The notes under the pieces were generated by a model that had not been told where the DNA came from, did no database searches, and saw nothing but the letters and a program-made list of their open reading frames with translations. A program made the position numbers and the translations under genes. A stretch of 64,000 nucleotides of DNA from Qipengyuania flava (lineage in GTDB: Bacteria; Pseudomonadota; Alphaproteobacteria; Sphingomonadales; Sphingomonadaceae), in the NCBI RefSeq assembly GCF_019448255.1, contig NZ_CP080410.1:248001-312000 (forward strand), in the 5' to 3' direction. This document shows, piece by piece, positions 1 through 64,000 of this stretch (positions within the stretch are counted from its first letter, which is position 1; each line of letters begins with the position of its first letter).

Positions 1-575
1 CCTTCGGCGGGACCGCGCCGGAGATTTCGGACGGCTATCGCAACAACATCCACAAGGTCCTGCGCGCCCTCTACAGCCTGCGCGTGCCGCTGATCGCGGC
101 GGTCAACGGGCCGGCGATCGGGCTTGGCTGCGACCTCGCCTGTCTCGGCGATATCCGCATCGCCAGCGACCGCGCAAAGTTCGGCGTGACCTTCCTCAAG
201 CTCGGCATCATCCCGGGCGATGGCGGCACCTGGATCCTGCCGCGCATCATCGGCGAGGCGCGCGCGGCCGAGCTCTTCTACACCGGCGATGTAATCGACG
301 CGGCCACCGCGCTCGACTGGGGTCTCGTTAGCCGCGTGGTGGATGGCGAGGCGCTCCTCGATGAAGCCCACGCGCTGGCCGGCAAGATAGCCGCCATGCC
401 CCCGCACGCGCTGCGTCATGCCAAGAACCTGATGCGCCAAGGGCGTTCGGTCAGCTACGATACGGCGCTGGAACTGGCGGCGAACACGCAGGCGCTTATG
501 CACCTTACCGAGGATCACATGGAAGGTATTGATGCGCTGCTCGAAAAGCGCGCGGCGGAGTTCAAGGGACAGTAG
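1..575 (+). CDS. enoyl-CoA hydratase/isomerase family protein (5' end outside window)
   Basis: This is the C-terminal part of a crotonase-fold enzyme acting on acyl-CoA thioesters in fatty-acid or related catabolism. The frame is open from base 3 with no start, so the gene begins before the window. The crotonase signature is visible as VNGPAIGLGCDLAC, followed by FLKLGIIPGDGGTW, which forms part of the active site. The two glutamates of classical enoyl-CoA hydratase are not conserved here: the first position is Asp and the second a hydrophobic residue. An isomerase or other crotonase activity is therefore as likely as hydration. It converges on an NnrU-type gene 12 bases away. Confidence 0.85.
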   Translation, partial: FGGTAPEISDGYRNNIHKVLRALYSLRVPLIAAVNGPAIGLGCDLACLGDIRIASDRAKFGVTFLKLGIIPGDGGTWILPRIIGEARAAELFYTGDVIDAATALDWGLVSRVVDGEALLDEAHALAGKIAAMPPHALRHAKNLMRQGRSVSYDTALELAANTQALMHLTEDHMEGIDALLEKRAAEFKGQ

Positions 576-587
576 GCGCCCGGTCGA

Positions 588-1277
588 TCAAAGCCAGCGC
601 CAGATGCCTGCCGGGATGCCGGCCGCGCTGAGGTGCCAGTAACTGATCCCCGCCCAGGCCGCTGCGGCGACAATCCAGAGCCCTAGACCGGCGCCGGCCA
701 GCTTGCCCCAGCGCGGCCAGTAGGTGGTCTTGGCTTCCCATTCCTGCCAGGCCGCGCCCATCAGCGCCTCCTTCTTGCGGTCCTGCATCTTCGCGCCGAC
801 CAGCGCGAGGACCAGGATGGCGCCCGCGACGATCATTGTGCGCCAGCTCCAGAACAGGATGATGTGCGAAAGCGCCCAGAGCGCGAAGCCCCACATCATC
901 GGGTGGCGCGTCACTGCCATAACGCCGCTCGGCTCCTGCTGGGTCAGCGCTCCGGCGCCGGGTGCGGGCAGGGCGGGATTGCCCCTCAGCGAGCCGAGAA
1001 AGAGAACCAGTGCGGGCAGCGTCAGGATCGTGGCGATCACCCAGCCGATCTCCCCGCTGCCGCCAAGGTCGGCGCCCGGCGCGGCGGTGAAGGCGAAGTA
1101 CATCCAGGCCATGCATCCGGCTGCCACGATGCTGTAGAGACCCATGAACCCGCCATCGCCCAGCGCGCCGACAAGCGGTGCGCGCAGCGGGTGCGAGAGC
1201 GCGAAATGCGTCCCGACAAAGGCGATCGACGCAGCAAGAAGCGAAACCAGAGCCTGATCCATGACGGCCACTCCCAT
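588..1277 (-). CDS. NnrU family membrane protein
   Basis: This is a 229-residue integral membrane protein with about six hydrophobic segments. The conserved core TRHPMMWGFALWALSHI resembles the NnrU family, which is distantly related to isoprenylcysteine methyltransferase-like membrane proteins. NnrU was named from nitric-oxide-related gene clusters, but its reaction is unknown and no denitrification genes lie nearby. A second start five codons inside (base 1262) would also give a good first membrane helix. It lies 66 bases downstream of the FKBP gene on the same strand and could be the last gene of the amidohydrolase unit. Confidence 0.75.
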   Translation of the reverse strand: MGVAVMDQALVSLLAASIAFVGTHFALSHPLRAPLVGALGDGGFMGLYSIVAAGCMAWMYFAFTAAPGADLGGSGEIGWVIATILTLPALVLFLGSLRGNPALPAPGAGALTQQEPSGVMAVTRHPMMWGFALWALSHIILFWSWRTMIVAGAILVLALVGAKMQDRKKEALMGAAWQEWEAKTTYWPRWGKLAGAGLGLWIVAAAAWAGISYWHLSAAGIPAGIWRWL

Positions 1278-1343
1278 GTTTACAGCGTCAACATGGGTAG
1301 CAGATTTCGCGCCGGGTGCAAGCGCCTTGCTTCTTGAGGCGAG

Positions 1344-1835
1344 TTACTCGGCCGCTTCGATGCCGAGCAGCTGGACCGTGAAGAGCAGCGTCGCGCCGCC
1401 CGGGATGGGGCCGCGCCCCTCCGGTCCGTAGGCAAGGTCCGCCGGAGCGGCGATCTCGATGATATCGCCCACGCCCATCTCGGGGATGGCCATCTGCCAG
1501 GCCTTCACCAGCCGGCCGAGCGGGAAGGTCGCCGGCTGTCCGCGGTCGAAGGAGGAATCGAATGGCGTCCCGTCGATGAAGGTGCCGGCGTAGTGAACAG
1601 TCACCGTGTCCTCGACCCGCGGCTTATCATCGCTGCCTGCGTATTTGGCGTAGCGCCACTTGAGGCCGCCCGGCATGAACCGCCAGCCATCCTCGCGCGA
1701 CAGGCTTGCGAGATAGGCTTGCTGCTCGGTCATCCAGACGATGTCCTGCGATCGGTCGGGTGCGTCCTGTGCAGCCAGCGGGGACGCAGCGGTGCCTGCG
1801 GCAAGCGCGGCCGCGAAGGCCATGAAATTCTTCAT
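1344..1835 (-). CDS. FKBP-type peptidyl-prolyl cis-trans isomerase, exported
   Basis: The 163-residue protein has an N-terminal Sec signal peptide (a Lys near the start, then an alanine-rich core ending near PLAAQ). A single C-terminal FKBP domain spans roughly residues 70-160. FKBP hallmarks are VTVHYAGTFIDGTPFDSS, then LAYGPEGRGPIPGGATLLF. It should catalyse proline isomerisation during folding in the periplasm. The start at 1835 keeps the Lys of the signal peptide and lies 4 bases after the stop of the upstream amidohydrolase; an ATG at 1823 is an alternative. The frame stays open far upstream, but that extension only overlaps the amidohydrolase and is rejected. Confidence 0.85.
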   Translation of the reverse strand: MKNFMAFAAALAAGTAASPLAAQDAPDRSQDIVWMTEQQAYLASLSREDGWRFMPGGLKWRYAKYAGSDDKPRVEDTVTVHYAGTFIDGTPFDSSFDRGQPATFPLGRLVKAWQMAIPEMGVGDIIEIAAPADLAYGPEGRGPIPGGATLLFTVQLLGIEAAE

Positions 1836-1839
1836 CCTC

Positions 1840-3125
1840 TTACCAGTCGTAGGCCTTGGGAAGGTCGCTCTCGTCAAGGTCGCGGTAGCGTTCCTTGAGG
1901 CGGCTCTGGTGGTTGTCGAGCGGCTGTTCGACCCCGTCGATATAGACCCGGATCGGGGCCGAGGAGACTTCGAGCGGGTCGCCGTCCCACACCACCAAAT
2001 CGCCCATCGCGCCCGGCGCGAGGACACCGGCCTTGCCGTCCATTCCGCTGATCGCAGCAGGTACGGAGCTGATGGCGGCAAATGCCTGCCCCCAGCTCAG
2101 CCCATCCGCACCCGGAATGCGGGTCAGGGCGACCAGATTCCCAGCGTACTGATTGAGGTTGCGCGGGTTCTCCATGGCGCTGGCATTGATCGCCACGCGC
2201 ACGCCCGCCTTGACCATGCGGCCGACATTGGACTGCGTGCTGCCGAGCTCGTCAAAACCCTGCGGCAGATCGTCGAGACCGTCGGCAATCACCGGAACGC
2301 CTGCTGCGGCGATCTCGTTCGCCACGAGCCAGCCTTCGCTCGCGCCAACAAGCACGAGGTCGAGGCGGGGGAATTCCCGCTTCAGCCCGAGCACGGTGCG
2401 GATGTCCGATGCCCGTTCAACCGCGATCATCAGCGGCTGTCTGCCCGAAAGGACCGCGCCCAGCGCTTCCGCGTCGGCGCGCGGGAGCATGGCGTCTGCC
2501 CCATCCCACGTGCCGTTCGCATAGGCGCGTGCTTCGAACAGCGCGTTGCGCAGCGCGGTGTACATCGCCGCGCGGCTGCCGCCAGAGATGCGAGCGCCGT
2601 ATTCGCCCATCGCGACCGTCTGGAATGCGCGCGCTTCGACAACCGCGTCGCCATCGGCGCCAAGGTCGATGATCGCGCCCTGGCCGCCGAAGATCTCGCC
2701 GGTGGGCAGCACCGTGCTGGCCGCGCGTGTGATGCCAGCGGCGCGGTGGATCGCGATGTGCTGCGAGGCAGGGTTGATCGCAGGCGCCACGTCGAGCGCA
2801 GCGCTGAACGGACTGTCGCTCGCGCGCGTGTCGTTCGATTCGCTCACCGCGCCCACATCCCACAGGCCGAGCGAGGTCATCGTGGCGAAGAGGCCGGGCG
2901 TGACCCAGGTCCCGCTGCCGTCGAGCACCGGCACGCCCGCCGGAACGGCAACGCCGGTTCCGGCCGCGACAACCTTGCCGCCCTGGACGACGACGGTCGC
3001 GCCCTCGATCGGGTCGGAGCCGTCGCCGGTGGCGACAGTCGCGTTGGTGATGGCGACGCTCTGCGCGGCGGCAGGAGCGGCGAAGGCGAGGGCAATGGCG
3101 CTCGCAGCAAAGGTCAGGGCGCGGG

Positions 3126-3129
<4 letters not shown>
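1840..3129 (-). CDS. amidohydrolase-family protein lacking metal ligands, exported
   Basis: This is a 429-residue protein with a clear Sec signal peptide (cleavage after about residue 22, APAAAQ). Its fold is that of imidazolonepropionase-like amidohydrolases: the edge-strand domain is present, VTPGL appears at the usual place, and the C-terminal GVLAPGAMGDLVVWDGDPL segment is well conserved. The HxH pair that should follow VTPG is replaced by ATMTS. The later His ligands and the catalytic Asp region (here AINASAMENP) also lack ligands. It overlaps its intact paralogue upstream by ATGA. I infer a non-catalytic partner subunit, or a changed chemistry. Confidence 0.8.
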
Positions 3130-4493
<1,364 letters not shown>

Positions 4494-4526
4494 GACGTCC
4501 CTCATGCCCTGAATTGTCGGCGCTGC

Positions 4527-4559
4527 AAACAGAAAGGGCGCGGATCACTCCGCGCCCTT
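4527..4559 (-). terminator. Rho-independent terminator of the POT transporter gene
   Basis: A perfect 11-bp stem (4534-4544 with 4549-4559) with a 4-base loop is followed on the minus strand by a T-rich tail TTTCTGTTT. It lies directly after the transporter stop codon. It should separate the transporter transcript from the amidohydrolase pair, whose start is only about 35 bases further on. Confidence 0.85.
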
Positions 4560-4575
4560 CGTGTCTGTGCCAGGC

Positions 4576-6228
4576 TTAGTTGCCGGACTGTGTGGTGGGG
4601 TGCACCCCGGCCTCCTGGGGTTCGAGCCCCGCTTCGGCCTGCCCTTCGAGGGCATCGTCCTTGAGCGTGTCGAGATGCATCAGCTTCTTGATGAGCGGGC
4701 TGATGACCATCACCACGACGCCGATACCCACGGCGTACCAGCCGACCGTGGTGTAGACGTCGAGGACGACCTGCTTGCCGGCTTCCTCGCCGACGCCTTC
4801 GCCGCCGGTTGCCGCAGCGATCAGGCCGGCTGCGAAGTTACCGGTGGCCGATGCGAAGAACCAGGTGCCCATGATGAGCGAAGCCATGTGGCCCGGGCTC
4901 AGGCGGTTCATTGCCGACAGGCCTACCGGCGAGAGGCAGAGCTCGCCGGTGGTGTGCAGCAGGTAGATGAGGAAGATGAAGATGACCGGCGTCGGCACGT
5001 TCACGCCGACGCTTTCCGCGCCCCAGACCAGGACGAGGAAGCCGAGACCCACCTGGATCACGGCGAGGCCGAACTTCATCGGCGTGCTGGGTTCGGCGCC
5101 TTTGCGCGCCAGCCCCTGCCACAGCATCGCGAAGAGCGGTGCGAGCAGCACGATGTAGATCGCGTTGATCGACTGGAACATCGATGCGTTCACGCCTTCG
5201 GTGTCGACGTGGCGGTCGGTGAAGACGTTGAGCGACGAACCCGCCTGCTCGAACAGCGCCCAGAAGACGATCGACACGAAGATCAGGAACATCGCAGCGA
5301 AGATGCGATCGCGTTCCTCGGCCGGCAGCTTGGCCACGGCGGTGTACAGGACATACGCCACAAGGCCGCCGCCGAAGACGAGCAGCACCCAGCCCACGAG
5401 ATCCTGGTACTGGATGGCGAGCCAGCAGAGCGCGACCATGCCGAGGCCCGCGCCGTAGATGCCGAATTCCTTGCCGCCGGCGATCTTCGCCGGGTCCTTC
5501 GGCTCACCCTTGCCCTTGAGCAGCGGCTTGCCGATCACGAAGAAGACGAGGCCGATCAGCATACCCACGCCGGCGAGGCCGAAGCCGTATTCCCAGCCGT
5601 AGGTCTGGCCGAGGAAGCCGCAGATGATCGAAGCGGTCGCGGCGCCGACGTTAATCCCCATGTAGAAGATGGTGTAAGCCGGGTCGCGGCGGATATCGGT
5701 CCGCTCGTAGAGCTGGCCGACGATCACCGAGATGTTCGCCTTGAGGAAGCCCGAGCCCACGATGATCAGCGCCAGCGCGAGCCAGAACACGTTGATCATC
5801 GGGTCGTCCTGGCCGCCGCCGCCTTCGAACGCCATGAAGAAGTGGCCGAAGGTCAGCAGGATCGCGCCGAACAGCACCGCCTTGCGCTGACCGAGATACC
5901 GGTCGGCAAGGTAGCCGCCCACGACCGGCGCAATGTACACCAGCGCGGTGTAGGCACCGTAGATGACGTAGGCCTTGTCCTCGGCAAACATCCAGTGCTG
6001 GATCAGGTAGAAGATCAGCAGGGCGCGCATGCCGTAGTAGGAGAAGCGCTCCCACATTTCGGCCATGAACAGCAGGAACAGCCCCTTGGGGTGCCCGATG
6101 ACCTCTTCCTGCGGGCGGGTGATCAGCACCACGCCGCCGATGAGAAACGCTGCCAGTGCGACCACGGCAACCCTGAAAGTCCACATTTCGAACGCAGAGT
6201 CGAATGTGAAGAACATACCCTCGACCAT
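4576..6228 (-). CDS. POT/PTR2 family proton-dependent oligopeptide transporter
   Basis: This is a 550-residue inner-membrane transporter of the major facilitator superfamily that imports di- and tripeptides with protons. The diagnostic motif is EMWERFSYYGMRALL in the first family helix (ExxERFxYYG), with about 12-14 hydrophobic segments. Family members are usually 460-520 residues; the extra length is an additional N-terminal helix before the motif. The ATG at 6228 is taken as start; an ATG four codons in is possible. It is monocistronic, closed by its own terminator. Peptidases and amidohydrolases nearby fit peptide scavenging, though that link is an inference. Confidence 0.92.
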   Translation of the reverse strand: MVEGMFFTFDSAFEMWTFRVAVVALAAFLIGGVVLITRPQEEVIGHPKGLFLLFMAEMWERFSYYGMRALLIFYLIQHWMFAEDKAYVIYGAYTALVYIAPVVGGYLADRYLGQRKAVLFGAILLTFGHFFMAFEGGGGQDDPMINVFWLALALIIVGSGFLKANISVIVGQLYERTDIRRDPAYTIFYMGINVGAATASIICGFLGQTYGWEYGFGLAGVGMLIGLVFFVIGKPLLKGKGEPKDPAKIAGGKEFGIYGAGLGMVALCWLAIQYQDLVGWVLLVFGGGLVAYVLYTAVAKLPAEERDRIFAAMFLIFVSIVFWALFEQAGSSLNVFTDRHVDTEGVNASMFQSINAIYIVLLAPLFAMLWQGLARKGAEPSTPMKFGLAVIQVGLGFLVLVWGAESVGVNVPTPVIFIFLIYLLHTTGELCLSPVGLSAMNRLSPGHMASLIMGTWFFASATGNFAAGLIAAATGGEGVGEEAGKQVVLDVYTTVGWYAVGIGVVVMVISPLIKKLMHLDTLKDDALEGQAEAGLEPQEAGVHPTTQSGN

Positions 6229-6439
6229 AGATTTACGGTGTCCTTGTAATTTCCTGACCGGAACCGCGCAGGCGCGCCGGCCCTCCCCGAAGAAGCGCGC
6301 ACCCTAGCGGTCTCGTGCGCAATGTGAAGCCTTAGTTACAGTCGTGACCGCATTGGCCGCAATCGGACGGAAAAGCGGGGAACCTTGTGCGCCGCGCTGT
6401 ATTATGGCACTGTAGCAGTCTGTCGTTCGGGGAAGTGCA

Positions 6440-6781
6440 ATGCCTAACCAGTCCAAGCCCGTTTATCTCAAGCTGCGCGACATGATCGCGGCGTCCATCA
6501 TCGACGGACGTTATGCCGAAGGGGCCATGCTGCCCTCGGTGCGCGCGCTGGCCGCCGAACAGGGCGCAAACCCGCTCACGGTCGCCAAGGCTTATCAGCA
6601 GTTTCAAAACGATGGCCTGGTCGAAGTGCAACGCGGGGTCGGCATGTATGTCGTGACCGGCGCGGCCGATCGCCTGCGCCGCACCGAGCGCGAAGCCTTC
6701 CTGCGCGACGAATGGCCCGAAATCCGCGCCCGCATGGACCGCCTTGGCGTTTCCGCGAGCGAGCTTCTCGAAGAGGCCTGA
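6440..6781 (+). CDS. GntR-family transcriptional regulator, YtrA subfamily
   Basis: This is a 113-residue DNA-binding protein. Residues about 7-75 form the GntR winged helix-turn-helix (PVYLKLRDMIAASI, then LPSVRALAAEQGANPLTVAKAYQQF and GLVEVQRGVGMYV). The short C-terminal tail of about 35 residues is typical of the YtrA subfamily rather than the effector-binding FadR, HutC or MocR classes. YtrA regulators usually precede an ABC transporter operon they control; none follows here, so its target is unknown. It is divergent from the peptide transporter across about 210 bases, making that promoter a candidate target. Confidence 0.9.
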   Translation: MPNQSKPVYLKLRDMIAASIIDGRYAEGAMLPSVRALAAEQGANPLTVAKAYQQFQNDGLVEVQRGVGMYVVTGAADRLRRTEREAFLRDEWPEIRARMDRLGVSASELLEEA

Positions 6782-6809
6782 GGGCTCTCTTCCAGCTATT
6801 TCCAACAGT

Positions 6810-6913
6810 TAGCTTGCGGCCAAGGCGCCCATCTGGCACAACCAGCCTGTCGGAAACGCGCGGAAAAGCGTGGTTCGATAGGGTCGCTGAATGGAAACAA
6901 TAACTTGCGGCCA
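6810..6913. repeat. direct repeat pair upstream of IHF beta
   Basis: TAGCTTGCGGCCA (6810-6822) and TAACTTGCGGCCA (6901-6913) match at 12 of 13 positions and lie 91 bases apart in the leader of the IHF beta gene. They could be regulator sites, but there is no independent support. Confidence 0.35.
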
Positions 6914-6942
6914 GTCCGTTGGGGCTGGTTGGGAGACGCCGC

Positions 6943-7224
6943 ATGATCCGATCCGAGCTTCTTGCCGCCCTGGCGCAGGACAACCCTGACCTGCGGGCCG
7001 AGGAAGTCGAACAGATCGTTGACATTTTCTTCGAGGAAATAGCCGAGCGCCTGACCGAAGGCGGACGGGTCGAACTGCGCGGTTTCGGCGCTTTCTCGAC
7101 GCGTGAGCGCGAAGCCCGCAAGGGCCGCAACCCGCGCACCGGCGAAGCGGTCGACGTGCCGGCCAAGCGCGTGCCCTACTTCAAGCCCGGCAAGGACATG
7201 CGCCGGCGCCTCAACGACGCCTGA
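6943..7224 (+). CDS. ihfB: integration host factor subunit beta
   Basis: This is a 93-residue HU/IHF-family DNA-bending protein, the beta subunit that dimerises with IhfA. The C-terminal part [19 protein letters not shown], then [10 protein letters not shown], is typical of IHF beta and distinguishes it from HU. The Pro in RNPRTG is the DNA-intercalating residue. The start at 6943 has GGGAG about 8 bases upstream and gives the standard family length; an upstream ATG at 6919 would add eight atypical residues. It is followed by tRNA-Leu. Confidence 0.93.
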
Positions 7225-7251
7225 GCCAACATCCTATTATCATCTGAGCGA

Positions 7252-7280
7252 TTGCCCGCTTTCCGGCGAGCCACTAGGGC
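7252..7280 (+). promoter_or_regulatory. possible sigma-70 promoter for tRNA-Leu
   Basis: TTGCCC (7252-7257) and TAGGGC (7275-7280) are separated by 17 bases. The spacing predicts a start a few bases before the tRNA. The -10 element matches poorly, so this is a weak call. Confidence 0.3.
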
Positions 7281-7294
7281 TGCCTGACGCGCGC

Positions 7295-7379
7295 GCGGGT
7301 GTGGCGGAATGGTAGACGCCGGGGACTTAAAATCCCCTGTCCTTTGGACGTGTGGGTTCGAGTCCCACCACCCGCACCA
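7295..7379 (+). tRNA. tRNA-Leu (anticodon TAA)
   Basis: An 85-base class II tRNA. The acceptor stem GCGGGTG pairs with CACCCGC, and CCA is encoded at 7377-7379. The anticodon stem GGGGA/TCCCC encloses the loop CTTAAAA, giving anticodon TAA (7328-7330), which reads UUA and UUG leucine codons. The long variable arm and the T-arm GGGTTCGAGTCCC are as expected for tRNA-Leu. Confidence 0.97.
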
Positions 7380-7576
7380 CGCGCCAGTGTCGGCCGATTT
7401 CCATGCAATTCCAACGCTCCCCGGCAACCGGTGTCGGTCTGGCTGACAATTCCTCGCGCGGCCTTATCCCTGCGTTAACCCCTAGACCCGTATTAGCGAT
7501 GTTCGAAGGGGCACTGGTCCAAGGACTCTGTGGCGGCCACTGCGGGGCTGCTGCGCACTTGGGGAATTGTAGGACG

Positions 7577-8206
7577 ATGGAATTTACCACCGGACTTGGG
7601 ATGGACGACAAGGCAACCGGCTCCGCAGCCGATCAGCGCGGCGCACCGCGCTACACCTCGCTTATCCGCGCGGCCAAGCTCGTGTGCGGACAGGGCGAGT
7701 TTGTCTGCGTCATCCGCGATGTTTCCTCTACCGGTGTCTCGCTGCGCACCTTCCATCCGCTGCCCACCGACCACGAAATCGCGCTCGAGCTCCAGAACGC
7801 CGAGAGCTACGAGATGAAGCAGGTCCGAATCGACGGGAACGAGGCGAGCTACCGCTTCAACCGGCCGATCGCGGTCGAGCGGCTGATTCACGAAAACTGG
7901 AACTTCCCCAAGCGCCAGCTTCGCCTCAACATCATGATCCCACTCACCGTTAGCGCCCTGTCCGGTAGCGCCGAGGCGGTGACGCTCAACATCTCGCAGC
8001 AGGGCGCGCGGATCGAGTGCGACCATGTCTTCGCGATCGACCAGCGCGTGACCATTTCGTGCGAGCACCTGCCGTCCGACATCCGCTGCAAGGTGCGCTG
8101 GCGCAAGGACAGCAATTACGGCCTCGTCTTCGAGGACACCTTCACCCTGCGCGAATTCGCCATGCTGGCGGTTCAGGTGCAGTGCCCCTTCCTGCTGCAG
8201 GACTAA
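7577..8206 (+). CDS. tandem PilZ-domain protein (probable c-di-GMP receptor)
   Basis: This is a 209-residue cytoplasmic protein with two PilZ-like domains. The first (about 15-100) has RGAPR followed by DVSSTGVSL, matching the RxxxR and DxSxxG c-di-GMP motifs. The second (about 110-205) has KRQLR, where Lys replaces the first Arg, and NISQQG. It probably senses cyclic di-GMP; the second domain may bind more weakly or be structural. The start at 7577 gives a protein beginning just before the first domain. An ATG at 7601 is an alternative. The open frame continues upstream into the tRNA and is not coding there. Confidence 0.82.
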   Translation: MEFTTGLGMDDKATGSAADQRGAPRYTSLIRAAKLVCGQGEFVCVIRDVSSTGVSLRTFHPLPTDHEIALELQNAESYEMKQVRIDGNEASYRFNRPIAVERLIHENWNFPKRQLRLNIMIPLTVSALSGSAEAVTLNISQQGARIECDHVFAIDQRVTISCEHLPSDIRCKVRWRKDSNYGLVFEDTFTLREFAMLAVQVQCPFLLQD

Positions 8207-8238
8207 CCGCCCGCCACTCATCGATTTCGGCGCCGGCG

Positions 8239-8254
8239 TTAACCATCCCCTAAC
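8239..8254 (+). promoter_or_regulatory. CtrA-like binding site
   Basis: TTAA-CCATCCC-CTAAC matches the alphaproteobacterial CtrA consensus TTAA-N7-TTAA with one mismatch. It lies 44 bases before the start of the flavoenzyme gene. This suggests cell-cycle-linked control of the sugar-lipid module, which is an inference. Confidence 0.45.
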
Positions 8255-8297
8255 CATTATCCTTCACTCCCGATCAGGAAATGAACCGGGGGACTTC

Positions 8298-9878
8298 ATG
8301 ACCGTTCAAGCGCAGGAACTAGCCGTCGACGTTGCCATCATCGGCGCCGGTCCCGCAGGCCTTACCGCTGCTTACCTGCTGACCAAGCAGGGCAAGTCGG
8401 TCGCGATCATCGAGAAGGACGAGACCTATGTCGGCGGGATCAGCCGGACGGTCGAGCACGAAGGCTACCGCTTCGACATCGGCGGGCACCGCTTCTTCTC
8501 CAAGAGCCAGCAGGTCGTGGATCTGTGGAACGAGATCCTTGGCAAAGAGGATTTCATCCAGCGCCCGCGGATGAGCCGCATCTATTACGAAGGCAAATTC
8601 TACAGCTATCCGCTGCGCGCTTTCGAGGCGCTGTGGAACCTCGGCATCTGGCGCTCGACGGCCTGCATGGCGAGCTACTTGCGCTACAAGCTGTTCCCTA
8701 GGAAAGACGTGAAAAGCTTCGAGGACTGGACCACCAACCAGTTCGGCGAAAAGCTCTATTCAATCTTCTTCAAGACCTACACCGAGAAGGTGTGGGGCAT
8801 GCCCTGCAATGAGATGAGCGCCGACTGGGCGGCGCAGCGCATCAAGGGCCTTTCGCTCTGGAGCGCGGTTGTCGACGGCCTCAAGCGCAGCCTGGGGCTC
8901 AACAAAAAGCCCAACGACGGCATGGCGACCAAGACGCTGCTCGAAACCTTCCGCTACCCGCGGCTGGGCCCGGGCATGATGTGGGACGCCGCGCGCGACA
9001 AGGTGCTCGCCACCGGCAAGGGACACCTGTTCATGGGCCACGGCCTCAAGCAGCTCACTGCCGATGCCAAGGGCGGCTGGCGCATGAGCGCGAGCGGGCC
9101 GGGCGGCGAAGTCGTCGTCAGCGCAAAACACGCCATCAGCAGCGCGCCTATGCGCCAGCTCGCAAAGCGCCTGCACCCGCTGCCCAAGTCCACGCTTCAG
9201 GCCAACGACCTCAAGTACCGCGACTTCCTGACCGTTGCGCTGATGGTCGAGGGCGAAGACCTCTTCCCCGACAACTGGATCTACATCCACGACAGCAAGG
9301 TGAAGGTCGGCCGCGTACAGAACTTCCGCAGCTGGTCGCCCGAAATGATCCCGGACGAAAGCATGGCCTGCGTCGGTCTCGAATACTTCTGTTTCGAAGG
9401 CGATGGTCTGTGGTCGATGGACGACGATGACCTCGTCAAGCTTGCCACCGACGAGATGGAAATACTGGGTCTCGTCGACCGCAAGAAGGTGAAGTCCGGC
9501 GCCGTGGTGCGCCAGGAAAAGGCCTATCCGGTCTATGACGAGGACTACGCCGCCAATGTCGATGCCATGCGCATCGAGCTGGAGGAAAAGCACCCGACGC
9601 TGCACCTCGTGGGCCGCAACGGCATGCACCGCTACAACAACCAGGACCACGCGATGATGACCGCCATGCTGACGGTCGAGAACATCCTCGCTGGCGAGCG
9701 TGTCTACGATACCTGGTGCGTCAACGAAGACGCCGAGTACCACGAAGCGGGCGACGAAGGCGCCGAGAAGGCTTTGCCCGATACGCGCCAGCCGCTGAGC
9801 GACGACCAGGTGGCTGCGCTCTCCTCGGTGCGCGAGGTGCCCGAGCGTCTTCCCGCCGGCGACCAGAAAGCCGCTTAG
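8298..9878 (+). CDS. FAD-dependent oxidoreductase, UDP-galactopyranose mutase/amine-oxidase-like
   Basis: This is a 526-residue flavoprotein. A Rossmann motif IIGAGPAGLTAAYLL (residues about 14-28) and GGISRTVEHEGYRFDIGGHRFF bind FAD. The C-terminal YNNQDHAMMTAMLTVENIL is the second FAD-contact segment of the NAD(P)-binding amine-oxidase/UDP-galactopyranose mutase-like group. It probably oxidises or isomerises a nucleotide- or lipid-linked sugar; the substrate cannot be read from sequence. The GtrA gene begins 3 bases after its stop and a GT-C-like protein follows, so the three form one operon acting on polyprenyl-linked sugars. The last 50 residues are low-complexity and acidic. Confidence 0.82.
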   Translation: MTVQAQELAVDVAIIGAGPAGLTAAYLLTKQGKSVAIIEKDETYVGGISRTVEHEGYRFDIGGHRFFSKSQQVVDLWNEILGKEDFIQRPRMSRIYYEGKFYSYPLRAFEALWNLGIWRSTACMASYLRYKLFPRKDVKSFEDWTTNQFGEKLYSIFFKTYTEKVWGMPCNEMSADWAAQRIKGLSLWSAVVDGLKRSLGLNKKPNDGMATKTLLETFRYPRLGPGMMWDAARDKVLATGKGHLFMGHGLKQLTADAKGGWRMSASGPGGEVVVSAKHAISSAPMRQLAKRLHPLPKSTLQANDLKYRDFLTVALMVEGEDLFPDNWIYIHDSKVKVGRVQNFRSWSPEMIPDESMACVGLEYFCFEGDGLWSMDDDDLVKLATDEMEILGLVDRKKVKSGAVVRQEKAYPVYDEDYAANVDAMRIELEEKHPTLHLVGRNGMHRYNNQDHAMMTAMLTVENILAGERVYDTWCVNEDAEYHEAGDEGAEKALPDTRQPLSDDQVAALSSVREVPERLPAGDQKAA

Positions 9879-9881
9879 GCC

Positions 9882-10283
9882 GTGGCCGCCTTCATCACCC
9901 GGATGGCCGATATCCGCCTGGTGCGGTATCTCCTCGCCAGCGTTGGCGCGCTGGCGGTGGATGTCGGGGTATTCCTTTCCTTGCTGGCCTTCGGTGTGTG
10001 GGCCGCAGCCGCCTCGGCGGTCGGCTATTGCCTTGGCATTGCCGCGCACTGGCTGATGAGCAGCCGCGCCGTATTTGTCGGAAATGTCGCAGAGCGTGGG
10101 GCGGGCCGTATCCGCCAGAAAGCGCTGTTCGTCGGATCGGCGCTGGTCGGTCTGGGGCTGACGACGGCGATTGTCTGGGCGGGCGATGCCAGCGGCTTCG
10201 ATCCGCGCCTTGCCAAGCTTGTCGCGATCGCGGTGAGCTTTACCGCCACATGGCTCCTTCGCAGCCGCGTGGTTTTCCGATAG
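9882..10283 (+). CDS. GtrA family membrane protein
   Basis: This is a protein of about 133 residues with four hydrophobic helices. RYLLASVGALAVDVGVFLSL at the N-terminus and a closing TWLLRSRVVFR are typical of GtrA, the family thought to flip polyprenyl-phosphate sugars across the inner membrane. The start shown is GTG, 3 bases after the flavoenzyme stop; an ATG at 9903 would shorten it by seven residues. Its position between the flavoenzyme and a GT-C-like protein supports a role in exporting a lipid-linked sugar. Confidence 0.85.
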   Translation: MAAFITRMADIRLVRYLLASVGALAVDVGVFLSLLAFGVWAAAASAVGYCLGIAAHWLMSSRAVFVGNVAERGAGRIRQKALFVGSALVGLGLTTAIVWAGDASGFDPRLAKLVAIAVSFTATWLLRSRVVFR

Positions 10284-10295
10284 CGATAGCCGCCG

Positions 10296-12047
10296 ATGGG
10301 ACATCGGGGGTTCGACTGGCGCGATTTCCTGCGCAGGCCGCAGGCCGTGCTGGCCGCGTGGCTGGTGTGGTGCGCGGCGCGCCTCGCCTTGCAACCGCTG
10401 TTCGGCTGGGATCCTGTCGGCCCCGATGACTGGACCCGCCTGCTCGAAGTGCGCAGCCTGCTCGACGGGCAGGCCTTCTGGGATGTGACCCAGTACCGGA
10501 TGAACCCGCCCGAGGGGTTCTCCATGCACTGGTCGCGGCTGGTCGACCTGCCGATCGCCGCGCTGGCGCTGCCGCTGGGCGAAACCGCCGCACTGGCGCT
10601 TGCGCCGCTGATCTGGCTGCTACCCGCGCTGTTTGCCGTGCGGGCGATCCTCCTTCGCCTTGGCGCGAGCGAGCTGGCGCTGGGTTTCGGCCTGGTCCTA
10701 CTCCCGCTCATGCCGCTGCTGCCCGAGGCTTTTGCGCCCATGCGGATCGATCACCACACGCCGCAGGCGGTGCTTGGCCTGGTATGCGCAGCGCTGCTGC
10801 TGTCGCCCGGCCGACGCGCAGCCGTTGCGGCCGGACTGTGCGCCGCAGCATGGATTCTCATATCGCTCGAAGGCCTGCCGCTAGTGGCGGTGATCACCGC
10901 GCTCTATGCGCTTCGCTACGTGCTGCGGGGCGATCGTATGCTGGGCTGGTTCCTTGGCACACTGACCCTCGGAACAATGGCGCTTGGCTTCGCAACCCGC
11001 GGGCCGGCGATGTTCGCCCCGGGCTATTGCGATGTCGTGCTGCCCGGACACTTCGCCGCTTTCGCCGTGGCAGCCGCCGCAAGCGCGATCGCTCCATTCT
11101 TGCCGGGTCAGGACCGCATAGCTGCGCGGATCGCGGCTCTGCTGCCCGTCCCGATCGCGGCGCTCGCTGTCGCTGCGGCTACCCTGGGACCGTGCCTTGC
11201 GAACCCCATGGCCCAACTCGATCCCGTTCTGCAGAGCTACTGGCACGGCTACATCACCGAAGGCCTGCCGGTGTGGCGCCAGCCGGTCTCGGTCATGCTG
11301 ATGACGCTGTGGACGCCTGCCATCGTACTGGTCGCCGCCTGGACCCGCCGGGAGGTCTGGCAGGAAGCGGGTAGTGAAGAGGCTCTCGTCTGGACGCTCG
11401 CCACGCTGCTGGCGCTCGCAGCCAGCGGCTATGGGATCCTTCTGATGCGCGCAGGCGTGATCGCGCAGCTTCTCGCGCTGGCTTTCTCCGCGATCCTGCT
11501 TGCCCACTGGCTGCCGAAGGCTCGGGCGCTCGACACCGCGCTTCCGCGCATTGGTGCCACGCTTGCGGTGATCGGCCTTGGAACCCCGGTGCTCGCCAGC
11601 GCACTCGCTGCGCCGCTCGATGCGCGCTTTCCTTCGCAGACCCTGCGCGGATCGGTGCAGGCGCCGGTGGAAGCGGGCGAATGCGACTTCAGCCGCCTCG
11701 GCGCGCTGGAGACCGGCCTCATCCTTGCCCCGCTCGATGCAGGCCCCGAAATCCTCGGCCTGACGCAGCACAGGATCCTCGCGGCAAGTTATCATCGCAA
11801 CCAGGCTCCCATGCGCGATGCCCTGCTCGCCTTCACGGGTTCGGTCGAAGAGGCCCGGCGGATCGTGCGAGCGCGCGATATCGATTTCGTCGTCGCCTGC
11901 GGTTCGGCGGCCGACCTTGCCCTCTACCGCACCGCCGGGGCAGGCAATTTCGCCAATGCCCTGCTCGCCCGGACACCGCCCGATTGGCTCGAGCGCGACG
12001 AGGTGGTCAGCGCCGGGGCGCTGCGCGTCTATCGCGTGCTGCGCTAA
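10296..12047 (+). CDS. GT-C-like multi-spanning membrane glycosyltransferase (STT3/PMT-type topology)
   Basis: This 583-residue protein has about 11-13 membrane helices. After the first helix comes a loop with GPDDWTRLLEVRSLL and MNPPEGFSMHWSRL, resembling the acidic catalytic loop of GT-C enzymes that use polyprenyl-phosphate sugars. A later MRIDHHTPQ is also reminiscent of this superfamily. A C-terminal soluble part of about 120 residues ends the protein. I do not recognise a named family. Position after GtrA suggests it transfers a sugar supplied in lipid-linked form to an envelope acceptor. Confidence 0.65.
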   Translation: MGHRGFDWRDFLRRPQAVLAAWLVWCAARLALQPLFGWDPVGPDDWTRLLEVRSLLDGQAFWDVTQYRMNPPEGFSMHWSRLVDLPIAALALPLGETAALALAPLIWLLPALFAVRAILLRLGASELALGFGLVLLPLMPLLPEAFAPMRIDHHTPQAVLGLVCAALLLSPGRRAAVAAGLCAAAWILISLEGLPLVAVITALYALRYVLRGDRMLGWFLGTLTLGTMALGFATRGPAMFAPGYCDVVLPGHFAAFAVAAAASAIAPFLPGQDRIAARIAALLPVPIAALAVAAATLGPCLANPMAQLDPVLQSYWHGYITEGLPVWRQPVSVMLMTLWTPAIVLVAAWTRREVWQEAGSEEALVWTLATLLALAASGYGILLMRAGVIAQLLALAFSAILLAHWLPKARALDTALPRIGATLAVIGLGTPVLASALAAPLDARFPSQTLRGSVQAPVEAGECDFSRLGALETGLILAPLDAGPEILGLTQHRILAASYHRNQAPMRDALLAFTGSVEEARRIVRARDIDFVVACGSAADLALYRTAGAGNFANALLARTPPDWLERDEVVSAGALRVYRVLR

Positions 12048-12053
12048 GGCCGG

Positions 12054-12551
12054 TCAGGCCGGGCGGAAGTCCATTGCCAGCCCGTTGATGCAGTGGCGCT
12101 TGCCGGTCGGGCGCGGGCCATCGTTGAAGATGTGCCCCAGGTGCCCGCCGCAGTCGGCGCAGTGCACTTCGGTGCGCGGATAGCCGATCTTGTAATCGGT
12201 GCTGGTGCCCACGGCGCCCTTGTCGATCGCTTGCCAGAAGCTGGGCCAGCCGGTGCGCGAATCGTACTTCGTCTTCGAGCTGTAGAGCGCGTTGCCGCAG
12301 CCAGCGCACAGGAAGGTGCCGGCGCGCTTTTCCTCGTTCAGCGGCGAGGAGTAGGGCCGTTCGGTCCCGGCCTGGCGCAGGATGTAGAATTCGCTCTTGG
12401 TCAGCCGCTTGCGCCATTCCGCTTCGCTGAGCGAAATCGGGAAGTCCTTTGCCTCGGCCGGGGCCGAGCCGCAGGCGGTCAGCGCCGCGAAGCTGACGGA
12501 TGCGCCGATCCAGCCGAGCAGGCGGCGGCGGTCGAGGGAAGTGTCGGTCAT
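12054..12551 (-). CDS. msrB: peptide-methionine (R)-S-oxide reductase, exported
   Basis: MsrB reduces the R form of methionine sulfoxide in damaged proteins. Four Cys in CAGC and CADC hold a structural zinc, and the catalytic Cys lies in RHCINGLA. The N-terminus has a twin-arginine-like RRRLLGWIG and a lipobox-like LTAC, so this copy probably works in the periplasm as a lipoprotein. The start at 12551 is chosen over 12566 because AGGG lies just upstream. It converges with the GT-C-like gene, 6 bases apart. Confidence 0.92.
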   Translation of the reverse strand: MTDTSLDRRRLLGWIGASVSFAALTACGSAPAEAKDFPISLSEAEWRKRLTKSEFYILRQAGTERPYSSPLNEEKRAGTFLCAGCGNALYSSKTKYDSRTGWPSFWQAIDKGAVGTSTDYKIGYPRTEVHCADCGGHLGHIFNDGPRPTGKRHCINGLAMDFRPA

Positions 12552-12639
12552 AAGGCCCTGGCTCATGGCGTGGGACGATAGTGCCCCACGCCTGAACCTA
12601 CGCTTGAACCGGCCAAAAGGTTACAGGCCGAAGGCCAAC

Positions 12640-13980
12640 TCAGAACTCGGTGATCTCGACTTCGAGCTTGCGGAAGCCGTGCACGAAGTTGGCGCGCACG
12701 CGCTCGATATCGCCTGCGACATGCACGCGCATGCGGCGCTTGTGCATTTCCTCGAGCAGGACGCGCAGCTGCAATTCGGCAAGGCGCGCACCGACGCAGC
12801 GGTGGATGCCGTAGCCAAAGGCGATGTGGCGACGCGCATTCTCGCGTTCTAGGTCGAGCTTGTCGGGGTTCTCGAACACCTCTTCGTCGCGGTTGGCCGA
12901 AAGGTACCACAGCACGACCTTGTCGCCGGCCTTGATCGTCTGGCCGAAGACCTCGGTGTCTTCCACGCAGGTGCGGCGCATATGCGCAAGCGGGGTCTGC
13001 ATGCGGAGCATTTCCTGCACCGCATTGGGGATGATTTCCGGCTTCTGTTCGAACAGCTTGCGCTGCTCGGGGTTCTTGTCGAGCTGGTAGACGAAGCCGC
13101 TCATCGAATTGCGCGTGGTGTCGTTGCCGCCCACGATCAGCAGGATGAGGTTGCCCATGAATTCCTGCGGGCTCATCTGGTTCATGGCCTCGGAGTGGAT
13201 CATCATCGAGATGAGATCGTCGCCCGGCTCCTTGTCGTGCGTGCGCTCGATCCACAGCGACTGGAAGTAGCCGGCCATCTCCTGGAGGATACCCCAACGC
13301 ACCTCGTCGAGATCGCGCACGGTGGCGAGCTCGGTGTCGCCCGACCAGTCGGACCAGAAGGTCAGCAGGCGGCGGTCTTCCCAGGGGAAGCCGAAGAGGA
13401 TCGCGAGCATGCCCGTGGTCAGCTCGATCGAGACCTTGTCGACCCAGTCGAACACCTCGCCGCGCGGCAGCGTGTCGAGCAGCTCGCCGGTGCGCTGGCG
13501 AATCTCGCCTTCCATCTCGGCCATGCCGGAGGGCGTGAACTTGGGCGCGACGGTGCGGCGCTGGCCGGTGTGCTGCGGGCGGTCCATTGCGATGAACATG
13601 GGCAGCTCACGGCGTTCCTCGATCCCGCGCTCGGCCAGCTCTTCCTCGGTCAGGCGGTTGAGGATGGTGATCCCGCCGTGCTCCCAGCTGGAGGAGAAGG
13701 TATCGGGCAGCGCCTCGATGTGCTGGATCGCCTTGTGGCCGACCACCGCCCAATAGGGGCCGAAGGGGCTTTCGGGGATGTAATGCAACGGACCGGCTTC
13801 GCGCATTTCGCGGAAGATCGGGTGCCAGGTGTTCTCGGCGTAGATGTCGCTGCGGCTGACGTCCCACTTGTGCGGGTGCTCAAGACGCTCTTCGGGATGC
13901 TCCTCGAAGTGCTTCTTCAGCGCTTCATAGGCCGTGGGGGACGTACGGCATTGGGGGCGTTCAACTGCGGCGGTTGCCAT
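12640..13980 (-). CDS. cytochrome P450, CYP153-like
   Basis: This is a 446-residue soluble P450. It has the I-helix GGNDTTRNSMSG, the K-helix EMLR (ExxR), and the haem loop FGYGIHRCVG with the Cys ligand. GGNDTTR and FIAMDRPQH resemble CYP153, the terminal alkane and fatty-acid hydroxylases common in this bacterial order; the exact family needs alignment. It would need a ferredoxin and a reductase; a suitable reductase is encoded at 18580-19806, but no ferredoxin is seen in the window. AGGAG lies just before the ATG. A TTGACA-type promoter overlapping a palindrome lies about 70 bases upstream. Confidence 0.88.
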   Translation of the reverse strand: MATAAVERPQCRTSPTAYEALKKHFEEHPEERLEHPHKWDVSRSDIYAENTWHPIFREMREAGPLHYIPESPFGPYWAVVGHKAIQHIEALPDTFSSSWEHGGITILNRLTEEELAERGIEERRELPMFIAMDRPQHTGQRRTVAPKFTPSGMAEMEGEIRQRTGELLDTLPRGEVFDWVDKVSIELTTGMLAILFGFPWEDRRLLTFWSDWSGDTELATVRDLDEVRWGILQEMAGYFQSLWIERTHDKEPGDDLISMMIHSEAMNQMSPQEFMGNLILLIVGGNDTTRNSMSGFVYQLDKNPEQRKLFEQKPEIIPNAVQEMLRMQTPLAHMRRTCVEDTEVFGQTIKAGDKVVLWYLSANRDEEVFENPDKLDLERENARRHIAFGYGIHRCVGARLAELQLRVLLEEMHKRRMRVHVAGDIERVRANFVHGFRKLEVEITEF

Positions 13981-14035
13981 GTCACTCTCCTAGCGCGGGG
14001 GCGACTCCGTCCGGCCGCCTCTCCTGTTGCCTACC

Positions 14036-14063
14036 ATCCTGCCCTAACTGACAGGCGTGTCAA
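14036..14063 (-). promoter_or_regulatory. P450 promoter with palindromic operator
   Basis: On the minus strand TTGACA (14058-14063) and CAGGAT (14036-14041) are 16 bases apart and form a plausible sigma-70 promoter for the P450 gene. The -35 box lies inside the perfect palindrome TGACA-GGCG-TGTCA (14049-14062). A repressor bound there would block the promoter, and the shape is like many TetR-family operators. Confidence 0.55.
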
Positions 14064-14130
14064 TAGTGCGTTTCAAATCGCTACCGATCTAGCAGGGCGC
14101 TTCGTCGCTGCATTGCAAATTCGCGACGCG

Positions 14131-15342
14131 TCAGGCTGCGCGCGTGCCCGCCACATGGCCTTTAACCGCGCGCCCGCCCTTGCCCGATTTCATCACGCGC
14201 CGGCGGAAGATCTGCGCGCCGAAGCGCACGAACAGCAGCACGCACAGCGCCTGCCAGCCCAGCGCGAGCGCGTGCGGCCAGAGCGCTTCGGATTGCGCGG
14301 CGCGTGCCAGCATGGCGAAGGGCGAGGAGAGCGGGAAGATGGCCGCAAACAGCTCCATCGGCGACCCGGGACGCGTGATCGAGGAGGCGGCGAGGAAGAA
14401 CACCAGCAGCTGCGCCATGGTCACGGGCATGGACAGGGTCTGCACCTCGCGCACGGTTGCCGCCATGCCGCCAATGGTCAGGAACAGCGAGCCGAGCAGC
14501 AGGTAGCCCATGGCGAAGTAAACGATCCCGAAACCGATGAAGAGCGGCCAGCCGAGCGCCGGTTCGGGCAGCTGCGGCAGCGCGTTGCCTGCGAGCAGCG
14601 CAATGGCACCGCCGGCTGCGCCCCACACGGCTATGCCGACGAAGCTGACGCCAAGCATGGCGACGAGCTTGCCGAGGAACACCGATTCCATCGGGATGGC
14701 GGCCGCGAGGACCTCGATGACCTTGTTGGCTTTCTCCTCGACGAGATTGGAAAGGACCATGCCTGCCAGCAGCATCATCAGGAGGAAGAGCAGCAATTGC
14801 CCCGCCTGCGCGGTGCGAATGCGGTCGGTGCGCTGGGCGGCGATCGTGGTTGCGACCGGGCGCGGGGTGACCGCGGGGTAGCTGGTCGCTTCGCCCGCGC
14901 GGGCTTCGGAGGCCATCATGGCGACCGGGCCGCTCCAGAAGGCGATGGCCTCCTGCGTGCCGGTCAGTTCGGGCGAATCGAGTGTACCGCTAATGACCGC
15001 CGTGTAGTTGCGCCCTTCTTCGCGCAGGATCGCTTCGGGCGCTTCGCGGCTGGTCGTTGCCTCCAGTTCGGGCAGGGCGTTGCCGATTTGCGGAGCGAGC
15101 CGGGCGCGAGCCTCGATCATGGCGGCGGCATCGGCATCCGCCATGGCCACGGCGACAAGGCGCGTGGTGGCGTCGCGCTGGACCTGGCCGCCGATCCCGC
15201 CGGCAAGTGCCCCGACGATGATCGGGAACAGCGGCCCCAGGAGGAAAAAGAAGAACGCGCGGCTGAACAGGATCGCGTGGAAATCGCGCCGCGCCACGAC
15301 GCGGGCGGCCTCGAAACGCGAAAGGCGGGTGGTGTCGCTCAT
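14131..15342 (-). CDS. ABC-2 type exporter permease (NatB-like)
   Basis: This is a 403-residue permease with a first membrane helix near residues 20-45, a large periplasmic domain of about 150 residues, and five or six C-terminal helices. This is the arrangement of the NatB/ABC-2 type. It pairs with the ATPase encoded just upstream: the start at 15342 overlaps the ATPase stop by ATGA. The substrate is unknown; NatAB of Bacillus exports sodium, but the family is broad. Longer upstream starts would lie inside the ATPase gene and are rejected. Confidence 0.85.
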   Translation of the reverse strand: MSDTTRLSRFEAARVVARRDFHAILFSRAFFFFLLGPLFPIIVGALAGGIGGQVQRDATTRLVAVAMADADAAAMIEARARLAPQIGNALPELEATTSREAPEAILREEGRNYTAVISGTLDSPELTGTQEAIAFWSGPVAMMASEARAGEATSYPAVTPRPVATTIAAQRTDRIRTAQAGQLLLFLLMMLLAGMVLSNLVEEKANKVIEVLAAAIPMESVFLGKLVAMLGVSFVGIAVWGAAGGAIALLAGNALPQLPEPALGWPLFIGFGIVYFAMGYLLLGSLFLTIGGMAATVREVQTLSMPVTMAQLLVFFLAASSITRPGSPMELFAAIFPLSSPFAMLARAAQSEALWPHALALGWQALCVLLFVRFGAQIFRRRVMKSGKGGRAVKGHVAGTRAA

Positions 15343-16319
15343 TGCGCGGCTCCTTCGGCACTGTCTTCTTCCAGCGCGCGGGCCGCGGCCTCGCCTGCGA
15401 TCTCGACGAAGGCGTCGTGCAGGCCGGCGCGTTCGATGGAGAGCGACAGGATACCCGCCTCGCCGTCGATCAGCCGCTTCAATAGCGCTTCGACGCCGGT
15501 GTCGGGCACGGGGAAATACCAGAAATGGCTTTCTGCAGACTTGGCGTCGTGGCGGACTTCGGCGGGAAGTGCCTCGCGCCAGGCGCCTTCGCTGGTGCGC
15601 GTTTCCAGCCGGACCTGCGCCGGAATCCGGTCGCGCGCGGCGTCGACCGATCCGGCGTAGGGCACCTTGCCCCCCGCGATGATCGCAACCTCGTTGCACA
15701 GGCGCTCGGCGTGGTGGATCACATGGGTCGAGAAGATCACCGTGGTGCCGGCCTGCGCCAGTTCGCGGATCATGACTTCAAGCTTGCCCTGATTGATCGC
15801 ATCGAGGCCGCTGAAAGGCTCGTCGAACACGACCAGTTTCGGGCGGTGGACCAGCGTGCCGAGCAGCTGGACCGTCTGCGCCATGCCCTTCGAAAGCTGG
15901 CGGATCTGGCGGTCGACCGCATGGCCAAGACCGTGGCGTTCGAGCAGTTCGCGTCCGCGCGCCCGGCCCTCGTCCAGCGGCAGCCCGCGCAGCGCGCCCA
16001 TGAAGGCAATCGCCTCGTCGCATTTCATCGCCGGGTAGAGGCCGCGTTCCTCGGGCAAATAGCCGATCAGCTTGGCGACCTCGTGCGGCTGGTCGTTACC
16101 GAACACGCGGCGCACGCCTTCGTCGGGGTCGATGATGCCCAGCAGCATGCGCAGCGTCGTCGTCTTGCCCGCGCCATTGGGGCCGAGGATTCCGTAGATC
16201 GCGCCTAGCGGCACGGCGATATCGACGCCGTCCACCGCCAGCGTGTCGTCGAAGCGCTTGACCAGCCCGCGTGCCTCGATAGCGAGCGGGGGCTGGGCGT
16301 CGGCAAGGGGTCGCGTCAT
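15339..16319 (-). CDS. ABC transporter ATP-binding protein (NatA-like)
   Basis: This is a 326-residue ATPase with Walker A GPNGAGKTT, signature LSKGMAQ, Walker B LVVFDEPFSGLD and the switch His in FSTHVIHHAE. About 90 C-terminal residues beyond the ATPase fold match the extension found in NatA-type exporters. It powers the permease encoded next, with a 4-base overlap. The ATG at 16319 is used; in-frame starts at 16340 and 16352 have no better ribosome site. It is divergent from queG. Confidence 0.9.
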   Translation of the reverse strand: MTRPLADAQPPLAIEARGLVKRFDDTLAVDGVDIAVPLGAIYGILGPNGAGKTTTLRMLLGIIDPDEGVRRVFGNDQPHEVAKLIGYLPEERGLYPAMKCDEAIAFMGALRGLPLDEGRARGRELLERHGLGHAVDRQIRQLSKGMAQTVQLLGTLVHRPKLVVFDEPFSGLDAINQGKLEVMIRELAQAGTTVIFSTHVIHHAERLCNEVAIIAGGKVPYAGSVDAARDRIPAQVRLETRTSEGAWREALPAEVRHDAKSAESHFWYFPVPDTGVEALLKRLIDGEAGILSLSIERAGLHDAFVEIAGEAAARALEEDSAEGAAQ

Positions 16320-16385
16320 GGTGCCTGTCTCGATAAGCATGGGACTTGGCATAATCGGTGCCGGTGAACGGGAGCACACGCAAGC

Positions 16386-17426
16386 GTGGTTAACGCGGAC
16401 TTGCAGGCGGACTTGCGCGAAGAGGCGGCGCGGCTGGGCTTTGCCGCCTGCGGTTTCACCGCGGCCGCACCCGACCCGCAGCGCGCCGAGCGGCTCGAGG
16501 ATTTCCTCGGAGAAGGGCGCCATGGGTCGATGGAATGGATGGAGACGCGCAAGGCCCAGCGCGCCTCGCCCCAGGGGCTATGGCCCGAGGCGAAGAGCGT
16601 CATCGCGCTCGGCATGAGCTACGCGCCCGATGGCGACCCGCTGGCACTGGAAGGTGAGGGCGAGAAGGCGCGCATTTCGGTCTACGCCCATGGCCGCGAC
16701 TACCACGATGTCGTCAAGAAAGCGCTGAAGGCGCTCGCCCGCTGGCTGATCGAACGCGCGCCCGACAGCGAGCTCAAGGTCTTCGTCGATACCGCTCCCG
16801 TCATGGAGAAGCCCTTGGGCGAGGCGGCGGGGCTCGGCTGGCAGGGCAAGCACACCAATCTCGTCAGCCGCGAACACGGCAGCTGGCTGTTCCTCGGCGC
16901 GATCTACACGACGCTCGAATTCGCTCCCGATGCTCCGGGGCGCGACCGCTGCGGATCGTGCCGCGCCTGCCAGGACGCCTGCCCGACCGACGCCTTCCCG
17001 CAAGCCTACCAGCTCGACGCGCGGCGCTGCATTTCCTACCTCACGATCGAGCACAAGGGACCGGTCCCGGAGGAGTTCCGTGAGGCACTGGGCAACCGCA
17101 TCTACGGCTGCGACGATTGCCTGGCGGTGTGCCCCTGGAACAAGTTTGCCGACACCGCGCACCGGCACTTGAAGCTCGCCCCGCGCGAAGAGCTGCTGGC
17201 CCCGGAGCTGGCGCAGTTCCTGCGTTTCGATGACGCGGGCTTTCGCCAGTTCTTTTCCGGATCGCCGATCAAGCGGATCGGGCGCGACCGGTTCGTGCGC
17301 AACTGCCTCTATGCGGCGGGGAACAGAGGTTCTCCTGCGCTCGCCGAGCCGGTCGCGGCACTACTGGACGATCCCGACCCGGTCGTTGCCGATGCGGCGC
17401 GCTGGGCCAAGGAGCGGCTCGGCTAG
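16386..17426 (+). CDS. queG: epoxyqueuosine reductase
   Basis: QueG performs the last step of queuosine synthesis, reducing epoxyqueuosine in tRNA with a cobalamin cofactor and two 4Fe-4S clusters. The 346-residue protein shows [12 protein letters not shown] and, further on, CDDCLAVCP, the two cluster motifs. [21 protein letters not shown] is the conserved active-site region, with Asp as the likely proton donor. The start is GTG at 16386 with GGAG 11 bases upstream. Its TAG stop shares the tetranucleotide CTAG with the stop of the convergent CoA-transferase gene. Confidence 0.95.
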
Positions 17427-18583
17427 TCCTTGCGGTAGAGGTGGTCGTGTTCGCCAAGGCGCGGCGCGGGCGAAGGATCGGGCGCGTCCCAAGCGGAGAA
17501 GCTCGAGGGTTCGCGCATCTCGACAACACCGCCTTCGCTGGGGTGTTCGCGCCGCAGGAAGAATCCGGAAGCGTTGAGGTGCGGTTCCTGTGCCATGTCC
17601 GCCATATCGCGCACGGGCATGGCCGGGATAGAATTGGCGTGCATCAGGGCCAGCAGGTCCGCGGTGGTGAAGGTCGCCGTGAGTTCGGCAATCCGGCCGT
17701 AAAGCGCGCTCTGGCCCGCGATCAGACCCTCAATGGTCGAGAAGCGTTCCTCGCGGGCAAAGGCCTCGTCTCCCATGAGCGCGATCACCTTGGTGAAATG
17801 GTCGAGCTTGTAGGGCACGATGCTGATGTAGCCATCCTTCGTCGGGAAGGGCTGGCGATCCGGATCGACCTGGCGCGCGTAACACGCTTGCCCGACCGGC
17901 GGGTCAAAGGTGTTTCCGCCCAGATGCTCCTTCAGCATGAAGCTGCTAAAGGCTTCGAACATGGGGATTTCGACATGCTGGCCCTCGCCGGTCCGCAGCC
18001 GGTGGATGACCGCCGCCATCACCGCGTAGGCGGCGTGGAGGCCGGCGACCTTGTCGGCGATGAGCGAAGGGAGGTAGCGCGGACGCTCTTCCCCGTCGGC
18101 GCGCGGAAGCAAGGTCGCGGTGCCGCTGCCGGCCTGTATCACATCGTCATAGGCCTGGAGGCCCGCGTAAGGGCCGCCCGATCCGAAGCCGACGCAATGC
18201 GCGTAGATGATCCCCGGCGCGTATTCGCGCACGCTGCCATATCCGAAGCCGAGCCGTCCGATCGCCTCGGCGCGCACGTTGTGAATGAAGATATCCGCGC
18301 TTTCGAGCAGCTCGCGCAAGGTGGCTGCATCGCTGTCCTGCTTGAGGTCCAGCACCAGCGAGGACTTGCCGCGGTTGAGCGCGATGTAGCCCGGGCTCAT
18401 GCCGGGCGTCTTCGCGGGCTTGGCGGCGTAGCGGAACCCGTCGCCACCGGGCGCCTCGACCTTGATAACCTCGGCCCCGAAATCAGCGAGGATCTGCGTG
18501 CAATAGGGTCCGAAAACGACCGAGGTCATGTCGACCACCCGAAGCCCTTCGAGCATCGGCCGACCGTCCCCGGATGCGATCAC
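17423..18583 (-). CDS. CaiB/BaiF family CoA transferase
   Basis: This 386-residue class III CoA transferase moves CoA between carboxylic acids. [19 protein letters not shown] and [14 protein letters not shown] are typical N-terminal motifs, and [12 protein letters not shown] follows. The aspartate that forms the acyl intermediate lies in the [11 protein letters not shown] region. The start is GTG at 18583, sharing GTGA with the stop of the upstream reductase gene and with AAGGA 8 bases before it, so translation is coupled. The substrate is unknown; neighbouring oxidative enzymes suggest catabolism of an aliphatic or terpenoid acid. Confidence 0.9.
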
Positions 18584-19806
18584 CGCATTTCCTTGAGCGG
18601 CACCGAGGCATCGGCGAGGAGGTCCGGATCGATCTCCGCCCGGTCCATCACCAGCTTGCGGCCCTGGACGTAATCCTTGGTGTTGTTGACGCAGTCGAGC
18701 GCCAGAACCCGGCCTTCGCGCAGATAGATCACGCTGAACTTCCTTTCCGCCGGATCGCCGCGCAGCACTGTTTCGTCATGGCCAATGGAAAGCCCGACCG
18801 TTTGCAGGCGCAGATCGTACTGGTTCGACCAGAACCACGGCACCGCATCGTAATCCTGCTTGTCGCCCATGATCGCCTTGGCGGCGCAGGTGGCCATGTC
18901 GTTGGCGTTCTGGACCGATTCCAAGCGGATGACCTTGTTGTCGGCATAGGGGTTGGCGTGCGCGGCGCAGTCGCCGATCGCGTAGATATCGTCGAGCGTG
19001 GTGCGGCAGTAGCTGTCGACATCGACCCCGTTCGAACCCGCAGCGCCCGCCGCGATCAGCGGACCGACGGACGAAACGATGCCGATCCCGGCAATCACGA
19101 TATCGCAGGCTATCGTCTCGCCGCTGTCGGTGAGCACGCCGGTCACGCGGCCGCCCTCGCCCTCGATGGTCTCGACCCCGGTCGACAGGCGCAGGTCGAC
19201 GCCCTGTTCGCGGTGGTAGGCGGCGTAGAAGTCGGACAAATCCGGCCCGGCAACCCGCGCCAGCACGCGGTCGAGCATTTCGACCACGGTGACCTGGCAG
19301 TCGAGCTTGCGCAGGACGGCTGCGGCTTCGAGCCCGATGTATCCCGCGCCGATAATGACCGCACGCTTGCCGCCGCTCCCCAGCTCCTCCTTGAGCGCGT
19401 CGACATCGCGGCGAGAGCGGATGTAGTGGATGCCGCCCAGGTCGCAGCCCGGACAGGACAGACGGCGTGCATCCCCGCCCGCTGCCCAGATCAGCTTGCG
19501 ATAAGTGACGCGCGTGTCGTCCGACAGGCCGAGCTCGTGCGCGATCGGGTCGACCTCGTTGACGTTGCGCCCGAGGCGCAGCTCCACGTCCTTGTCCGCC
19601 CAGAACTGCTCGGGGCGGATCTGGATGCGCTCGAACGGCTTGTCACCCGCGAGGTATTCCTTCGAAAGCGGCGGGCGTTCGTAGGGCGGGTTGCGGTCGC
19701 GGCTGACCATGAGGATCGACCCCTCATGCCCGTTCTGGCGCAGCGCGATGGCTGCCTGTGCTCCGCCGTGGCCCGATCCCACGATGACGACGTCGTAATG
19801 TTCCAT
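18580..19806 (-). CDS. NAD(P)H-dependent ferredoxin/rubredoxin reductase (FAD)
   Basis: This is a 408-residue flavoprotein of the putidaredoxin-reductase group that passes electrons from NAD(P)H to a small iron-sulfur protein, often for P450s or alkane hydroxylases. It has an FAD motif [14 protein letters not shown] at the N-terminus, an NAD motif [13 protein letters not shown] near residue 150, and the FAD segment [14 protein letters not shown]-terminal reductase domain includes [16 protein letters not shown], a family hallmark. It is upstream of and overlaps the CaiB-type gene. It is a plausible partner of the P450s at 12640 and 44805. Confidence 0.9.
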
Positions 19807-19815
19807 CGCGGCGGT

Positions 19816-19837
19816 GGCTGGCGCGAAATCGCCAGCC
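19816..19837. repeat. perfect hairpin between reductase and glutamate dehydrogenase genes
   Basis: GGCTGGCG (19816-19823) pairs with CGCCAGCC (19830-19837) across a 6-base loop. It lies between the dehydrogenase stop and the reductase start on the minus strand. No T-run follows, so it is not an intrinsic terminator; it may protect mRNA or modulate the ribosome site. Confidence 0.5.
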
Positions 19838-19851
19838 GGTCAAGCCATGAG

Positions 19852-22800
19852 CTATCGTCCGAGCAGGTTGCGCGCCATGCTGGCGACCTGCGCGAGCATG
19901 GCCGGAGCGACCGGGGACTGGCCCTGCGCGCGCGCCACCATCGAGCGGAAGCTGCGCACGGCGACGCCCTGCTCCTCCGCCCATTTTGCGACCGTGGCCG
20001 GCATGTCCTTCTTCGCATCCTTGCGCCTTGCGAGGCGGCGCAGGAGTTCGAGGCGCATCTGCTGGAAATCACGGGCGAGGCCCGAAACCAGGAGGCGTTC
20101 CCAGACGTCCGACGGGCTCATCAGCGCGGCGGTCGACTGCGCCCAGTCGAGGCCGAGCCGCTGGCCGACCTCGGTGAAGGCTTCGGTCAGGCCCAGCGGG
20201 GCGATGCCCGTTTCGCTTGCGAGCTTGGCAAGGCCGACCGCGCCGTCGAGGTCGTAGAGATGGGCCACCCTCGCGGCGAGCGCTTCGGGCGCGCCGGCTT
20301 CGACCAGCTGCTCCATCAGGCGCCGCGACTGCTGGCGCGATTCGCTCGACAGAAGGTCGGTCGTGGCACCACTTAGCTTGATGACGCCCTTGCCGATCTC
20401 GCCCACCAGCGCGCTCGGGTCGACACTGCCCGACGAGGTGCGCAGGATGTCGGACATCAGGTTTCCGGCGGCGGCCGCGAGGCGGTCGAACAGCAGCAGG
20501 CGAGCGGTTTCGGCCATCGGTGCGGTGTCGATCGCATCCCACAGGGCAGGCAGGTTGAACAGCTGTTCGGCGGCCACGAAGGCGGCGGCCACTTCGCACA
20601 GCTCGACGCCTTCCTCTTCCGCCAGCTCGAACGGGTGGATCATGCCGAGGCGGTTGACGATGCGGTTGGCAAGCTTGGTTGCGATGATCTCGCGGCGCAG
20701 CTGGTGGCCGGCGATCTGCGTCTTGTATTTCTTGCGCATCGCGCTGGGGAAGGCGGCGAAGAGCGTGTCTTCGAGCAGCGCGTCTTCGGTCAGGCGACTG
20801 CGCTCAATCGCGTCCTGCAGCACCAGCTTGGACGAAGAGAGCAGCACGGCAAGTTCGGGCCGGGTGAGGCCGTGGCCATCCGCGGCGCGGCGTTGCAGCG
20901 TCTGGTCGTCGGCAAGCCCTTCGGTCCGCCGGTCGAGATTGCCGCCGGCTTCCAGCGTCTCGATGATGTGGCGCTGCGAGGCCATGGCGCGCGGCCCCCC
21001 GACATTGGCGATCGACAGCGCGAGCGCCTGCAGCCGGTTGTCCTCCAGCACGATGGCGCTGACCTCGTCGGTCATCGATTCGAGCAGCGCGACACGCTTG
21101 GGTTCGGACAGCTTGCCCGCGCGCTTGGCGGCGGCGAGCGCGATCTTGATGTTCACCTCGTTGTCCGAGCAATCGACCCCGGCCGAATTGTCGATGAAGT
21201 CGGTGTTCGAGCGTCCGCCCGTCTGGGCGAATTCAATGCGTGCGGCCTGGGTGATGCCGAGGTTCGCGCCTTCGCCGATGACCTTCGCCTGTACCTCGCG
21301 CGCATCCACGCGCAGCGCGTCGTTCGCCGGGTCGCCGACCTGCACGTTGTTCTCGTGGCTGGCCTTGATGTAGGTGCCGATGCCGCCGAACCAGATGAGG
21401 TCGATGGGCGCGCGCAGGATGGCCGAGATCAGCGCTTCGGGCTCGATCTCCTTCTGCTCGATGCCGAGCTTCGCCTGCATCGCCTTCGACAGCTTGATGC
21501 TTTTCGCATCGCGCGGGAACACGCCGCCGCCCCTGGAAATCAGCGCGCTGTCATAATCCTCCCAGCTCGAACGCGGCAGGTCGAACAGGCGCTTCCTCTC
21601 CTTCCAGCTGACCGCCGGGTCGGGATCGGGGTCGAGGAAGATGTGGCGGTGGTCGAAGGCGGCGACGAGCTTGATTGCCTTCGACAGCAGCATGCCGTTG
21701 CCGAACACATCGCCCGACATGTCGCCGCAGCCAACGACTTCCACGCTGTCGGTCTGCACATCGATGCCCATTTCGAGGAAATGGCGCTGGACGCTGACCC
21801 AGGCGCCCTTGGCGGTGATGCCCATGGCCTTGTGGTCGTAGCCCTTCGAGCCGCCGCTAGCGAAGGCGTCGTCGAGCCAGAAGTCCTTCGATTCCGCAAT
21901 CGCGTTGGCGACGTCGGAGAAGGTGGCGGTGCCCTTGTCCGCCGCGACGACGAAATAGGGGTCCTCGCCATCGGTGACGACGACGCTGTCGGGATGCACG
22001 ACCTTGCCGTCGACGATGTTGTCGGTGACCGACAGCAGCGTGCGGATGAAGACCTCGTAGCTTGCGCGCCCTTCGGCGGCCCAGGCCTCGCGGTCGAGCG
22101 CGGGATTGGGCAGCTGCTTGGGATAGAAGCCGCCCTTCGCGCCGGTCGGCACGATGACCGCGTTCTTCACCCGCTGGGCCTTCATCAGGCCGAGGATTTC
22201 GGTGCGGAAGTCGTCCCGCCGGTCGGACCAGCGCAGGCCGCCACGTGCGACGGGGCCGCTGCGCAGGTGGATGCCCTCGACCCGGCGCGAATAGACGAAG
22301 ATCTCGCGGTACGGGATGGGCTTGGGCAGGTTCGGAACCTTGGCCGAATCGATCTTGAAGCCCAGCGCCTCGCTTGCCGCGGGCGCGAAGGCGTTGGTGC
22401 GCAGGATCGAATCGATCAGCGAATTGTAGAGGCGCAGCAGGCGGTCATCGTTGATCGCCTTCACCTTCGCGAGGCCGCGCTTGATGGCAGTGCGCGCGTC
22501 CTCGATCGCCTTGTCGCGGCCGCTGCCGAACTCCGGATCGTGGCGCGCGGTGAACAGCGCGATGAGGGCGCGGGTCACATCGGGCGCGGCCGCCAGCGCG
22601 TCGACCACCGTATAGATGGTAAAGCCCATGCCGGCCTGGCGCAGGTAGCGGTAGAAGGCGCGCAGCCAGTCGGCCTCGCGCGCCGACAGTCCGGCTTCGG
22701 GGACCAGGCGGTTGAACGGATCGTTTTCCGCTTCGCCATTGAGGACCGCCGCAATCGCTTCTTCGATCGCGTCGGAGCGTTCGACCAGCGCCTTGGGCTC

Positions 22801-24540
22801 GGCACCGGGTTTCAGGTCGAGCAGGAAGTCGTGGATCGTACCAAGGCGCCCTTCGTCGAGCACGGTGGGCATTTCGGAGCGCACGTAAAAGCCGAAATCC
22901 TCCAGCGCGGGCACGCCTTCGGACAGCGGCAGGCTGCCTTCGGATTGGTAGAGCTTGAGCCGCAGGCACCCGTCCACTTCGCGCTCGCAGAAGTAGAGCC
23001 GCGCGCCGCGTACGATTTCCTCGCTGTCCTGGCTGGCGCCAAGATCGTGCAGCCGGTCGATGTCGAGCGCTGCTTCGCGCGGGCCGTAGCGGCCACGGAA
23101 GGCGGTCGGGAAATGGTCGGCAAAACGCATGGCAAGGCCGGCCGCGCGCGAGGGCTCTTCCAGCGTGGCGAGTTCGGCCTCGACCGCTTCGCCCCACCCG
23201 CGCAGCAGTGTTTGCATCTGCTCCTCGAGGCGCGCTTCGTCGGGGGCGGAGTCGCCGTCGCGAATGTCGAATACGAAGCGGATGGTGGCAAGGTTGCCGC
23301 CTTCCACCTCGAGGCTCCAGTCGAGCAGGCGGGCCGCAGCGGCTTCTTCGAGCAGGGCCTGGATTTCGAGCCGGACCTGCGTTGCGACCATGTCGCGCGG
23401 CAGCCAGACGAAGGCGAAGAGGTGACGGGCGAGCGGAGCCTCGACCAGCGCCAGGCGCGGGCGCGGGCGGTCGACCAGGCTCATCATCGTCGTCGCAACA
23501 CGCTCGACGTCGCCTTCCGAGAAGCCGATCAGGAGGTCGTGGGGGAGCGTCGTCAGCGCGTGGACCAGCGCCTTGCCCGCATGGCCCGCTTCGTCGAAGC
23601 CGTGGCGGTCGCGCAGCGCGTCGAGCTGGCGGCGCAGGCGCGGCACGCTGCGCGGCGGAGCGGCGAGCGCGGCGCTCGTCCACACGCCCGCGTGAACCGA
23701 CAGGGCGGCAATCGCGCCGTCTTCCTCGATCGGGACGATGAACAGGTCGAGCGGCACGCGGCGGTGCACGTTGCTGAGGTGGTTCGCCTTGATGATCAGC
23801 GGGCGGCGCGGATCGCTGCCCGTGTCGAACCAGGCGAAGGCGCGTTCGTAGGAGGCTTCGGCAAGCAGCTCGCGCGTGCTCTTGCGGCAGATGCCGAGCG
23901 CCGCGTCCTCGGTCCCGTCACGATAACGCGTGACGTGGCCAAGCTGGGTGAGCATGCCCGAATTGAGCCATTCGAGGAGGTCTGCGCCCTCTTCATCGCT
24001 TTCCCGGATGCGCTGCGCATCGGCGGCCATCGCTTCCTGCAACTTGGGCCAGTCGCTAACCGCCGCGCGCACGTCGGCGAGCGTTTCCTTCAGGCCTTCC
24101 TGCAACAGGCGGCGGGTCTTTGCATCGACGCGCGCGGCCTCGATGTAGATCATCGATTCGTAATAGGCGTCTTCCGGGTCATCGGAAGGGATGCCCGTGA
24201 GTTTGCCCTTGGCGTCGCGCTCCACCGGAAGAACCGGGTGGACAAGGCGGTCGATCGACAGGCCGAGCGCGGCAATCGCGGCGGCGACCGAATCGACGAG
24301 GAACGGCATGTCGTCGTTGACGATGGCAATGCGCGTCAGGCGACGCTCGTCGCTCACGCTTTCGATGGCCATGGACGAGCGGCCGAAGGTCCGCTCGGCG
24401 GCCAGCGCGCCAACGAAGGCTGCGGCGTCGGCGAGGCGCGCCTTGTCGAACGGCGTATCGCCGCTCAGCAGCGATGCGTGCATGCGGTCGGTGATGGCGG
24501 ACTGAAGCTTCTTGGGAAGCGCGGACGTTGTCGAACCCAT
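19852..24540 (-). CDS. NAD-specific glutamate dehydrogenase, 180-kDa class
   Basis: This 1562-residue enzyme interconverts glutamate and 2-oxoglutarate plus ammonia using NAD, chiefly for glutamate catabolism. The size and sequence fit the large GDH class of proteobacteria and actinobacteria (usually about 1500-1650 residues). GPVARGGLRWSDRRDDFRTE and VPTGAKGGFYPKQ form the substrate site, and VEVVGCGDMSGDVFGNGMLL is in the nucleotide-binding part. The N-terminal 700 residues are the regulatory region of the class. The start at 24540 has AGAGG 7 bases upstream; a longer frame reaches 24603 without family support. Confidence 0.95.
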   Translation of the reverse strand: MGSTTSALPKKLQSAITDRMHASLLSGDTPFDKARLADAAAFVGALAAERTFGRSSMAIESVSDERRLTRIAIVNDDMPFLVDSVAAAIAALGLSIDRLVHPVLPVERDAKGKLTGIPSDDPEDAYYESMIYIEAARVDAKTRRLLQEGLKETLADVRAAVSDWPKLQEAMAADAQRIRESDEEGADLLEWLNSGMLTQLGHVTRYRDGTEDAALGICRKSTRELLAEASYERAFAWFDTGSDPRRPLIIKANHLSNVHRRVPLDLFIVPIEEDGAIAALSVHAGVWTSAALAAPPRSVPRLRRQLDALRDRHGFDEAGHAGKALVHALTTLPHDLLIGFSEGDVERVATTMMSLVDRPRPRLALVEAPLARHLFAFVWLPRDMVATQVRLEIQALLEEAAAARLLDWSLEVEGGNLATIRFVFDIRDGDSAPDEARLEEQMQTLLRGWGEAVEAELATLEEPSRAAGLAMRFADHFPTAFRGRYGPREAALDIDRLHDLGASQDSEEIVRGARLYFCEREVDGCLRLKLYQSEGSLPLSEGVPALEDFGFYVRSEMPTVLDEGRLGTIHDFLLDLKPGAEPKALVERSDAIEEAIAAVLNGEAENDPFNRLVPEAGLSAREADWLRAFYRYLRQAGMGFTIYTVVDALAAAPDVTRALIALFTARHDPEFGSGRDKAIEDARTAIKRGLAKVKAINDDRLLRLYNSLIDSILRTNAFAPAASEALGFKIDSAKVPNLPKPIPYREIFVYSRRVEGIHLRSGPVARGGLRWSDRRDDFRTEILGLMKAQRVKNAVIVPTGAKGGFYPKQLPNPALDREAWAAEGRASYEVFIRTLLSVTDNIVDGKVVHPDSVVVTDGEDPYFVVAADKGTATFSDVANAIAESKDFWLDDAFASGGSKGYDHKAMGITAKGAWVSVQRHFLEMGIDVQTDSVEVVGCGDMSGDVFGNGMLLSKAIKLVAAFDHRHIFLDPDPDPAVSWKERKRLFDLPRSSWEDYDSALISRGGGVFPRDAKSIKLSKAMQAKLGIEQKEIEPEALISAILRAPIDLIWFGGIGTYIKASHENNVQVGDPANDALRVDAREVQAKVIGEGANLGITQAARIEFAQTGGRSNTDFIDNSAGVDCSDNEVNIKIALAAAKRAGKLSEPKRVALLESMTDEVSAIVLEDNRLQALALSIANVGGPRAMASQRHIIETLEAGGNLDRRTEGLADDQTLQRRAADGHGLTRPELAVLLSSSKLVLQDAIERSRLTEDALLEDTLFAAFPSAMRKKYKTQIAGHQLRREIIATKLANRIVNRLGMIHPFELAEEEGVELCEVAAAFVAAEQLFNLPALWDAIDTAPMAETARLLLFDRLAAAAGNLMSDILRTSSGSVDPSALVGEIGKGVIKLSGATTDLLSSESRQQSRRLMEQLVEAGAPEALAARVAHLYDLDGAVGLAKLASETGIAPLGLTEAFTEVGQRLGLDWAQSTAALMSPSDVWERLLVSGLARDFQQMRLELLRRLARRKDAKKDMPATVAKWAEEQGVAVRSFRSMVARAQGQSPVAPAMLAQVASMARNLLGR

Positions 24541-24650
24541 GCGGGGCCTCTCTCCTGACGGCGCATGATCGTTACGGCGCCGCGTAATTTCCGAGTCGTG
24601 CAAACACGAGCTGCGCGCCGCGCCTAGGCCTGTTGAGAGCGCCCCGCAAG

Positions 24651-24715
24651 GCTCTGCGCGCGCAATTTCGCAATCGTATGCGCAGAGCGCGACGAGCCGC
24701 CCTGCCGTTACGGCA
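24651..24715. repeat. two inverted repeats upstream of glutamate dehydrogenase
   Basis: GCTCTGCGC (24651-24659) and GCGCAGAGC (24680-24688) form a perfect 9-bp dyad around 20 bases. A second palindrome TGCCGT-T-ACGGCA lies at 24703-24715. Both sit in the 178-base gap between the LLM gene stop and the dehydrogenase start. They may be operator or transcript-end structures; neither is followed by a T-run. Confidence 0.45.
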
Positions 24716-24718
24716 TGC

Positions 24719-25696
24719 CTAGCTTGTCAGGGCTTCCATGGCGCGCTCGAGCGAGCGGCAGCGGGCTTCGGGCTCGAAGACGCTTCCGCCGAAGATGATC
24801 TCGTCGGCGCCGGTCCGCGCGATGAAGGCTTTCACCGCCTCGGCGGCCTCCTGCGGCGTGCCGATGGCGCTGGCCTGGCCGATATGAGCGAGCATGGCCT
24901 GCGCCTGGGCGGGCAACTGGTCGCGATAGCCGCGCACCGGAGGCGGCAGCTTGCCCGGCGTGCCGGTGCGCAGCGCGACGAAGGCCTGCAATTGCGAGGT
25001 CGCAAGGTATTCGGCCTCTTCCGCGGTGTCGGCCACGAAGAGGTTCATGGCCGCCATCACATGCGGCTTCTCGCACTGTTCGGACGGCTGGAAATCGCGG
25101 CGGTAAAGCTCCAGCGCCATGTCGAGATGGTCGGGCGCGAAGTGGCTGGCGAAGGCGTAGGGCAGGCCGAGCTCGGCGGCGAGGCGCGCGCCGAACAGGC
25201 TCGATCCGAGCATCCAGAATTCGGGCTTCGCCCCAAGGCCGGGCGTCGGATGGATGGTCGTCTCGCCCTTCATCAGCGCCATCAGTTCGACCACGTCCTG
25301 CGGGAACATCTCGGCGGCGCGGTGCAAGTCCTTGCGCAGCGCGCGCTGCAGTTCGGGCCCCGCCCCCGGCGCGCGGCCCAGGCCAAGGTCGATGCGGCCT
25401 GGAAACAGCGCGTCGAGCGTGCCGAACTGCTCGGCAATCTGGAACGGCGTGTGGTTGGGCAGCATGATCCCGCCCGACCCGATGCGGATCGTCGAGGTCG
25501 CGTTGCCGATATGCGCCAGCACGACCGAGGCTGCGCCGCCCGCAATGCCCGCCATCGCGTGATGCTCGGCCACCCAGAAGCGTTTGCAGCCCACCTTCTC
25601 GGCCGTCCTCGCCAGCGCGGTCGCCGCCTCGAAGGCTTCGGTGAGGCTTCCGCCTTCGCGCACGGGGACGAGGTCGAGGACGGAGAAATCGGTCAC
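24719..25696 (-). CDS. LLM class flavin-dependent oxidoreductase
   Basis: This is a 325-residue luciferase-like monooxygenase using FMNH2. FWVAEHHAMAGIAGGAA and LGLGRAPGAGPELQRALR match the MsnO8/YhbW-type subgroup of bacterial luciferase-like enzymes. The substrate is unknown. The start is GTG at 25696, overlapping the upstream TPR gene stop by GTGA, which makes it the last gene of a five-gene unit beginning with DUF898. Confidence 0.88.
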   Translation of the reverse strand: MTDFSVLDLVPVREGGSLTEAFEAATALARTAEKVGCKRFWVAEHHAMAGIAGGAASVVLAHIGNATSTIRIGSGGIMLPNHTPFQIAEQFGTLDALFPGRIDLGLGRAPGAGPELQRALRKDLHRAAEMFPQDVVELMALMKGETTIHPTPGLGAKPEFWMLGSSLFGARLAAELGLPYAFASHFAPDHLDMALELYRRDFQPSEQCEKPHVMAAMNLFVADTAEEAEYLATSQLQAFVALRTGTPGKLPPPVRGYRDQLPAQAQAMLAHIGQASAIGTPQEAAEAVKAFIARTGADEIIFGGSVFEPEARCRSLERAMEALTS

Positions 25697-26538
25697 GATT
25701 GAAGCTGCTCCAGATAGCCGCGGGCCTTGGCGGCTTCTTCGCTGTCCGGGGCGACGAGCACAACCGATTCGAAGCTTCGGCGTGCCTCGTCCTCGCGCCC
25801 GGAAAGCGCGGCGATCACGCCCGCTTCAAGCCCGACGGCCGGGTCCTGCGGCGCCAGCAGCGCGGCCTGGGCGATCTGTTCGCGTGCTTCGTCGAAGCGT
25901 TCCAGGCGCCGGGAAAGCGTGGCCGAAAGCAGCCAGGCGGTAGCATTCGCAGGATCGTTGCCGCGTGCGTTCGACAGGGCGAGCGCGGCGTCCTCGGTTC
26001 GGTCCAGCGCCACCAGCGCGCGGGCGCGGTCGATCGAGACGCTCGCCAGCAGCGGCGCATCGGCTGCCTCGGTCGCGAGGCCCACGGCGCGGGTGAAGGC
26101 AATATCGGCAATCGCCGGCTTGCCCTGCGCCATGGCGGCGTTGCCCGACATGGCGGCGAGACGCGCCTGGTAGGCCGGATAGCCGAAGGGCACATCGTCG
26201 GTGGCAATATCGAAGGCGCGCTGGGCCTCGACGAAGCTGCCCTGCTGGACGAAGGCCAACCCCAGGCAATGCGCCGACTGCGCGAGTTCCAGCTGGCTAT
26301 CGGCACTTTCGCGCCAGCGCTGCGCGTAGTCGCGCGCTGCCTGCGGATCGGTGCGCGAGCGATTGGCGCATTCGGCCAGCTTTTCGCCCGAGGGCGACAG
26401 GGCGGGCGCGGTTTCGGGTGTGTCCTGCCCCGGTCGCGGCGGCCGGTCGCGCAGTTCCTCAGGCAGGCCGGGGAAGGCGTCGATCGTGGGGTTGGGGCCG
26501 ACCTGCATGATCAGCAGGGCGAGAGCGGAGGCAATCAT
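25693..26538 (-). CDS. TPR-repeat protein, secreted or membrane-anchored
   Basis: This is a 281-residue protein with a short hydrophobic N-terminus (MIASALALLIMQVG) that may be a signal peptide. At least four tetratricopeptide-like helical repeats run from about residue 80 to the end; the last is EDEARRSFESVVLVAPDSEEAAKARGYL. TPR proteins act as scaffolds, and no enzyme domain is present. The start at 26538 overlaps the hydrolase stop by ATGA, and the stop overlaps the LLM start. Confidence 0.75.
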   Translation of the reverse strand: MIASALALLIMQVGPNPTIDAFPGLPEELRDRPPRPGQDTPETAPALSPSGEKLAECANRSRTDPQAARDYAQRWRESADSQLELAQSAHCLGLAFVQQGSFVEAQRAFDIATDDVPFGYPAYQARLAAMSGNAAMAQGKPAIADIAFTRAVGLATEAADAPLLASVSIDRARALVALDRTEDAALALSNARGNDPANATAWLLSATLSRRLERFDEAREQIAQAALLAPQDPAVGLEAGVIAALSGREDEARRSFESVVLVAPDSEEAAKARGYLEQLQS

Positions 26539-27278
26539 TCGGGGCCTTTCGACAGCGATTCCAGTGTGCGCAGCAGGAGCGCAATGTCCTGCTCGCGCGA
26601 CAGCCGGTGGTCGCCGTCCTTTACCAGCGTCACCTGTACATCGCCCGAACGCAGCCGATCGGCGAGCTGCATGCTGATGTCCCATGGCACATCAGCGTCG
26701 CGTTGCCCGTGGATCAGCCGCACCGGCGCGTCGATCGCGATCTCGCCGGTCAGCAGGAGCTGGGCCTGCCCATCGGCAAAGAAGCCAGGGTGCATGGGTG
26801 TGGGTTCGGGGCCGTAGGGGTTCGGGTCGTACACGGTTTCGCCGGCCGCGAGCGTACGCTTGTCCTCTTCGGAACGGCCCCACTCGGTGAAATCGGGGGC
26901 CGAGGCGATGCCGACGATCCCGGCAAGACGATCCCCAAGCGCGAGGCCGACGGTCAGCATCAGCCAGCCGCCCATGGAGGAGCCGATGACAAGGATCTCG
27001 CCCTCGGTCTTCGAGGCGATCAGCGCCAGCACCTCGTCGCGCCACTTTGACAGCGTGCCATCGGCGAAATCGCCGTCGCTTTCGCCGCAGCCCGAATAGT
27101 CGAGCAGCAGGCAGGCCTGGCCGCGCGCCTCGGCCCAGGCGAAGACGGCGCTCGCCTTGCCGCCGGCCATGTCGGACATGTAGCCTGGCAGGAAGACCAG
27201 CGTGGGGCCGGTGCCGGGTGTGTGGCGGAAGGCGATCCGCCGGCCATCGGGCATTGCGTGAAACTGGGTGTCGCTCAT
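26535..27278 (-). CDS. alpha/beta-hydrolase
   Basis: This 247-residue serine hydrolase has the nucleophile elbow GSSMGG, an Asp in RDADVPW and the catalytic His in KDGDHRLS. The sequence resembles the small ABHD10/acyl-thioesterase-like group, but the substrate cannot be stated. The start at 27278 begins the conserved region; the frame continues upstream to 27344 without support. It is 40 bases after the M48 gene and overlaps the TPR gene. Confidence 0.85.
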   Translation of the reverse strand: MSDTQFHAMPDGRRIAFRHTPGTGPTLVFLPGYMSDMAGGKASAVFAWAEARGQACLLLDYSGCGESDGDFADGTLSKWRDEVLALIASKTEGEILVIGSSMGGWLMLTVGLALGDRLAGIVGIASAPDFTEWGRSEEDKRTLAAGETVYDPNPYGPEPTPMHPGFFADGQAQLLLTGEIAIDAPVRLIHGQRDADVPWDISMQLADRLRSGDVQVTLVKDGDHRLSREQDIALLLRTLESLSKGPE

Positions 27279-27318
27279 GCCGCCATGCTCTTCACATCCC
27301 CCGGCGCGATTGCAAGGC

Positions 27319-28395
27319 TCAGAAGAAGTCGAACTCCTCCACATCGGGATCGTTCGCGCACATCGACTTGAGCGCGGCGAACTCGTCTGCGGTTAGCACG
27401 GGGGTGTAGTCCTCGCCCTCTTCGGCGGCCTCGCGAAAGGCCTCGGCGCGTTCGCCGGAGGCCGGGTGGCTGGCCAGCCAGCCCAGCGCGGCAGGCGCGC
27501 CGTCGCTCTCGCCGCTGTCATCGGCCAGCCGCTCGAAGAAGCGCGCCGCGCCCAGCGGAGAGATATCGCTTTCTTCCATGCGTGCGCGGGCGAAGGCATC
27601 GGCCTCGCGCTCGGCTTCGCGCGAATAGCCCATCGAGGCGAGGCCGAAGAGGCTGTTGGTCACGCCCGAATCGGCGCCGGCGAGCAGGATCGAAAGGCCG
27701 AACTGCCGGATCAGCGCGGTCATCACGTGGCGTTCACGCACGTGGCCCACCTCGTGCCCCAGCACGCCGGCCAGCTCTTCGGGGCTTTCGGCTTGCTGGA
27801 CGAGGCCGTCGAACAGCAGCACCTGCCCGCCGGGCAGGGCAACGGCGTTGACCATGCCCATATTGGCGACCCCGGCCCGGACCTTCACCTCGGCCGGATC
27901 GACCTTGGCGAGCAACTTGGTGAGCGCGGCATCGCCTGCGGGGGTGTGGCACACCCGGTTTCCCAGATCGCCGACCATCGCTTCGCCGATGTTGCGCTCC
28001 CAGCTGTCGGGGATGCGCGGGCCGAGCCAGTCGGGCGCGGTCAGGAACAGCGCGACCGCGGCCGCGCTGACCACGGCGAAACCGGCAGCGGCCTTGCCCA
28101 GGCCCACCCGGTCGATCCATCCGCCGTACACGCTTTTCGCCGGCAGTTTCGACGCGAGGCCGGCCGGCAGTTCATCGGCAAGCATCAGGCGAAAATCGGG
28201 CAGGCTTTCGCGGTGGTAGACATGCTGCCCGGGCCGGTTTTCGCCATAGCGCAGGTCGCTAGCGGCGAAGGTCTCCTGCGAACTCGGCGCGTCGAGTGTC
28301 AGCGTCTCGCGGCCGTCCCACGCCAGTTCGCCCGTATGGCGGATGGCGTTGGTGCCATCGTACCACTGCGCCGCAATGCGAAACGCCTCGTCCAT
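27319..28395 (-). CDS. M48 family metallopeptidase, membrane-anchored
   Basis: This 358-residue zinc protease has the HEVGH motif (GHEVGHVRERHV) and a downstream zinc-ligand Glu in EREADAFA. An N-terminal beta-rich domain of about 100 residues precedes a single membrane helix (FAVVSAAAVALFLTA, about 130-145), so the catalytic part is probably periplasmic. Such proteins are thought to degrade misfolded envelope proteins. It begins 4 bases after the DUF898 gene, which also encodes a membrane protein. Confidence 0.88.
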   Translation of the reverse strand: MDEAFRIAAQWYDGTNAIRHTGELAWDGRETLTLDAPSSQETFAASDLRYGENRPGQHVYHRESLPDFRLMLADELPAGLASKLPAKSVYGGWIDRVGLGKAAAGFAVVSAAAVALFLTAPDWLGPRIPDSWERNIGEAMVGDLGNRVCHTPAGDAALTKLLAKVDPAEVKVRAGVANMGMVNAVALPGGQVLLFDGLVQQAESPEELAGVLGHEVGHVRERHVMTALIRQFGLSILLAGADSGVTNSLFGLASMGYSREAEREADAFARARMEESDISPLGAARFFERLADDSGESDGAPAALGWLASHPASGERAEAFREAAEEGEDYTPVLTADEFAALKSMCANDPDVEEFDFF

Positions 28396-28399
28396 CGGC

Positions 28400-29491
28400 C
28401 TAGATCGCGCCCATGTCGAAGGCGTCGAGCAGGCCTTCGCCGTGCTTGGCCATCGTCGTCTGCGACTGAGTCAGCTCGTCGAGCAGGATTTCGCCGCTCG
28501 CCTCGAGATGGGTCATGAAGAACTTCCAGTGCCGGTAGGACAGGAAGACGAAGCCGATGCCGAACGTGAAGACGACCAGCAGGGCATCGCCGATCAGCAG
28601 CTTTACCCAGTCCATCGAGGAGGCCTCAAAGCTGAACTGCAGGTCCTTCCAGCTCGTGGCTCCGACCACCTCGCGGTAGAACTTGGCGTAGAAGGCCACC
28701 GCGATGAGGCCGAGGCCAAGGTAGAAAAACAGGATCAGCCCGATGATGCCGATGGCGCCTCCAATGGCCATGCCATCCTCGCCGCCGACGCCGTATCCGG
28801 CCAGCATGCCCATCCCGGCCATGAACAAGCCGCCGACGAACAGCACGAGGGGCGAGAGGTAGAAGAGGAGGAATCGGGCAAAGACATTTCCCGATTCCGC
28901 ATGGGATTCGAAAGCAAAGGGCCCGAAGCTCATCTTCGACCAGCGTTCGTTCCACAGGCTCGTAATCGACCAGGGGATGGCAAGGCCGAGCGGGAGCCAG
29001 CCGACCACGGTCTTCCACATGTAGGAGAGGCCGAACAGGAAGCCGGCGGAATCGCTGCCGCCGCGAATGCCGCGCCAGCGCGTGCGCGAAAGGCGGTAGC
29101 GCAGGCCGCGGAACCGCGCGACGCCCAGCAGGTAGAAGATGGCCAGCGCCGCGAGCATGCTGAGCGCGACGCCGATCTCCTCGTAGCCGCGCGCGATCAG
29201 CGCCTGCGCGGCGAAGGTGAGGAAGAAATAGGGCAGGCCGAACAGCACGAAGACCATCACGAAGCCGAAGAACAGCTCCTTGCCGGTGCCCGCCCATTCG
29301 AGGTGCTCGTCGACGAAGCGCGAGCGCGACCACAAATAGCGCCGTTCGCGCGCGGTGGCCCAGAAGCGGTAAATGCCCAAGGTAACAATCGTGAGCAGCA
29401 AGTTGGGCAGCGCGATCTTCGCGAATTCCTGCCACGTTCCTTCAAAAGCGAAAGCGCTGTCAGCGCCCTCCATGTCGTGCGACCCGTCCAT
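28400..29491 (-). CDS. DUF898 (YjgN-like) membrane protein
   Basis: This is a protein of about 363 residues with eight or more hydrophobic helices. NLLLTIVTLGIYRFWATARERRYLWS and a repeat-like FTFGIGFVFLSYRHWKFFMTHL match DUF898. Its function is unknown. The ATG at 29491 directly follows the T-tract of a strong terminator, and its best ribosome site (GAAGGGG) lies inside the terminator stem. An in-frame ATG at 29473 is an alternative without this problem. It heads the unit DUF898-M48-hydrolase-TPR-LLM. Confidence 0.82.
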   Translation of the reverse strand: MDGSHDMEGADSAFAFEGTWQEFAKIALPNLLLTIVTLGIYRFWATARERRYLWSRSRFVDEHLEWAGTGKELFFGFVMVFVLFGLPYFFLTFAAQALIARGYEEIGVALSMLAALAIFYLLGVARFRGLRYRLSRTRWRGIRGGSDSAGFLFGLSYMWKTVVGWLPLGLAIPWSITSLWNERWSKMSFGPFAFESHAESGNVFARFLLFYLSPLVLFVGGLFMAGMGMLAGYGVGGEDGMAIGGAIGIIGLILFFYLGLGLIAVAFYAKFYREVVGATSWKDLQFSFEASSMDWVKLLIGDALLVVFTFGIGFVFLSYRHWKFFMTHLEASGEILLDELTQSQTTMAKHGEGLLDAFDMGAI

Positions 29492-29542
29492 AAAAGAAAA
29501 ACCCCTTCGATCCCTTGCCCGCTTGGTCGGGGATCGAAGAGG
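29492..29542 (-). terminator. strong Rho-independent terminator after the XRE gene
   Basis: On the minus strand a 13-bp stem (29530-29542 with 29502-29514, one G-T pair) and a 15-base loop are followed by TTTTTCTTTT. The stem begins about 20 bases after the XRE stop. The T-tract ends immediately at the upstream candidate start codon of the DUF898 gene. Confidence 0.88.
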
Positions 29543-29562
29543 CGGTGTCAATCGGGGCGAAG

Positions 29563-29757
29563 CTAGTCTTCCCGCTGGAAGATCTCTTCGATGGTGAGGC
29601 CGAATACATCGGCGATGCGGAAGGCGAGCGGCAGGGAGGGGTCGTAGCGCCCCGTCTCGATCGCGTTCACGCTCTGGCGGGACACCTCGAGCCGCGTGGC
29701 GAGATCCTGCTGGCTCCAGTCGCGTTCGGCGCGAAGGACCTTGAGGCGGTTCTTCAT
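29563..29757 (-). CDS. XRE-family (Cro/CI-type) transcriptional regulator
   Basis: This 64-residue protein is a single helix-turn-helix: LKVLRAERDWSQQDLATRLEVSRQSVNAIE, then YDPSLPLAFRIADVFGLTIEEIF. It matches the small YgzD/YozG-like repressors often encoded beside membrane proteins. It overlaps the membrane protein gene by ATGA (29754-29757) and is followed by a terminator, so it closes a three-gene unit. It probably represses its own operon through repeats at 30543-30581. Confidence 0.92.
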   Translation of the reverse strand: MKNRLKVLRAERDWSQQDLATRLEVSRQSVNAIETGRYDPSLPLAFRIADVFGLTIEEIFQRED

Positions 29758-30329
29758 GCGCCGCGCACCTTCTGCCACAGCTGGGCCGCGCCAAGGCCGA
29801 TCGCCCAGACGGGCAGGACCCACCAGGCCCAGACGTGCGGGACCAGTTCGAACATTTCGAGGAAGCCCCAGAAGATGCCCAGCGCCAGCACGAAGCCGAG
29901 CGCGACGAGCGCGGCCATGATGGTGCGGTGGCGCAGATATTCGTCCTGCTCGTCGGCGAGATAGCGGCCCATGGCCCATATCACGCCGAAGGTCGGCAGG
30001 GTGGGCAGAAGCGAAATGACGAAGACCACCGGCGTGGAGAGCGTGTAGCTGTTCCACAGCGTAACCGCGATGCCGAGGCCGAGGACATAGCCGAAGGTGC
30101 TGACCAGCACGCGCCGGTTGTAGGTCGCCATGGCCGGGCTGGTGCAGGCCCCGGCGCGGCGCATCGGCACGATCATCGCTCCGGTTGCCACTGCGAGGAG
30201 GATGAAGCCGAAGGGGCTTTCGATTGCCCCCGTGAGCTTCAGCGCTCCGATAATGGCGACGCTCGCAAGATAGAGGCCGACCCAGAAGCCCTGCGACCGG
30301 CCTCCTCTTGCCTCCGTGTCGCCGCTCAC
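29754..30329 (-). CDS. uncharacterised four- to six-helix membrane protein
   Basis: This 191-residue protein has about six hydrophobic segments, including FGFILLAVATGAMIVPM and WWVLPVWAIGLGAAQLW. I do not recognise the family by name. The GTG start at 30329 overlaps the stop of the small upstream gene as GTGA, and its end overlaps the XRE start. Membrane protein plus XRE repressor is a recurring pair in proteobacteria; the membrane protein may sense a condition and release or hold the repressor, which is an inference. Confidence 0.72.
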   Translation of the reverse strand: MSGDTEARGGRSQGFWVGLYLASVAIIGALKLTGAIESPFGFILLAVATGAMIVPMRRAGACTSPAMATYNRRVLVSTFGYVLGLGIAVTLWNSYTLSTPVVFVISLLPTLPTFGVIWAMGRYLADEQDEYLRHRTIMAALVALGFVLALGIFWGFLEMFELVPHVWAWWVLPVWAIGLGAAQLWQKVRGA

Positions 30330-30508
30330 GAGCAGAGTGCCTTCAGCGACTTGGCGCATTTGGCGGGACGCAGCGTCGCGACGGCGACGGCAGGCAGGAT
30401 GACCATCATGGCCTGTCCGGCTTCGGCATCGACGGTGCCGTTGGCAACGCCCAGGGCGGTGAGGATCATGGCGGCGGCGAAGCCAGCGCTGGTGATAAGA
30501 CGTTCCAT
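30326..30508 (-). CDS. small hydrophobic protein
   Basis: This 60-residue protein has a signal-like first helix (ITSAGFAAAMILTALGVA), a second hydrophobic stretch (AMMVILPAVAVATL) and two Cys near the C-terminus. GGGAG lies about 9 bases before the ATG. Its stop is shared with the GTG of the next gene, which supports it being translated. Its function is unknown. Confidence 0.65.
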   Translation of the reverse strand: MERLITSAGFAAAMILTALGVANGTVDAEAGQAMMVILPAVAVATLRPAKCAKSLKALCS

Positions 30509-30542
30509 TGGTCAAGCTCCCTTGCTTTGATGTAAAGGGTAA

Positions 30543-30581
30543 TTGACATGATTCGCACCTATTGTCAAGCGTGCTTGTCAA
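30543..30581. promoter_or_regulatory. repeated TTGACA/TGTCAA elements, candidate operator-promoter
   Basis: Read on the minus strand, TTGACAA occurs twice 13 bases apart (30575-30581 and 30562-30568). A TGTCAA (30543-30548) completes an inverted repeat with the nearer copy across 14 bases. The cluster sits 35-75 bases before the small protein start. It is a likely promoter and repressor target for the XRE operon. Confidence 0.5.
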
Positions 30582-30673
30582 ATGGTCGTGTGTGCTTTCC
30601 GTCTTGAGGAATTCGCTTGTCACCAGCCCGTCATCGGGCGCAGGCATGCATCCGAGAGAGGAGACCTGCCCCC

Positions 30674-32341
30674 ATGTTCGCTACCGAGCCGCCCGCCGAA
30701 ACCCGCGTTCCCGCACTCGACCGCCGCACCCTGCTGAAAGGAGGGCTGCTCGGCGCGAGTCTTGCCGGGGCGCCGCTTTCGGCGCAGATCGGCGCGGGCG
30801 CTGCGGGCTTCACGCATGGTGTCGCAAGCGGCGAGCCCGCGGCCGACGGCGTGCTGCTGTGGACTCGCTTCGTGGCCGGGCAGGACACCGCGCTTGCGTT
30901 CGAAGTCTCGCGTTCGCTCGATTTCTCGTCTCCCGAGGCGGGCGGCACGGCCACTGCTCGCCCCGAGAACGACTGGTGCGCGAAGGCGAAGGCCGAGGGC
31001 CTGTCGCCGGGCACCTGGTACTACTACCGCTTCGTCGCCCCGGATGGCTCGATCTCGGACGTCGGGCGCACCAAGACCCTTCCGGCGGGCGCCACGGAGA
31101 AATTCCGCATGGCGGCCTTCTCCTGCTCGAACATCGGCTTCGGCTGGTTCAACGCCTACGCCGATGCCGCTGCGGATGGCGGGTTCGACTGCGCGCTGCA
31201 TCTGGGCGACTATTTCTACGAATACGGGCCTGGCACCTATCCCTCGAACGCCGAGGCCGAACCCGGCCGCGTGCTGTTCCCCGCGCGCGAGGTCGTGAGC
31301 CTCGCCGACTACCGCGAACGCTACGCCACTTACCGCGCCGATCCCGACCTGCGCCGCCTGCACCAGCTGTTCCCGATGATCTCGGGCTGGGACGACCACG
31401 AAAGCGCCAACGATTCGTGGGAAGGCGGCGCGCAGAACCACCAGAGTGACAGCGAAGGCGAATGGTCGGTCCGCAAGGCCGCCGCCATGAAAGCCTACCG
31501 CGAGTGGATGCCGGTTTCCGACGAACCCTGGGCGGCCTATGAAATCGGCGATCTGGCCACGCTCTTCCGCCTCGAAACGCGCCTCGAAGCGCGCGCGGAG
31601 CAGTTTTCCTACGGCGATATCCTCTCGGGCAAGACCTCGGCCGAAGAGGCGATGGCCGCGCTCGTCGCGTTCCGCGAAGGCGACTATCGCAGCGCGGAAC
31701 GCCAACTGCTCGGCATGAAACAGCAAGCCTGGCTGTCTGACGGGCTGCGCCGCTCGGCAGCCGCAGGCAAGCCGTGGCAAGTGCTTGTCCAGCAGGTGCT
31801 GATGGGCAATCTCTCGACCGCGCCGACGCTGACCGAAGGGCTGCCGGGCGACCTGCCGGACTATATCCGCCAGCGCATTATCGCGGGCGCGATGGCGAGC
31901 CGTGCCGGCCTCCCGCTCAATATGGACGCATGGGACGGCTATCCGGCTGCGCGCGAGCGGGTGTTCAAAGCCTCGCTCGAAGCGGGCGCCAGCCTCATCA
32001 GCCTGGCGGGCGACACCCACAACGCCTGGGCCTTCGACCTCGATCACGAGGGCGAAAAGGTCGGCGTCGAGTTTGGTGTTCAGGGCGTCACCTCGCCGGG
32101 GCTGGAAAGCTACATCTCGCACATTCCGACCGACTGGGTCGAACGCGCGACAGTAGAGTACAATCGCCAGCTCAAATGGATGGACGGTTCGCGCCGCGGC
32201 TACATGGTGGTCGAGCTGACCCCCGGCAGCGCTTCGTGCGAGTATCGCTTCCTCTCGAGCGTGCGCGAGAAAGGCGCGAAGGTCAGCGACACGAAGCGGG
32301 TCACCACCCTGGCAGGCAGCCGCCAGCTGACGATGGGTTGA
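30674..32341 (+). CDS. phoD: alkaline phosphatase D, PhoD family, Tat-exported
   Basis: This 555-residue phosphodiesterase/phosphatase is exported by the Tat system (DRRTLLKGG near residue 20). Metal-site motifs of the PhoD family are HLGDYFYEYG, GWDDHESAND and LAGDTHNAW. It releases phosphate from esters in the periplasm. The start at 30674 has GGAG about 10 bases upstream and places the Tat motif at the usual distance; the frame is open to 30617. Its stop codon overlaps the -35 box proposed for the thrS leader. Confidence 0.92.
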   Translation: MFATEPPAETRVPALDRRTLLKGGLLGASLAGAPLSAQIGAGAAGFTHGVASGEPAADGVLLWTRFVAGQDTALAFEVSRSLDFSSPEAGGTATARPENDWCAKAKAEGLSPGTWYYYRFVAPDGSISDVGRTKTLPAGATEKFRMAAFSCSNIGFGWFNAYADAAADGGFDCALHLGDYFYEYGPGTYPSNAEAEPGRVLFPAREVVSLADYRERYATYRADPDLRRLHQLFPMISGWDDHESANDSWEGGAQNHQSDSEGEWSVRKAAAMKAYREWMPVSDEPWAAYEIGDLATLFRLETRLEARAEQFSYGDILSGKTSAEEAMAALVAFREGDYRSAERQLLGMKQQAWLSDGLRRSAAAGKPWQVLVQQVLMGNLSTAPTLTEGLPGDLPDYIRQRIIAGAMASRAGLPLNMDAWDGYPAARERVFKASLEAGASLISLAGDTHNAWAFDLDHEGEKVGVEFGVQGVTSPGLESYISHIPTDWVERATVEYNRQLKWMDGSRRGYMVVELTPGSASCEYRFLSSVREKGAKVSDTKRVTTLAGSRQLTMG

Positions 32342-32366
32342 GAAGTTAACTCCTCAGCGCTATCTG
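32338..32366 (+). promoter_or_regulatory. candidate promoter of the thrS leader
   Basis: TTGAGA (32338-32343) and TATCTG (32361-32366) are 17 bases apart. The predicted start would fall at or just before the ATG of the leader peptide, so that peptide might be read from a leaderless transcript. The call rests on sequence match only. Confidence 0.4.
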
Positions 32367-32373
32367 GTGGCGC

Positions 32374-32445
32374 ATGACGCAAGCGCGCATCACGACCACG
32401 ACTACCACCACCCCGGGCTTCCGGGGGCGGGCGGTCGCGATCTGA
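32374..32445 (+). CDS. threonine-rich leader peptide of thrS
   Basis: This is a 23-codon frame, ATG to TGA, with threonine at codon 2 and seven consecutive threonine codons (32392-32412: ACG, ACC, ACG, ACT, ACC, ACC, ACC), preceded by an isoleucine codon. It starts 32 bases after the phoD stop and ends about 125 bases before thrS. The composition and position match leader peptides of attenuation-controlled amino-acid operons. The run lies where a stalled ribosome would leave the next RNA segment free to fold. Confidence 0.75.
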   Translation: MTQARITTTTTTTPGFRGRAVAI

Positions 32446-32475
32446 CGCGACGCTCCGCCGCCCGGTTTCGGGCGG
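32428..32475 (+). promoter_or_regulatory. attenuator: two mutually exclusive hairpins before thrS
   Basis: CGGGCGG occurs at 32428-32434 and again at 32469-32475. CCGCCCG at 32458-32464 can pair with either copy, but not both. A ribosome halted on the Thr codons leaves the first copy free; a ribosome that reaches the leader stop codon (32443) covers it, so the second hairpin (7 bp, loop GTTT) forms. No T-run follows, so the outcome may be Rho- or translation-dependent. Confidence 0.65.
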
Positions 32476-32476
32476 T

Positions 32477-32515
32477 CGGCGTTTCCTCCCGAAATCGAAA
32501 TTCTTCCAAACGCCG
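32477..32515 (+). repeat. inverted repeat in the thrS leader
   Basis: CGGCGTTT (32477-32484) and AAACGCCG (32508-32515) form a perfect 8-bp stem around 23 bases, directly after the attenuator hairpin. It may extend the leader structure toward the thrS ribosome site. Confidence 0.5.
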
Positions 32516-32570
32516 CTTCAATGCCGCGCTCCCCTGTGTCATGGGCGCGGACAAGCAACGGTAAGAGACG

Positions 32571-34583
32571 ATGACGGAACTTCTGAAGATCAGCCTGCCC
32601 GACGGTTCGGTGCGCGAAATGGAGCCCGGCAGCACACCCGGAGATGTCGCTGCCGCTATCGGCCCCGGCCTCGCCAAGGCGGCAATCGCCGCGCGCGTGA
32701 ACGGCGAACTGCGCGATATCAACCGCCCCTTCGAAGGCGATGCAGAGCTCGCGCTGGTGACGAGCCGCGACGAGGAGGACGCGCTCGAACTCGCGCGCCA
32801 CGACTTTGCGCATGTGCTCGCAGAAGCGGTGCAGGCGCTGTGGCCGGGCACGCAGATCACCTTCGGCCCGGCGACGGACGATGGCTTCTACTACGATGTG
32901 AAAGCGCCCGAGACGCGCGAGCCGTTCAGCATGGACGATCTCCCCGCGATCGAGGAAAAGATGCGCGAGATCATCAAGGCCGACAAGCCGCTGCGCCGCG
33001 AAGTGTGGAGCCGCCAGCAGCTGATCGACAAGTGGGAAGCCGAAGGCGAAGTGTTCAAGGCCGAATGGGCCAAGGAATTGCCCGAGGACGAAGAGCTGAC
33101 GGTTTACTGGTCGGGCGAAGACTGGCTCGACATGTGCCGCGGCCCGCACCTTGCCTCGACCGGCAAGCTCGATCCGCAGGCCTTCAAGCTGATGCGCGTC
33201 GCCGGTGCCTACTGGCGCGGCGACCAGAAGAATGCGCAGCTCACGCGCATCTACGGCACGGGCTGGCTCAACAAGAAGCAGCTCAATGCCCACCTCATGC
33301 GGCTGGAAGAGGCCGCCAAGCGGGACCACCGCAAGCTGGGCCGCGAGATGGACCTCTTCCACCTGCAGGAAGAAGCCCACGGCAGCGTCTTCTGGCACCC
33401 CAAGGGCTACCGCATCTGGCGCGAGCTGGAAGCCTATATGCGCCGCAAGATGGACGGCGCGGGCTACCGCGAGATCAAGACGCCGCAGCTGATGGACGTG
33501 CGCCAGTGGGAGCAGTCCGGTCACTGGGGCAAATATGCGGAAAACATGTTCGCCGTGCCCGACATGGTGCCGGAGGTCGATGAAGAGAGCGACGGCGCTG
33601 CCTCACCCACGGTCGCAGCCGATGCCGACTGGATGGCGATCAAGCCGATGAACTGCCCGGCCCATGTGCTGGTCTTCAAGCAGGGCATCACCTCCTACCG
33701 CGACCTGCCGATCCGGCTGGGCGAAATGGGCTGCTGCCACCGCAACGAACCGCATGGCGCGCTCCACGGCCTGATGCGCGTGCGCCAGTTCACGCAGGAC
33801 GATGCGCATATCTTCTGCACCGAGGCTCAGGTGGTCGAGGAAGTTCGCGCCTTCTGCCGCCTCGCAGCGGAGGTCTACAAGGACTTCGGCTTCAGTTTCG
33901 CGATCAAGCTCGCCCTGCGCCCCGAAAAGCGCCTGGGCTCGGACGCGGACTGGGACAAGGCCGAACAGGAGCTGCGCGACGCGGTCGAAGAAGCCGGCAT
34001 GATGAGCGAGGAGTTCGGCTGGGAAGAACTGGAAGGCGAGGGCGCTTTCTACGCACCCAAGCTCGAATGGCACCTCACCGATGCGATCGGCCGCACCTGG
34101 CAGGTCGGTACGATCCAGGGCGACCGCGTCCTGCCCGAACGGCTCGATGCAAGCTATGTCGGTGAAGACGGCGAGAAGCACCGTCCGGTGATGCTGCACC
34201 GCGCGATCTTCGGTTCCTACGAGCGCTTCATCGGCATCCTGATCGAACACTTCGCCGGGCGCCTTCCGGTGTGGCTCGCCCCGACGCAGGCGGTGGTTGC
34301 GACCATCGTTTCGGACGCGGACGATTACGCCAAGGAAGCGGTCGCCAAGCTGGAAGCGGCGGGCATCCGTGTCGGCAGCGATCTCAGGAACGAGAAGATC
34401 AACTACAAGGTGCGCGAACACAGCCTCGCCAAGGTTCCGCACCTGCTGGTCGTCGGCAAGCGCGAGGCCGAGGAAGGCACCGTCGCCGTACGCACGCTGG
34501 GCGAGAAGGAGCAGCGGGTGATGAGCCTCGACGAGGCCATCGCCATGATCCGCGACGCCGCCACGCCGCCCGACCTGCGCTAG
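32571..34583 (+). CDS. thrS: threonyl-tRNA synthetase
   Basis: This class II synthetase charges tRNA-Thr. The 670 residues comprise an N-terminal TGS domain (about 1-65), the editing domain (about 70-230) with [12 protein letters not shown], the catalytic core and a C-terminal anticodon-binding domain (about 560-660). MNCPAH supplies the zinc Cys, and [16 protein letters not shown] motif 2 is followed by [18 protein letters not shown]. It is slightly longer than usual because of an acidic insertion near residue 340 ([16 protein letters not shown]). Expression is probably controlled by the Thr-rich leader upstream. Confidence 0.97.
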
Positions 34584-34602
34584 AAAGGGCTGAGGTCGGT
34601 CG

Positions 34603-35346
34603 GTGGAGCTGCTGGCGGCCTATGCACCCTGGCAAATCGGGGCGGCGCTCGTCGCGGCGCTCGGCTCGGCCTATGTTCGCGGGCTCACGGGGTTCGGCAT
34701 GGCGATCCTGCTGGTGCCGATCCTCGCGCTCGCGCTGCCGCCGGTGGAAGCCGTCTTGCTGGCAAACTTCCTGTCGCTTTTCATCGGCCTTTCCGAAGCG
34801 AAGCGGCTTGTTCGCGGGGCTGAGAAAACCGCCTGGCGGATCGCCGGGCTGGTCGTGCTGTTCACCCCGCTCGGCCTTTACGGCCTGTCGGTCACGAGCG
34901 CGGACCTTGCCCGCTTCCTGATCGCGATGATCGCGCTGTCGGCCTTCCTTGCTGTCCTGCTGCCCAAGCGGTCGGGCGCCGAGCCGGGCGCGGTTGCCAC
35001 AGGCGGGGTGGGCGTGCTGAGCGGGCTGATGACCGGCTATGCGGGCATGCCCGGCCCGCCGGTCGTGCCTTATTACGTGGGCCGCGATATCCCGCGCGAA
35101 ACGGCCAAGACCTCGATGATGCTGATCTTCACGATCGCGTCGTTTGCGGGGCTGGTGTCGGGCGCGGCGCTCGGCCTGCTTGCCTGGCGCTTGCCGCTGC
35201 TTGCCGCGCTGCTGTTTCCCGCCGTGCTGATCGGCAACCGGCTGGGCGACCTCTCGTCAGGCAAGATCGGCGACACGCTCTGGCGCGCGGCCGTGGGCGT
35301 CATCCTCGGCGGAGCGGCGCTCGCGGCGCTGGTGCGACTGGTCTAG
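34603..35346 (+). CDS. TauE/SafE family sulfite/organic-anion exporter
   Basis: This 247-residue membrane protein has about eight helices in two repeated halves, each with a glycine-rich motif (RGLTGFGMAILLVPILALALPP and LMTGYAGMPGPPVVPYY). The family includes exporters of sulfite, sulfoacetate and other anions; the substrate is unknown. The GTG start at 34603 lies 19 bases after thrS, so it may be co-transcribed with it, though no functional link is evident. Confidence 0.88.
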   Translation: MELLAAYAPWQIGAALVAALGSAYVRGLTGFGMAILLVPILALALPPVEAVLLANFLSLFIGLSEAKRLVRGAEKTAWRIAGLVVLFTPLGLYGLSVTSADLARFLIAMIALSAFLAVLLPKRSGAEPGAVATGGVGVLSGLMTGYAGMPGPPVVPYYVGRDIPRETAKTSMMLIFTIASFAGLVSGAALGLLAWRLPLLAALLFPAVLIGNRLGDLSSGKIGDTLWRAAVGVILGGAALAALVRLV

Positions 35347-35350
35347 GAAA

Positions 35351-35479
35351 TTAGAAGGGCAGGACCGGTCCGGCAAGGACCAGCGCGAGGCCGCAGCCGC
35401 TCACGATCAGCGCACGGGCGATGTCGGCCACCGGCAGCGGGGCGACATGAGTGCGAGCAAGAGCGATAGCTTTGGCCAT
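35351..35479 (-). CDS. possible 42-residue membrane peptide
   Basis: This short frame encodes a basic start followed by a hydrophobic helix (ARALIVSGCGLALVLAGPVLPF) that runs to the C-terminus. It lies 34 bases after the agmatine deiminase stop on the same strand. A CtrA-like site sits about 24 bases before its ATG, which argues for a real gene, but its ribosome site is weak. I do not recognise it. Confidence 0.4.
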   Translation of the reverse strand: MAKAIALARTHVAPLPVADIARALIVSGCGLALVLAGPVLPF

Positions 35480-35502
35480 GCGCCCATTCTCGGCTGCAAT
35501 CC

Positions 35503-35517
35503 CTAACGAAGCGTTAA
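35503..35517 (-). promoter_or_regulatory. CtrA-like site before the 42-residue frame
   Basis: On the minus strand TTAA-CGCTTCG-TTAG differs from TTAA-N7-TTAA at one position. It overlaps the stop codon of agmatine deiminase and would drive the small frame downstream. Confidence 0.35.
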
Positions 35518-36506
35518 GGCTTCCACCCGGCGGCGGGCATTTGCTGGCTTGCGCAGTGGAAACCGCCGCCGCCGGCCAGCACCGCGTCGCCGGGAAGGCC
35601 CACGGTGGCGCGGTCGGGGAAGAGCTCGGCAATGGCCGCCACCCCGTCCGCATCGTGCGGGCTGCCGAAGGTCGGCACCACGACGAGATGGCTGGTGATC
35701 GCAAAATTGGCGTAGCTTGCGGGTTCCACGTAGTCGCCGCTGGTGACGAGGCCGGGGGAAGGTATCTCCTTCACCGCCACGCCCGCTTCCTGCGCCCGGC
35801 GTTTCGCATCGACGTAGATTTCGGCGTTGGGATCGTTCGCGCCGGTCGCGCGCGGGAGGCACAGCGTGTTCGCGGCGATGAAGCGGCCGAGATTGTCGAC
35901 ATGGCCGTCGGTGTGGTCGTTGATGAGCCCATCGCCGAGCCACAGCACGCGGGTGAAGCCGAGGTCGCGCATGAGACGCTGTTCGATCTCCTCGCGCGAG
36001 AGCTGCGGGTTGCGGTTCGGGTTGAGGAGACACTGCTCGGTGGTGACGACAAGGCCGGTGCCATCGCCGTCGATCGCCCCGCCTTCAAGGATCCAGTCGG
36101 CGACCTCCAGCGGCAGGCCCGCGTCCTGCGCCAGCTCGGCCCCGACGGTCTGGTCGCCTTCCATCAGATATTTTCCGCCCCAGCCGTTGAAGCCGAAGCG
36201 CTGGGCAGAGCGGTTGCCCTCTTCATCGCAGAGCACCAGCGGCCCGGTGTCGCGCAGCCACACATCGCCATAGGTCCGCCGTTCGAGTTTCACGGCCCCG
36301 GTGACAAGTTGCCGAGCGCGCGCTTCATTGGCGGCGTCGCGGACCAGCAGGCGGACCTCCTGCCCGCTCTCGGCGACCGCGTTGGCGAAAGCGGCGATCT
36401 GCTCCTGCGCCCGGGGCAGGACCTCGGGCCATTCGTCCGCGTCGTGCGGGAAGCCGATCCACAGCCAGTCCTGCGGCGCCCATTCGGGCGGCATCATGAA
36501 GGCCAT
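35514..36506 (-). CDS. aguA: agmatine deiminase family protein
   Basis: This 330-residue guanidino-group-modifying enzyme converts agmatine to N-carbamoylputrescine and ammonia in polyamine synthesis. Active-site motifs are RDTGP, INDHTDGHVDN and the catalytic Cys in GGGGFHC near the C-terminus. Family length is about 340-370. An internal ATG at MPPEW is an alternative start. It follows the M28 peptidase gene by 23 bases on the same strand, so they are likely co-transcribed. Confidence 0.9.
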   Translation of the reverse strand: MAFMMPPEWAPQDWLWIGFPHDADEWPEVLPRAQEQIAAFANAVAESGQEVRLLVRDAANEARARQLVTGAVKLERRTYGDVWLRDTGPLVLCDEEGNRSAQRFGFNGWGGKYLMEGDQTVGAELAQDAGLPLEVADWILEGGAIDGDGTGLVVTTEQCLLNPNRNPQLSREEIEQRLMRDLGFTRVLWLGDGLINDHTDGHVDNLGRFIAANTLCLPRATGANDPNAEIYVDAKRRAQEAGVAVKEIPSPGLVTSGDYVEPASYANFAITSHLVVVPTFGSPHDADGVAAIAELFPDRATVGLPGDAVLAGGGGFHCASQQMPAAGWKP

Positions 36507-36529
36507 GGATCGGCTCTCCGTCTTACGCG

Positions 36530-38233
<1,704 letters not shown>

Positions 38234-38339
38234 CGGGAGGGTCCTCTCGTGGGATTGCTGTTGTGCGAGCGCTTCTAGGCGCGGGTGGCGGCGAAGGGCA
38301 AGCTTGCGCGCGCGGCTCGCGGGCGGCAGGGGATGCGCC

Positions 38340-41021
38340 ATGGCTGCCGACTGGTCCTCTGCCCTCACCCGCGCCCGCGAAAACGCGCCCTTCCTGGCCC
38401 GCGCGCTGGAGCGGCGCGGCGAGCTTGCCGAGCTGCTGGCCGCAGGAGAAGGCGAGGCCGCGCTGCTCCGGGCGAAGGACCTGCCCGAAGGCGATACGGC
38501 AACCGCCCTGCGCCGCCAGCGCCTCAGCCTTGCGCTGGTGCTGGCGATCGGGGACCTCGCCGGTGCATTCGACCTTGCGAAAGTGATGCGCGAGCTGTCG
38601 ACCTTCGCCGACCGCGCGCTGCACGCGGCGATGGCCGCTGCGGTCGCGCGGCGGGTGCCCGATGCCGCGCCCGATGGCTTCATCGGGCTGGCGCTCGGCA
38701 AGCACGGGGCGGGCGAATTGAACTACTCTTCCGATATTGACCCGATCCTGCTCTACGATCCTGAAACGCTGCCCCGGCGCGAGCGCGACGAACCGGGCGA
38801 GGCGGCCCAGCGCTATGCGCGCGAAGTGGTCCGCATGCTGTCGGAGGTGACAAGCGAAGGCTACGTCTTTCGCGTCGACCTGCGGCTGCGGCCAGCATCG
38901 GAGGTCAGCCCGCTGGCCATCCCGCTGGATGCGGCGATCACCCATTACGAAAGCTCGGCGCTGGCGTGGGAGCGCGCGGCCTATATCCGCGCGCGGGCGT
39001 GCGCCGGCGACATCGCTGCGGGCGAGGCCTTCCTCGACCATATCCGCCCCTTCGTCTGGCGCCGCAGTCTCGATTTCGGGGCAATCGACGAGATCCGCCG
39101 CCTGACGCACCGCATCCGCGACCAGCAGCAAGGGCCCGGCGTGCCGCAGCCCGGCTACAATCTGAAACTCGGCCGCGGCGGCATTCGGGAGGTCGAGTTC
39201 TTCGCCCAGACGCACCAGCTTATCCATGGCGGGCGCGATCCCGTCCTGCGGGTGCGGGGCACACGCGCTGCGCTTGATGCGCTGGCCGAGACGGGCCGTA
39301 TCTCGGCCGATTGCGCGCGTGAGTTGGGCGAAAGCTACGACGGCCTGCGCGTGATCGAACACCGCCTGCAGATGGTGGGCGACCAGCAGACGCACACGTT
39401 GCCTGCTGGCGAGGCGCTCGACGCGGCGGCGCGGTTGCACGGGCTGGTCGATGGCGACGCGCTGACCGCGCATGTGGCGGAGCTCGCCCGCCCCGTGGCC
39501 GAGCGTTTCGACGCGCTGCTCGACGAGGACCGGGTCTCGGTCCCCAAGAGCGCACCGCATGTTGTGGTGGAGGATGACGCAGCGCCCGAAGTGCCGGCCG
39601 AGCTCGCCGCGCGCGTGGCCGACTGGACGCAGGGGCAGTACCCTGCCTTGCGCAGCGCTGCGGCGCTTGGCGCCTTCGAGGCGATCCGGCCCGACCTTGT
39701 CGCCTCGCTCGCGGCATCGCCCGATCCGCAGGCCGCGGCGGTGCGCTGGGAAAGCCTGCTGGCGCGCCTGCCCAGCGCGATAAACCTGTTCCGCCTGCTC
39801 GAGGCGCGCCCCGGGCTCTTCGCCCTGCTCGCCGATTGTCTCACCCTCGCCCCGCCGCTGGCCGACGAGCTGGCGCGGCGTCCCGAACTGCTCGATGCGC
39901 TGATCGATCGTACGGCGCTCGACCTGCCCGGCAGTGTCGAGGAGCTGGCCGCGCTCATGGCCCAGCGCGAGCGCGGCGACGATTACGAGATGCGCCTCGA
40001 CCGGCTACGCGTCGTCACCGGCGAGACGCGCTTTGCGCTGGGCGTCCAGCTGATCGAGGCCGCGCACGACCCGCTGGCGATCGCCGGCGGCCTCTCGCGC
40101 ACGGCGGAGGCGGCGATGCAGGTCGCGCTGGAGGCGGCAGAGGAGGAGTTCGCCGCCAAGCACGGGCGGATCGAGGGCAGCGAGCTGGTCATCCTCGGCC
40201 TCGGACGACTGGGCGGCGGCGTGCTGACCCACGCGTCGGACCTCGACATCATCTACCTGTTTACCGGCACGCACGAGGGCGAATCCGACGGGCCGCGCCC
40301 GCTTGGTGCGACGCTCTACTTCAACCGCCTCGCCCAGCGGGTCACTGCCGCGCTCAGCGTGCCGACCGCACAGGGCGCGCTCTATGAAGTGGACACAAGG
40401 CTGCGGCCTCAGGGCAACCAGGGCCCGCTCGCTGTGAGCGTCGAGAGCTTCGCCCGCTACCAGCGCGAAGACGCCTGGACCTGGGAGCACATGGCGCTCA
40501 CCCGGGCGCGCGTGCTGGTGGCGAGCGATGCGGCGAAAAGCGAGGTCGATGCGGTCGTGACGTCAATCCTGCACTGCGATCGCGACCCCGATACGCTGCG
40601 CGTCGACGCGTTGAAGATGCGCAGCGAGATGGCAGCGCACAAGCAGCCCAAGGGGCCGCTCGACGCCAAGCTGTTGCGCGGCGGGCTCGTCGATATCGAG
40701 TTCATCGTCCACCTGCTCCAGCTGCGCGACCACGAAGCGCTGACGCCGGATCTGGGCGAGGCCCTTGCTGCGCTGGTGGCAGCCGGACGCCTTCCGCAGG
40801 CCATGGCCGATGCGCATGGCTTGATGACGCGGCTGCTGGTCGGTACGCGGCTTCTCGCGCCCGACCTTGAGCGCCCTAACCCCGCCGCCGCCCTGCTGCT
40901 GGCGCGGCAGAGCGGGTGCGAGGATTACCCCTGCCTGATCGAACGGCTGGGCGCAGCTCGCACTGACGTCGCGGCGGTATGGCAGGATGTGTTTGGTGAG
41001 ACGCTGGAGATAAACCAATGA
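38340..41021 (+). CDS. glnE: glutamine synthetase adenylyltransferase/adenylyl-removing enzyme
   Basis: GlnE switches glutamine synthetase off and on by adding and removing AMP according to nitrogen status. The 893-residue protein has two nucleotidyltransferase domains: the N-terminal with GKHGAGELNYSSDIDPILLYD and the C-terminal with GLGRLGGGVLTHASDLDIIYLF, separated by helical linkers. It is a little shorter than E. coli GlnE (946). The start at 38340 has AGGGG 8 bases upstream. Its stop overlaps the bcp start (ATGA). Confidence 0.95.
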   Translation: MAADWSSALTRARENAPFLARALERRGELAELLAAGEGEAALLRAKDLPEGDTATALRRQRLSLALVLAIGDLAGAFDLAKVMRELSTFADRALHAAMAAAVARRVPDAAPDGFIGLALGKHGAGELNYSSDIDPILLYDPETLPRRERDEPGEAAQRYAREVVRMLSEVTSEGYVFRVDLRLRPASEVSPLAIPLDAAITHYESSALAWERAAYIRARACAGDIAAGEAFLDHIRPFVWRRSLDFGAIDEIRRLTHRIRDQQQGPGVPQPGYNLKLGRGGIREVEFFAQTHQLIHGGRDPVLRVRGTRAALDALAETGRISADCARELGESYDGLRVIEHRLQMVGDQQTHTLPAGEALDAAARLHGLVDGDALTAHVAELARPVAERFDALLDEDRVSVPKSAPHVVVEDDAAPEVPAELAARVADWTQGQYPALRSAAALGAFEAIRPDLVASLAASPDPQAAAVRWESLLARLPSAINLFRLLEARPGLFALLADCLTLAPPLADELARRPELLDALIDRTALDLPGSVEELAALMAQRERGDDYEMRLDRLRVVTGETRFALGVQLIEAAHDPLAIAGGLSRTAEAAMQVALEAAEEEFAAKHGRIEGSELVILGLGRLGGGVLTHASDLDIIYLFTGTHEGESDGPRPLGATLYFNRLAQRVTAALSVPTAQGALYEVDTRLRPQGNQGPLAVSVESFARYQREDAWTWEHMALTRARVLVASDAAKSEVDAVVTSILHCDRDPDTLRVDALKMRSEMAAHKQPKGPLDAKLLRGGLVDIEFIVHLLQLRDHEALTPDLGEALAALVAAGRLPQAMADAHGLMTRLLVGTRLLAPDLERPNPAAALLLARQSGCEDYPCLIERLGAARTDVAAVWQDVFGETLEINQ

Positions 41022-41491
41022 GCACGACCTATGGCGAAGGCGACGCCTTTCCCGATTTCTCGATGGAAACGCCCGATGGCGGCACGGTGACCAAGGCGGA
41101 CCTTGCGGGCAAGAAGGCGGTGATCTTCTTCTATCCCAAGGACAACACGCCGGGGTGCACCACCGAAGCCAAGGACTTCACAGCGATGAAGGCCGATTTC
41201 GAGGCCGCTGGCACCTACCTGCTTGGCGTCAGCAAGGATTCGGCCAAGAAGCACCAGAACTTCATCGCCAAGCACGACCTCACGGTCGACCTCGCGACCG
41301 ACGCGGAAGAGGGTGGCCTGTCCGACGAGCTCGGCGTGTGGGCGGAAAAGAAGATGTACGGCAAGACCTTCATGGGCATGGTCCGCTCGACTTACCTGAT
41401 CGGCGCCGATGGCACGATCCTGCGCGTCTGGCCCAAGGTGAAGGTCAAGGGCCACGCCGAAGAGGTGCTCGAGGCCGCCCGCGCCGCATGA
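41018..41491 (+). CDS. bcp: thioredoxin-dependent peroxiredoxin, BCP/PrxQ type
   Basis: This 157-residue enzyme reduces hydroperoxides. The peroxidatic Cys is in DNTPGCTTEAKDF. Many BCPs have a resolving Cys five residues later (CTTEAC); here it is Lys, and the protein contains no other Cys, so it must work by a 1-Cys mechanism with an external thiol. It overlaps glnE by 4 bases and the next gene by 4 bases. Confidence 0.94.
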   Translation: MSTTYGEGDAFPDFSMETPDGGTVTKADLAGKKAVIFFYPKDNTPGCTTEAKDFTAMKADFEAAGTYLLGVSKDSAKKHQNFIAKHDLTVDLATDAEEGGLSDELGVWAEKKMYGKTFMGMVRSTYLIGADGTILRVWPKVKVKGHAEEVLEAARAA

Positions 41492-42288
41492 CGCCAGAGC
41501 ATCGGAGTCTCGCTACGGCCATTCGCGCGGCGCTGCTGACCGGGGAGGCAACCGCGAAGGTCTTCGCCGCGCGACAGGTCGCGCGTGACTGGCGGCTGGG
41601 GCGGCTTGGCTTCACCTTCGACGTCGCCATGCCGGACCGGCCGGCCTGGCCCGAGGAGCTGGAGCTGCTGCCTCCGCGAGACATGCCCAAGCGCGGCAAG
41701 ATGGGGTCCGAGCGCAACCGGATCGCGTTGTGGCACGCGCTCGCGCATATCGAATTCGTCGCCATCGACCTCGCGCTCGACATGGCCGGGCGGTTCGGAG
41801 AGGCGATGGGAGAGGAGTTCGTATCGGACTTCCTCCAGGTCGCCGCCGACGAGGCGATGCATTTCGCGCTGATCGCCCGCAAACTCGATTCGCTCGGTTC
41901 GTCCTACGGAGCGTTGCCTGCGCACGACGGGCTGTGGAGCGCGGCTCAGGACACCGCAGGCGACGTCGCAGCTCGTCTTGGGATCGTTCCCATGGTTCTG
42001 GAAGCGCGCGGTCTCGACGTCACGCCGGCAACGCTGGAGCGGGTGCAGGCGCAAGGTGATGAAAACGGGGCGAAAATTCTCAAACGAATCCTTGACGACG
42101 AAATCCGGCACGTCGCCGCCGGCTCCAAGCATTTTCACGCCATTTGCGCGAAACGCGGCGATAACCCACGGGAAACGTGGCGAAATCTTGTCGAAAATCA
42201 TTTTTCGGGAGGGTTGAAAGGGCCGTTCAACGACTCAGCGCGTTTGGCAGGCGGCCTGCCGCGAGACTTCTACGCGCCTATTGCCTGA
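41488..42288 (+). CDS. DUF455 ferritin-like domain protein
   Basis: This 266-residue helical protein has ferritin-like metal motifs: HIEFVAIDLALD, ADEAMHFALI and DDEIRHVAAG, each with Glu and His in ExxH-type spacing. DUF455 proteins are presumed di-iron proteins of unknown reaction. The ATG at 41488 overlaps the bcp stop. Linkage to a peroxiredoxin suggests an oxidative-stress or iron role, which is an inference. Confidence 0.88.
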   Translation: MTPEHRSLATAIRAALLTGEATAKVFAARQVARDWRLGRLGFTFDVAMPDRPAWPEELELLPPRDMPKRGKMGSERNRIALWHALAHIEFVAIDLALDMAGRFGEAMGEEFVSDFLQVAADEAMHFALIARKLDSLGSSYGALPAHDGLWSAAQDTAGDVAARLGIVPMVLEARGLDVTPATLERVQAQGDENGAKILKRILDDEIRHVAAGSKHFHAICAKRGDNPRETWRNLVENHFSGGLKGPFNDSARLAGGLPRDFYAPIA

Positions 42289-42427
42289 TTAACTTTTTCA
42301 CCCATAACCCAAACTCACGCAACGCCGGGGGGTTCCGGCAGTGACAAAAATTAAGGCGAAACGGCGCGGGACCGTCGATTTGCCAGGGATCGAAAGGCGC
42401 GGAACAGCGCCAATTGGACGGGTTAGC

Positions 42428-43111
42428 ATGATTACCAAGCTCACCAAGCTTGCCATCGTTTCGGCTGCAGCCGCTCTCGGTATCGCCGCCGCTCCGGTGC
42501 AGGCGCAGGACACCAACACCGCCGTTGCGGTCGGTGCCATTGACCTGAGCACGGTCGCCACCACCGAAGAAACCGGCAACGACGCGCAGTTCCAGCAGCT
42601 GTTCGCCAAGTGGGACGAGCTCGACCGCTCGACCCCGGCCGCCACGCAGGTTTCCGTGCCGTCGCGCATGCCGCTCGACGATGCCCGCCTGACCAGCGAC
42701 TACGGCATGCGCACCCACCCGGTTCTCGGCGGTCGCCGCAGCCACAAGGGCGTCGACCTTGCTGCCCCGACCGGTACCCCGATCTACGCCACCGCCGACG
42801 GCTATGTCAGCAAGGCGCAGTGGTTCTCGAGCTACGGCAAGTATGTCTCGATCGAACACGGCGCGAACCTCCAGACCCGCTTCGCGCACATGTCGCGCAT
42901 CACGGTCGAGGCTGGCGAGCGTGTCGAAAAGGGCGACCTCATCGGCTACGTCGGCTCGACCGGGCGTTCGACCGGCCCGCACCTCCATTACGAAGTCCGC
43001 ATCAACGGCAAGGCCGTGAACCCGATCCCCTACATGGTCGAATCGGAAGCCCAGCGCGCCTTCGCACTCGCCACCGGCACCGGCGGCCAGGGCGGCGGCG
43101 ACGACGAATAA
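42428..43111 (+). CDS. M23 (LytM) family peptidoglycan endopeptidase
   Basis: This 227-residue secreted protein has a Sec signal peptide (ITKLTKLAIVSAAAALGIAAA, cut near VQAQ) and a C-terminal LytM domain. The zinc ligands are in SHKGVDLA (HxxxD) and GPHLHYE (HxH), so it should be catalytically active in cleaving peptide cross-links. The start at 42428 places the signal peptide correctly; an in-frame GTG at 42341 would put 29 charged residues before it. A strong terminator follows. Confidence 0.92.
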   Translation: MITKLTKLAIVSAAAALGIAAAPVQAQDTNTAVAVGAIDLSTVATTEETGNDAQFQQLFAKWDELDRSTPAATQVSVPSRMPLDDARLTSDYGMRTHPVLGGRRSHKGVDLAAPTGTPIYATADGYVSKAQWFSSYGKYVSIEHGANLQTRFAHMSRITVEAGERVEKGDLIGYVGSTGRSTGPHLHYEVRINGKAVNPIPYMVESEAQRAFALATGTGGQGGGDDE

Positions 43112-43143
43112 TCGCACGTCCAACAGCGTATGTCGCGAAAACA

Positions 43144-43174
43144 GGCGGCGGGAGCAGATCCCGCCGCCTTTTTT
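43144..43174 (+). terminator. Rho-independent terminator after the M23 gene
   Basis: A perfect 10-bp GC stem (43144-43153 with 43159-43168), a 5-base loop and six T residues lie 33 bases after the stop codon. Confidence 0.93.
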
Positions 43175-43263
43175 CTTGCCCGCAGCAATGGGTTGGGTAG
43201 GTTTCTTTGCGCAACCGGATGAGTCCGCGAAAACGACGGACCGACGGCAAGGAGAGAGACACG

Positions 43264-44805
43264 ATGCACCCCATCACCCACGCGCAGACGCGCCCCGACC
43301 ATCCCGCGATCATCATGGCCGGCAGCGGCGAGACGATGACCTATGGCGAGCTGGACGCCTATGCGAACCGCTTTGCACAGCTGGTGCGTGCACGGGGTCT
43401 CGGCCAGGGCGATCACGTCGCGATCCTGATGGAGAACAACCGGCACTATCTGCCGCTCGTATGGGGCGCGCAGCGTTGCGGTATCATGATGGTGCCGATC
43501 TCGACCCGGCTGACCGCACCTGAGATCTGCTACATCCTCCAGGACAGCGATGCGAAGCTGCTCCTTACCTCGACCTATTTTGCCGGCGAGGTGCTCGACG
43601 GCATCCGCAGCGAATGCCCGGACCTCCCGCAGCTGATCGTCGGTGGCGAGGGCGAGGAGGATTTCGAAGCAGCGCTGGATGCGCAGCCGGCGGAGGCCAT
43701 CGCCGACCAGCAGCCCGGCCAGTACATGCTCTACTCCTCCGGCACGACCGGCCGCCCCAAGGGCGTGCGCCCCGCGCCGCCGACCGATCCCGACGTGCAG
43801 CAGGCTACGCCGCTCACCGGCCTTGCCGTGATGGGCGCCGGCTGGCCGACCGACGGCAGCATGGTCTATCTCTCGCCCGCGCCGCTCTACCACGCCGCGC
43901 CGCTGGCCTGGTGCACCACCGTCCACCGGCTGGGCGGAACCGTGATCGTGATCGAAAAGTTCGATCCGGAACAGGCGCTGGCCGCTATCGAGAAGTACGG
44001 CGTGACCGACAGCCAGTGGGTGCCGACACACTTCGTGCGCATGCTCAAGCTCGACCCCGCCGTGCGCACGAAATACGACCTTTCGACCCACCAGCGCGCG
44101 ATCCACGCCGCCGCGCCCTGCCCGGTGCCGATCAAGCGCGAGATGATCGAATGGTGGGGGCCGATCATCATCGAATATTACGCCGGGTCCGAAGGTATCG
44201 GCATGACGATGATCAAGAGCGAGGACTGGCTCGAGCACCCCGGCTCCGTCGGCAAGGCGATCTATGGCAAGATCCACGTCTGCGACGAGGAGGGCAAGGA
44301 ACTGCCCGCCGGGACCGATGGCCTGCTGTTCTTCGAAAACGACCTCATACCGACCTATCACAACGATCCGGAAAAGACCGCCGATGCGATGCATCCCAAG
44401 GGCTGGATGACCCTGGGCGATATCGGCCACCTGGATGAGGACGGCTATCTCTTCCTCACCGACCGCAAGAGCCACATGATCATCTCTGGCGGGGTGAACA
44501 TCTACCCGCAGGAGATCGAGAACCTTCTCGTCACGCATGACAAGGTGATGGACGCCGCCGTGATCGGCGCGCCGTGTCCCGATTTCGGCGAGAAGGTCGT
44601 GGCGGTCGTGCAACCGATGGACATGGGCGAGGCGGGCGAGGCGCTCGAGGCCGAGCTGCGCGATTTCCTCGCGCCGAGCCTTGCCAAGATCAAGATGCCA
44701 AAGCTGTTCGACTTCCGACCCGATCTGCCGCGTGAGGCCAATGGCAAGCTCTACAAGCGCGAGCTGCGCGACGAGTATGAGCGCATGGCGAAGGAGACCG
44801 CGTGA
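43264..44805 (+). CDS. acyl-CoA synthetase (AMP-forming)
   Basis: This 513-residue adenylate-forming enzyme activates a carboxylic acid to its CoA ester. P-loop-like motif YSSGTTGRPKGVRP, GSEGIGMTM, and the C-terminal hinge DRKSHMIISGGVNIYPQEIE with the catalytic Lys in REANGKLYKREL are all present. The start at 43264 has AAGGAG upstream. Its stop overlaps the start of a P450 gene, so the pair probably oxidise and activate the same type of substrate, such as a fatty or steroid side-chain acid. Confidence 0.92.
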   Translation: MHPITHAQTRPDHPAIIMAGSGETMTYGELDAYANRFAQLVRARGLGQGDHVAILMENNRHYLPLVWGAQRCGIMMVPISTRLTAPEICYILQDSDAKLLLTSTYFAGEVLDGIRSECPDLPQLIVGGEGEEDFEAALDAQPAEAIADQQPGQYMLYSSGTTGRPKGVRPAPPTDPDVQQATPLTGLAVMGAGWPTDGSMVYLSPAPLYHAAPLAWCTTVHRLGGTVIVIEKFDPEQALAAIEKYGVTDSQWVPTHFVRMLKLDPAVRTKYDLSTHQRAIHAAAPCPVPIKREMIEWWGPIIIEYYAGSEGIGMTMIKSEDWLEHPGSVGKAIYGKIHVCDEEGKELPAGTDGLLFFENDLIPTYHNDPEKTADAMHPKGWMTLGDIGHLDEDGYLFLTDRKSHMIISGGVNIYPQEIENLLVTHDKVMDAAVIGAPCPDFGEKVVAVVQPMDMGEAGEALEAELRDFLAPSLAKIKMPKLFDFRPDLPREANGKLYKRELRDEYERMAKETA

Positions 44806-46106
44806 TGGCGACGCAGGACAAGCCGCGCCTTGATCCGGCCACCGCCCGCGCCGTGATCGACCCGGAAAGCTACGCCCAGTGGGACGGCATCCTAGATACC
44901 TTCGACCGGCTGCGCGAAGAGAAACCCGTGGCCTGGGTCGAGCCGGAGGACGATCTCGTCCACCCGCCCTTCTGGCTGGTCACGCGCTATGACGATGTCA
45001 TGCGCATGTCGAAGGACAACGCGACCTTCCTCAACAACCCGCACACGGTCGTCTTCAGCCTGACCGAGGGGATCGAATTCGCCAAGGCGATGACCGGCGG
45101 CAGCGAGCACATGGTCGCCAGCCTCGTCACCTTCGACGGGCCGATCCACATGAAATACCGCAAGCTGACGCAGGAATGGTTCATGCCCAAGAACCTGCGC
45201 ACGGTCGAGGACGAGATTCGCGGCATCGCCAGTGCGGCAGTCGACCGCCTGCTCGAAGCGGGCGAGGAGGTCGATTTCGTCAAGACCGTCAGCGCGCCCT
45301 ATCCGCTGCATGTGGTGATGCAGATCATGGGCGTGCCCGAGGAAGACGAGCCGCGCATGCTGATGCTTACCCAGCAGCTGTTCGGCGGCTCGGATGAAGA
45401 CCTCAACCAGTCGGGCATCAAGGACTTGCCGCCCGAGGCGATCACCCAGCTCGTGGCGGGCGCAGTCGCCGATTTCGAGGCCTATTTCGCCAAGCTCACC
45501 GCCGAGCGCCGCGCGAACCCGACCGGCGATGTTGCCAGCACCATTGCCAATGCGGTGATCGACGGCGAGCCTTTGAACGACCGCGACATGATGGGCTATT
45601 ACATCATCCTCGCCGCCGCCGGGCACGACACGACCAGCGCCAGCACGGCCGGCGCCATGCTCGCGCTGGCGCAAGACCCGGAGCAATGGGCCAAGGTCAA
45701 GGCGGACCGCTCGCTCCTGCCGGGCATCGTGGAAGAGGCGATCCGCTGGACGACGCCGGTGCAGCACTTCATGCGCACTGCGGCGGAAGACACCGAGGTC
45801 GGCGGGCAGCCGATTGCCAAGGGCGACTGGCTGATGATGAACTATGTCGCGGCTAACCACGATCCGGCGCATTTCGACGATCCGCGCCGGTTCGACGCGG
45901 CGCGCAGCCCCAACCGCCATCTCGCCTTCGGGGCAGGTGCCCACCAGTGCCTCGGCCTCCACCTTGCCCGGCTGGAAATGCGCATCCTGTTCGAAACGCT
46001 GCTCGACCGGATCGACAGCGTCGAGCTGGCGGGGGAGCCGGCACGCTCCAAATCGACCTTCGTCGGCGGCCTGAAAGCGCTCCCCCTGCGGGTGAAACCG
46101 GCCTGA
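44805..46106 (+). CDS. cytochrome P450
   Basis: This 433-residue soluble bacterial P450 has I-helix LAAAGHDTTSAS, ExxR in EEAIR and the haem loop FGAGAHQCLG. It is distinct from the CYP153-like protein at 12640. It overlaps the acyl-CoA synthetase stop as TGATG; a GTG one codon earlier is also possible. Linkage to a synthetase suggests hydroxylation of a carboxylic acid or steroid-like compound. Electron-transfer partners are not adjacent. Confidence 0.92.
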   Translation: MATQDKPRLDPATARAVIDPESYAQWDGILDTFDRLREEKPVAWVEPEDDLVHPPFWLVTRYDDVMRMSKDNATFLNNPHTVVFSLTEGIEFAKAMTGGSEHMVASLVTFDGPIHMKYRKLTQEWFMPKNLRTVEDEIRGIASAAVDRLLEAGEEVDFVKTVSAPYPLHVVMQIMGVPEEDEPRMLMLTQQLFGGSDEDLNQSGIKDLPPEAITQLVAGAVADFEAYFAKLTAERRANPTGDVASTIANAVIDGEPLNDRDMMGYYIILAAAGHDTTSASTAGAMLALAQDPEQWAKVKADRSLLPGIVEEAIRWTTPVQHFMRTAAEDTEVGGQPIAKGDWLMMNYVAANHDPAHFDDPRRFDAARSPNRHLAFGAGAHQCLGLHLARLEMRILFETLLDRIDSVELAGEPARSKSTFVGGLKALPLRVKPA

Positions 46107-46305
46107 TCGGAGGCTCGCGCCTTCAGCGGGGCTGAATTAACCAAACCCCCGTGATCGCGGGAAAAATCGGCACGATGTTTTCCGATTGTTCTGGCAAATC
46201 GGGCGCCTTTCTGCTAGGTGAATGACATGACTACAACAGTAGGACGATAGGCTTTCGCCCCGCAGGCGAGAGCGTAAAGTCCTGCGCCTGAGAGAGGGGG
46301 CAAAC

Positions 46306-46944
46306 ATGACCATTTTCGAACCGCACAACATGCCCTTCGCAGCTGCGCTGCTGGTCATGGTGCTGCTGGCCATCGTGCAGGCCATCGGCCTTGCCGATGC
46401 GCTGGGCGGGGATGCGGATGTCGATCTCGACGCCGATGGCAAGGATGGCCTTGCCGCGGGTCCGCTCGACGGGCTGTTCTCCCTGCTCGGCATCGGCCGC
46501 GTCCCGTACACCATCTGGCTGGCGGTCTACCTGCTGCTTTTCGCCGCGATCGGCGTGAGCGGGCAGGCTCTTGCCGAAAGCCTGACCGGTGGCCCGCTGC
46601 ACGCCCTCCTGGCAAGCGTCCTGGCCGGCGGCGCGGCGCTGCCGGTTACCGGCGCGCTGGTGCGCCCGCTCGGTGCGATCCTGCCGCAAGACGAGACCAC
46701 GGCGGTCTCCACGGCAAGCCTTGTCGGCCGCCGCGCCACGATTACCGACGGGGTGGCACGCGCCGCCTCGCCCGCGCGGGCCCGGGTGCGCGATGCGCAT
46801 GGGCACGCCCATTACGTGATGGTCGAACCGCATGAGGCCTCGGCCGAGCTCCACGCAGGCGACGATGTCCTGCTCGTACGCCGCGAAGGCGACCTTTTTT
46901 ACGCGACAGCGCTGGCTGAACGCCGCCTGTCCCCCACCGAATAA
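46306..46944 (+). CDS. YqiJ-like OB-fold membrane protein
   Basis: This 212-residue protein has an N-terminal membrane helix, an acidic Asp-rich loop (GGDADVDLDADGKDGL), two or three more helices and a C-terminal OB-like soluble domain (about 145-205, with LVGRRATITDG and VRDAHGHAHYVMV). YqiJ/NfeD-type partners accompany flotillins. GAGG lies 8 bases upstream, and the flotillin gene starts 15 bases after it. Confidence 0.85.
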   Translation: MTIFEPHNMPFAAALLVMVLLAIVQAIGLADALGGDADVDLDADGKDGLAAGPLDGLFSLLGIGRVPYTIWLAVYLLLFAAIGVSGQALAESLTGGPLHALLASVLAGGAALPVTGALVRPLGAILPQDETTAVSTASLVGRRATITDGVARAASPARARVRDAHGHAHYVMVEPHEASAELHAGDDVLLVRREGDLFYATALAERRLSPTE

Positions 46945-46959
46945 CAACAAGGAGAAGCC

Positions 46960-48708
46960 ATGGAAAACCTACCCGACATTGTCATCTGGGGTGGCGGCGG
47001 ATTCGCCCTCTTCCTCATCATCGCCTTCACGCTGACGCGCCTCTATCGCCGCGCCTCGAAGGAAATCGCCTTCGTGCGGACCGGGGTCGGCGGCGAGAAG
47101 GTCGTCATGAACGGCGGTGCGCTGGTCCTGCCGGTGTTCCACGAAACCATGCCGGTCAACATGAACACGCTGGTGCTCAGCGTCGTGCGCCGTGACGGGG
47201 AAGCGCTCATCACGCTCGACCGCCTGCGGATCGACGTGAAGGCGGAATTCTACGTCCGCGTGAAGCCCGACGGCGAAGCCATCGCCATGGCCGCGCAGAC
47301 GCTCGGCCAGCGCACGATGCAGCCGGAAATGCTCAAGGACCTCGTCGAAGGCAAGTTCGTCGACGCGCTGCGCTCGGTCGCGGCCGGCATGACGATGAAC
47401 GAGCTACACGAGCAGCGTGCCGACTTCGTCCAGAAGGTGCAGCAGGTCTCGTCCAACGACCTCGCCATGAACGGCCTGGAGCTGGAATCGGTCTCGCTGA
47501 CCGGTCTCGACCAGACCAGCATCGAGCACTTCAACGCCAACAACGCCTTCGACGCCGAAGGTCTCACCAAGCTGACCGAGCAGATCGAGGCGCGCAAGAA
47601 ACTGCGCAACGACATCGAGCAGGACACGCGCGTGCAGATGGAGACGAAGAACCTCGAGGCCGATGCTCGCAGTTTCGAAATCTCGCGCGACAAGGAATAC
47701 GCGCGCCTCGCCCAGGAACGCGAGGTCGAAGTGCGGCGTGCCGCGCAGAGCTCGGAAATCGCCCGCGAACAGGCGGAGCGGACCCGCGAGGCGGATGCCG
47801 CCCGGATCGAGGCGAAGAAGCAGGTCGATGCTCAGCAGATCGAAGCCGACCGTCTCGTCGAAGAGGCTCGGATCGACCAGCAGCGTGCGCTCGAGATCGC
47901 CCGTCAGGAGCAGCAGATCGCGGTCCAGAACAAGAGCCGCGAGGAAAGCCAGGCCAAGGCGGAAGCCGACGAGGCCCGCGCCAAGGCCGTTGCTGCCGAA
48001 GAGCAGGTCTCGACCAGCCGCGAGACCGAGATTGCCGAGCGTATGAAGCGCATCGAGCTGATCGAGGCTTCGAAGCAGGCAGAGCGCGACGCGATCGGCG
48101 TGAAGGTCGAAGCCCAGGCCGAAAAGGAAGCGGCCTCCAACCGCGCCGAGGCCCTGCGTTTGGAAGCCCAGGGTGAGGCCGAGGCCGAGAAGCTGCGGGC
48201 CGAAGCTGCCCGTGTCCGCTTCGAGGTCGAGGCTGCCGGTCAGCAGGCGATCAACGAGGCAGCGAACATCCTGTCGTCGGACCAGATCAGCCTGCAGACC
48301 AAGATGGCGCTCCTGAAGGTCCTGCCCGAGGTCATCCGCGAAAGCGCGAAGCCCATGGAAGCGATCGATTCGATCAAGATCGTCCAGGTCGACGGGCTTA
48401 CGCAGGGCGGCGGCAGCGCGGGCGCACCGGCCTCTGCCGGCGGCTCGGGCAACCTCGCCAGCGATGCCGTCAGCGCCGCGCTTGCCTACCGCGCGCAGGC
48501 TCCGGTGCTCGACGGGCTGATGAAAGAGCTGGGCCTCGACGGCTCCTCGCTCGACAGCCTCGTCAAAGGTCCGGCTGCGGCCGAAACCGCGCCGCGGCTT
48601 GCCGAAGTGCTCGAGGATATTGCCGAGCAGGTCGAGGAAGCCGAAGCCGAAGCTACTGCCCCCACGGGCAAAGGCGAGGCAAAGACGGACGATGCGCCGG
48701 CGGCCTGA
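46960..48708 (+). CDS. flotillin family protein (YqiK-like)
   Basis: This 582-residue protein has an N-terminal membrane helix (FALFLIIAFTLTRLY), an SPFH domain (about 30-200), a long charged coiled coil rich in Glu, Ala and Arg (about 210-430), and a C-terminal oligomerisation region. Flotillins organise membrane microdomains and fluidity. AAGGAG precedes the ATG. The C-terminal 70 residues are acidic and low-complexity. A terminator shared with galU follows. Confidence 0.93.
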   Translation: MENLPDIVIWGGGGFALFLIIAFTLTRLYRRASKEIAFVRTGVGGEKVVMNGGALVLPVFHETMPVNMNTLVLSVVRRDGEALITLDRLRIDVKAEFYVRVKPDGEAIAMAAQTLGQRTMQPEMLKDLVEGKFVDALRSVAAGMTMNELHEQRADFVQKVQQVSSNDLAMNGLELESVSLTGLDQTSIEHFNANNAFDAEGLTKLTEQIEARKKLRNDIEQDTRVQMETKNLEADARSFEISRDKEYARLAQEREVEVRRAAQSSEIAREQAERTREADAARIEAKKQVDAQQIEADRLVEEARIDQQRALEIARQEQQIAVQNKSREESQAKAEADEARAKAVAAEEQVSTSRETEIAERMKRIELIEASKQAERDAIGVKVEAQAEKEAASNRAEALRLEAQGEAEAEKLRAEAARVRFEVEAAGQQAINEAANILSSDQISLQTKMALLKVLPEVIRESAKPMEAIDSIKIVQVDGLTQGGGSAGAPASAGGSGNLASDAVSAALAYRAQAPVLDGLMKELGLDGSSLDSLVKGPAAAETAPRLAEVLEDIAEQVEEAEAEATAPTGKGEAKTDDAPAA

Positions 48709-48736
48709 CGCCGCTCAGCCATCGTGCTGAAACGGG

Positions 48737-48763
48737 AAGGGGGCGCTGCGGCGCCCCCTTTTT
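48737..48763 (+). terminator. Rho-independent terminator after flotillin
   Basis: AAGGGGGCGC (48737-48746) pairs with GCGCCCCCTT (48751-48760) around TGCG, followed by T residues. It lies between the convergent flotillin and galU genes. Confidence 0.92.
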
Positions 48764-48768
48764 CGTGC

Positions 48769-49659
48769 CTATTCGCTCAGCAGGCGCTGGGCGATCGCGC
48801 GGACTTCCTCGCCCATGTCCTCGCGTTCGAGCGCGAGGGCGAGCGTGGCTTCCACGAAGCCGGTCTTGCTGCCGCAGTCGAAACGGCGGCCGGCAAAGGT
48901 GACCGCGTGGAAGGCCTGGTTGCCGATCATCTTGGCCATGGCGTCGGTCAGCTGGATCTCGCCGCCAGCGCCCTTTTCCTGGTCTTCCAGCACGCGCATG
49001 ACTTCGGGCTGCAGGATGTAGCGGCCGGAAATGATCTTGTTCGACGGGGCTTCGGCCACCGGCGGCTTCTCAACCAGGCCGGTTACCTCGGTGAGCGTGT
49101 CGCTCTTGGTCTCGCCCGGCGCAATCACGCCGTAGCTCGACACTTCCTCTTCCGGCACTTCGAGCACCGAGATCAGGTTGCCGCCGACCTCGTTATAGGC
49201 TTCGACCATCTGCTTCATGCAGCCGGTGCCGCCGCCCTTCGCCTCGATCATCAGCTCGTCGGGCAGGAGGATGGCGAAGGGTTCGTCGCCGACGATCGCG
49301 CGCGCGCACCAGATCGCGTGGCCGAGGCCCATCGGGACCTGCTGGCGCACGGTGATGATGTCGCCCGGCGTGGCGCGGGTGGGTTCGAGCACGCCCAGGT
49401 CCTTGCCCCGCTCCCCCATCGTGGTCTCAAGCTCGAACGCGACGTCGAAATGTTCGACGATCGCGGTCTTGCCGCGGCCGGTGACGAAGATGATCTGTTC
49501 GATCCCCGCTTCGCGCGCCTCGTCCACCGCGTACTGGATCAGCGGGCGGTCGACGACGGGCAGCAATTCCTTCGGAATAGCCTTGGTCGCAGGAAGAAAA
49601 CGGGTGCCGAGGCCGGCTACGGGAAACACGGCCTTCTTGATGGGTTTATGTTGGGTCAT
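48769..49659 (-). CDS. galU: UTP-glucose-1-phosphate uridylyltransferase
   Basis: GalU makes UDP-glucose from UTP and glucose-1-phosphate for envelope polysaccharides and lipids. The 296 residues carry the nucleotide loop FPVAGLGTRFLPATKAIPKELLP, VDRPLIQYAVDEA, and later GRYILQPEVMRVL. The length is normal. It is divergent from murA. Confidence 0.96.
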   Translation of the reverse strand: MTQHKPIKKAVFPVAGLGTRFLPATKAIPKELLPVVDRPLIQYAVDEAREAGIEQIIFVTGRGKTAIVEHFDVAFELETTMGERGKDLGVLEPTRATPGDIITVRQQVPMGLGHAIWCARAIVGDEPFAILLPDELMIEAKGGGTGCMKQMVEAYNEVGGNLISVLEVPEEEVSSYGVIAPGETKSDTLTEVTGLVEKPPVAEAPSNKIISGRYILQPEVMRVLEDQEKGAGGEIQLTDAMAKMIGNQAFHAVTFAGRRFDCGSKTGFVEATLALALEREDMGEEVRAIAQRLLSE

Positions 49660-49782
49660 CTGAGCTCACGTGCAGCTTTGCGGGTTGGGCGCATAGGAAC
49701 ATTTCGACAAAACGCCTTTGGCGGCGCGGTGCGACACTGTTGTGACGCTTGCCAGCAAGGCGCGTGAGGGTAAAGCACACAC

Positions 49783-51066
49783 ATGGACAAATTGATCATT
49801 CGCGGCGGCAACCGCCTTTCGGGCACGATTCCCATCTCCGGGGCCAAGAACGCCGCCCTCACGCTCATCCCCTGCGCGCTGCTGACCGAAGAGGCGGTGA
49901 CGCTGCGCAACCTGCCGCGGCTTGCCGATATCGACGGGTTCCAGCACCTGATGACGCAGTTCGGGGTGAGTCACACGATTCCCGGCAAGCGCCCGGAGGA
50001 ATTCGGCCGCAACGTCACGCTCGAAGCCATGCGTATCACCAGCTCGGTCGCGCCCTACGATCTGGTGCGCAAGATGCGCGCTTCCATCCTCGTGCTCGGC
50101 CCCCTGCTCGCGCGCACGGGCGAGGCCACCGTATCGCTTCCGGGCGGCTGCGCGATCGGCAACCGTCCGATCGACCTGCATCTGAAGGCGCTCGAAGCCT
50201 TCGGCGCGCATATCGAGCTGGCGCAGGGTTATGTGAAAGCCACTGCGCCTGACGGCGGCCTGCCGGGCGGGGAATTCGACTTTCCTGTCGTTTCGGTTGG
50301 CGCGACGGAAAACGCGGTCATGACCGCAACGCTGTGCAACGGCACCAGCGTGCTGCGCAACGCCGCGCGCGAGCCCGAAATCGTTGACCTGTGCAACCTC
50401 CTTGTCGCCATGGGCGCCGAGATCGAGGGCATCGGTTCGTCCGAACTCATCATCCATGGCGTGCCCAAGCTGCACGGGGCGACCTACCGTGTCATGCCCG
50501 ACCGTATCGAGGCCGGCTCTTACGCATGTGCGGCCGCCATCACCGGCGGCGAAGTGCGCCTCGAAGGCGCGGAAGCGGGGGACATGGGTTCCACCCTGCA
50601 CGCGCTGCGCAACATTGGCGTGACGATCGAGACCGACAAGAAAGGCATTACGGTTGCCGCTGACGGTCCGCTGAAGGCCCACAACCTCACCACCGCGCCC
50701 TTCCCCGGCCTTGCCACCGACATGCAAGCCCAGCTGATGAGCCTGCTGACCCGCGCGGAAGGCACCAGCGTGCTCAAGGAGACGATCTTCGAGAACCGCT
50801 TCATGCACGTGCCGGAACTGGCGCGCATGGGCGCCGATATCGAAACCACGGGGCGCACTGCGGTCGTGCGCGGCCCGGTCGAGCTGACCGGCGCCGAAGT
50901 CATGGCCACGGACCTGCGCGCTTCGATGAGCCTGGTGATCGCGGGCCTCGCGGCGAAGGGCGAGACGACCGTGCGGCGCCTCTACCACCTCGACCGCGGG
51001 TATGAGCGGCTTGAGGAGAAGCTCCAGCTGGTCGGCGCAGACATAGAACGGGTCGGCGACGACTAG
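49783..51066 (+). CDS. murA: UDP-N-acetylglucosamine 1-carboxyvinyltransferase
   Basis: MurA commits UDP-GlcNAc to peptidoglycan synthesis by adding enolpyruvate. The 427 residues show the N-terminal [19 protein letters not shown], the active-site Cys in [10 protein letters not shown] (the fosfomycin target) and the C-terminal [19 protein letters not shown]. The length is normal. It is a single gene with a short spacer before a small protein gene. Confidence 0.97.
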
Positions 51067-51129
51067 GTATTTTGCCCGGCACTTTCCTTCGCGCCAACCG
51101 TTGGGTCGCAAAGGAAGGAGTTTATTTCC

Positions 51130-51354
51130 ATGCTTATCAAGCTCTTGGCATTGGCCGGTGTCGGCTATGCCGGATACCGTTTTTACGAGAAGAACCGTGT
51201 CGACCAGAACGGGGTCGCCTTTGCCGATGGCGAACCGGAAGGCGCGTTCCGTAACGCGGGCGCCGCCTCGACGACCTCGCACACGCCTATGAGCGCGACC
51301 GACGAAGCGCTCGATGAGACGTATCCGGCAAGCGACGCCACCGCGAAGTATTAA
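51130..51354 (+). CDS. small protein with C-terminal DEALDETYPASDA motif
   Basis: This 74-residue protein has an N-terminal hydrophobic helix (LIKLLALAGVGYAGYRFY) and a C-terminal DEALDETYPASDA. That motif recurs in small alphaproteobacterial proteins of unknown function. AAGGAAGGAG gives a very strong ribosome site about 10 bases before the ATG, and a strong terminator follows, so it is probably well expressed. Confidence 0.75.
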   Translation: MLIKLLALAGVGYAGYRFYEKNRVDQNGVAFADGEPEGAFRNAGAASTTSHTPMSATDEALDETYPASDATAKY

Positions 51355-51378
51355 GCGCGGCGCGCCAGCAGAACGAAC

Positions 51379-51407
51379 AAGGGGCGGCCTCGCGGTCGCC
51401 CCTTTTT
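51379..51407 (+). terminator. Rho-independent terminator
   Basis: An 11-bp stem (AAGGGGCGGCC with GGTCGCCCCTT, one G-T pair) and a 4-base loop are followed by five T residues, 24 bases after the small protein stop. Confidence 0.92.
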
Positions 51408-51436
51408 GGTTGGTGTATCGGTTTTCTAGCTGGTGG

Positions 51437-51724
51437 TCAGCGCGGTGGCGGTCCGTCGAGGGGCGAGCGGCGCTTGGGCTCCTCGCGCTTGGCCGTTTCC
51501 TGCGCGACCAGCCAGATACGGATGGCACCGGCAAGGCCCGGCGGGGTCTCGGCACGGATGCGCTCCGCGTCGATTTCCGCGACGAGAGAGTTGATCGACT
51601 GCCCGCGCACGGCGGCCGCGGTGCAGAGCATTTCCCAGAAGAGGGGTTCGAGGCTGACGGAGGTACGGTGGCCGTCGATTCGGACGGAATACTTCTTGGG
51701 GGGGTGGTAGGGGGGCATTTCCAT
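51437..51724 (-). CDS. ribbon-helix-helix domain protein
   Basis: This 95-residue protein has the RHH_4-type pattern: a beta strand (KYSVRIDGHRTSVSLEP) followed by two helices (FWEMLCTAAAVRG and SINSLVAEIDAERI). It is a probable DNA-binding protein of unknown target. Further start codons exist two residues inside. It is divergent from the LuxR-HTH gene across about 90 bases that include a run of seven T. Confidence 0.82.
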   Translation of the reverse strand: MEMPPYHPPKKYSVRIDGHRTSVSLEPLFWEMLCTAAAVRGQSINSLVAEIDAERIRAETPPGLAGAIRIWLVAQETAKREEPKRRSPLDGPPPR

Positions 51725-51812
51725 AGGCCGCGCGCCCTACATGCCTCAGCCCGCGCGCGATACGATTTTTTTGGGGTGTGCGACGAACCGTGCGCCGCCT
51801 AGGCACCCAAGG

Positions 51813-52550
51813 ATGGCGGACGGCTACGAAGCGCTAACCGAGAAGGAAAAGGCGACCTTGCGCCTGATGGTGCGCGGCCACGATGCCAAGTCGATGGCGG
51901 CGGAACTGTCGCTCTCCGTCCATACGATCAACGAGCGTTTGCGCGCGGCCCGGCGCAAGCTGGGTGTCACCAGCAGCCGCGAAGCAGCGCGGCTGGTGTT
52001 CGAGCGCGAAGCCGGAACACCCGAAAAGTCTGTATCCAAAGGATTGGGGGAAGCCGCCAGGGCCGACCCCAGCGAGGAAGGCGCTGCAACGGCCGGCAAT
52101 CCCGCCCGCCGCTGGATTGCAGGAGCTTCTCTCATGCTGACCGTACTGGCCGCAGGCCTCATCTTCACATCGCACTATGCAGGGACCGGCGCCGCTGGCC
52201 CGGCAACCGAATTCCAGACCGCCGACGAGGCGACCGAGGCCGCGGCGCGCGCATGGCTCGAACTGGTCGATGCTGCCGACTGGCAGGCAAGCTACGATGC
52301 CACAGGCTCCGCCTTTCGCGACCTCAACACCGTCGAAGGCTGGGCCAGCGCCTCGCAGCAGGTCCGCACGCCGCTGGGAGCGCTTGTTTCACGCGAGCTG
52401 ACCGGCGAGCATTACCTAAACGCCCCGCCGCACGGCTACCGCGAGGTGACCTTCACCAGCCGCTTTGCCAACCAGCCCAGCGCGACGGAACGTGTCACGC
52501 TGGCCCGCGAGGGCGGCGAATGGAAGGTCGTCGGCTTCCTGATCGAGTGA
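51813..52550 (+). CDS. LuxR-type HTH / transmembrane / DUF4019 protein
   Basis: This 245-residue protein has an N-terminal LuxR-type helix-turn-helix (LTEKEKATLRLMVRGHDAKSMAAELSLSVHTINERLR, split by turns), a linker, one membrane helix (SLMLTVLAAGLIFTSHYAG, about 110-128) and a C-terminal DUF4019 domain (about 140-245). The order predicts DNA binding in the cytoplasm and a sensor outside the inner membrane. The start at 51813 directly precedes the conserved region; the ribosome site is weak, so leaderless or upstream initiation is possible. Confidence 0.8.
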   Translation: MADGYEALTEKEKATLRLMVRGHDAKSMAAELSLSVHTINERLRAARRKLGVTSSREAARLVFEREAGTPEKSVSKGLGEAARADPSEEGAATAGNPARRWIAGASLMLTVLAAGLIFTSHYAGTGAAGPATEFQTADEATEAAARAWLELVDAADWQASYDATGSAFRDLNTVEGWASASQQVRTPLGALVSRELTGEHYLNAPPHGYREVTFTSRFANQPSATERVTLAREGGEWKVVGFLIE

Positions 52551-52569
52551 CCGGGACGCCGCGCGGCCC

Positions 52570-53295
52570 TTAGTACATGTGCTGGCCGCCGTTGATGCTC
52601 ATGGTCGAGCCGGTGACGAATTCGGCGTGTTCGGAGCACAGGAAGCTGACCCCGCGGGCGATCTCGCTGGCCTTGCCGAGGCGCCCGACCGGGATCTTCG
52701 CGACGATCTTCTCGAGCACCGGCTCGGGCACGGCGGCCACCATGTCGGTGTCGATATAGCCCGGGGCGATCGCGTTCACGGTGATGCCGAAGCGCGCGCC
52801 TTCCTGGGCGAGCGCCTTGGTAAATCCGTGGATCCCGCTCTTGGCAGCGGCGTAATTGACCTGGCCGTACTGGCCGGCCTGCCCGTTGATCGAGCCGATG
52901 TTGACGATGCGGCCCCAGCCGCGTTCCTTCATGCCCGCGAAGGTCGCCTTGGCCATGTTGAAGCAGCCCCCAAGGTTGGTGCGCATCACCGCATCCCAGT
53001 CCTCGTAGCTCATTTTCAGGAGCGTGCCGTCGCGCGTGATGCCGGCGTTGTTGACCACGCAATCGATCGGGCCGTGCTCTTCGGCGACCGCCTTGCAGGC
53101 TTCCTGTACCGCTTCGAAGTCGCCGACGTCGAACTTGACGGTGGCGATGCCGGTTTCCTCGGTGAAGGCCTTGGCGGCTGCGTCGTTGCCGGCATAGGTG
53201 GCAACCACGGTGAAGCCGCGCTCGTCGCGCAGGCGTTCGCAGATGGCGCGGCCGATCCCGCGAGTTCCTCCGGTAACGATGGCAACACGTGACAT
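52570..53295 (-). CDS. phbB: acetoacetyl-CoA reductase
   Basis: This 241-residue short-chain dehydrogenase reduces acetoacetyl-CoA to 3-hydroxybutyryl-CoA for polyhydroxyalkanoate synthesis. TGGTRGIGRAI binds NADPH; the catalytic residues are Ser in GSINGQAGQ and Tyr-Lys in YAAAK. The GQAGQYGQVNY segment is characteristic of PhaB. No phaA or phaC is adjacent. The start at 53295 has GGGAG upstream. Confidence 0.92.
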   Translation of the reverse strand: MSRVAIVTGGTRGIGRAICERLRDERGFTVVATYAGNDAAAKAFTEETGIATVKFDVGDFEAVQEACKAVAEEHGPIDCVVNNAGITRDGTLLKMSYEDWDAVMRTNLGGCFNMAKATFAGMKERGWGRIVNIGSINGQAGQYGQVNYAAAKSGIHGFTKALAQEGARFGITVNAIAPGYIDTDMVAAVPEPVLEKIVAKIPVGRLGKASEIARGVSFLCSEHAEFVTGSTMSINGGQHMY

Positions 53296-53411
53296 GGTCG
53301 ATTCTCCCAGCATTCCGTAACGTCCACTAGGGCTTACGGCAGGGAGGCAGGGCGCGCCAAGGGCAATTCGCCCTCACGGGCGGCAGCGCATCCGTATTCT
53401 CGACGAATTGA

Positions 53412-54176
53412 TTAGAAGCTGACGCGGGTGCCGACGTAGACGGCCTGGTCGTCTTCGACCCCGTCGGTCAGCGGCGCGAGGCGGCTGCTGTCCTTCGACA
53501 GGCGAACACCGGCAGTCACGTTAAGGCTGCCGACCACACGGTAAGAGGTGCTGATGTCGACGCTCTGGTTGTTGGCGCCATCAAAGGTGCGCGGCGAGCG
53601 GCCGGCGTTTTCCTGCGATTCGAGCGCAAGGCGCGAACCGAAGCGCGAGGTGTTGGCGGGCTTTTCGTCCTCGTCCACGGCAAAGGCGGAGAGGTCGGGC
53701 ATCGCCATGTCGCGCACGCCAACGTTTATCGCCACCGGCTTGGGTGCCTGTGCAAAGCTCTGGTAGCCGCGGGCAATGCCGAGGTTGTAGCTGGTCGAAC
53801 TAATCGCGAGGGCGCGTTCGCGGCCTTCCGCGGTGCCGACCGAATCGATCGCGTTGCGGACCGAGATGGCGCGGGCGGTTTCATCGTCGACGCGGACCGC
53901 CACGGTCACCGTGCGATCCTGCTTCAGCAGCGGCTTGCTTGCCGGAGTGAAGCGCAGGCCGTCTTCGCCCATCACGGCAGCGACGCGCGCTGCGAGCTGC
54001 GGATCGACCTTGGCGGGCGTGAACGGAAGGAAGGCAACGGTTTCGGGAAGCTCGGCGGCGGTGCTGGTCTGCACAACGGCAAGGCCGGTCGCCGGGATCG
54101 CCAGGGCCATTCCGGCAACAGCCAGCGCCGCGGGAGCGAACCGCGCCTTACCCTGACTTTTCACCGAGCGTGCCAT
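53412..54176 (-). CDS. uncharacterised exported protein, possibly outer-membrane associated
   Basis: This 254-residue protein has a Sec signal peptide (cleavage near VQTSTAAE). It contains no known domain. The C-terminal third alternates polar and hydrophobic residues and ends in AVYVGTRVSF, with a final Phe as in outer-membrane beta-barrels. It is divergent from the DUF3576 gene across a 335-base gap. Confidence 0.65.
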   Translation of the reverse strand: MARSVKSQGKARFAPAALAVAGMALAIPATGLAVVQTSTAAELPETVAFLPFTPAKVDPQLAARVAAVMGEDGLRFTPASKPLLKQDRTVTVAVRVDDETARAISVRNAIDSVGTAEGRERALAISSTSYNLGIARGYQSFAQAPKPVAINVGVRDMAMPDLSAFAVDEDEKPANTSRFGSRLALESQENAGRSPRTFDGANNQSVDISTSYRVVGSLNVTAGVRLSKDSSRLAPLTDGVEDDQAVYVGTRVSF

Positions 54177-54511
54177 GACGGACGGACTTCCTCTAACGTT
54201 TCGACCCTACAAGCCAGAAACTCGCTGAACGGTTCCTGACTGCCCTTGTCTGTGGGCGAGTCTTGTTCCCTCTTGCTTTCAAGGTAGCACCCCCGTGCCC
54301 CTTGGCCAGCTTTTCCACAGGGTCGGGCTGCGATTGGCGAAAAGTGTTGCCAAGTGTCCACAAGCACTTGGGACGCGGGCGTTCTTTCCCGAACCGGATT
54401 AAGCCCGCATTCACCCGCAAACCTCTGTGTGGAGCGCGCTGGCCCTATGCCTTGCTCCGAGGCGAGCAGGCGGTATAGAGCCGATAAACCTGCAGGATAC
54501 CAAGGACTGTC
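54177..54511. other. 335-base divergent intergenic region
   Basis: No coding frame with support is seen. It must hold promoters for the exported protein (minus) and the DUF3576 operon (plus). Four fragments resemble loose DnaA boxes (TTTTCCACA near 54308, GTCCACA near 54356, CTGTGGG near 54250, TGTGTGG near 54427), each with mismatches. There is no AT-rich tract, so an origin is not proposed. Confidence 0.5.
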
Positions 54512-54958
54512 ATGAGCGCTTTCGCAAACCTTCGCCGCCCCGCAACCCTCGCCGTTGCGATTGCAGCCACGGCCAGCCTTGCGGCATGCGGTGGGCGGGA
54601 GCGTCCGCAGGCGGACCTGGCAGCGGCCCAGATCACCACGATCGGCGTCAACTCCTACCTGTGGCGCGCCGCGCTCGACGCGGTCAGCTTTGCCCCGCTG
54701 CTCCAGGCCGACAGCAACGGCGGCGTGATTGTCACCGACTGGTACGCCAACCCGAGCAATCCGGGCGAACGGGTGAAGGTCACGGTGACCATCCTCGATT
54801 CGGACCTGCGCGCCGATGCCCTGCGCGTCGCCGCCAGCCGCCAGGTCAGCCAGGGCGGAACCTGGGTCGATGCGCCGATGCAGGCCGCCACGGTCCAGCG
54901 CCTCGAGGACATCATCCTCACCAAGGCCCGCGAACTGCGCCGCCAGGCCGTCAGCTAA
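54512..54958 (+). CDS. DUF3576 lipoprotein
   Basis: This 148-residue lipoprotein has a lipobox (SLAACG, Cys about 26). The DUF3576 core is VNSYLWRAALDAVSFAPLLQAD and VIVTDWYANP. The function is unknown, but in many alphaproteobacteria it sits beside leuS and lptE, as here, which hints at an envelope role. Confidence 0.88.
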   Translation: MSAFANLRRPATLAVAIAATASLAACGGRERPQADLAAAQITTIGVNSYLWRAALDAVSFAPLLQADSNGGVIVTDWYANPSNPGERVKVTVTILDSDLRADALRVAASRQVSQGGTWVDAPMQAATVQRLEDIILTKARELRRQAVS

Positions 54959-55024
54959 AGCGTCTCGCAACAGGGGCGCGCAAAGCGCCTTCCATTGGCG
55001 CGCGAATTCCCTAACAGGGGCGCC

Positions 55025-57538
55025 ATGAGTGACACCCGTTTCGATCCCGCGAGCGCCGACTCGCGCTGGCAGACCGCCTGGGACCAGGCGCAGACCTTCC
55101 GCGCCGACAGCAATTCCGACAAGCCCAAGAGCTACGTGCTGGAGATGTTCCCCTATCCCAGCGGGCGCATCCACATCGGCCACGTGCGCAACTACACGAT
55201 GGGCGACGTGCTGGCGCGCTACAAGAAGGCGACCGGGCACGAGGTCCTGCACCCGATGGGCTGGGACGCATTCGGCATGCCCGCGGAAAACGCCGCGATG
55301 GAAAAGGGCGTGCACCCGGGCGGCTGGACCCGCGACAACATCGAACACATGAAGGCGCAGCTGAAGCGCCTCGGCTTCGCGCTCGACTGGAGCCGCGAGC
55401 TGGCGACCTGCGAGCCCGACTATTACGGCCACGAGCAGGCGCTCTTCATCGATCTCTATGAAGCCGGCCTCGTCTATCGCAAGGAAAGCGAGGTCAATTG
55501 GGACCCGGTCGACATGACCGTGCTCGCCAACGAGCAGGTGATCGACGGCAAGGGCTGGCGCTCGGGCGCCGAGGTCGAGAAGCGCAAGCTCAATCAGTGG
55601 TTCCTCAAGATCACCGACTTCGCCGAGGAACTGCTCGAGGGTCTGGGCACGCTCGATAACTGGCCCGACAAGGTCCGGCTGATGCAGGAGAACTGGATCG
55701 GCAAGTCGAAGGGTCTCGAATTCAGCTTCGACCTCTCGAACGGCGAGAAGCTGCCGGTCTACACCACGCGCCCCGACACGATCTTCGGGGCGAGCTTCGT
55801 TGCGGTTGCAGCCGACCATCCGGTGGCGCAGGGTATCGATAGCGACGAGGCGCGCGCCTTCATCGCCGAGTGCAAGAAGGGCGGCACCACCGCTGCCGAA
55901 CTCGAAACCGCCGAGAAGCTCGGCTTCGACACGGGCATCACCGCCAAGCACCCCTTCACCGGCGCGGACCTGCCGGTCTATATCGCGAACTTCGTGCTGA
56001 TGGATTACGGCACCGGCGCCATCATGGCGGTGCCGGGCCACGACCAGCGCGACTTCGAATTCGCCACCAAATACGGCCTGCCGATCCCGCGCGTGGTCGC
56101 TTCGAGCGTCGAGGATGCGGGCAAGCCTTTCGACGGTGAAGCCGAGGCGGGCGACGGCGTGATCGTCAATTCGGACTTCCTCGACGGGATGGAAGTGGAG
56201 GACGCCAAGCGCGAGATCATCCGCCGCATCGAGGAACAGGGCCGGGGGACCGGCAAGACCGTCTGGCGCCTGCGCGACTGGGGCGTTTCGCGCCAGCGCT
56301 ATTGGGGCACTCCGATCCCCTTCATCCATTGCGAGACTTGCGGCGTGGTCCCCGCGCCCAAGGACAGCCTGCCGATCACGCTGCCCGAGGACGTCGATTT
56401 CCAGACCCCGGGCAACCCGCTGCTGCGCCACGCGACATGGAAGCATGTCGAGTGCCCCAAGTGTGGCGGCAAGGCCGAGCGCGAGACCGACACGCTCGAC
56501 ACCTTCGTCGACAGCTCGTGGTATTTCCTGCGCTTCACCAGCCAGCCTGCCGACAAACCCTTCGATCCGGAGGAAGTCGCGAAGTGGATGCCGGTCGAAC
56601 AGTATATCGGCGGTATCGAGCACGCGATCCTGCACCTGCTCTACGCCCGTTTCTGGACCCGCGCACTCGCGCACATGGGCCAGATCGATGTGAAGGAGCC
56701 CTTCGCCTCGCTGTTTACGCAGGGCATGGTGACGCACGAGACCTACAGCCGTGCAGGGGATGGCAAGCCGGTCTATTTCTCGCCCGACGAGGTGGAGCGC
56801 ACTGCCGATGGCGCGACGCTGACCGCCGACGGCAAGCCGGTCGAAATCGGCCGCGTCATCAAGATGTCGAAGTCGAAGAAGAACGTCGTCGACCCCGATA
56901 CGATCATCGACACCTATGGCGCCGACGCGGTGCGCTGGTTCATGCTCTCCGACAGCCCGCCCGAGCGCGACCTTCCCTGGTCCGAGGCCGGCATCGAAGG
57001 CTGCAGCCGCTTCGTCCACCGCCTGTGGCGCCTGTTCGGTGCCTATGAGGCCGGAGCAGAGGGCGAGGACAAGGCGCTCGCGCGCAAGACCCACCAGACC
57101 ATCGCGGCCGTGGCCGAGGACATCGAGGCACTGGGCTTCAATAAGGCCGTCGCACGCATCTACGAACTCACCGGTGCGGTCGAGAAGGCGAAGCCCTCTG
57201 CCAGCCGCAGCCACGCGATCCGTAGCCTCGTCCAGTTGGTCGCCCCGATGATGCCGCACCTCGCCGAAGAGGCATGGGCCGGTCTCGGCGAGAGCGGGAT
57301 GGTGGCCGATGCCGCCTGGCCCGACGTCGATCCGGCGCTGCTGGTCGAGGACGAGGTCACCATCGCCGTCCAGCACAAGGGCAAGCTGCGCGACACGCTC
57401 ACCGCGCCCAAGGGGGCCTCGAAGGAAGACCTCGAAGCCATGGCGCTCGCATCGGAAAAGGTGCAGCGTTCGCTCGACGGGGCAGAAATTCGCAAGGTCA
57501 TTGTCGTGCCCGACAGATTGGTGAATATCGTCACCTGA
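55025..57538 (+). CDS. leuS: leucyl-tRNA synthetase
   Basis: LeuS charges tRNA-Leu, including the tRNA at 7295. The 837-residue class I enzyme has the HIGH motif in [14 protein letters not shown], an editing domain (about 220-420) with [12 protein letters not shown], and KMSKS in IKMSKSKKN. An upstream ATG at 54995 would add ten residues without family support. Its stop overlaps the lptE start (TGATG). Confidence 0.97.
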
Positions 57539-58026
57539 TGCGCATCCTGTTCGCCAGCCTCGCCCTAGCGACCCTTTCGGCCTGCGGCCTCTCGCCCATG
57601 TATGCGGGCGGCGGCAGCGGCGCGGTGGCGCAGTCGCTGGCGGCGATCGATGTTGCCCCGATCGAGGGACGCGCTGGCTGGCTGGTGCGTGCCGCACTCG
57701 AAGAGCGCTTCCAGGCCGCCGGAGAGGTAGCCCCGCGTTACCGCATCGAAGTGCGCCTTGATGACCAGCTCGAAGGGCTTGCCGTCCTGCGCGACGATAC
57801 GATCAGCCGCGAGCGCCGGACCCTGCGCGCGCGCTACCAGCTCATCGACCTTGCCACAGGCGACATCCTGCTCGACGCGACTGACGGATCGGACGCCGGT
57901 ATCGACGTGGTGTCGAGCGAATACGCAGTCATCGCGGCGGAACAGACGGCGCTGGAAAACCTCTCGCAGGATCTGGCGCAGCGTATCACCACCCGCGTGG
58001 CCCTGGCCCTGCGCAACCAGCCGTGA
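57538..58026 (+). CDS. lptE: LPS-assembly lipoprotein LptE
   Basis: LptE plugs LptD in the outer membrane and helps insert lipopolysaccharide. The 162 residues begin with a lipobox (TLSACG, Cys about 16) and CGLSPMYAGG, the usual LptE start in this class; the C-terminal half is a two-helix sandwich. Position between leuS and holA is conserved in alphaproteobacteria and supports the call. Other start codons upstream lie in leuS. Confidence 0.88.
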   Translation: MRILFASLALATLSACGLSPMYAGGGSGAVAQSLAAIDVAPIEGRAGWLVRAALEERFQAAGEVAPRYRIEVRLDDQLEGLAVLRDDTISRERRTLRARYQLIDLATGDILLDATDGSDAGIDVVSSEYAVIAAEQTALENLSQDLAQRITTRVALALRNQP

Positions 58027-59069
58027 AGCTCACCAACCGGGATTTCGCATCCAAGGGGCGCGGCGCGGCGCAAGGCTGCGCGATCTTCTTCTTTTGCGGG
58101 CAGGATGAAGCCGGCGCCACGGCGGCGGCGAACGACCTCGTCACCTGGCTCCCCGAACCGGGTGAGCGGGTCGAGCTGTCCGGCGCGCAATTGCGCAATG
58201 ATCCCGCCATGCTCGGCGACGAGGCGCGCACCACCTCGCTGTTCGGCGACAAGCGCCACATCTGGGTGCGGGCGAACGGCGAAGAGGCGCTCGAAGCGCT
58301 CAAGGTCCTCGTCGAAACCGGTGAGGCAGGCGCGGGCGAGGCCTGCCCGGTGATCGTCGTCGCGACCTCGGCGACCGACAAGTCGCGCAGCGCCAAGCTG
58401 CTCGAAAAGCGCAAGGACGCGCTGGTCGCGATGTTCTATCCGCCCGATCTCCAGTCGGTGACGCGCAGCGTGCGCGGTCTTGCCGATGGGGCGGGCGTGC
58501 GCCTCGGCGGCGACCTTGCCGAACGCATTGCGCGCGCGGCCAATCTCGATGTCCGGCTGGCCAAGAGCGAAGTCGAGAAGCTGGCGCTCTATCTCGACGC
58601 TTCGGCGCAGAGCCCGCAGACGGCCACAGCCGAAGACCTCGACGCCATCGGCGCGGCGAGCGAGGACGATGGTTTCCAGCCGCTGGTGAACGCGGTCATG
58701 GGCGGACAGGGCCCCAAGGTCGCGGTCGAACTGGCGCGCATGAAGCAGCTCGGGCTCAACCCGGTCGGCGTGCTTCTCGCCTTCGAACGGCGCGCAGCCC
58801 AGCTGGCGCGGATCGCCGCCGCGCTCGGCAACCGTCCGTTCGGCGATCTCGACCGTGGCGAAGAGGCGCGGCTCGGCATCTTCTTCAAGGAAAAGCGCGA
58901 CATCGGCCAGCAGTTCGCCCTTTGGCGGCACGGCGACAAGCTCGACCGGCTGACCCAGCGCCTCGTCGGGCTGCACCGCGAGCTGCTGACCAACAGCCAG
59001 GCAGCCGAGCTGCTGCTCGCGCAGGGCCTAGCTGATATTGCGAAAGTGGCCGGGGCGCGGGCGCGCTAG
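58023..59069 (+). CDS. holA: DNA polymerase III subunit delta
   Basis: HolA is the clamp-loader subunit that opens the sliding clamp. The 348 residues follow the delta-subunit pattern: IFFFCGQDEAGATAAANDL at the start of the degenerate ATPase domain and a C-terminal helical collar. The start is GTG at 58023, overlapping lptE by GTGA. Its stop shares CTAG with the convergent nucleotidyltransferase. Confidence 0.9.
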   Translation: MKLTNRDFASKGRGAAQGCAIFFFCGQDEAGATAAANDLVTWLPEPGERVELSGAQLRNDPAMLGDEARTTSLFGDKRHIWVRANGEEALEALKVLVETGEAGAGEACPVIVVATSATDKSRSAKLLEKRKDALVAMFYPPDLQSVTRSVRGLADGAGVRLGGDLAERIARAANLDVRLAKSEVEKLALYLDASAQSPQTATAEDLDAIGAASEDDGFQPLVNAVMGGQGPKVAVELARMKQLGLNPVGVLLAFERRAAQLARIAAALGNRPFGDLDRGEEARLGIFFKEKRDIGQQFALWRHGDKLDRLTQRLVGLHRELLTNSQAAELLLAQGLADIAKVAGARAR

Positions 59070-60187
59070 CCGACCAGCCAGGCGTCCATCGCCACCAGCG
59101 CCTCGCGCCGCTCGCTACCCTGCGCACGAAGCTGCCCGGCAACCCAGGCGAGGTATTCGCGCGTGCTGCCGAACCGTTCGCGCCGCGCGAACGCTCGGCG
59201 CAGCTTTTCACCCAAGGGCACATCGGCGCGGGCGCGCTTGGCCTCGGCGATATCCGCCTCGCGCGCGGCCAAAGGCTTGCACAGGAGTTCGGGCAGGGCC
59301 TCGACAAGCTCTGCGGGCGGGGTAAGCGGCAGGTCGGGAATACGCGTCGGTTCTGACGAGCCCCAGCGGCGGGTGGCGGCAAGCACAAGCGCCAGCGCGC
59401 GATCCCATCCTTCGCTTGCCGCCCGGGGCCAGACGCTCTCCCAGTCGAAAGCCTGTTTCGCCAGCAGCTGATCGAAATCGACCAGCATCAGGGGGCCGGC
59501 ATCGAACCGGTGGAAGGTGGCGTGGACGGCGAGGTGCATCAGCATGTCGACCGGGTCGGGGAAACGCAGAGCCGGGTGGTCCGCCAGCGCTGTGGCGCGG
59601 TACAGAACGCCCGAGACGTTGGCGGGCGTGCGGCCATCCTCGTCCCACAGTCGGACATGCAGTTCGAGCACGGTGCCATCGGGTGCGACCAGTGCAGGGA
59701 GGTGCTTGAAGCGCTCAAGCCACTCCTCGGCAGGCAGTCCGTCGTCATCCTCCTCCACCCACCCCTTGGCAAGCAGGTGAGCACGGGCTGCGAGGGCCTG
59801 CTCTGGAGCAATAAGAAGATCGAGATCGCGCAGGGGCCGCAAGGCGGGTTCGGGATAGATGTTCCACGCCAGCCAGGCGCCCTTCAGGGCGACGGCCGTG
59901 ATGCCCTCCCGGCCAAGATCTTCGACCAGCGACAACAGCGCGGCGCGCTGGGCGAGGGCGGCTATCGCGGACTGGCGGTAAGCTGCGGCCCAAATGTCCC
60001 GGAGTGCCACAGGGACCGCGTCATCGCCGTTCCAGCGAAAATACAGCAGCGGTTCGAGCCGGTGCTCGTGCGCACGCTCCGCAATGATGGACCAGGTGCT
60101 CGCGGGGATCGCCCGGATCTCGTCCGGAGCCAGGGGAGGTCCGCCAGCCAAGCGGGTGAGCGCAACCTCTGCCGAGAGGGCGGTCAC
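59066..60187 (-). CDS. uncharacterised nucleotidyltransferase (NTP_transf_5-like)
   Basis: This 373-residue protein has the nucleotidyltransferase signature ALKGAWLAWNIYPEPALRPLRDLDLLI with a DxD metal motif. Proteins of this group are often found in polysaccharide clusters, but their substrates are unknown. The start is GTG at 60187, 7 bases after lptA, so it belongs to the rnd-lptC-lptA operon, where lptB would normally be expected. Confidence 0.78.
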   Translation of the reverse strand: MTALSAEVALTRLAGGPPLAPDEIRAIPASTWSIIAERAHEHRLEPLLYFRWNGDDAVPVALRDIWAAAYRQSAIAALAQRAALLSLVEDLGREGITAVALKGAWLAWNIYPEPALRPLRDLDLLIAPEQALAARAHLLAKGWVEEDDDGLPAEEWLERFKHLPALVAPDGTVLELHVRLWDEDGRTPANVSGVLYRATALADHPALRFPDPVDMLMHLAVHATFHRFDAGPLMLVDFDQLLAKQAFDWESVWPRAASEGWDRALALVLAATRRWGSSEPTRIPDLPLTPPAELVEALPELLCKPLAAREADIAEAKRARADVPLGEKLRRAFARRERFGSTREYLAWVAGQLRAQGSERREALVAMDAWLVG

Positions 60188-60194
60188 CCCGCGA

Positions 60195-60743
60195 TCAGTT
60201 CTCGGGGACCGAGAACGTGCCCGTTACGCGTCCGCCCGACTGGCCCTGGCCGGTGACCGAAGAAGACCCGCTCGCACGCCCGTCCACGCTCGATACGCCG
60301 GTCGCAAGGTCGATGACGAGGCGTCCGCCGTTCAGAGTATCGCCGCCGCGATTGAGGCGCACATTGCCGGCCATGGTGATGATCCGGCGGTTGAAATCGT
60401 AGACCGCCGTATCGCCGCGCGCGCGCTCGTTGCCGCGCGATACGTTCACGCCGCCGGTCGCCATGATGCGCTGGATGCTGAGGCTGCCTGCGTCGGAATA
60501 GTTCACGATGGTGCGCGCCGCGTTGAGGCTGAGGCCGGCCTGCGTGATCTGCACATTGCCCGAAAGCACCACGCGGTTCTCGCGGTCCTGCAGCTCGATC
60601 CGGTCGGCCGCGTAGCTCACCGGCGCGTTCGAGTTGTGCCCGGCAATCGCCTGGGCGGACAGCTGGATACCGGCAAAAGCGGCTGCGGTGGCGGCAAAGG
60701 CGCCGAGGCCCCAGCGGGCCATGGTCGGGATCAGGTGCTTCAT
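60195..60743 (-). CDS. lptA: LPS transport periplasmic protein LptA
   Basis: This 182-residue exported OstA-like protein bridges LptC and LptD. It has an N-terminal signal peptide and a beta-jellyroll core with YAADRIELQDRENRVVLSGNV and GDTAVYDFNRRIITMAGNV. The TAATG junction with lptC gives a 1-base overlap. No lptB follows. Confidence 0.9.
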   Translation of the reverse strand: MKHLIPTMARWGLGAFAATAAAFAGIQLSAQAIAGHNSNAPVSYAADRIELQDRENRVVLSGNVQITQAGLSLNAARTIVNYSDAGSLSIQRIMATGGVNVSRGNERARGDTAVYDFNRRIITMAGNVRLNRGGDTLNGGRLVIDLATGVSSVDGRASGSSSVTGQGQSGGRVTGTFSVPEN

Positions 60744-61411
60744 TACGGCATCCTCAATTCGCCGGGCGCCATGCGCAATTGCGCGTTGCCCGAGAGGGTG
60801 ATGGTGCGAGCGGAAAGATCGGCGGTCAAGCGGTCGGCGCTGAAGGTGCCGGCAGGGATGGCACCGTCGACGCCCCCTGATCCGACCAGTTCCTTGTTGG
60901 CAAGGTCGACCGAAACGTCGCGCGCCAGCATGCGGTAGCCGTCGGCGGCCTGCATCCGCATGGGACCGATCACCGAGACGACTTCGCGGTCGATATCGTA
61001 TTGCCCCGCCTCGGCCGAAAGGCGCGCCGGGCCGTCTTCTAGCAGCAGGCGAGCGACAAGATCGTTCATGCGCACCACGCCTTCCGCGCTTGATCGCTGG
61101 ACGGCTTCGCCGGCGGTCAGCGAGAAGGGACGTCCTTCATCGTCGGCGCCGCGGTAGAGCGCGTTGTCCACGCGCAGGCGTTCCTTGATCACCGCGACCT
61201 GGTTGCGGTCGAGCAGGAAGCTCACCTCTCCGCGAGGCGAGAGCGGCGTGACCACCATCAGCGCGGCAAGCACCCCGACACCCATCGGCAGCGCGCGGGC
61301 GAGGAAGGCGACGAGCTTGTCGTGCGACCCGCCCGGCTCGGCCCAGTGCTGGCGTTCGTGCCGCCGCTCCTTGGCCTCTGCCGTTTCGATCCTGCGTTGC
61401 CGGAATGCCAT
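60743..61411 (-). CDS. lptC: LPS export component LptC
   Basis: This 222-residue protein has one N-terminal membrane helix (LPMGVGVLAALMVVTPL, about 42-58) and a periplasmic jellyroll domain. It receives LPS from the LptBFG transporter. It lies between rnd and lptA, which together with the fold pattern supports the name. Confidence 0.88.
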   Translation of the reverse strand: MAFRQRRIETAEAKERRHERQHWAEPGGSHDKLVAFLARALPMGVGVLAALMVVTPLSPRGEVSFLLDRNQVAVIKERLRVDNALYRGADDEGRPFSLTAGEAVQRSSAEGVVRMNDLVARLLLEDGPARLSAEAGQYDIDREVVSVIGPMRMQAADGYRMLARDVSVDLANKELVGSGGVDGAIPAGTFSADRLTADLSARTITLSGNAQLRMAPGELRMP

Positions 61412-61435
61412 GACTGCCCCTTGCGCGGGTGATCC

Positions 61436-62053
61436 TTACATGTGGCTGAAGATATCGTGGTCGGCCCAGCCGGCAACGTCGAGCCGTGCGCGGGTCGGGA
61501 GGAAATCGAAGCAGGCCTGCGCCATTTCGGTGCGGCCCTCGCGCTCGAGGCGCTTGTCGAGCTCGTCTTTCATGCGGTGGAGGAAGCGCACGTCGCTCGC
61601 GGCGTAGTCGCGCTGCGCGTCGTTCAGCTCCGGGCCGCCCCAGTCGCTCGACTGCTGGGCCTTGGAAATGCTTTCGCCAAGCAGCTCTTCGACCAGCATC
61701 TTGAGGCCATGGCGATCGGTGTAGGTGCGCACCAGCTTGCTGGCGATCTTGGTGCAATAGCAGGGCGTTGCCATCACGCCGAGATAATGCTCGATCGCGG
61801 CGAGGTCGAAGCGTGCGAAGTGGAACAGCTTAAGCCGGTTCGGATCGGCCAGCACAGCCTTCAGGTTCGGCGCGTCATAGGTGCTGTCGGGGCCGAAGCG
61901 CACGAGATGCTCGTCGCCCTTCCCGTCGCTGATCTGCACGACGCACAGCCGGTCGCGGATCGTCACGAGGCCCATGGTTTCGGTATCGACGGCCACGGGG
62001 CCATCGGCGAGAACGCCTTCGGGAAGGTCTTCTTCGTGGAAATGCACTGCCAT
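61436..62053 (-). CDS. rnd: ribonuclease D-type 3'-5' exonuclease
   Basis: This 205-residue DEDD exonuclease trims RNA 3' ends. [19 protein letters not shown] and YAASDVRFL carry the acidic metal ligands and the Tyr of the DEDDy class. It lacks the HRDC domains of E. coli RNase D (375 residues), which is usual for the short alphaproteobacterial form. The ATG at 62053 is preferred; 62074 is possible. It heads the lptC-lptA operon. Confidence 0.9.
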
Positions 62054-62133
62054 GGGCGAGGGCCTTAGGCGCATCGGGGATTGTAGGAAAGGGGTGCTGG
62101 CGAGCCGGCGCCTTGCGGCCTAGTCCTGCAGCT

Positions 62134-62820
62134 ATGGCGCAAGAGGCAATCCCCGACAGCTGGAAGCTCGTTCTGGAACCCGTCCTGGCGACGGCCGAAG
62201 CGCGCCAGCTCGGCGGGTTCCTGGTGGCCGAAGAGCAGGCGGGCAAGGCGATTTACCCGCCGCGCGGCTGCCGGTTGAAGGCGCTGGAGCTGACCCCTCT
62301 CGAGGCCGTGAAGGTCGTGATTCTGGGGCAGGATCCCTACCACGGCCCCGGCCAGGCGATGGGGCTCTGCTTTGCCGTGCCCGAGGGCGTTGCCGTCCCG
62401 CCGAGCCTCGTAAACATCTACAAGGAACTGGAGGCCGACCTTGGCGCGCCGCGGCCGCAGCATGGCGATCTCAGCCACTGGGCGCGGCAGGGCGTCCTGC
62501 TGCTCAACAACACGCTGACAGTCGAGGCGGGGCAGGCGGGCAGCCACGCGGGGCGCGGCTGGGATGCGATCACCGACGCCTGCGTGGCGGCGGTGGCGGC
62601 GCGCGCCGAGCCGAGCGTGTTCATCCTCTGGGGCAGCCACGCGCAGGCCAAGGCGAAGCGCATCGCCGGGCTGCGCGGCGGCCCTCACCGCGTCATCGAG
62701 AGCCCGCATCCCAGCCCGCTTTCCGCCTACCGCGGGTTCTTCGGCTCGCAGCCGTTCAGCCGCACCAACGCCTTCCTGTCCGAGAAAGGGCGCGGCCCCA
62801 TCGACTGGACGCTCGTATGA
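62134..62820 (+). CDS. ung: uracil-DNA glycosylase, family 1
   Basis: UNG removes uracil from DNA. The 228 residues include the catalytic water-activating motif [25 protein letters not shown], and [21 protein letters not shown], all diagnostic of family 1. The ATG at 62134 gives normal length; an upstream TTG at 62113 is not needed. It overlaps the next gene by ATGA. Confidence 0.96.
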
Positions 62821-63149
62821 CGAGCGAGGAGGCGCGCACCCGCTTGCTCGCGCGCCGCGCCGAGCTCGACCGGGAAGACGCGGCCAATTCCGATTCGCGC
62901 GACACGGTGGAGCTGCAGCAGGACAGCGTCGGTCGCCTCTCGCGCATGGACGCGATGCAGCAGCAGGCGATGGCGCAGGCGACCGAGCGCCGCCGGCAAG
63001 CCGAACGCCTGCGCATTACCGCCGCGCTTGCCCGGATCGAGGAAGGCGAATGGGGCTGGTGCACCGCTTGCGGTGAAGCCATCGCCGCCAAGCGGCTGGA
63101 GCACGACCCCAGCACCCCAACCTGCCTTTCCTGCGCGAGCGGCGGCTAG
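62817..63149 (+). CDS. TraR/DksA-type zinc-finger protein
   Basis: This 110-residue protein has a coiled-coil-forming N-terminus (residues 1-75) and a C-terminal zinc finger with Cys pairs CTACG and CLSC. DksA-type proteins enter the RNA polymerase secondary channel; this is one of the shorter family members, and the tip residues of DksA proper are not clearly conserved. It is co-translated with ung. Confidence 0.85.
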
Positions 63150-63162
63150 CCACTGCTCGGCC

Positions 63163-63942
63163 TCAGAAGATCGAATAGCCCCCGTCGATGACGATCGAAT
63201 CGCCGGTGTGGAACTTGCTCGCGTCACTGGCGAAATAGACCGCGATACCGCTGAAATCTTCGCCCTCGCCCCAGCGGCGCATCGGCACGCGGCCGATCGC
63301 CTTCTCGTTGAACGCGTCCCAGCTTTGCAGCCGTTCGGTCATCTCGGTGGCAATCCATCCCGGCAGCACCGCGTTGGCGCGAATGCCGTGCTTGGCGAGC
63401 TCGACCGCGGTGCCGCGCACCATGGCGAGCACGCCCGCCTTGGTCGCCGCATAGGCCTGGTTCGCAGGCGCGCCGTGGATTGCGGAAACGCTGGAGGTGA
63501 CCAGCAGCGAGCCGCCCGGATCGCCGTTTTCCGAACGCTCGACCATGTGCTTGGCCGCCTCGCGAAAGGTCCAGAAGACCGCGTCGAGATTGACCGTGGT
63601 GACCTTGCGCCACAGCTCGGTGGTCTGCTGGGTCAGCGGCGCGCCGCCGCCCATGCCGGCGTTGGCAATGCAGGTGTCGATCCGCCCGAGGCGCGACAGG
63701 CTTTCGGCCATGGCATCGACCACCGCCTGCTCGTCCGAAACGTCGACCGCCAGCGCTTCGACCCGCGTACCGTGCGCTTTCAGCTGTTCGAGCGCCGCTG
63801 CGTTCTTGCTCTCGTTGCGGCCCCAGATCGCGATATCGGCGCCGGCCGCGGCGAGGCCCTCTGCCATGCCGAGGCCGATCCCGCCATTGCCGCCGGTAAC
63901 GACCGCGACCTTCCCGCTGAGGTCGAAGGGTGTGAATGCCAT
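63163..63942 (-). CDS. short-chain dehydrogenase/reductase
   Basis: This 259-residue SDR has the NAD(P) motif TGGNGGIGLGMA, NAG in IANAGMGGG and the catalytic Ser plus Tyr-Lys in SSVSAIHGAPANQAYAATK. The substrate is unknown; its type is common in CoA and terpenoid catabolic regions. GGAGAG lies about 6 bases before the ATG at 63942. Confidence 0.9.
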   Translation of the reverse strand: MAFTPFDLSGKVAVVTGGNGGIGLGMAEGLAAAGADIAIWGRNESKNAAALEQLKAHGTRVEALAVDVSDEQAVVDAMAESLSRLGRIDTCIANAGMGGGAPLTQQTTELWRKVTTVNLDAVFWTFREAAKHMVERSENGDPGGSLLVTSSVSAIHGAPANQAYAATKAGVLAMVRGTAVELAKHGIRANAVLPGWIATEMTERLQSWDAFNEKAIGRVPMRRWGEGEDFSGIAVYFASDASKFHTGDSIVIDGGYSIF

Positions 63943-64000
63943 GTGTCTCTCCTCTCGCCCGCCACTCAACGCGAGAGGAGAGACGATTGCAAGATGCAAC

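Follow-up and report, generated by a model that had tools for sequence, protein, structure and literature searches.

The region described here lies between phoD and thrS, in a 64,000-nucleotide stretch of Qipengyuania flava DNA (the window). The downstream gene was identified as a threonyl-tRNA synthetase gene by its Pfam domains (TGS, tRNA_SAD, tRNA-synt_2b and HGTP_anticodon) and by its matches to solved threonyl-tRNA synthetases (6vu9, E 2.5e-215; 1qf6, E 1.3e-203). It is preceded by a short frame, thrL, whose ATG (32374) and TGA stop (32443-32445) delimit 23 codons read directly from the sequence and whose end lies 125 nt from thrS. Besides a Thr codon at 32377, thrL contains a run of seven consecutive Thr codons, and the frame stands at the coordinates given in the original prediction.

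Features of the phoD-thrS region (window coordinates)
Feature	Sequence or composition	Position	Strand	Role or support
Candidate promoter P1	-35 TTGAGA (32338-32343), 17-nt spacer, -10 TATCTG (32361-32366)	32338..32366	+	conserved -10-like position
Leader peptide gene thrL	MTQARITTTTTTTPGFRGRAVAI	32374..32445	+	frame, conservation, shuffle counts; probably leaderless
Putative regulatory run of seven Thr codons	ACG ACC ACG ACT ACC ACC ACC	32392..32412	+	sole such run in genome
Hairpin 1:2	CCCCGG (32411-32416) with CCGGGG (32421-32426)	32411..32426	+	swap z -4.9, -4.3
Segment A (2)	CCGGGGGCGG	32421..32430	+	conserved putative antiterminator arm; partner 32455-32465
Segment B (3)	CCGCCGCCCGG	32455..32465	+	partner of A or C; swap and pair-count tests
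Segment C (4)	CGGGCGG	32469..32475	+	B:C hairpin, 32458-32464 with 32469-32475
Segment D	CGGCGTTT	32477..32484	+	partner of F; D:F covariation
Segment E	CCCGAAATCG	32488..32497	+	partner of B:C loop and 3' arm (32463-32472); C:E covariation
Segment F	AAACGCCG	32508..32515	+	partner of D; swap and pair-count tests
Downstream block	CTTC-N15-TGTGTCATGG (32516-32544) and possible hairpin G:H (CCGCGC 32524-32529 with GCGCGG 32545-32550)	32516..32550	+	fixed spacing, swap test
thrS	threonyl-tRNA synthetase, 670 aa	32571..34583	+	presumed controlled gene; Pfam, structure matches

Throughout the 2.85 Mb genome, ACNx6 or longer occurs at one place only, thrL (two overlapping matches); the reversed control pattern gave 11 matches. 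Short frames with at least six Thr in eight codons were found upstream of thrS at 58 of 226 loci, a set in which some genomes appear twice (once by G handle, once by record name), versus 0 of 4520 dinucleotide shuffles. When at least five of eight codons for any one residue were counted upstream of thrS at these loci, Thr came first (77), followed by Ala (17) and Arg (15). Across 68 aligned leaders, the final four Thr codons are invariant or conserved to at least 90% at positions 1 and 2 and not at position 3, a pattern that arises partly by construction because these rows were selected for a Thr-rich frame. Conservation of the frame suggests that thrL is translated. A longer frame with a GTG start (32367-32564) spans this DNA too; it was set aside and the Thr frame preferred. 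No leader of another synthetase emerged from a genome search for five-codon runs of His and Phe, the two residues checked; the two His runs and the one Phe run all fell within long stop-to-stop frames (262, 776 and 408 codons).

A promoter overlapping the phoD stop and starting the RNA at about the leader ATG had been predicted. In support of this, P1 overlaps the phoD stop codon (32339-32341), and its predicted start site falls at the leader ATG or 1-2 nt from it. In 65 of 74 leaders a -10-like hexamer ends 6-8 nt upstream of the leader ATG, with a permitted range of 4-12, and the spacer is 17 nt in 67 of the 74 in a best-fit search restricted to 6-8 nt and spacers of 16-18. Absence of T at -7 is described as usual in Alphaproteobacteria (PMC8407463). 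A Shine-Dalgarno-like motif was found upstream of the leader ATG in 1 of 74 leaders. Because P1 lies so near this ATG, thrL is likely translated without a Shine-Dalgarno site, that is, as a leaderless gene.

Leaders for comparison were drawn from 92 loci with at least four Thr in eight codons, from which twelve were first excluded by eye (L020, L025, L061, L065, L073, L088, L105, L130, L148, L205, L206 and L209). Three of them, L088 (G157), L206 and L209, later had a model match in the genome or at the locus and were retained; the later set comprised 81 leader-positive loci, the 11 excluded being L114 and L203 together with the remaining nine of the twelve. One excluded locus, L130 (G136), carries nine consecutive Thr in a different design and gave no model match. 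For alignment A1, seven of 80 loci were omitted for an unusual distance to thrS (L026, L037, L040, L114, L154, L159 and L203); merging of duplicates left 69, and exclusion of L144 by eye left 68 rows. Alignment A2 holds the 52 of these 68 leaders with less than 85% identity, and its structures tend to beat slid controls because they were drawn from these same sequences. Species-swap tests were performed with 44 and with 30 of the 68 leaders.

A search of 298 family genomes with the covariance model R1 gave a single match in each of 102, which represent 36 of the 96 genera. Of these matches, 101 lay upstream of thrS and shared its contig and strand, and the remaining one was truncated where its contig ends, a thrS start following immediately behind it; this supports thrS as the target. 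Within the genus, a Thr leader precedes thrS in 32 of 35 usable genomes. Since the Thr run and the pairing segments are retained across related phoD-thrS gaps, the attenuation model survived the comparison that the original prediction had suggested. One genome of the same genus, G019, has lost promoter and leader and kept thrS; the leader is absent from G004 and degenerate in G008. An R1 match in G583, from the class sample outside the family (E 0.001), lies within a long coding frame and was taken as chance.

Pairing between the segments was then assessed by species-swap and pair-count tests, the shuffles of the latter leaving kinship among the sequences in place. Hairpin 1:2 was paired in 86.1% of cells, with both-sided changes in 4 of 6 pairs. 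For the A:B core 94.2% of cells were paired; its narrow swap test (z -1.0, -0.8) says little because segment A is near-invariant, and a wide window gave z -5.3. B:C reached 96.2% with both-sided changes in 1 of 6 core pairs (swap z -4.4, -3.4), D:F 88.1% with changes in 6 of 8 pairs (z -8.5, -6.8), and C:E 90.7% with changes in 4 of 7 pairs (z -8.6, -7.2). Thirteen other pairings gave z from -2.1 to +2.8. Cells changed on both sides numbered 64 for 1:2, B:C and D:F together versus 25.4 in shuffles, and 26 for A:B and C:E versus 7.0; a weaker measure, further pair types in the first of these states, was unremarkable, with 32 observed versus 28.8 and 39 of 500 shuffles reaching 32. The swap tests and the both-sided counts support mutually exclusive helices in the predicted leader RNA. 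The original prediction had let a single CCGCCCG (32458-32464) pair with either of two CGGGCGG copies (32428-32434 and 32469-32475). The helix exchange stands, with 32421-32430 as first arm in place of 32428-32434, whose bases 32431-32432 lack a majority letter across the aligned leaders. Further exchanging helices, C:E and D:F, lie downstream of the segments named at that time. A local hairpin F:G' suspected by eye (z +0.1, +1.0) and an A':A'' pairing around the leader stop, which was weak (z -2.2, -1.6), were rejected.

MFE folds returned A:B plus C:E when the RNA was free from 32416, B:C plus D:F when only 32458-32518 was free, and 1:2 plus B:C without a ribosome. With RNA hidden to 32427, as by a ribosome on the last Thr codon, the fold retained B:C and not A:B, and with 32458 to 32573 free it retained B:C without D:F. 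The A core, located in 63 of 76 leaders, begins 13 nt after the last Thr codon in 54 of the 63 and precedes the stop by 12 nt in 57. With this fixed spacing, a ribosome within the Thr run would leave A free and one at the stop would cover it. The tests support exclusive helices placed so that stall and stop would choose between them, as in a classic attenuator, and the MFE folds agree with this in part. It is very improbable that the region is unregulated and its conservation no more than that of a GC-rich spacer in which a Thr run arose by chance: GC-rich RNA is always strongly folded and the leader has a patchy distribution on the ThrRS tree (8 changes), but the null tests (Thr run, swap and pair counts) contradict this explanation, as do the fixed spacing and the single, thrS-linked model match per genome.

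Building on the established leader frame, its spacing and conservation, the helix covariation and the thrS linkage, we propose, with a probability of roughly 80%, that the element is a cis-acting ribosome-mediated attenuator tuning thrS to tRNA-Thr charging, in which a ribosome stalled by scarcity of charged tRNA-Thr probably turns thrS on. The RNA would start at or beside the leader ATG, and translation of the leader would do without a Shine-Dalgarno site. If charged tRNA-Thr became scarce, the ribosome would stall in the seven-Thr run and A would stay out of 1:2; A:B could then form, leaving C for E and hindering D:F, and polymerase would proceed into thrS. When it is ample, a ribosome at the stop would cover A, B:C and then D:F would form, and expression would go down. 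If the leader were untranslated, 1:2 would conceal the antiterminator arm A and, together with B:C, would likewise keep expression low. We infer leader translation, the response to Thr-tRNA, the direction of the switch and, as the controlled step, transcription elongation rather than translation or decay.

As originally noted, the second hairpin is not followed by a T-run: five or more T in the 8 nt behind B:C occur in 0 of 68 leaders, and T-runs before thrS reach at most four. The intrinsic terminator of the classic form, a hairpin plus U-run, is therefore absent, and the assignment of the regulated step is provisional. Its absence from all 68 leaders would suit alternative helices that alter ribosome access to thrS mRNA, or its decay, without transcription termination. 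We consider this unlikely, since none of the segments A to H covaries with the thrS ribosome-site stretch (z -0.8 to +2.4), and sequestration of that site by any segment was rejected. Direct masking is also disfavoured because six genomes place a 168-aa frame between the element and thrS, the element lying 564-580 nt before the gene. In two of these genomes read by eye, G066 and G119, there may be a promoter-like stretch just before thrS. Rho-type sites occurred in 40 of 68 leaders versus 775 of 2000 random window pieces, too mild an enrichment to be accepted as the explanation. We tentatively suggest that, behind a leaderless Thr leader, successive helix exchange halts transcription without a U-run, perhaps aided by Rho or by pausing of the polymerase, as a standard arrangement in Erythrobacteraceae. 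The relay would run through A:B or B:C and then C:E or D:F, which would put the deciding structure behind the usual terminator position.

The block downstream of segment F could be a second promoter or, alternatively, an RNA hairpin specific to thrS. Its CTT lies exactly 23 nt upstream of CA in 72 of 81 leader-positive loci, a promoter-like constancy; G019 retains 32516-32544 despite its leader loss, and G:H covaries (swap z -4.2, -5.3). These observations could mean that transcription of thrS comes mainly from the second promoter, or that ThrRS represses its own synthesis at G:H, the Thr leader being minor; TTGAC or TTGCC near thrS in 80 of 122 cases without thrL versus 11 of 81 with it points the same way. 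We regard this explanation as doubtful. The -10-like CATGGC matches sigma-70 poorly, the best promoter score near thrS at leader-positive loci is 6.56 versus 6.68 in shuffles, and the UGU that might mimic a Thr anticodon varies (63, 55 and 62 of 68). As a general promoter the motif was rejected, with 59 matches at up to two mismatches versus 39 for the control and one full match in the genome.

If the proposed attenuator is real, an essential synthetase gene would be governed by the charging of its own tRNA through leader translation across much of this family of Alphaproteobacteria, a setting in which our tests show neither a T-box nor ribosome-site masking by pairing. It would offer a clean, conserved case of how an attenuator functions when its leader gene is leaderless and no U-run is present, and R1 annotates about one third of the sampled family genomes. 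In Escherichia coli, thrS has an operator whose hairpins block the ribosome site when bound by ThrRS, and in Bacillus it has a T-box; both tie the gene to ThrRS or to the supply of threonine. Here, in contrast, no pairing covaries with the thrS ribosome site, and no T-box was among the Rfam matches between 31500 and 33500 up to E 5; the four matches obtained lay far below gathering scores and none was a bacterial leader family. Nor did the element match the Rfam model of the threonine operon leader. Classic ribosome-mediated attenuators, as in amino acid operons and pheST, combine a regulatory codon run with 1:2, 2:3 and 3:4 exchange. The present element shares the short leader with a cognate codon run, the type of helix exchange and the stall/stop geometry, and differs in its target, a Thr synthetase gene, in the missing intrinsic terminator and in the additional helix exchange (C:E and D:F) that lies behind the usual four segments.

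Within Alphaproteobacteria, the rnTrpL/peTrpL attenuator of Sinorhizobium meliloti likewise has a leader mRNA starting with AUG, but carries Trp codons before trpE in place of Thr codons before thrS, and has trans-acting products, the attenuated RNA and the peptide (PMC10117765). Among the matches listed in a literature search, none dealt with a Thr leader upstream of thrS in Sphingomonadales, and an earlier prediction is possible. The view that Thr-leader control of a synthetase gene is unusual has to be softened: attenuators of trpS, leuS and pheST are named in PMC1262725, and a thrL leader of 18 aa with two Thr has been proposed before thrS in Streptomyces lividans TK24 from RNA-seq (PMC8079986). 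We regard this leaderless two-Thr leader as the closest precedent; there too Thr codons occupy a short leader upstream of thrS, the transcript starts at the first codon and the hairpin has no U-rich stretch (PMC8079986). Whereas that leader is described with two Thr in one strain, the element reported here has seven or eight Thr and extends over many genera of a different phylum, with a helix exchange that is backed by covariation.

Only one place in the genome (2,852,278 bases) holds six consecutive ACN triplets, and this is the run of the leader, downstream of which thrS is a complete gene. Threonine density was then counted in 226 thrS-upstream loci, a set that still contained a few loci (the one of genome G019 among them) excluded at a later stage. 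Short frames with at least 6 Thr per 8 codons were present in 58 of these loci and in 0 of 4520 dinucleotide shuffles. With at least 5 Thr per 8 codons, frames were found in 30/35 loci of the same genus, 25/89 of the same family, 22/79 named records and 0/23 loci of the order outside the family; among the shuffles the count was 4/4520. The leaders share a common plan (M, the Thr run, P or R, mostly RGR.VA, stop), and 66 of 74 peptides are 20-23 residues long. ACT was about five times commoner in the runs (110/476 codons) than among the Thr codons of sampled thrS coding sequence (61/1338). At one further locus (L130, genome G136), a frame of other design without a match to the covariance model R1 carries nine consecutive Thr before thrS and is possibly an independent Thr leader.

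Features of the thrS leader region and related loci; z, duplex energy against segments exchanged between species
Feature	Coordinates	Strand	Description
Leader peptide frame	32374-32445	+	MTQARITTTTTTTPGFRGRAVAI; stop 125 nt upstream of thrS start
Helix 1:2	32411-32416, 32421-32426		z -4.9 (44 sequences), -4.3 (30 sequences); exceeds swaps
Helix A:B	32421-32430, 32455-32465
Helix B:C	32458-32464, 32469-32475		z -4.4 (44), -3.4 (30); exceeds swaps
Helix C:E	32463-32472, 32488-32497		z -8.6 (44), -7.2 (30); exceeds swaps
Helix D:F	32477-32484, 32508-32515		z -8.5 (44), -6.8 (30); exceeds swaps
Helix G:H	32524-32529, 32545-32550		z -4.2 (44), -5.3 (30); exceeds swaps
Block before thrS	32516-32544		CTTC-N15-TGTGTCATGG (relatives: CTTC-N15-TGTG.CATGG); just before thrS
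Terminator-like hairpin with T-run	43143-43169		strong, of ordinary type
Inserted-frame loci			L245, L246, L248, L288, L289, L290 (genomes G066, G119, G306, G159, G221, G269)

Upstream of the leader ATG we found TTGA.. and TAT.T. separated by 17 nt. The -10-like element ended 6-8 nt before the ATG in 65/74 leaders, the base counts being taken from a best-fit search limited to this distance and to spacers of 16-18, and a Shine-Dalgarno-like motif preceded the ATG in one of 74. Because of the promoter position, the 5′ end of the leader RNA would lie at about the ATG; the attenuator mRNA of Sinorhizobium trpL has been described as leaderless (PMC10117765). Spacing was also constant further downstream: the core of segment A lies 13 nt from the last Thr codon in 54/63 leaders and 12 nt from the stop in 57/63, and of the 59 leaders listed, 55 have 3-12 nt between the stop and B.

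Pairing was analyzed by comparing the duplex energy of each leader's own segments with that of segments exchanged between species, in 44 sequences below 80% identity and in 30 below 70%. Besides the helices that exceeded the swaps in both sets, A:B beat them when a wide window was taken (z -5.3), whereas its near-invariant core alone did not (z -1.0); 13 other segment pairs gave z values from -2.1 to +2.8. A:B and B:C cannot coexist, nor can B:C and C:E, and C:E crosses D:F; the helices therefore resolve into two whole states, A:B with C:E and B:C with D:F. On the 52-row leader alignment, 89.4% of cells were paired for B:C with D:F (counted together with 1:2) and 91.9% for A:B with C:E, and both-side changes numbered 64 against 25.4 in shuffles for the former and 26 against 7.0 for the latter. 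For B:C with D:F, the value for further pair types was reached by 39/500 shuffles. Within D:F, 10 sequences have U-A in place of C-G at one pair, and at another 19 U-A stand against C-G. Folding with the RNA free from 32416 gave A:B with C:E, and with 32458-32518 free it gave B:C with D:F. Against the two-state scheme, however, the minimum free energy structure keeps B:C when the RNA is free from 32428, and keeps B:C without D:F when 32458-32573 is free. This would mean either that ribosomes stalled early in the Thr run are the effective ones or that folding during transcription matters.

Linkage to thrS was measured with the thrS coordinates of 102 genomes matched by R1 (127 positions, 21 pairs, built from 52 sequences). 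The element ends 0-250 nt upstream of the thrS start in 95/102, with a median distance of 52 nt over all cases on the same contig. In genome G125, thrS was scored on a different contig, yet a thrS start lies directly behind the element at the contig end. Six elements, five in one genus and one in another, lie 564-580 nt before thrS, and in 6/6 the intervening DNA carries a 168-aa frame, the six frames belonging to a single family (MRYYIDTEFNGT...). A Pfam search of this frame returned no family; by eye we take it to recall a 3′-5′ exonuclease.

The presence of this inserted frame in six genomes argues that the element acts on transcription and not on the ribosome site of thrS. A U-run was found in none of 68 leaders examined, and the terminator-like hairpin elsewhere in the window suggests that ordinary terminators are in use in this genome. 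We consider transcription the probable regulated step (about 0.6), and translation or decay an unlikely one. Two readings are possible for the block before thrS, as a second promoter or as a hairpin in the RNA: CTT stands exactly 23 nt ahead of CA in 72/81 leader-positive loci, and the spacing is promoter-like, yet the block is the sole full match in the genome.

Within the genus, 35 of 36 sampled loci were usable and 33/35 passed a 4-of-8 Thr test; as one pass (G019) was false, through an upstream phosphatase frame, the leader is present in 32/35. The other exceptions are G004, without leader, and G008, whose frame is degenerate. At the G019 locus (L025) promoter and leader are missing and the phosphatase-like frame extends to just before F, while F, the CTT...CATGG block and thrS are kept. 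R1 at 30 bits or more identified 23/80 named records as carriers, including Qipengyuania, Erythrobacter, Porphyrobacter, Parerythrobacter, Parapontixanthobacter, Pelagerythrobacter, Altererythrobacter, Allopontixanthobacter and Croceicoccus, with further carriers in Novosphingobium (3/6), Sphingopyxis (1/7), Blastomonas and three Sphingomonas. It matched 102/298 family genomes in 36/96 genera, once per genome. A class sample (385 genomes) gave four strong family matches and three weak others (E 0.001 to 0.008), and an order sample (147 genomes) gave 24 family genomes and two weak matches outside the family (E about 0.004). Because these multi-genome searches used stricter filters and a family-built model, lack of a match elsewhere indicates only the absence of a close relative. 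On the ThrRS tree (81 rows, 24 leader-positive) presence of the leader is explained with 8 changes, whereas shuffled labels take about 21. This fits an old element that was lost in places, or one that was transferred to some extent. Sphingomonas and relatives that have no Thr leader (L181, L195, L197, L218) show a recurring CTTGCCTATAT...GGCATAAG...GC stretch close upstream of thrS, a candidate promoter or other regulatory element.

Among synthetase genes, pheST, trpS and leuS have known or proposed attenuators (PMC1262725). For Streptomyces lividans thrS, a leaderless leader with two Thr and no U-rich stretch has been proposed (PMC8079986). The element in the window would work like a classic attenuator but lacks the intrinsic terminator, a defining feature of that type, and is therefore a variant form of it.
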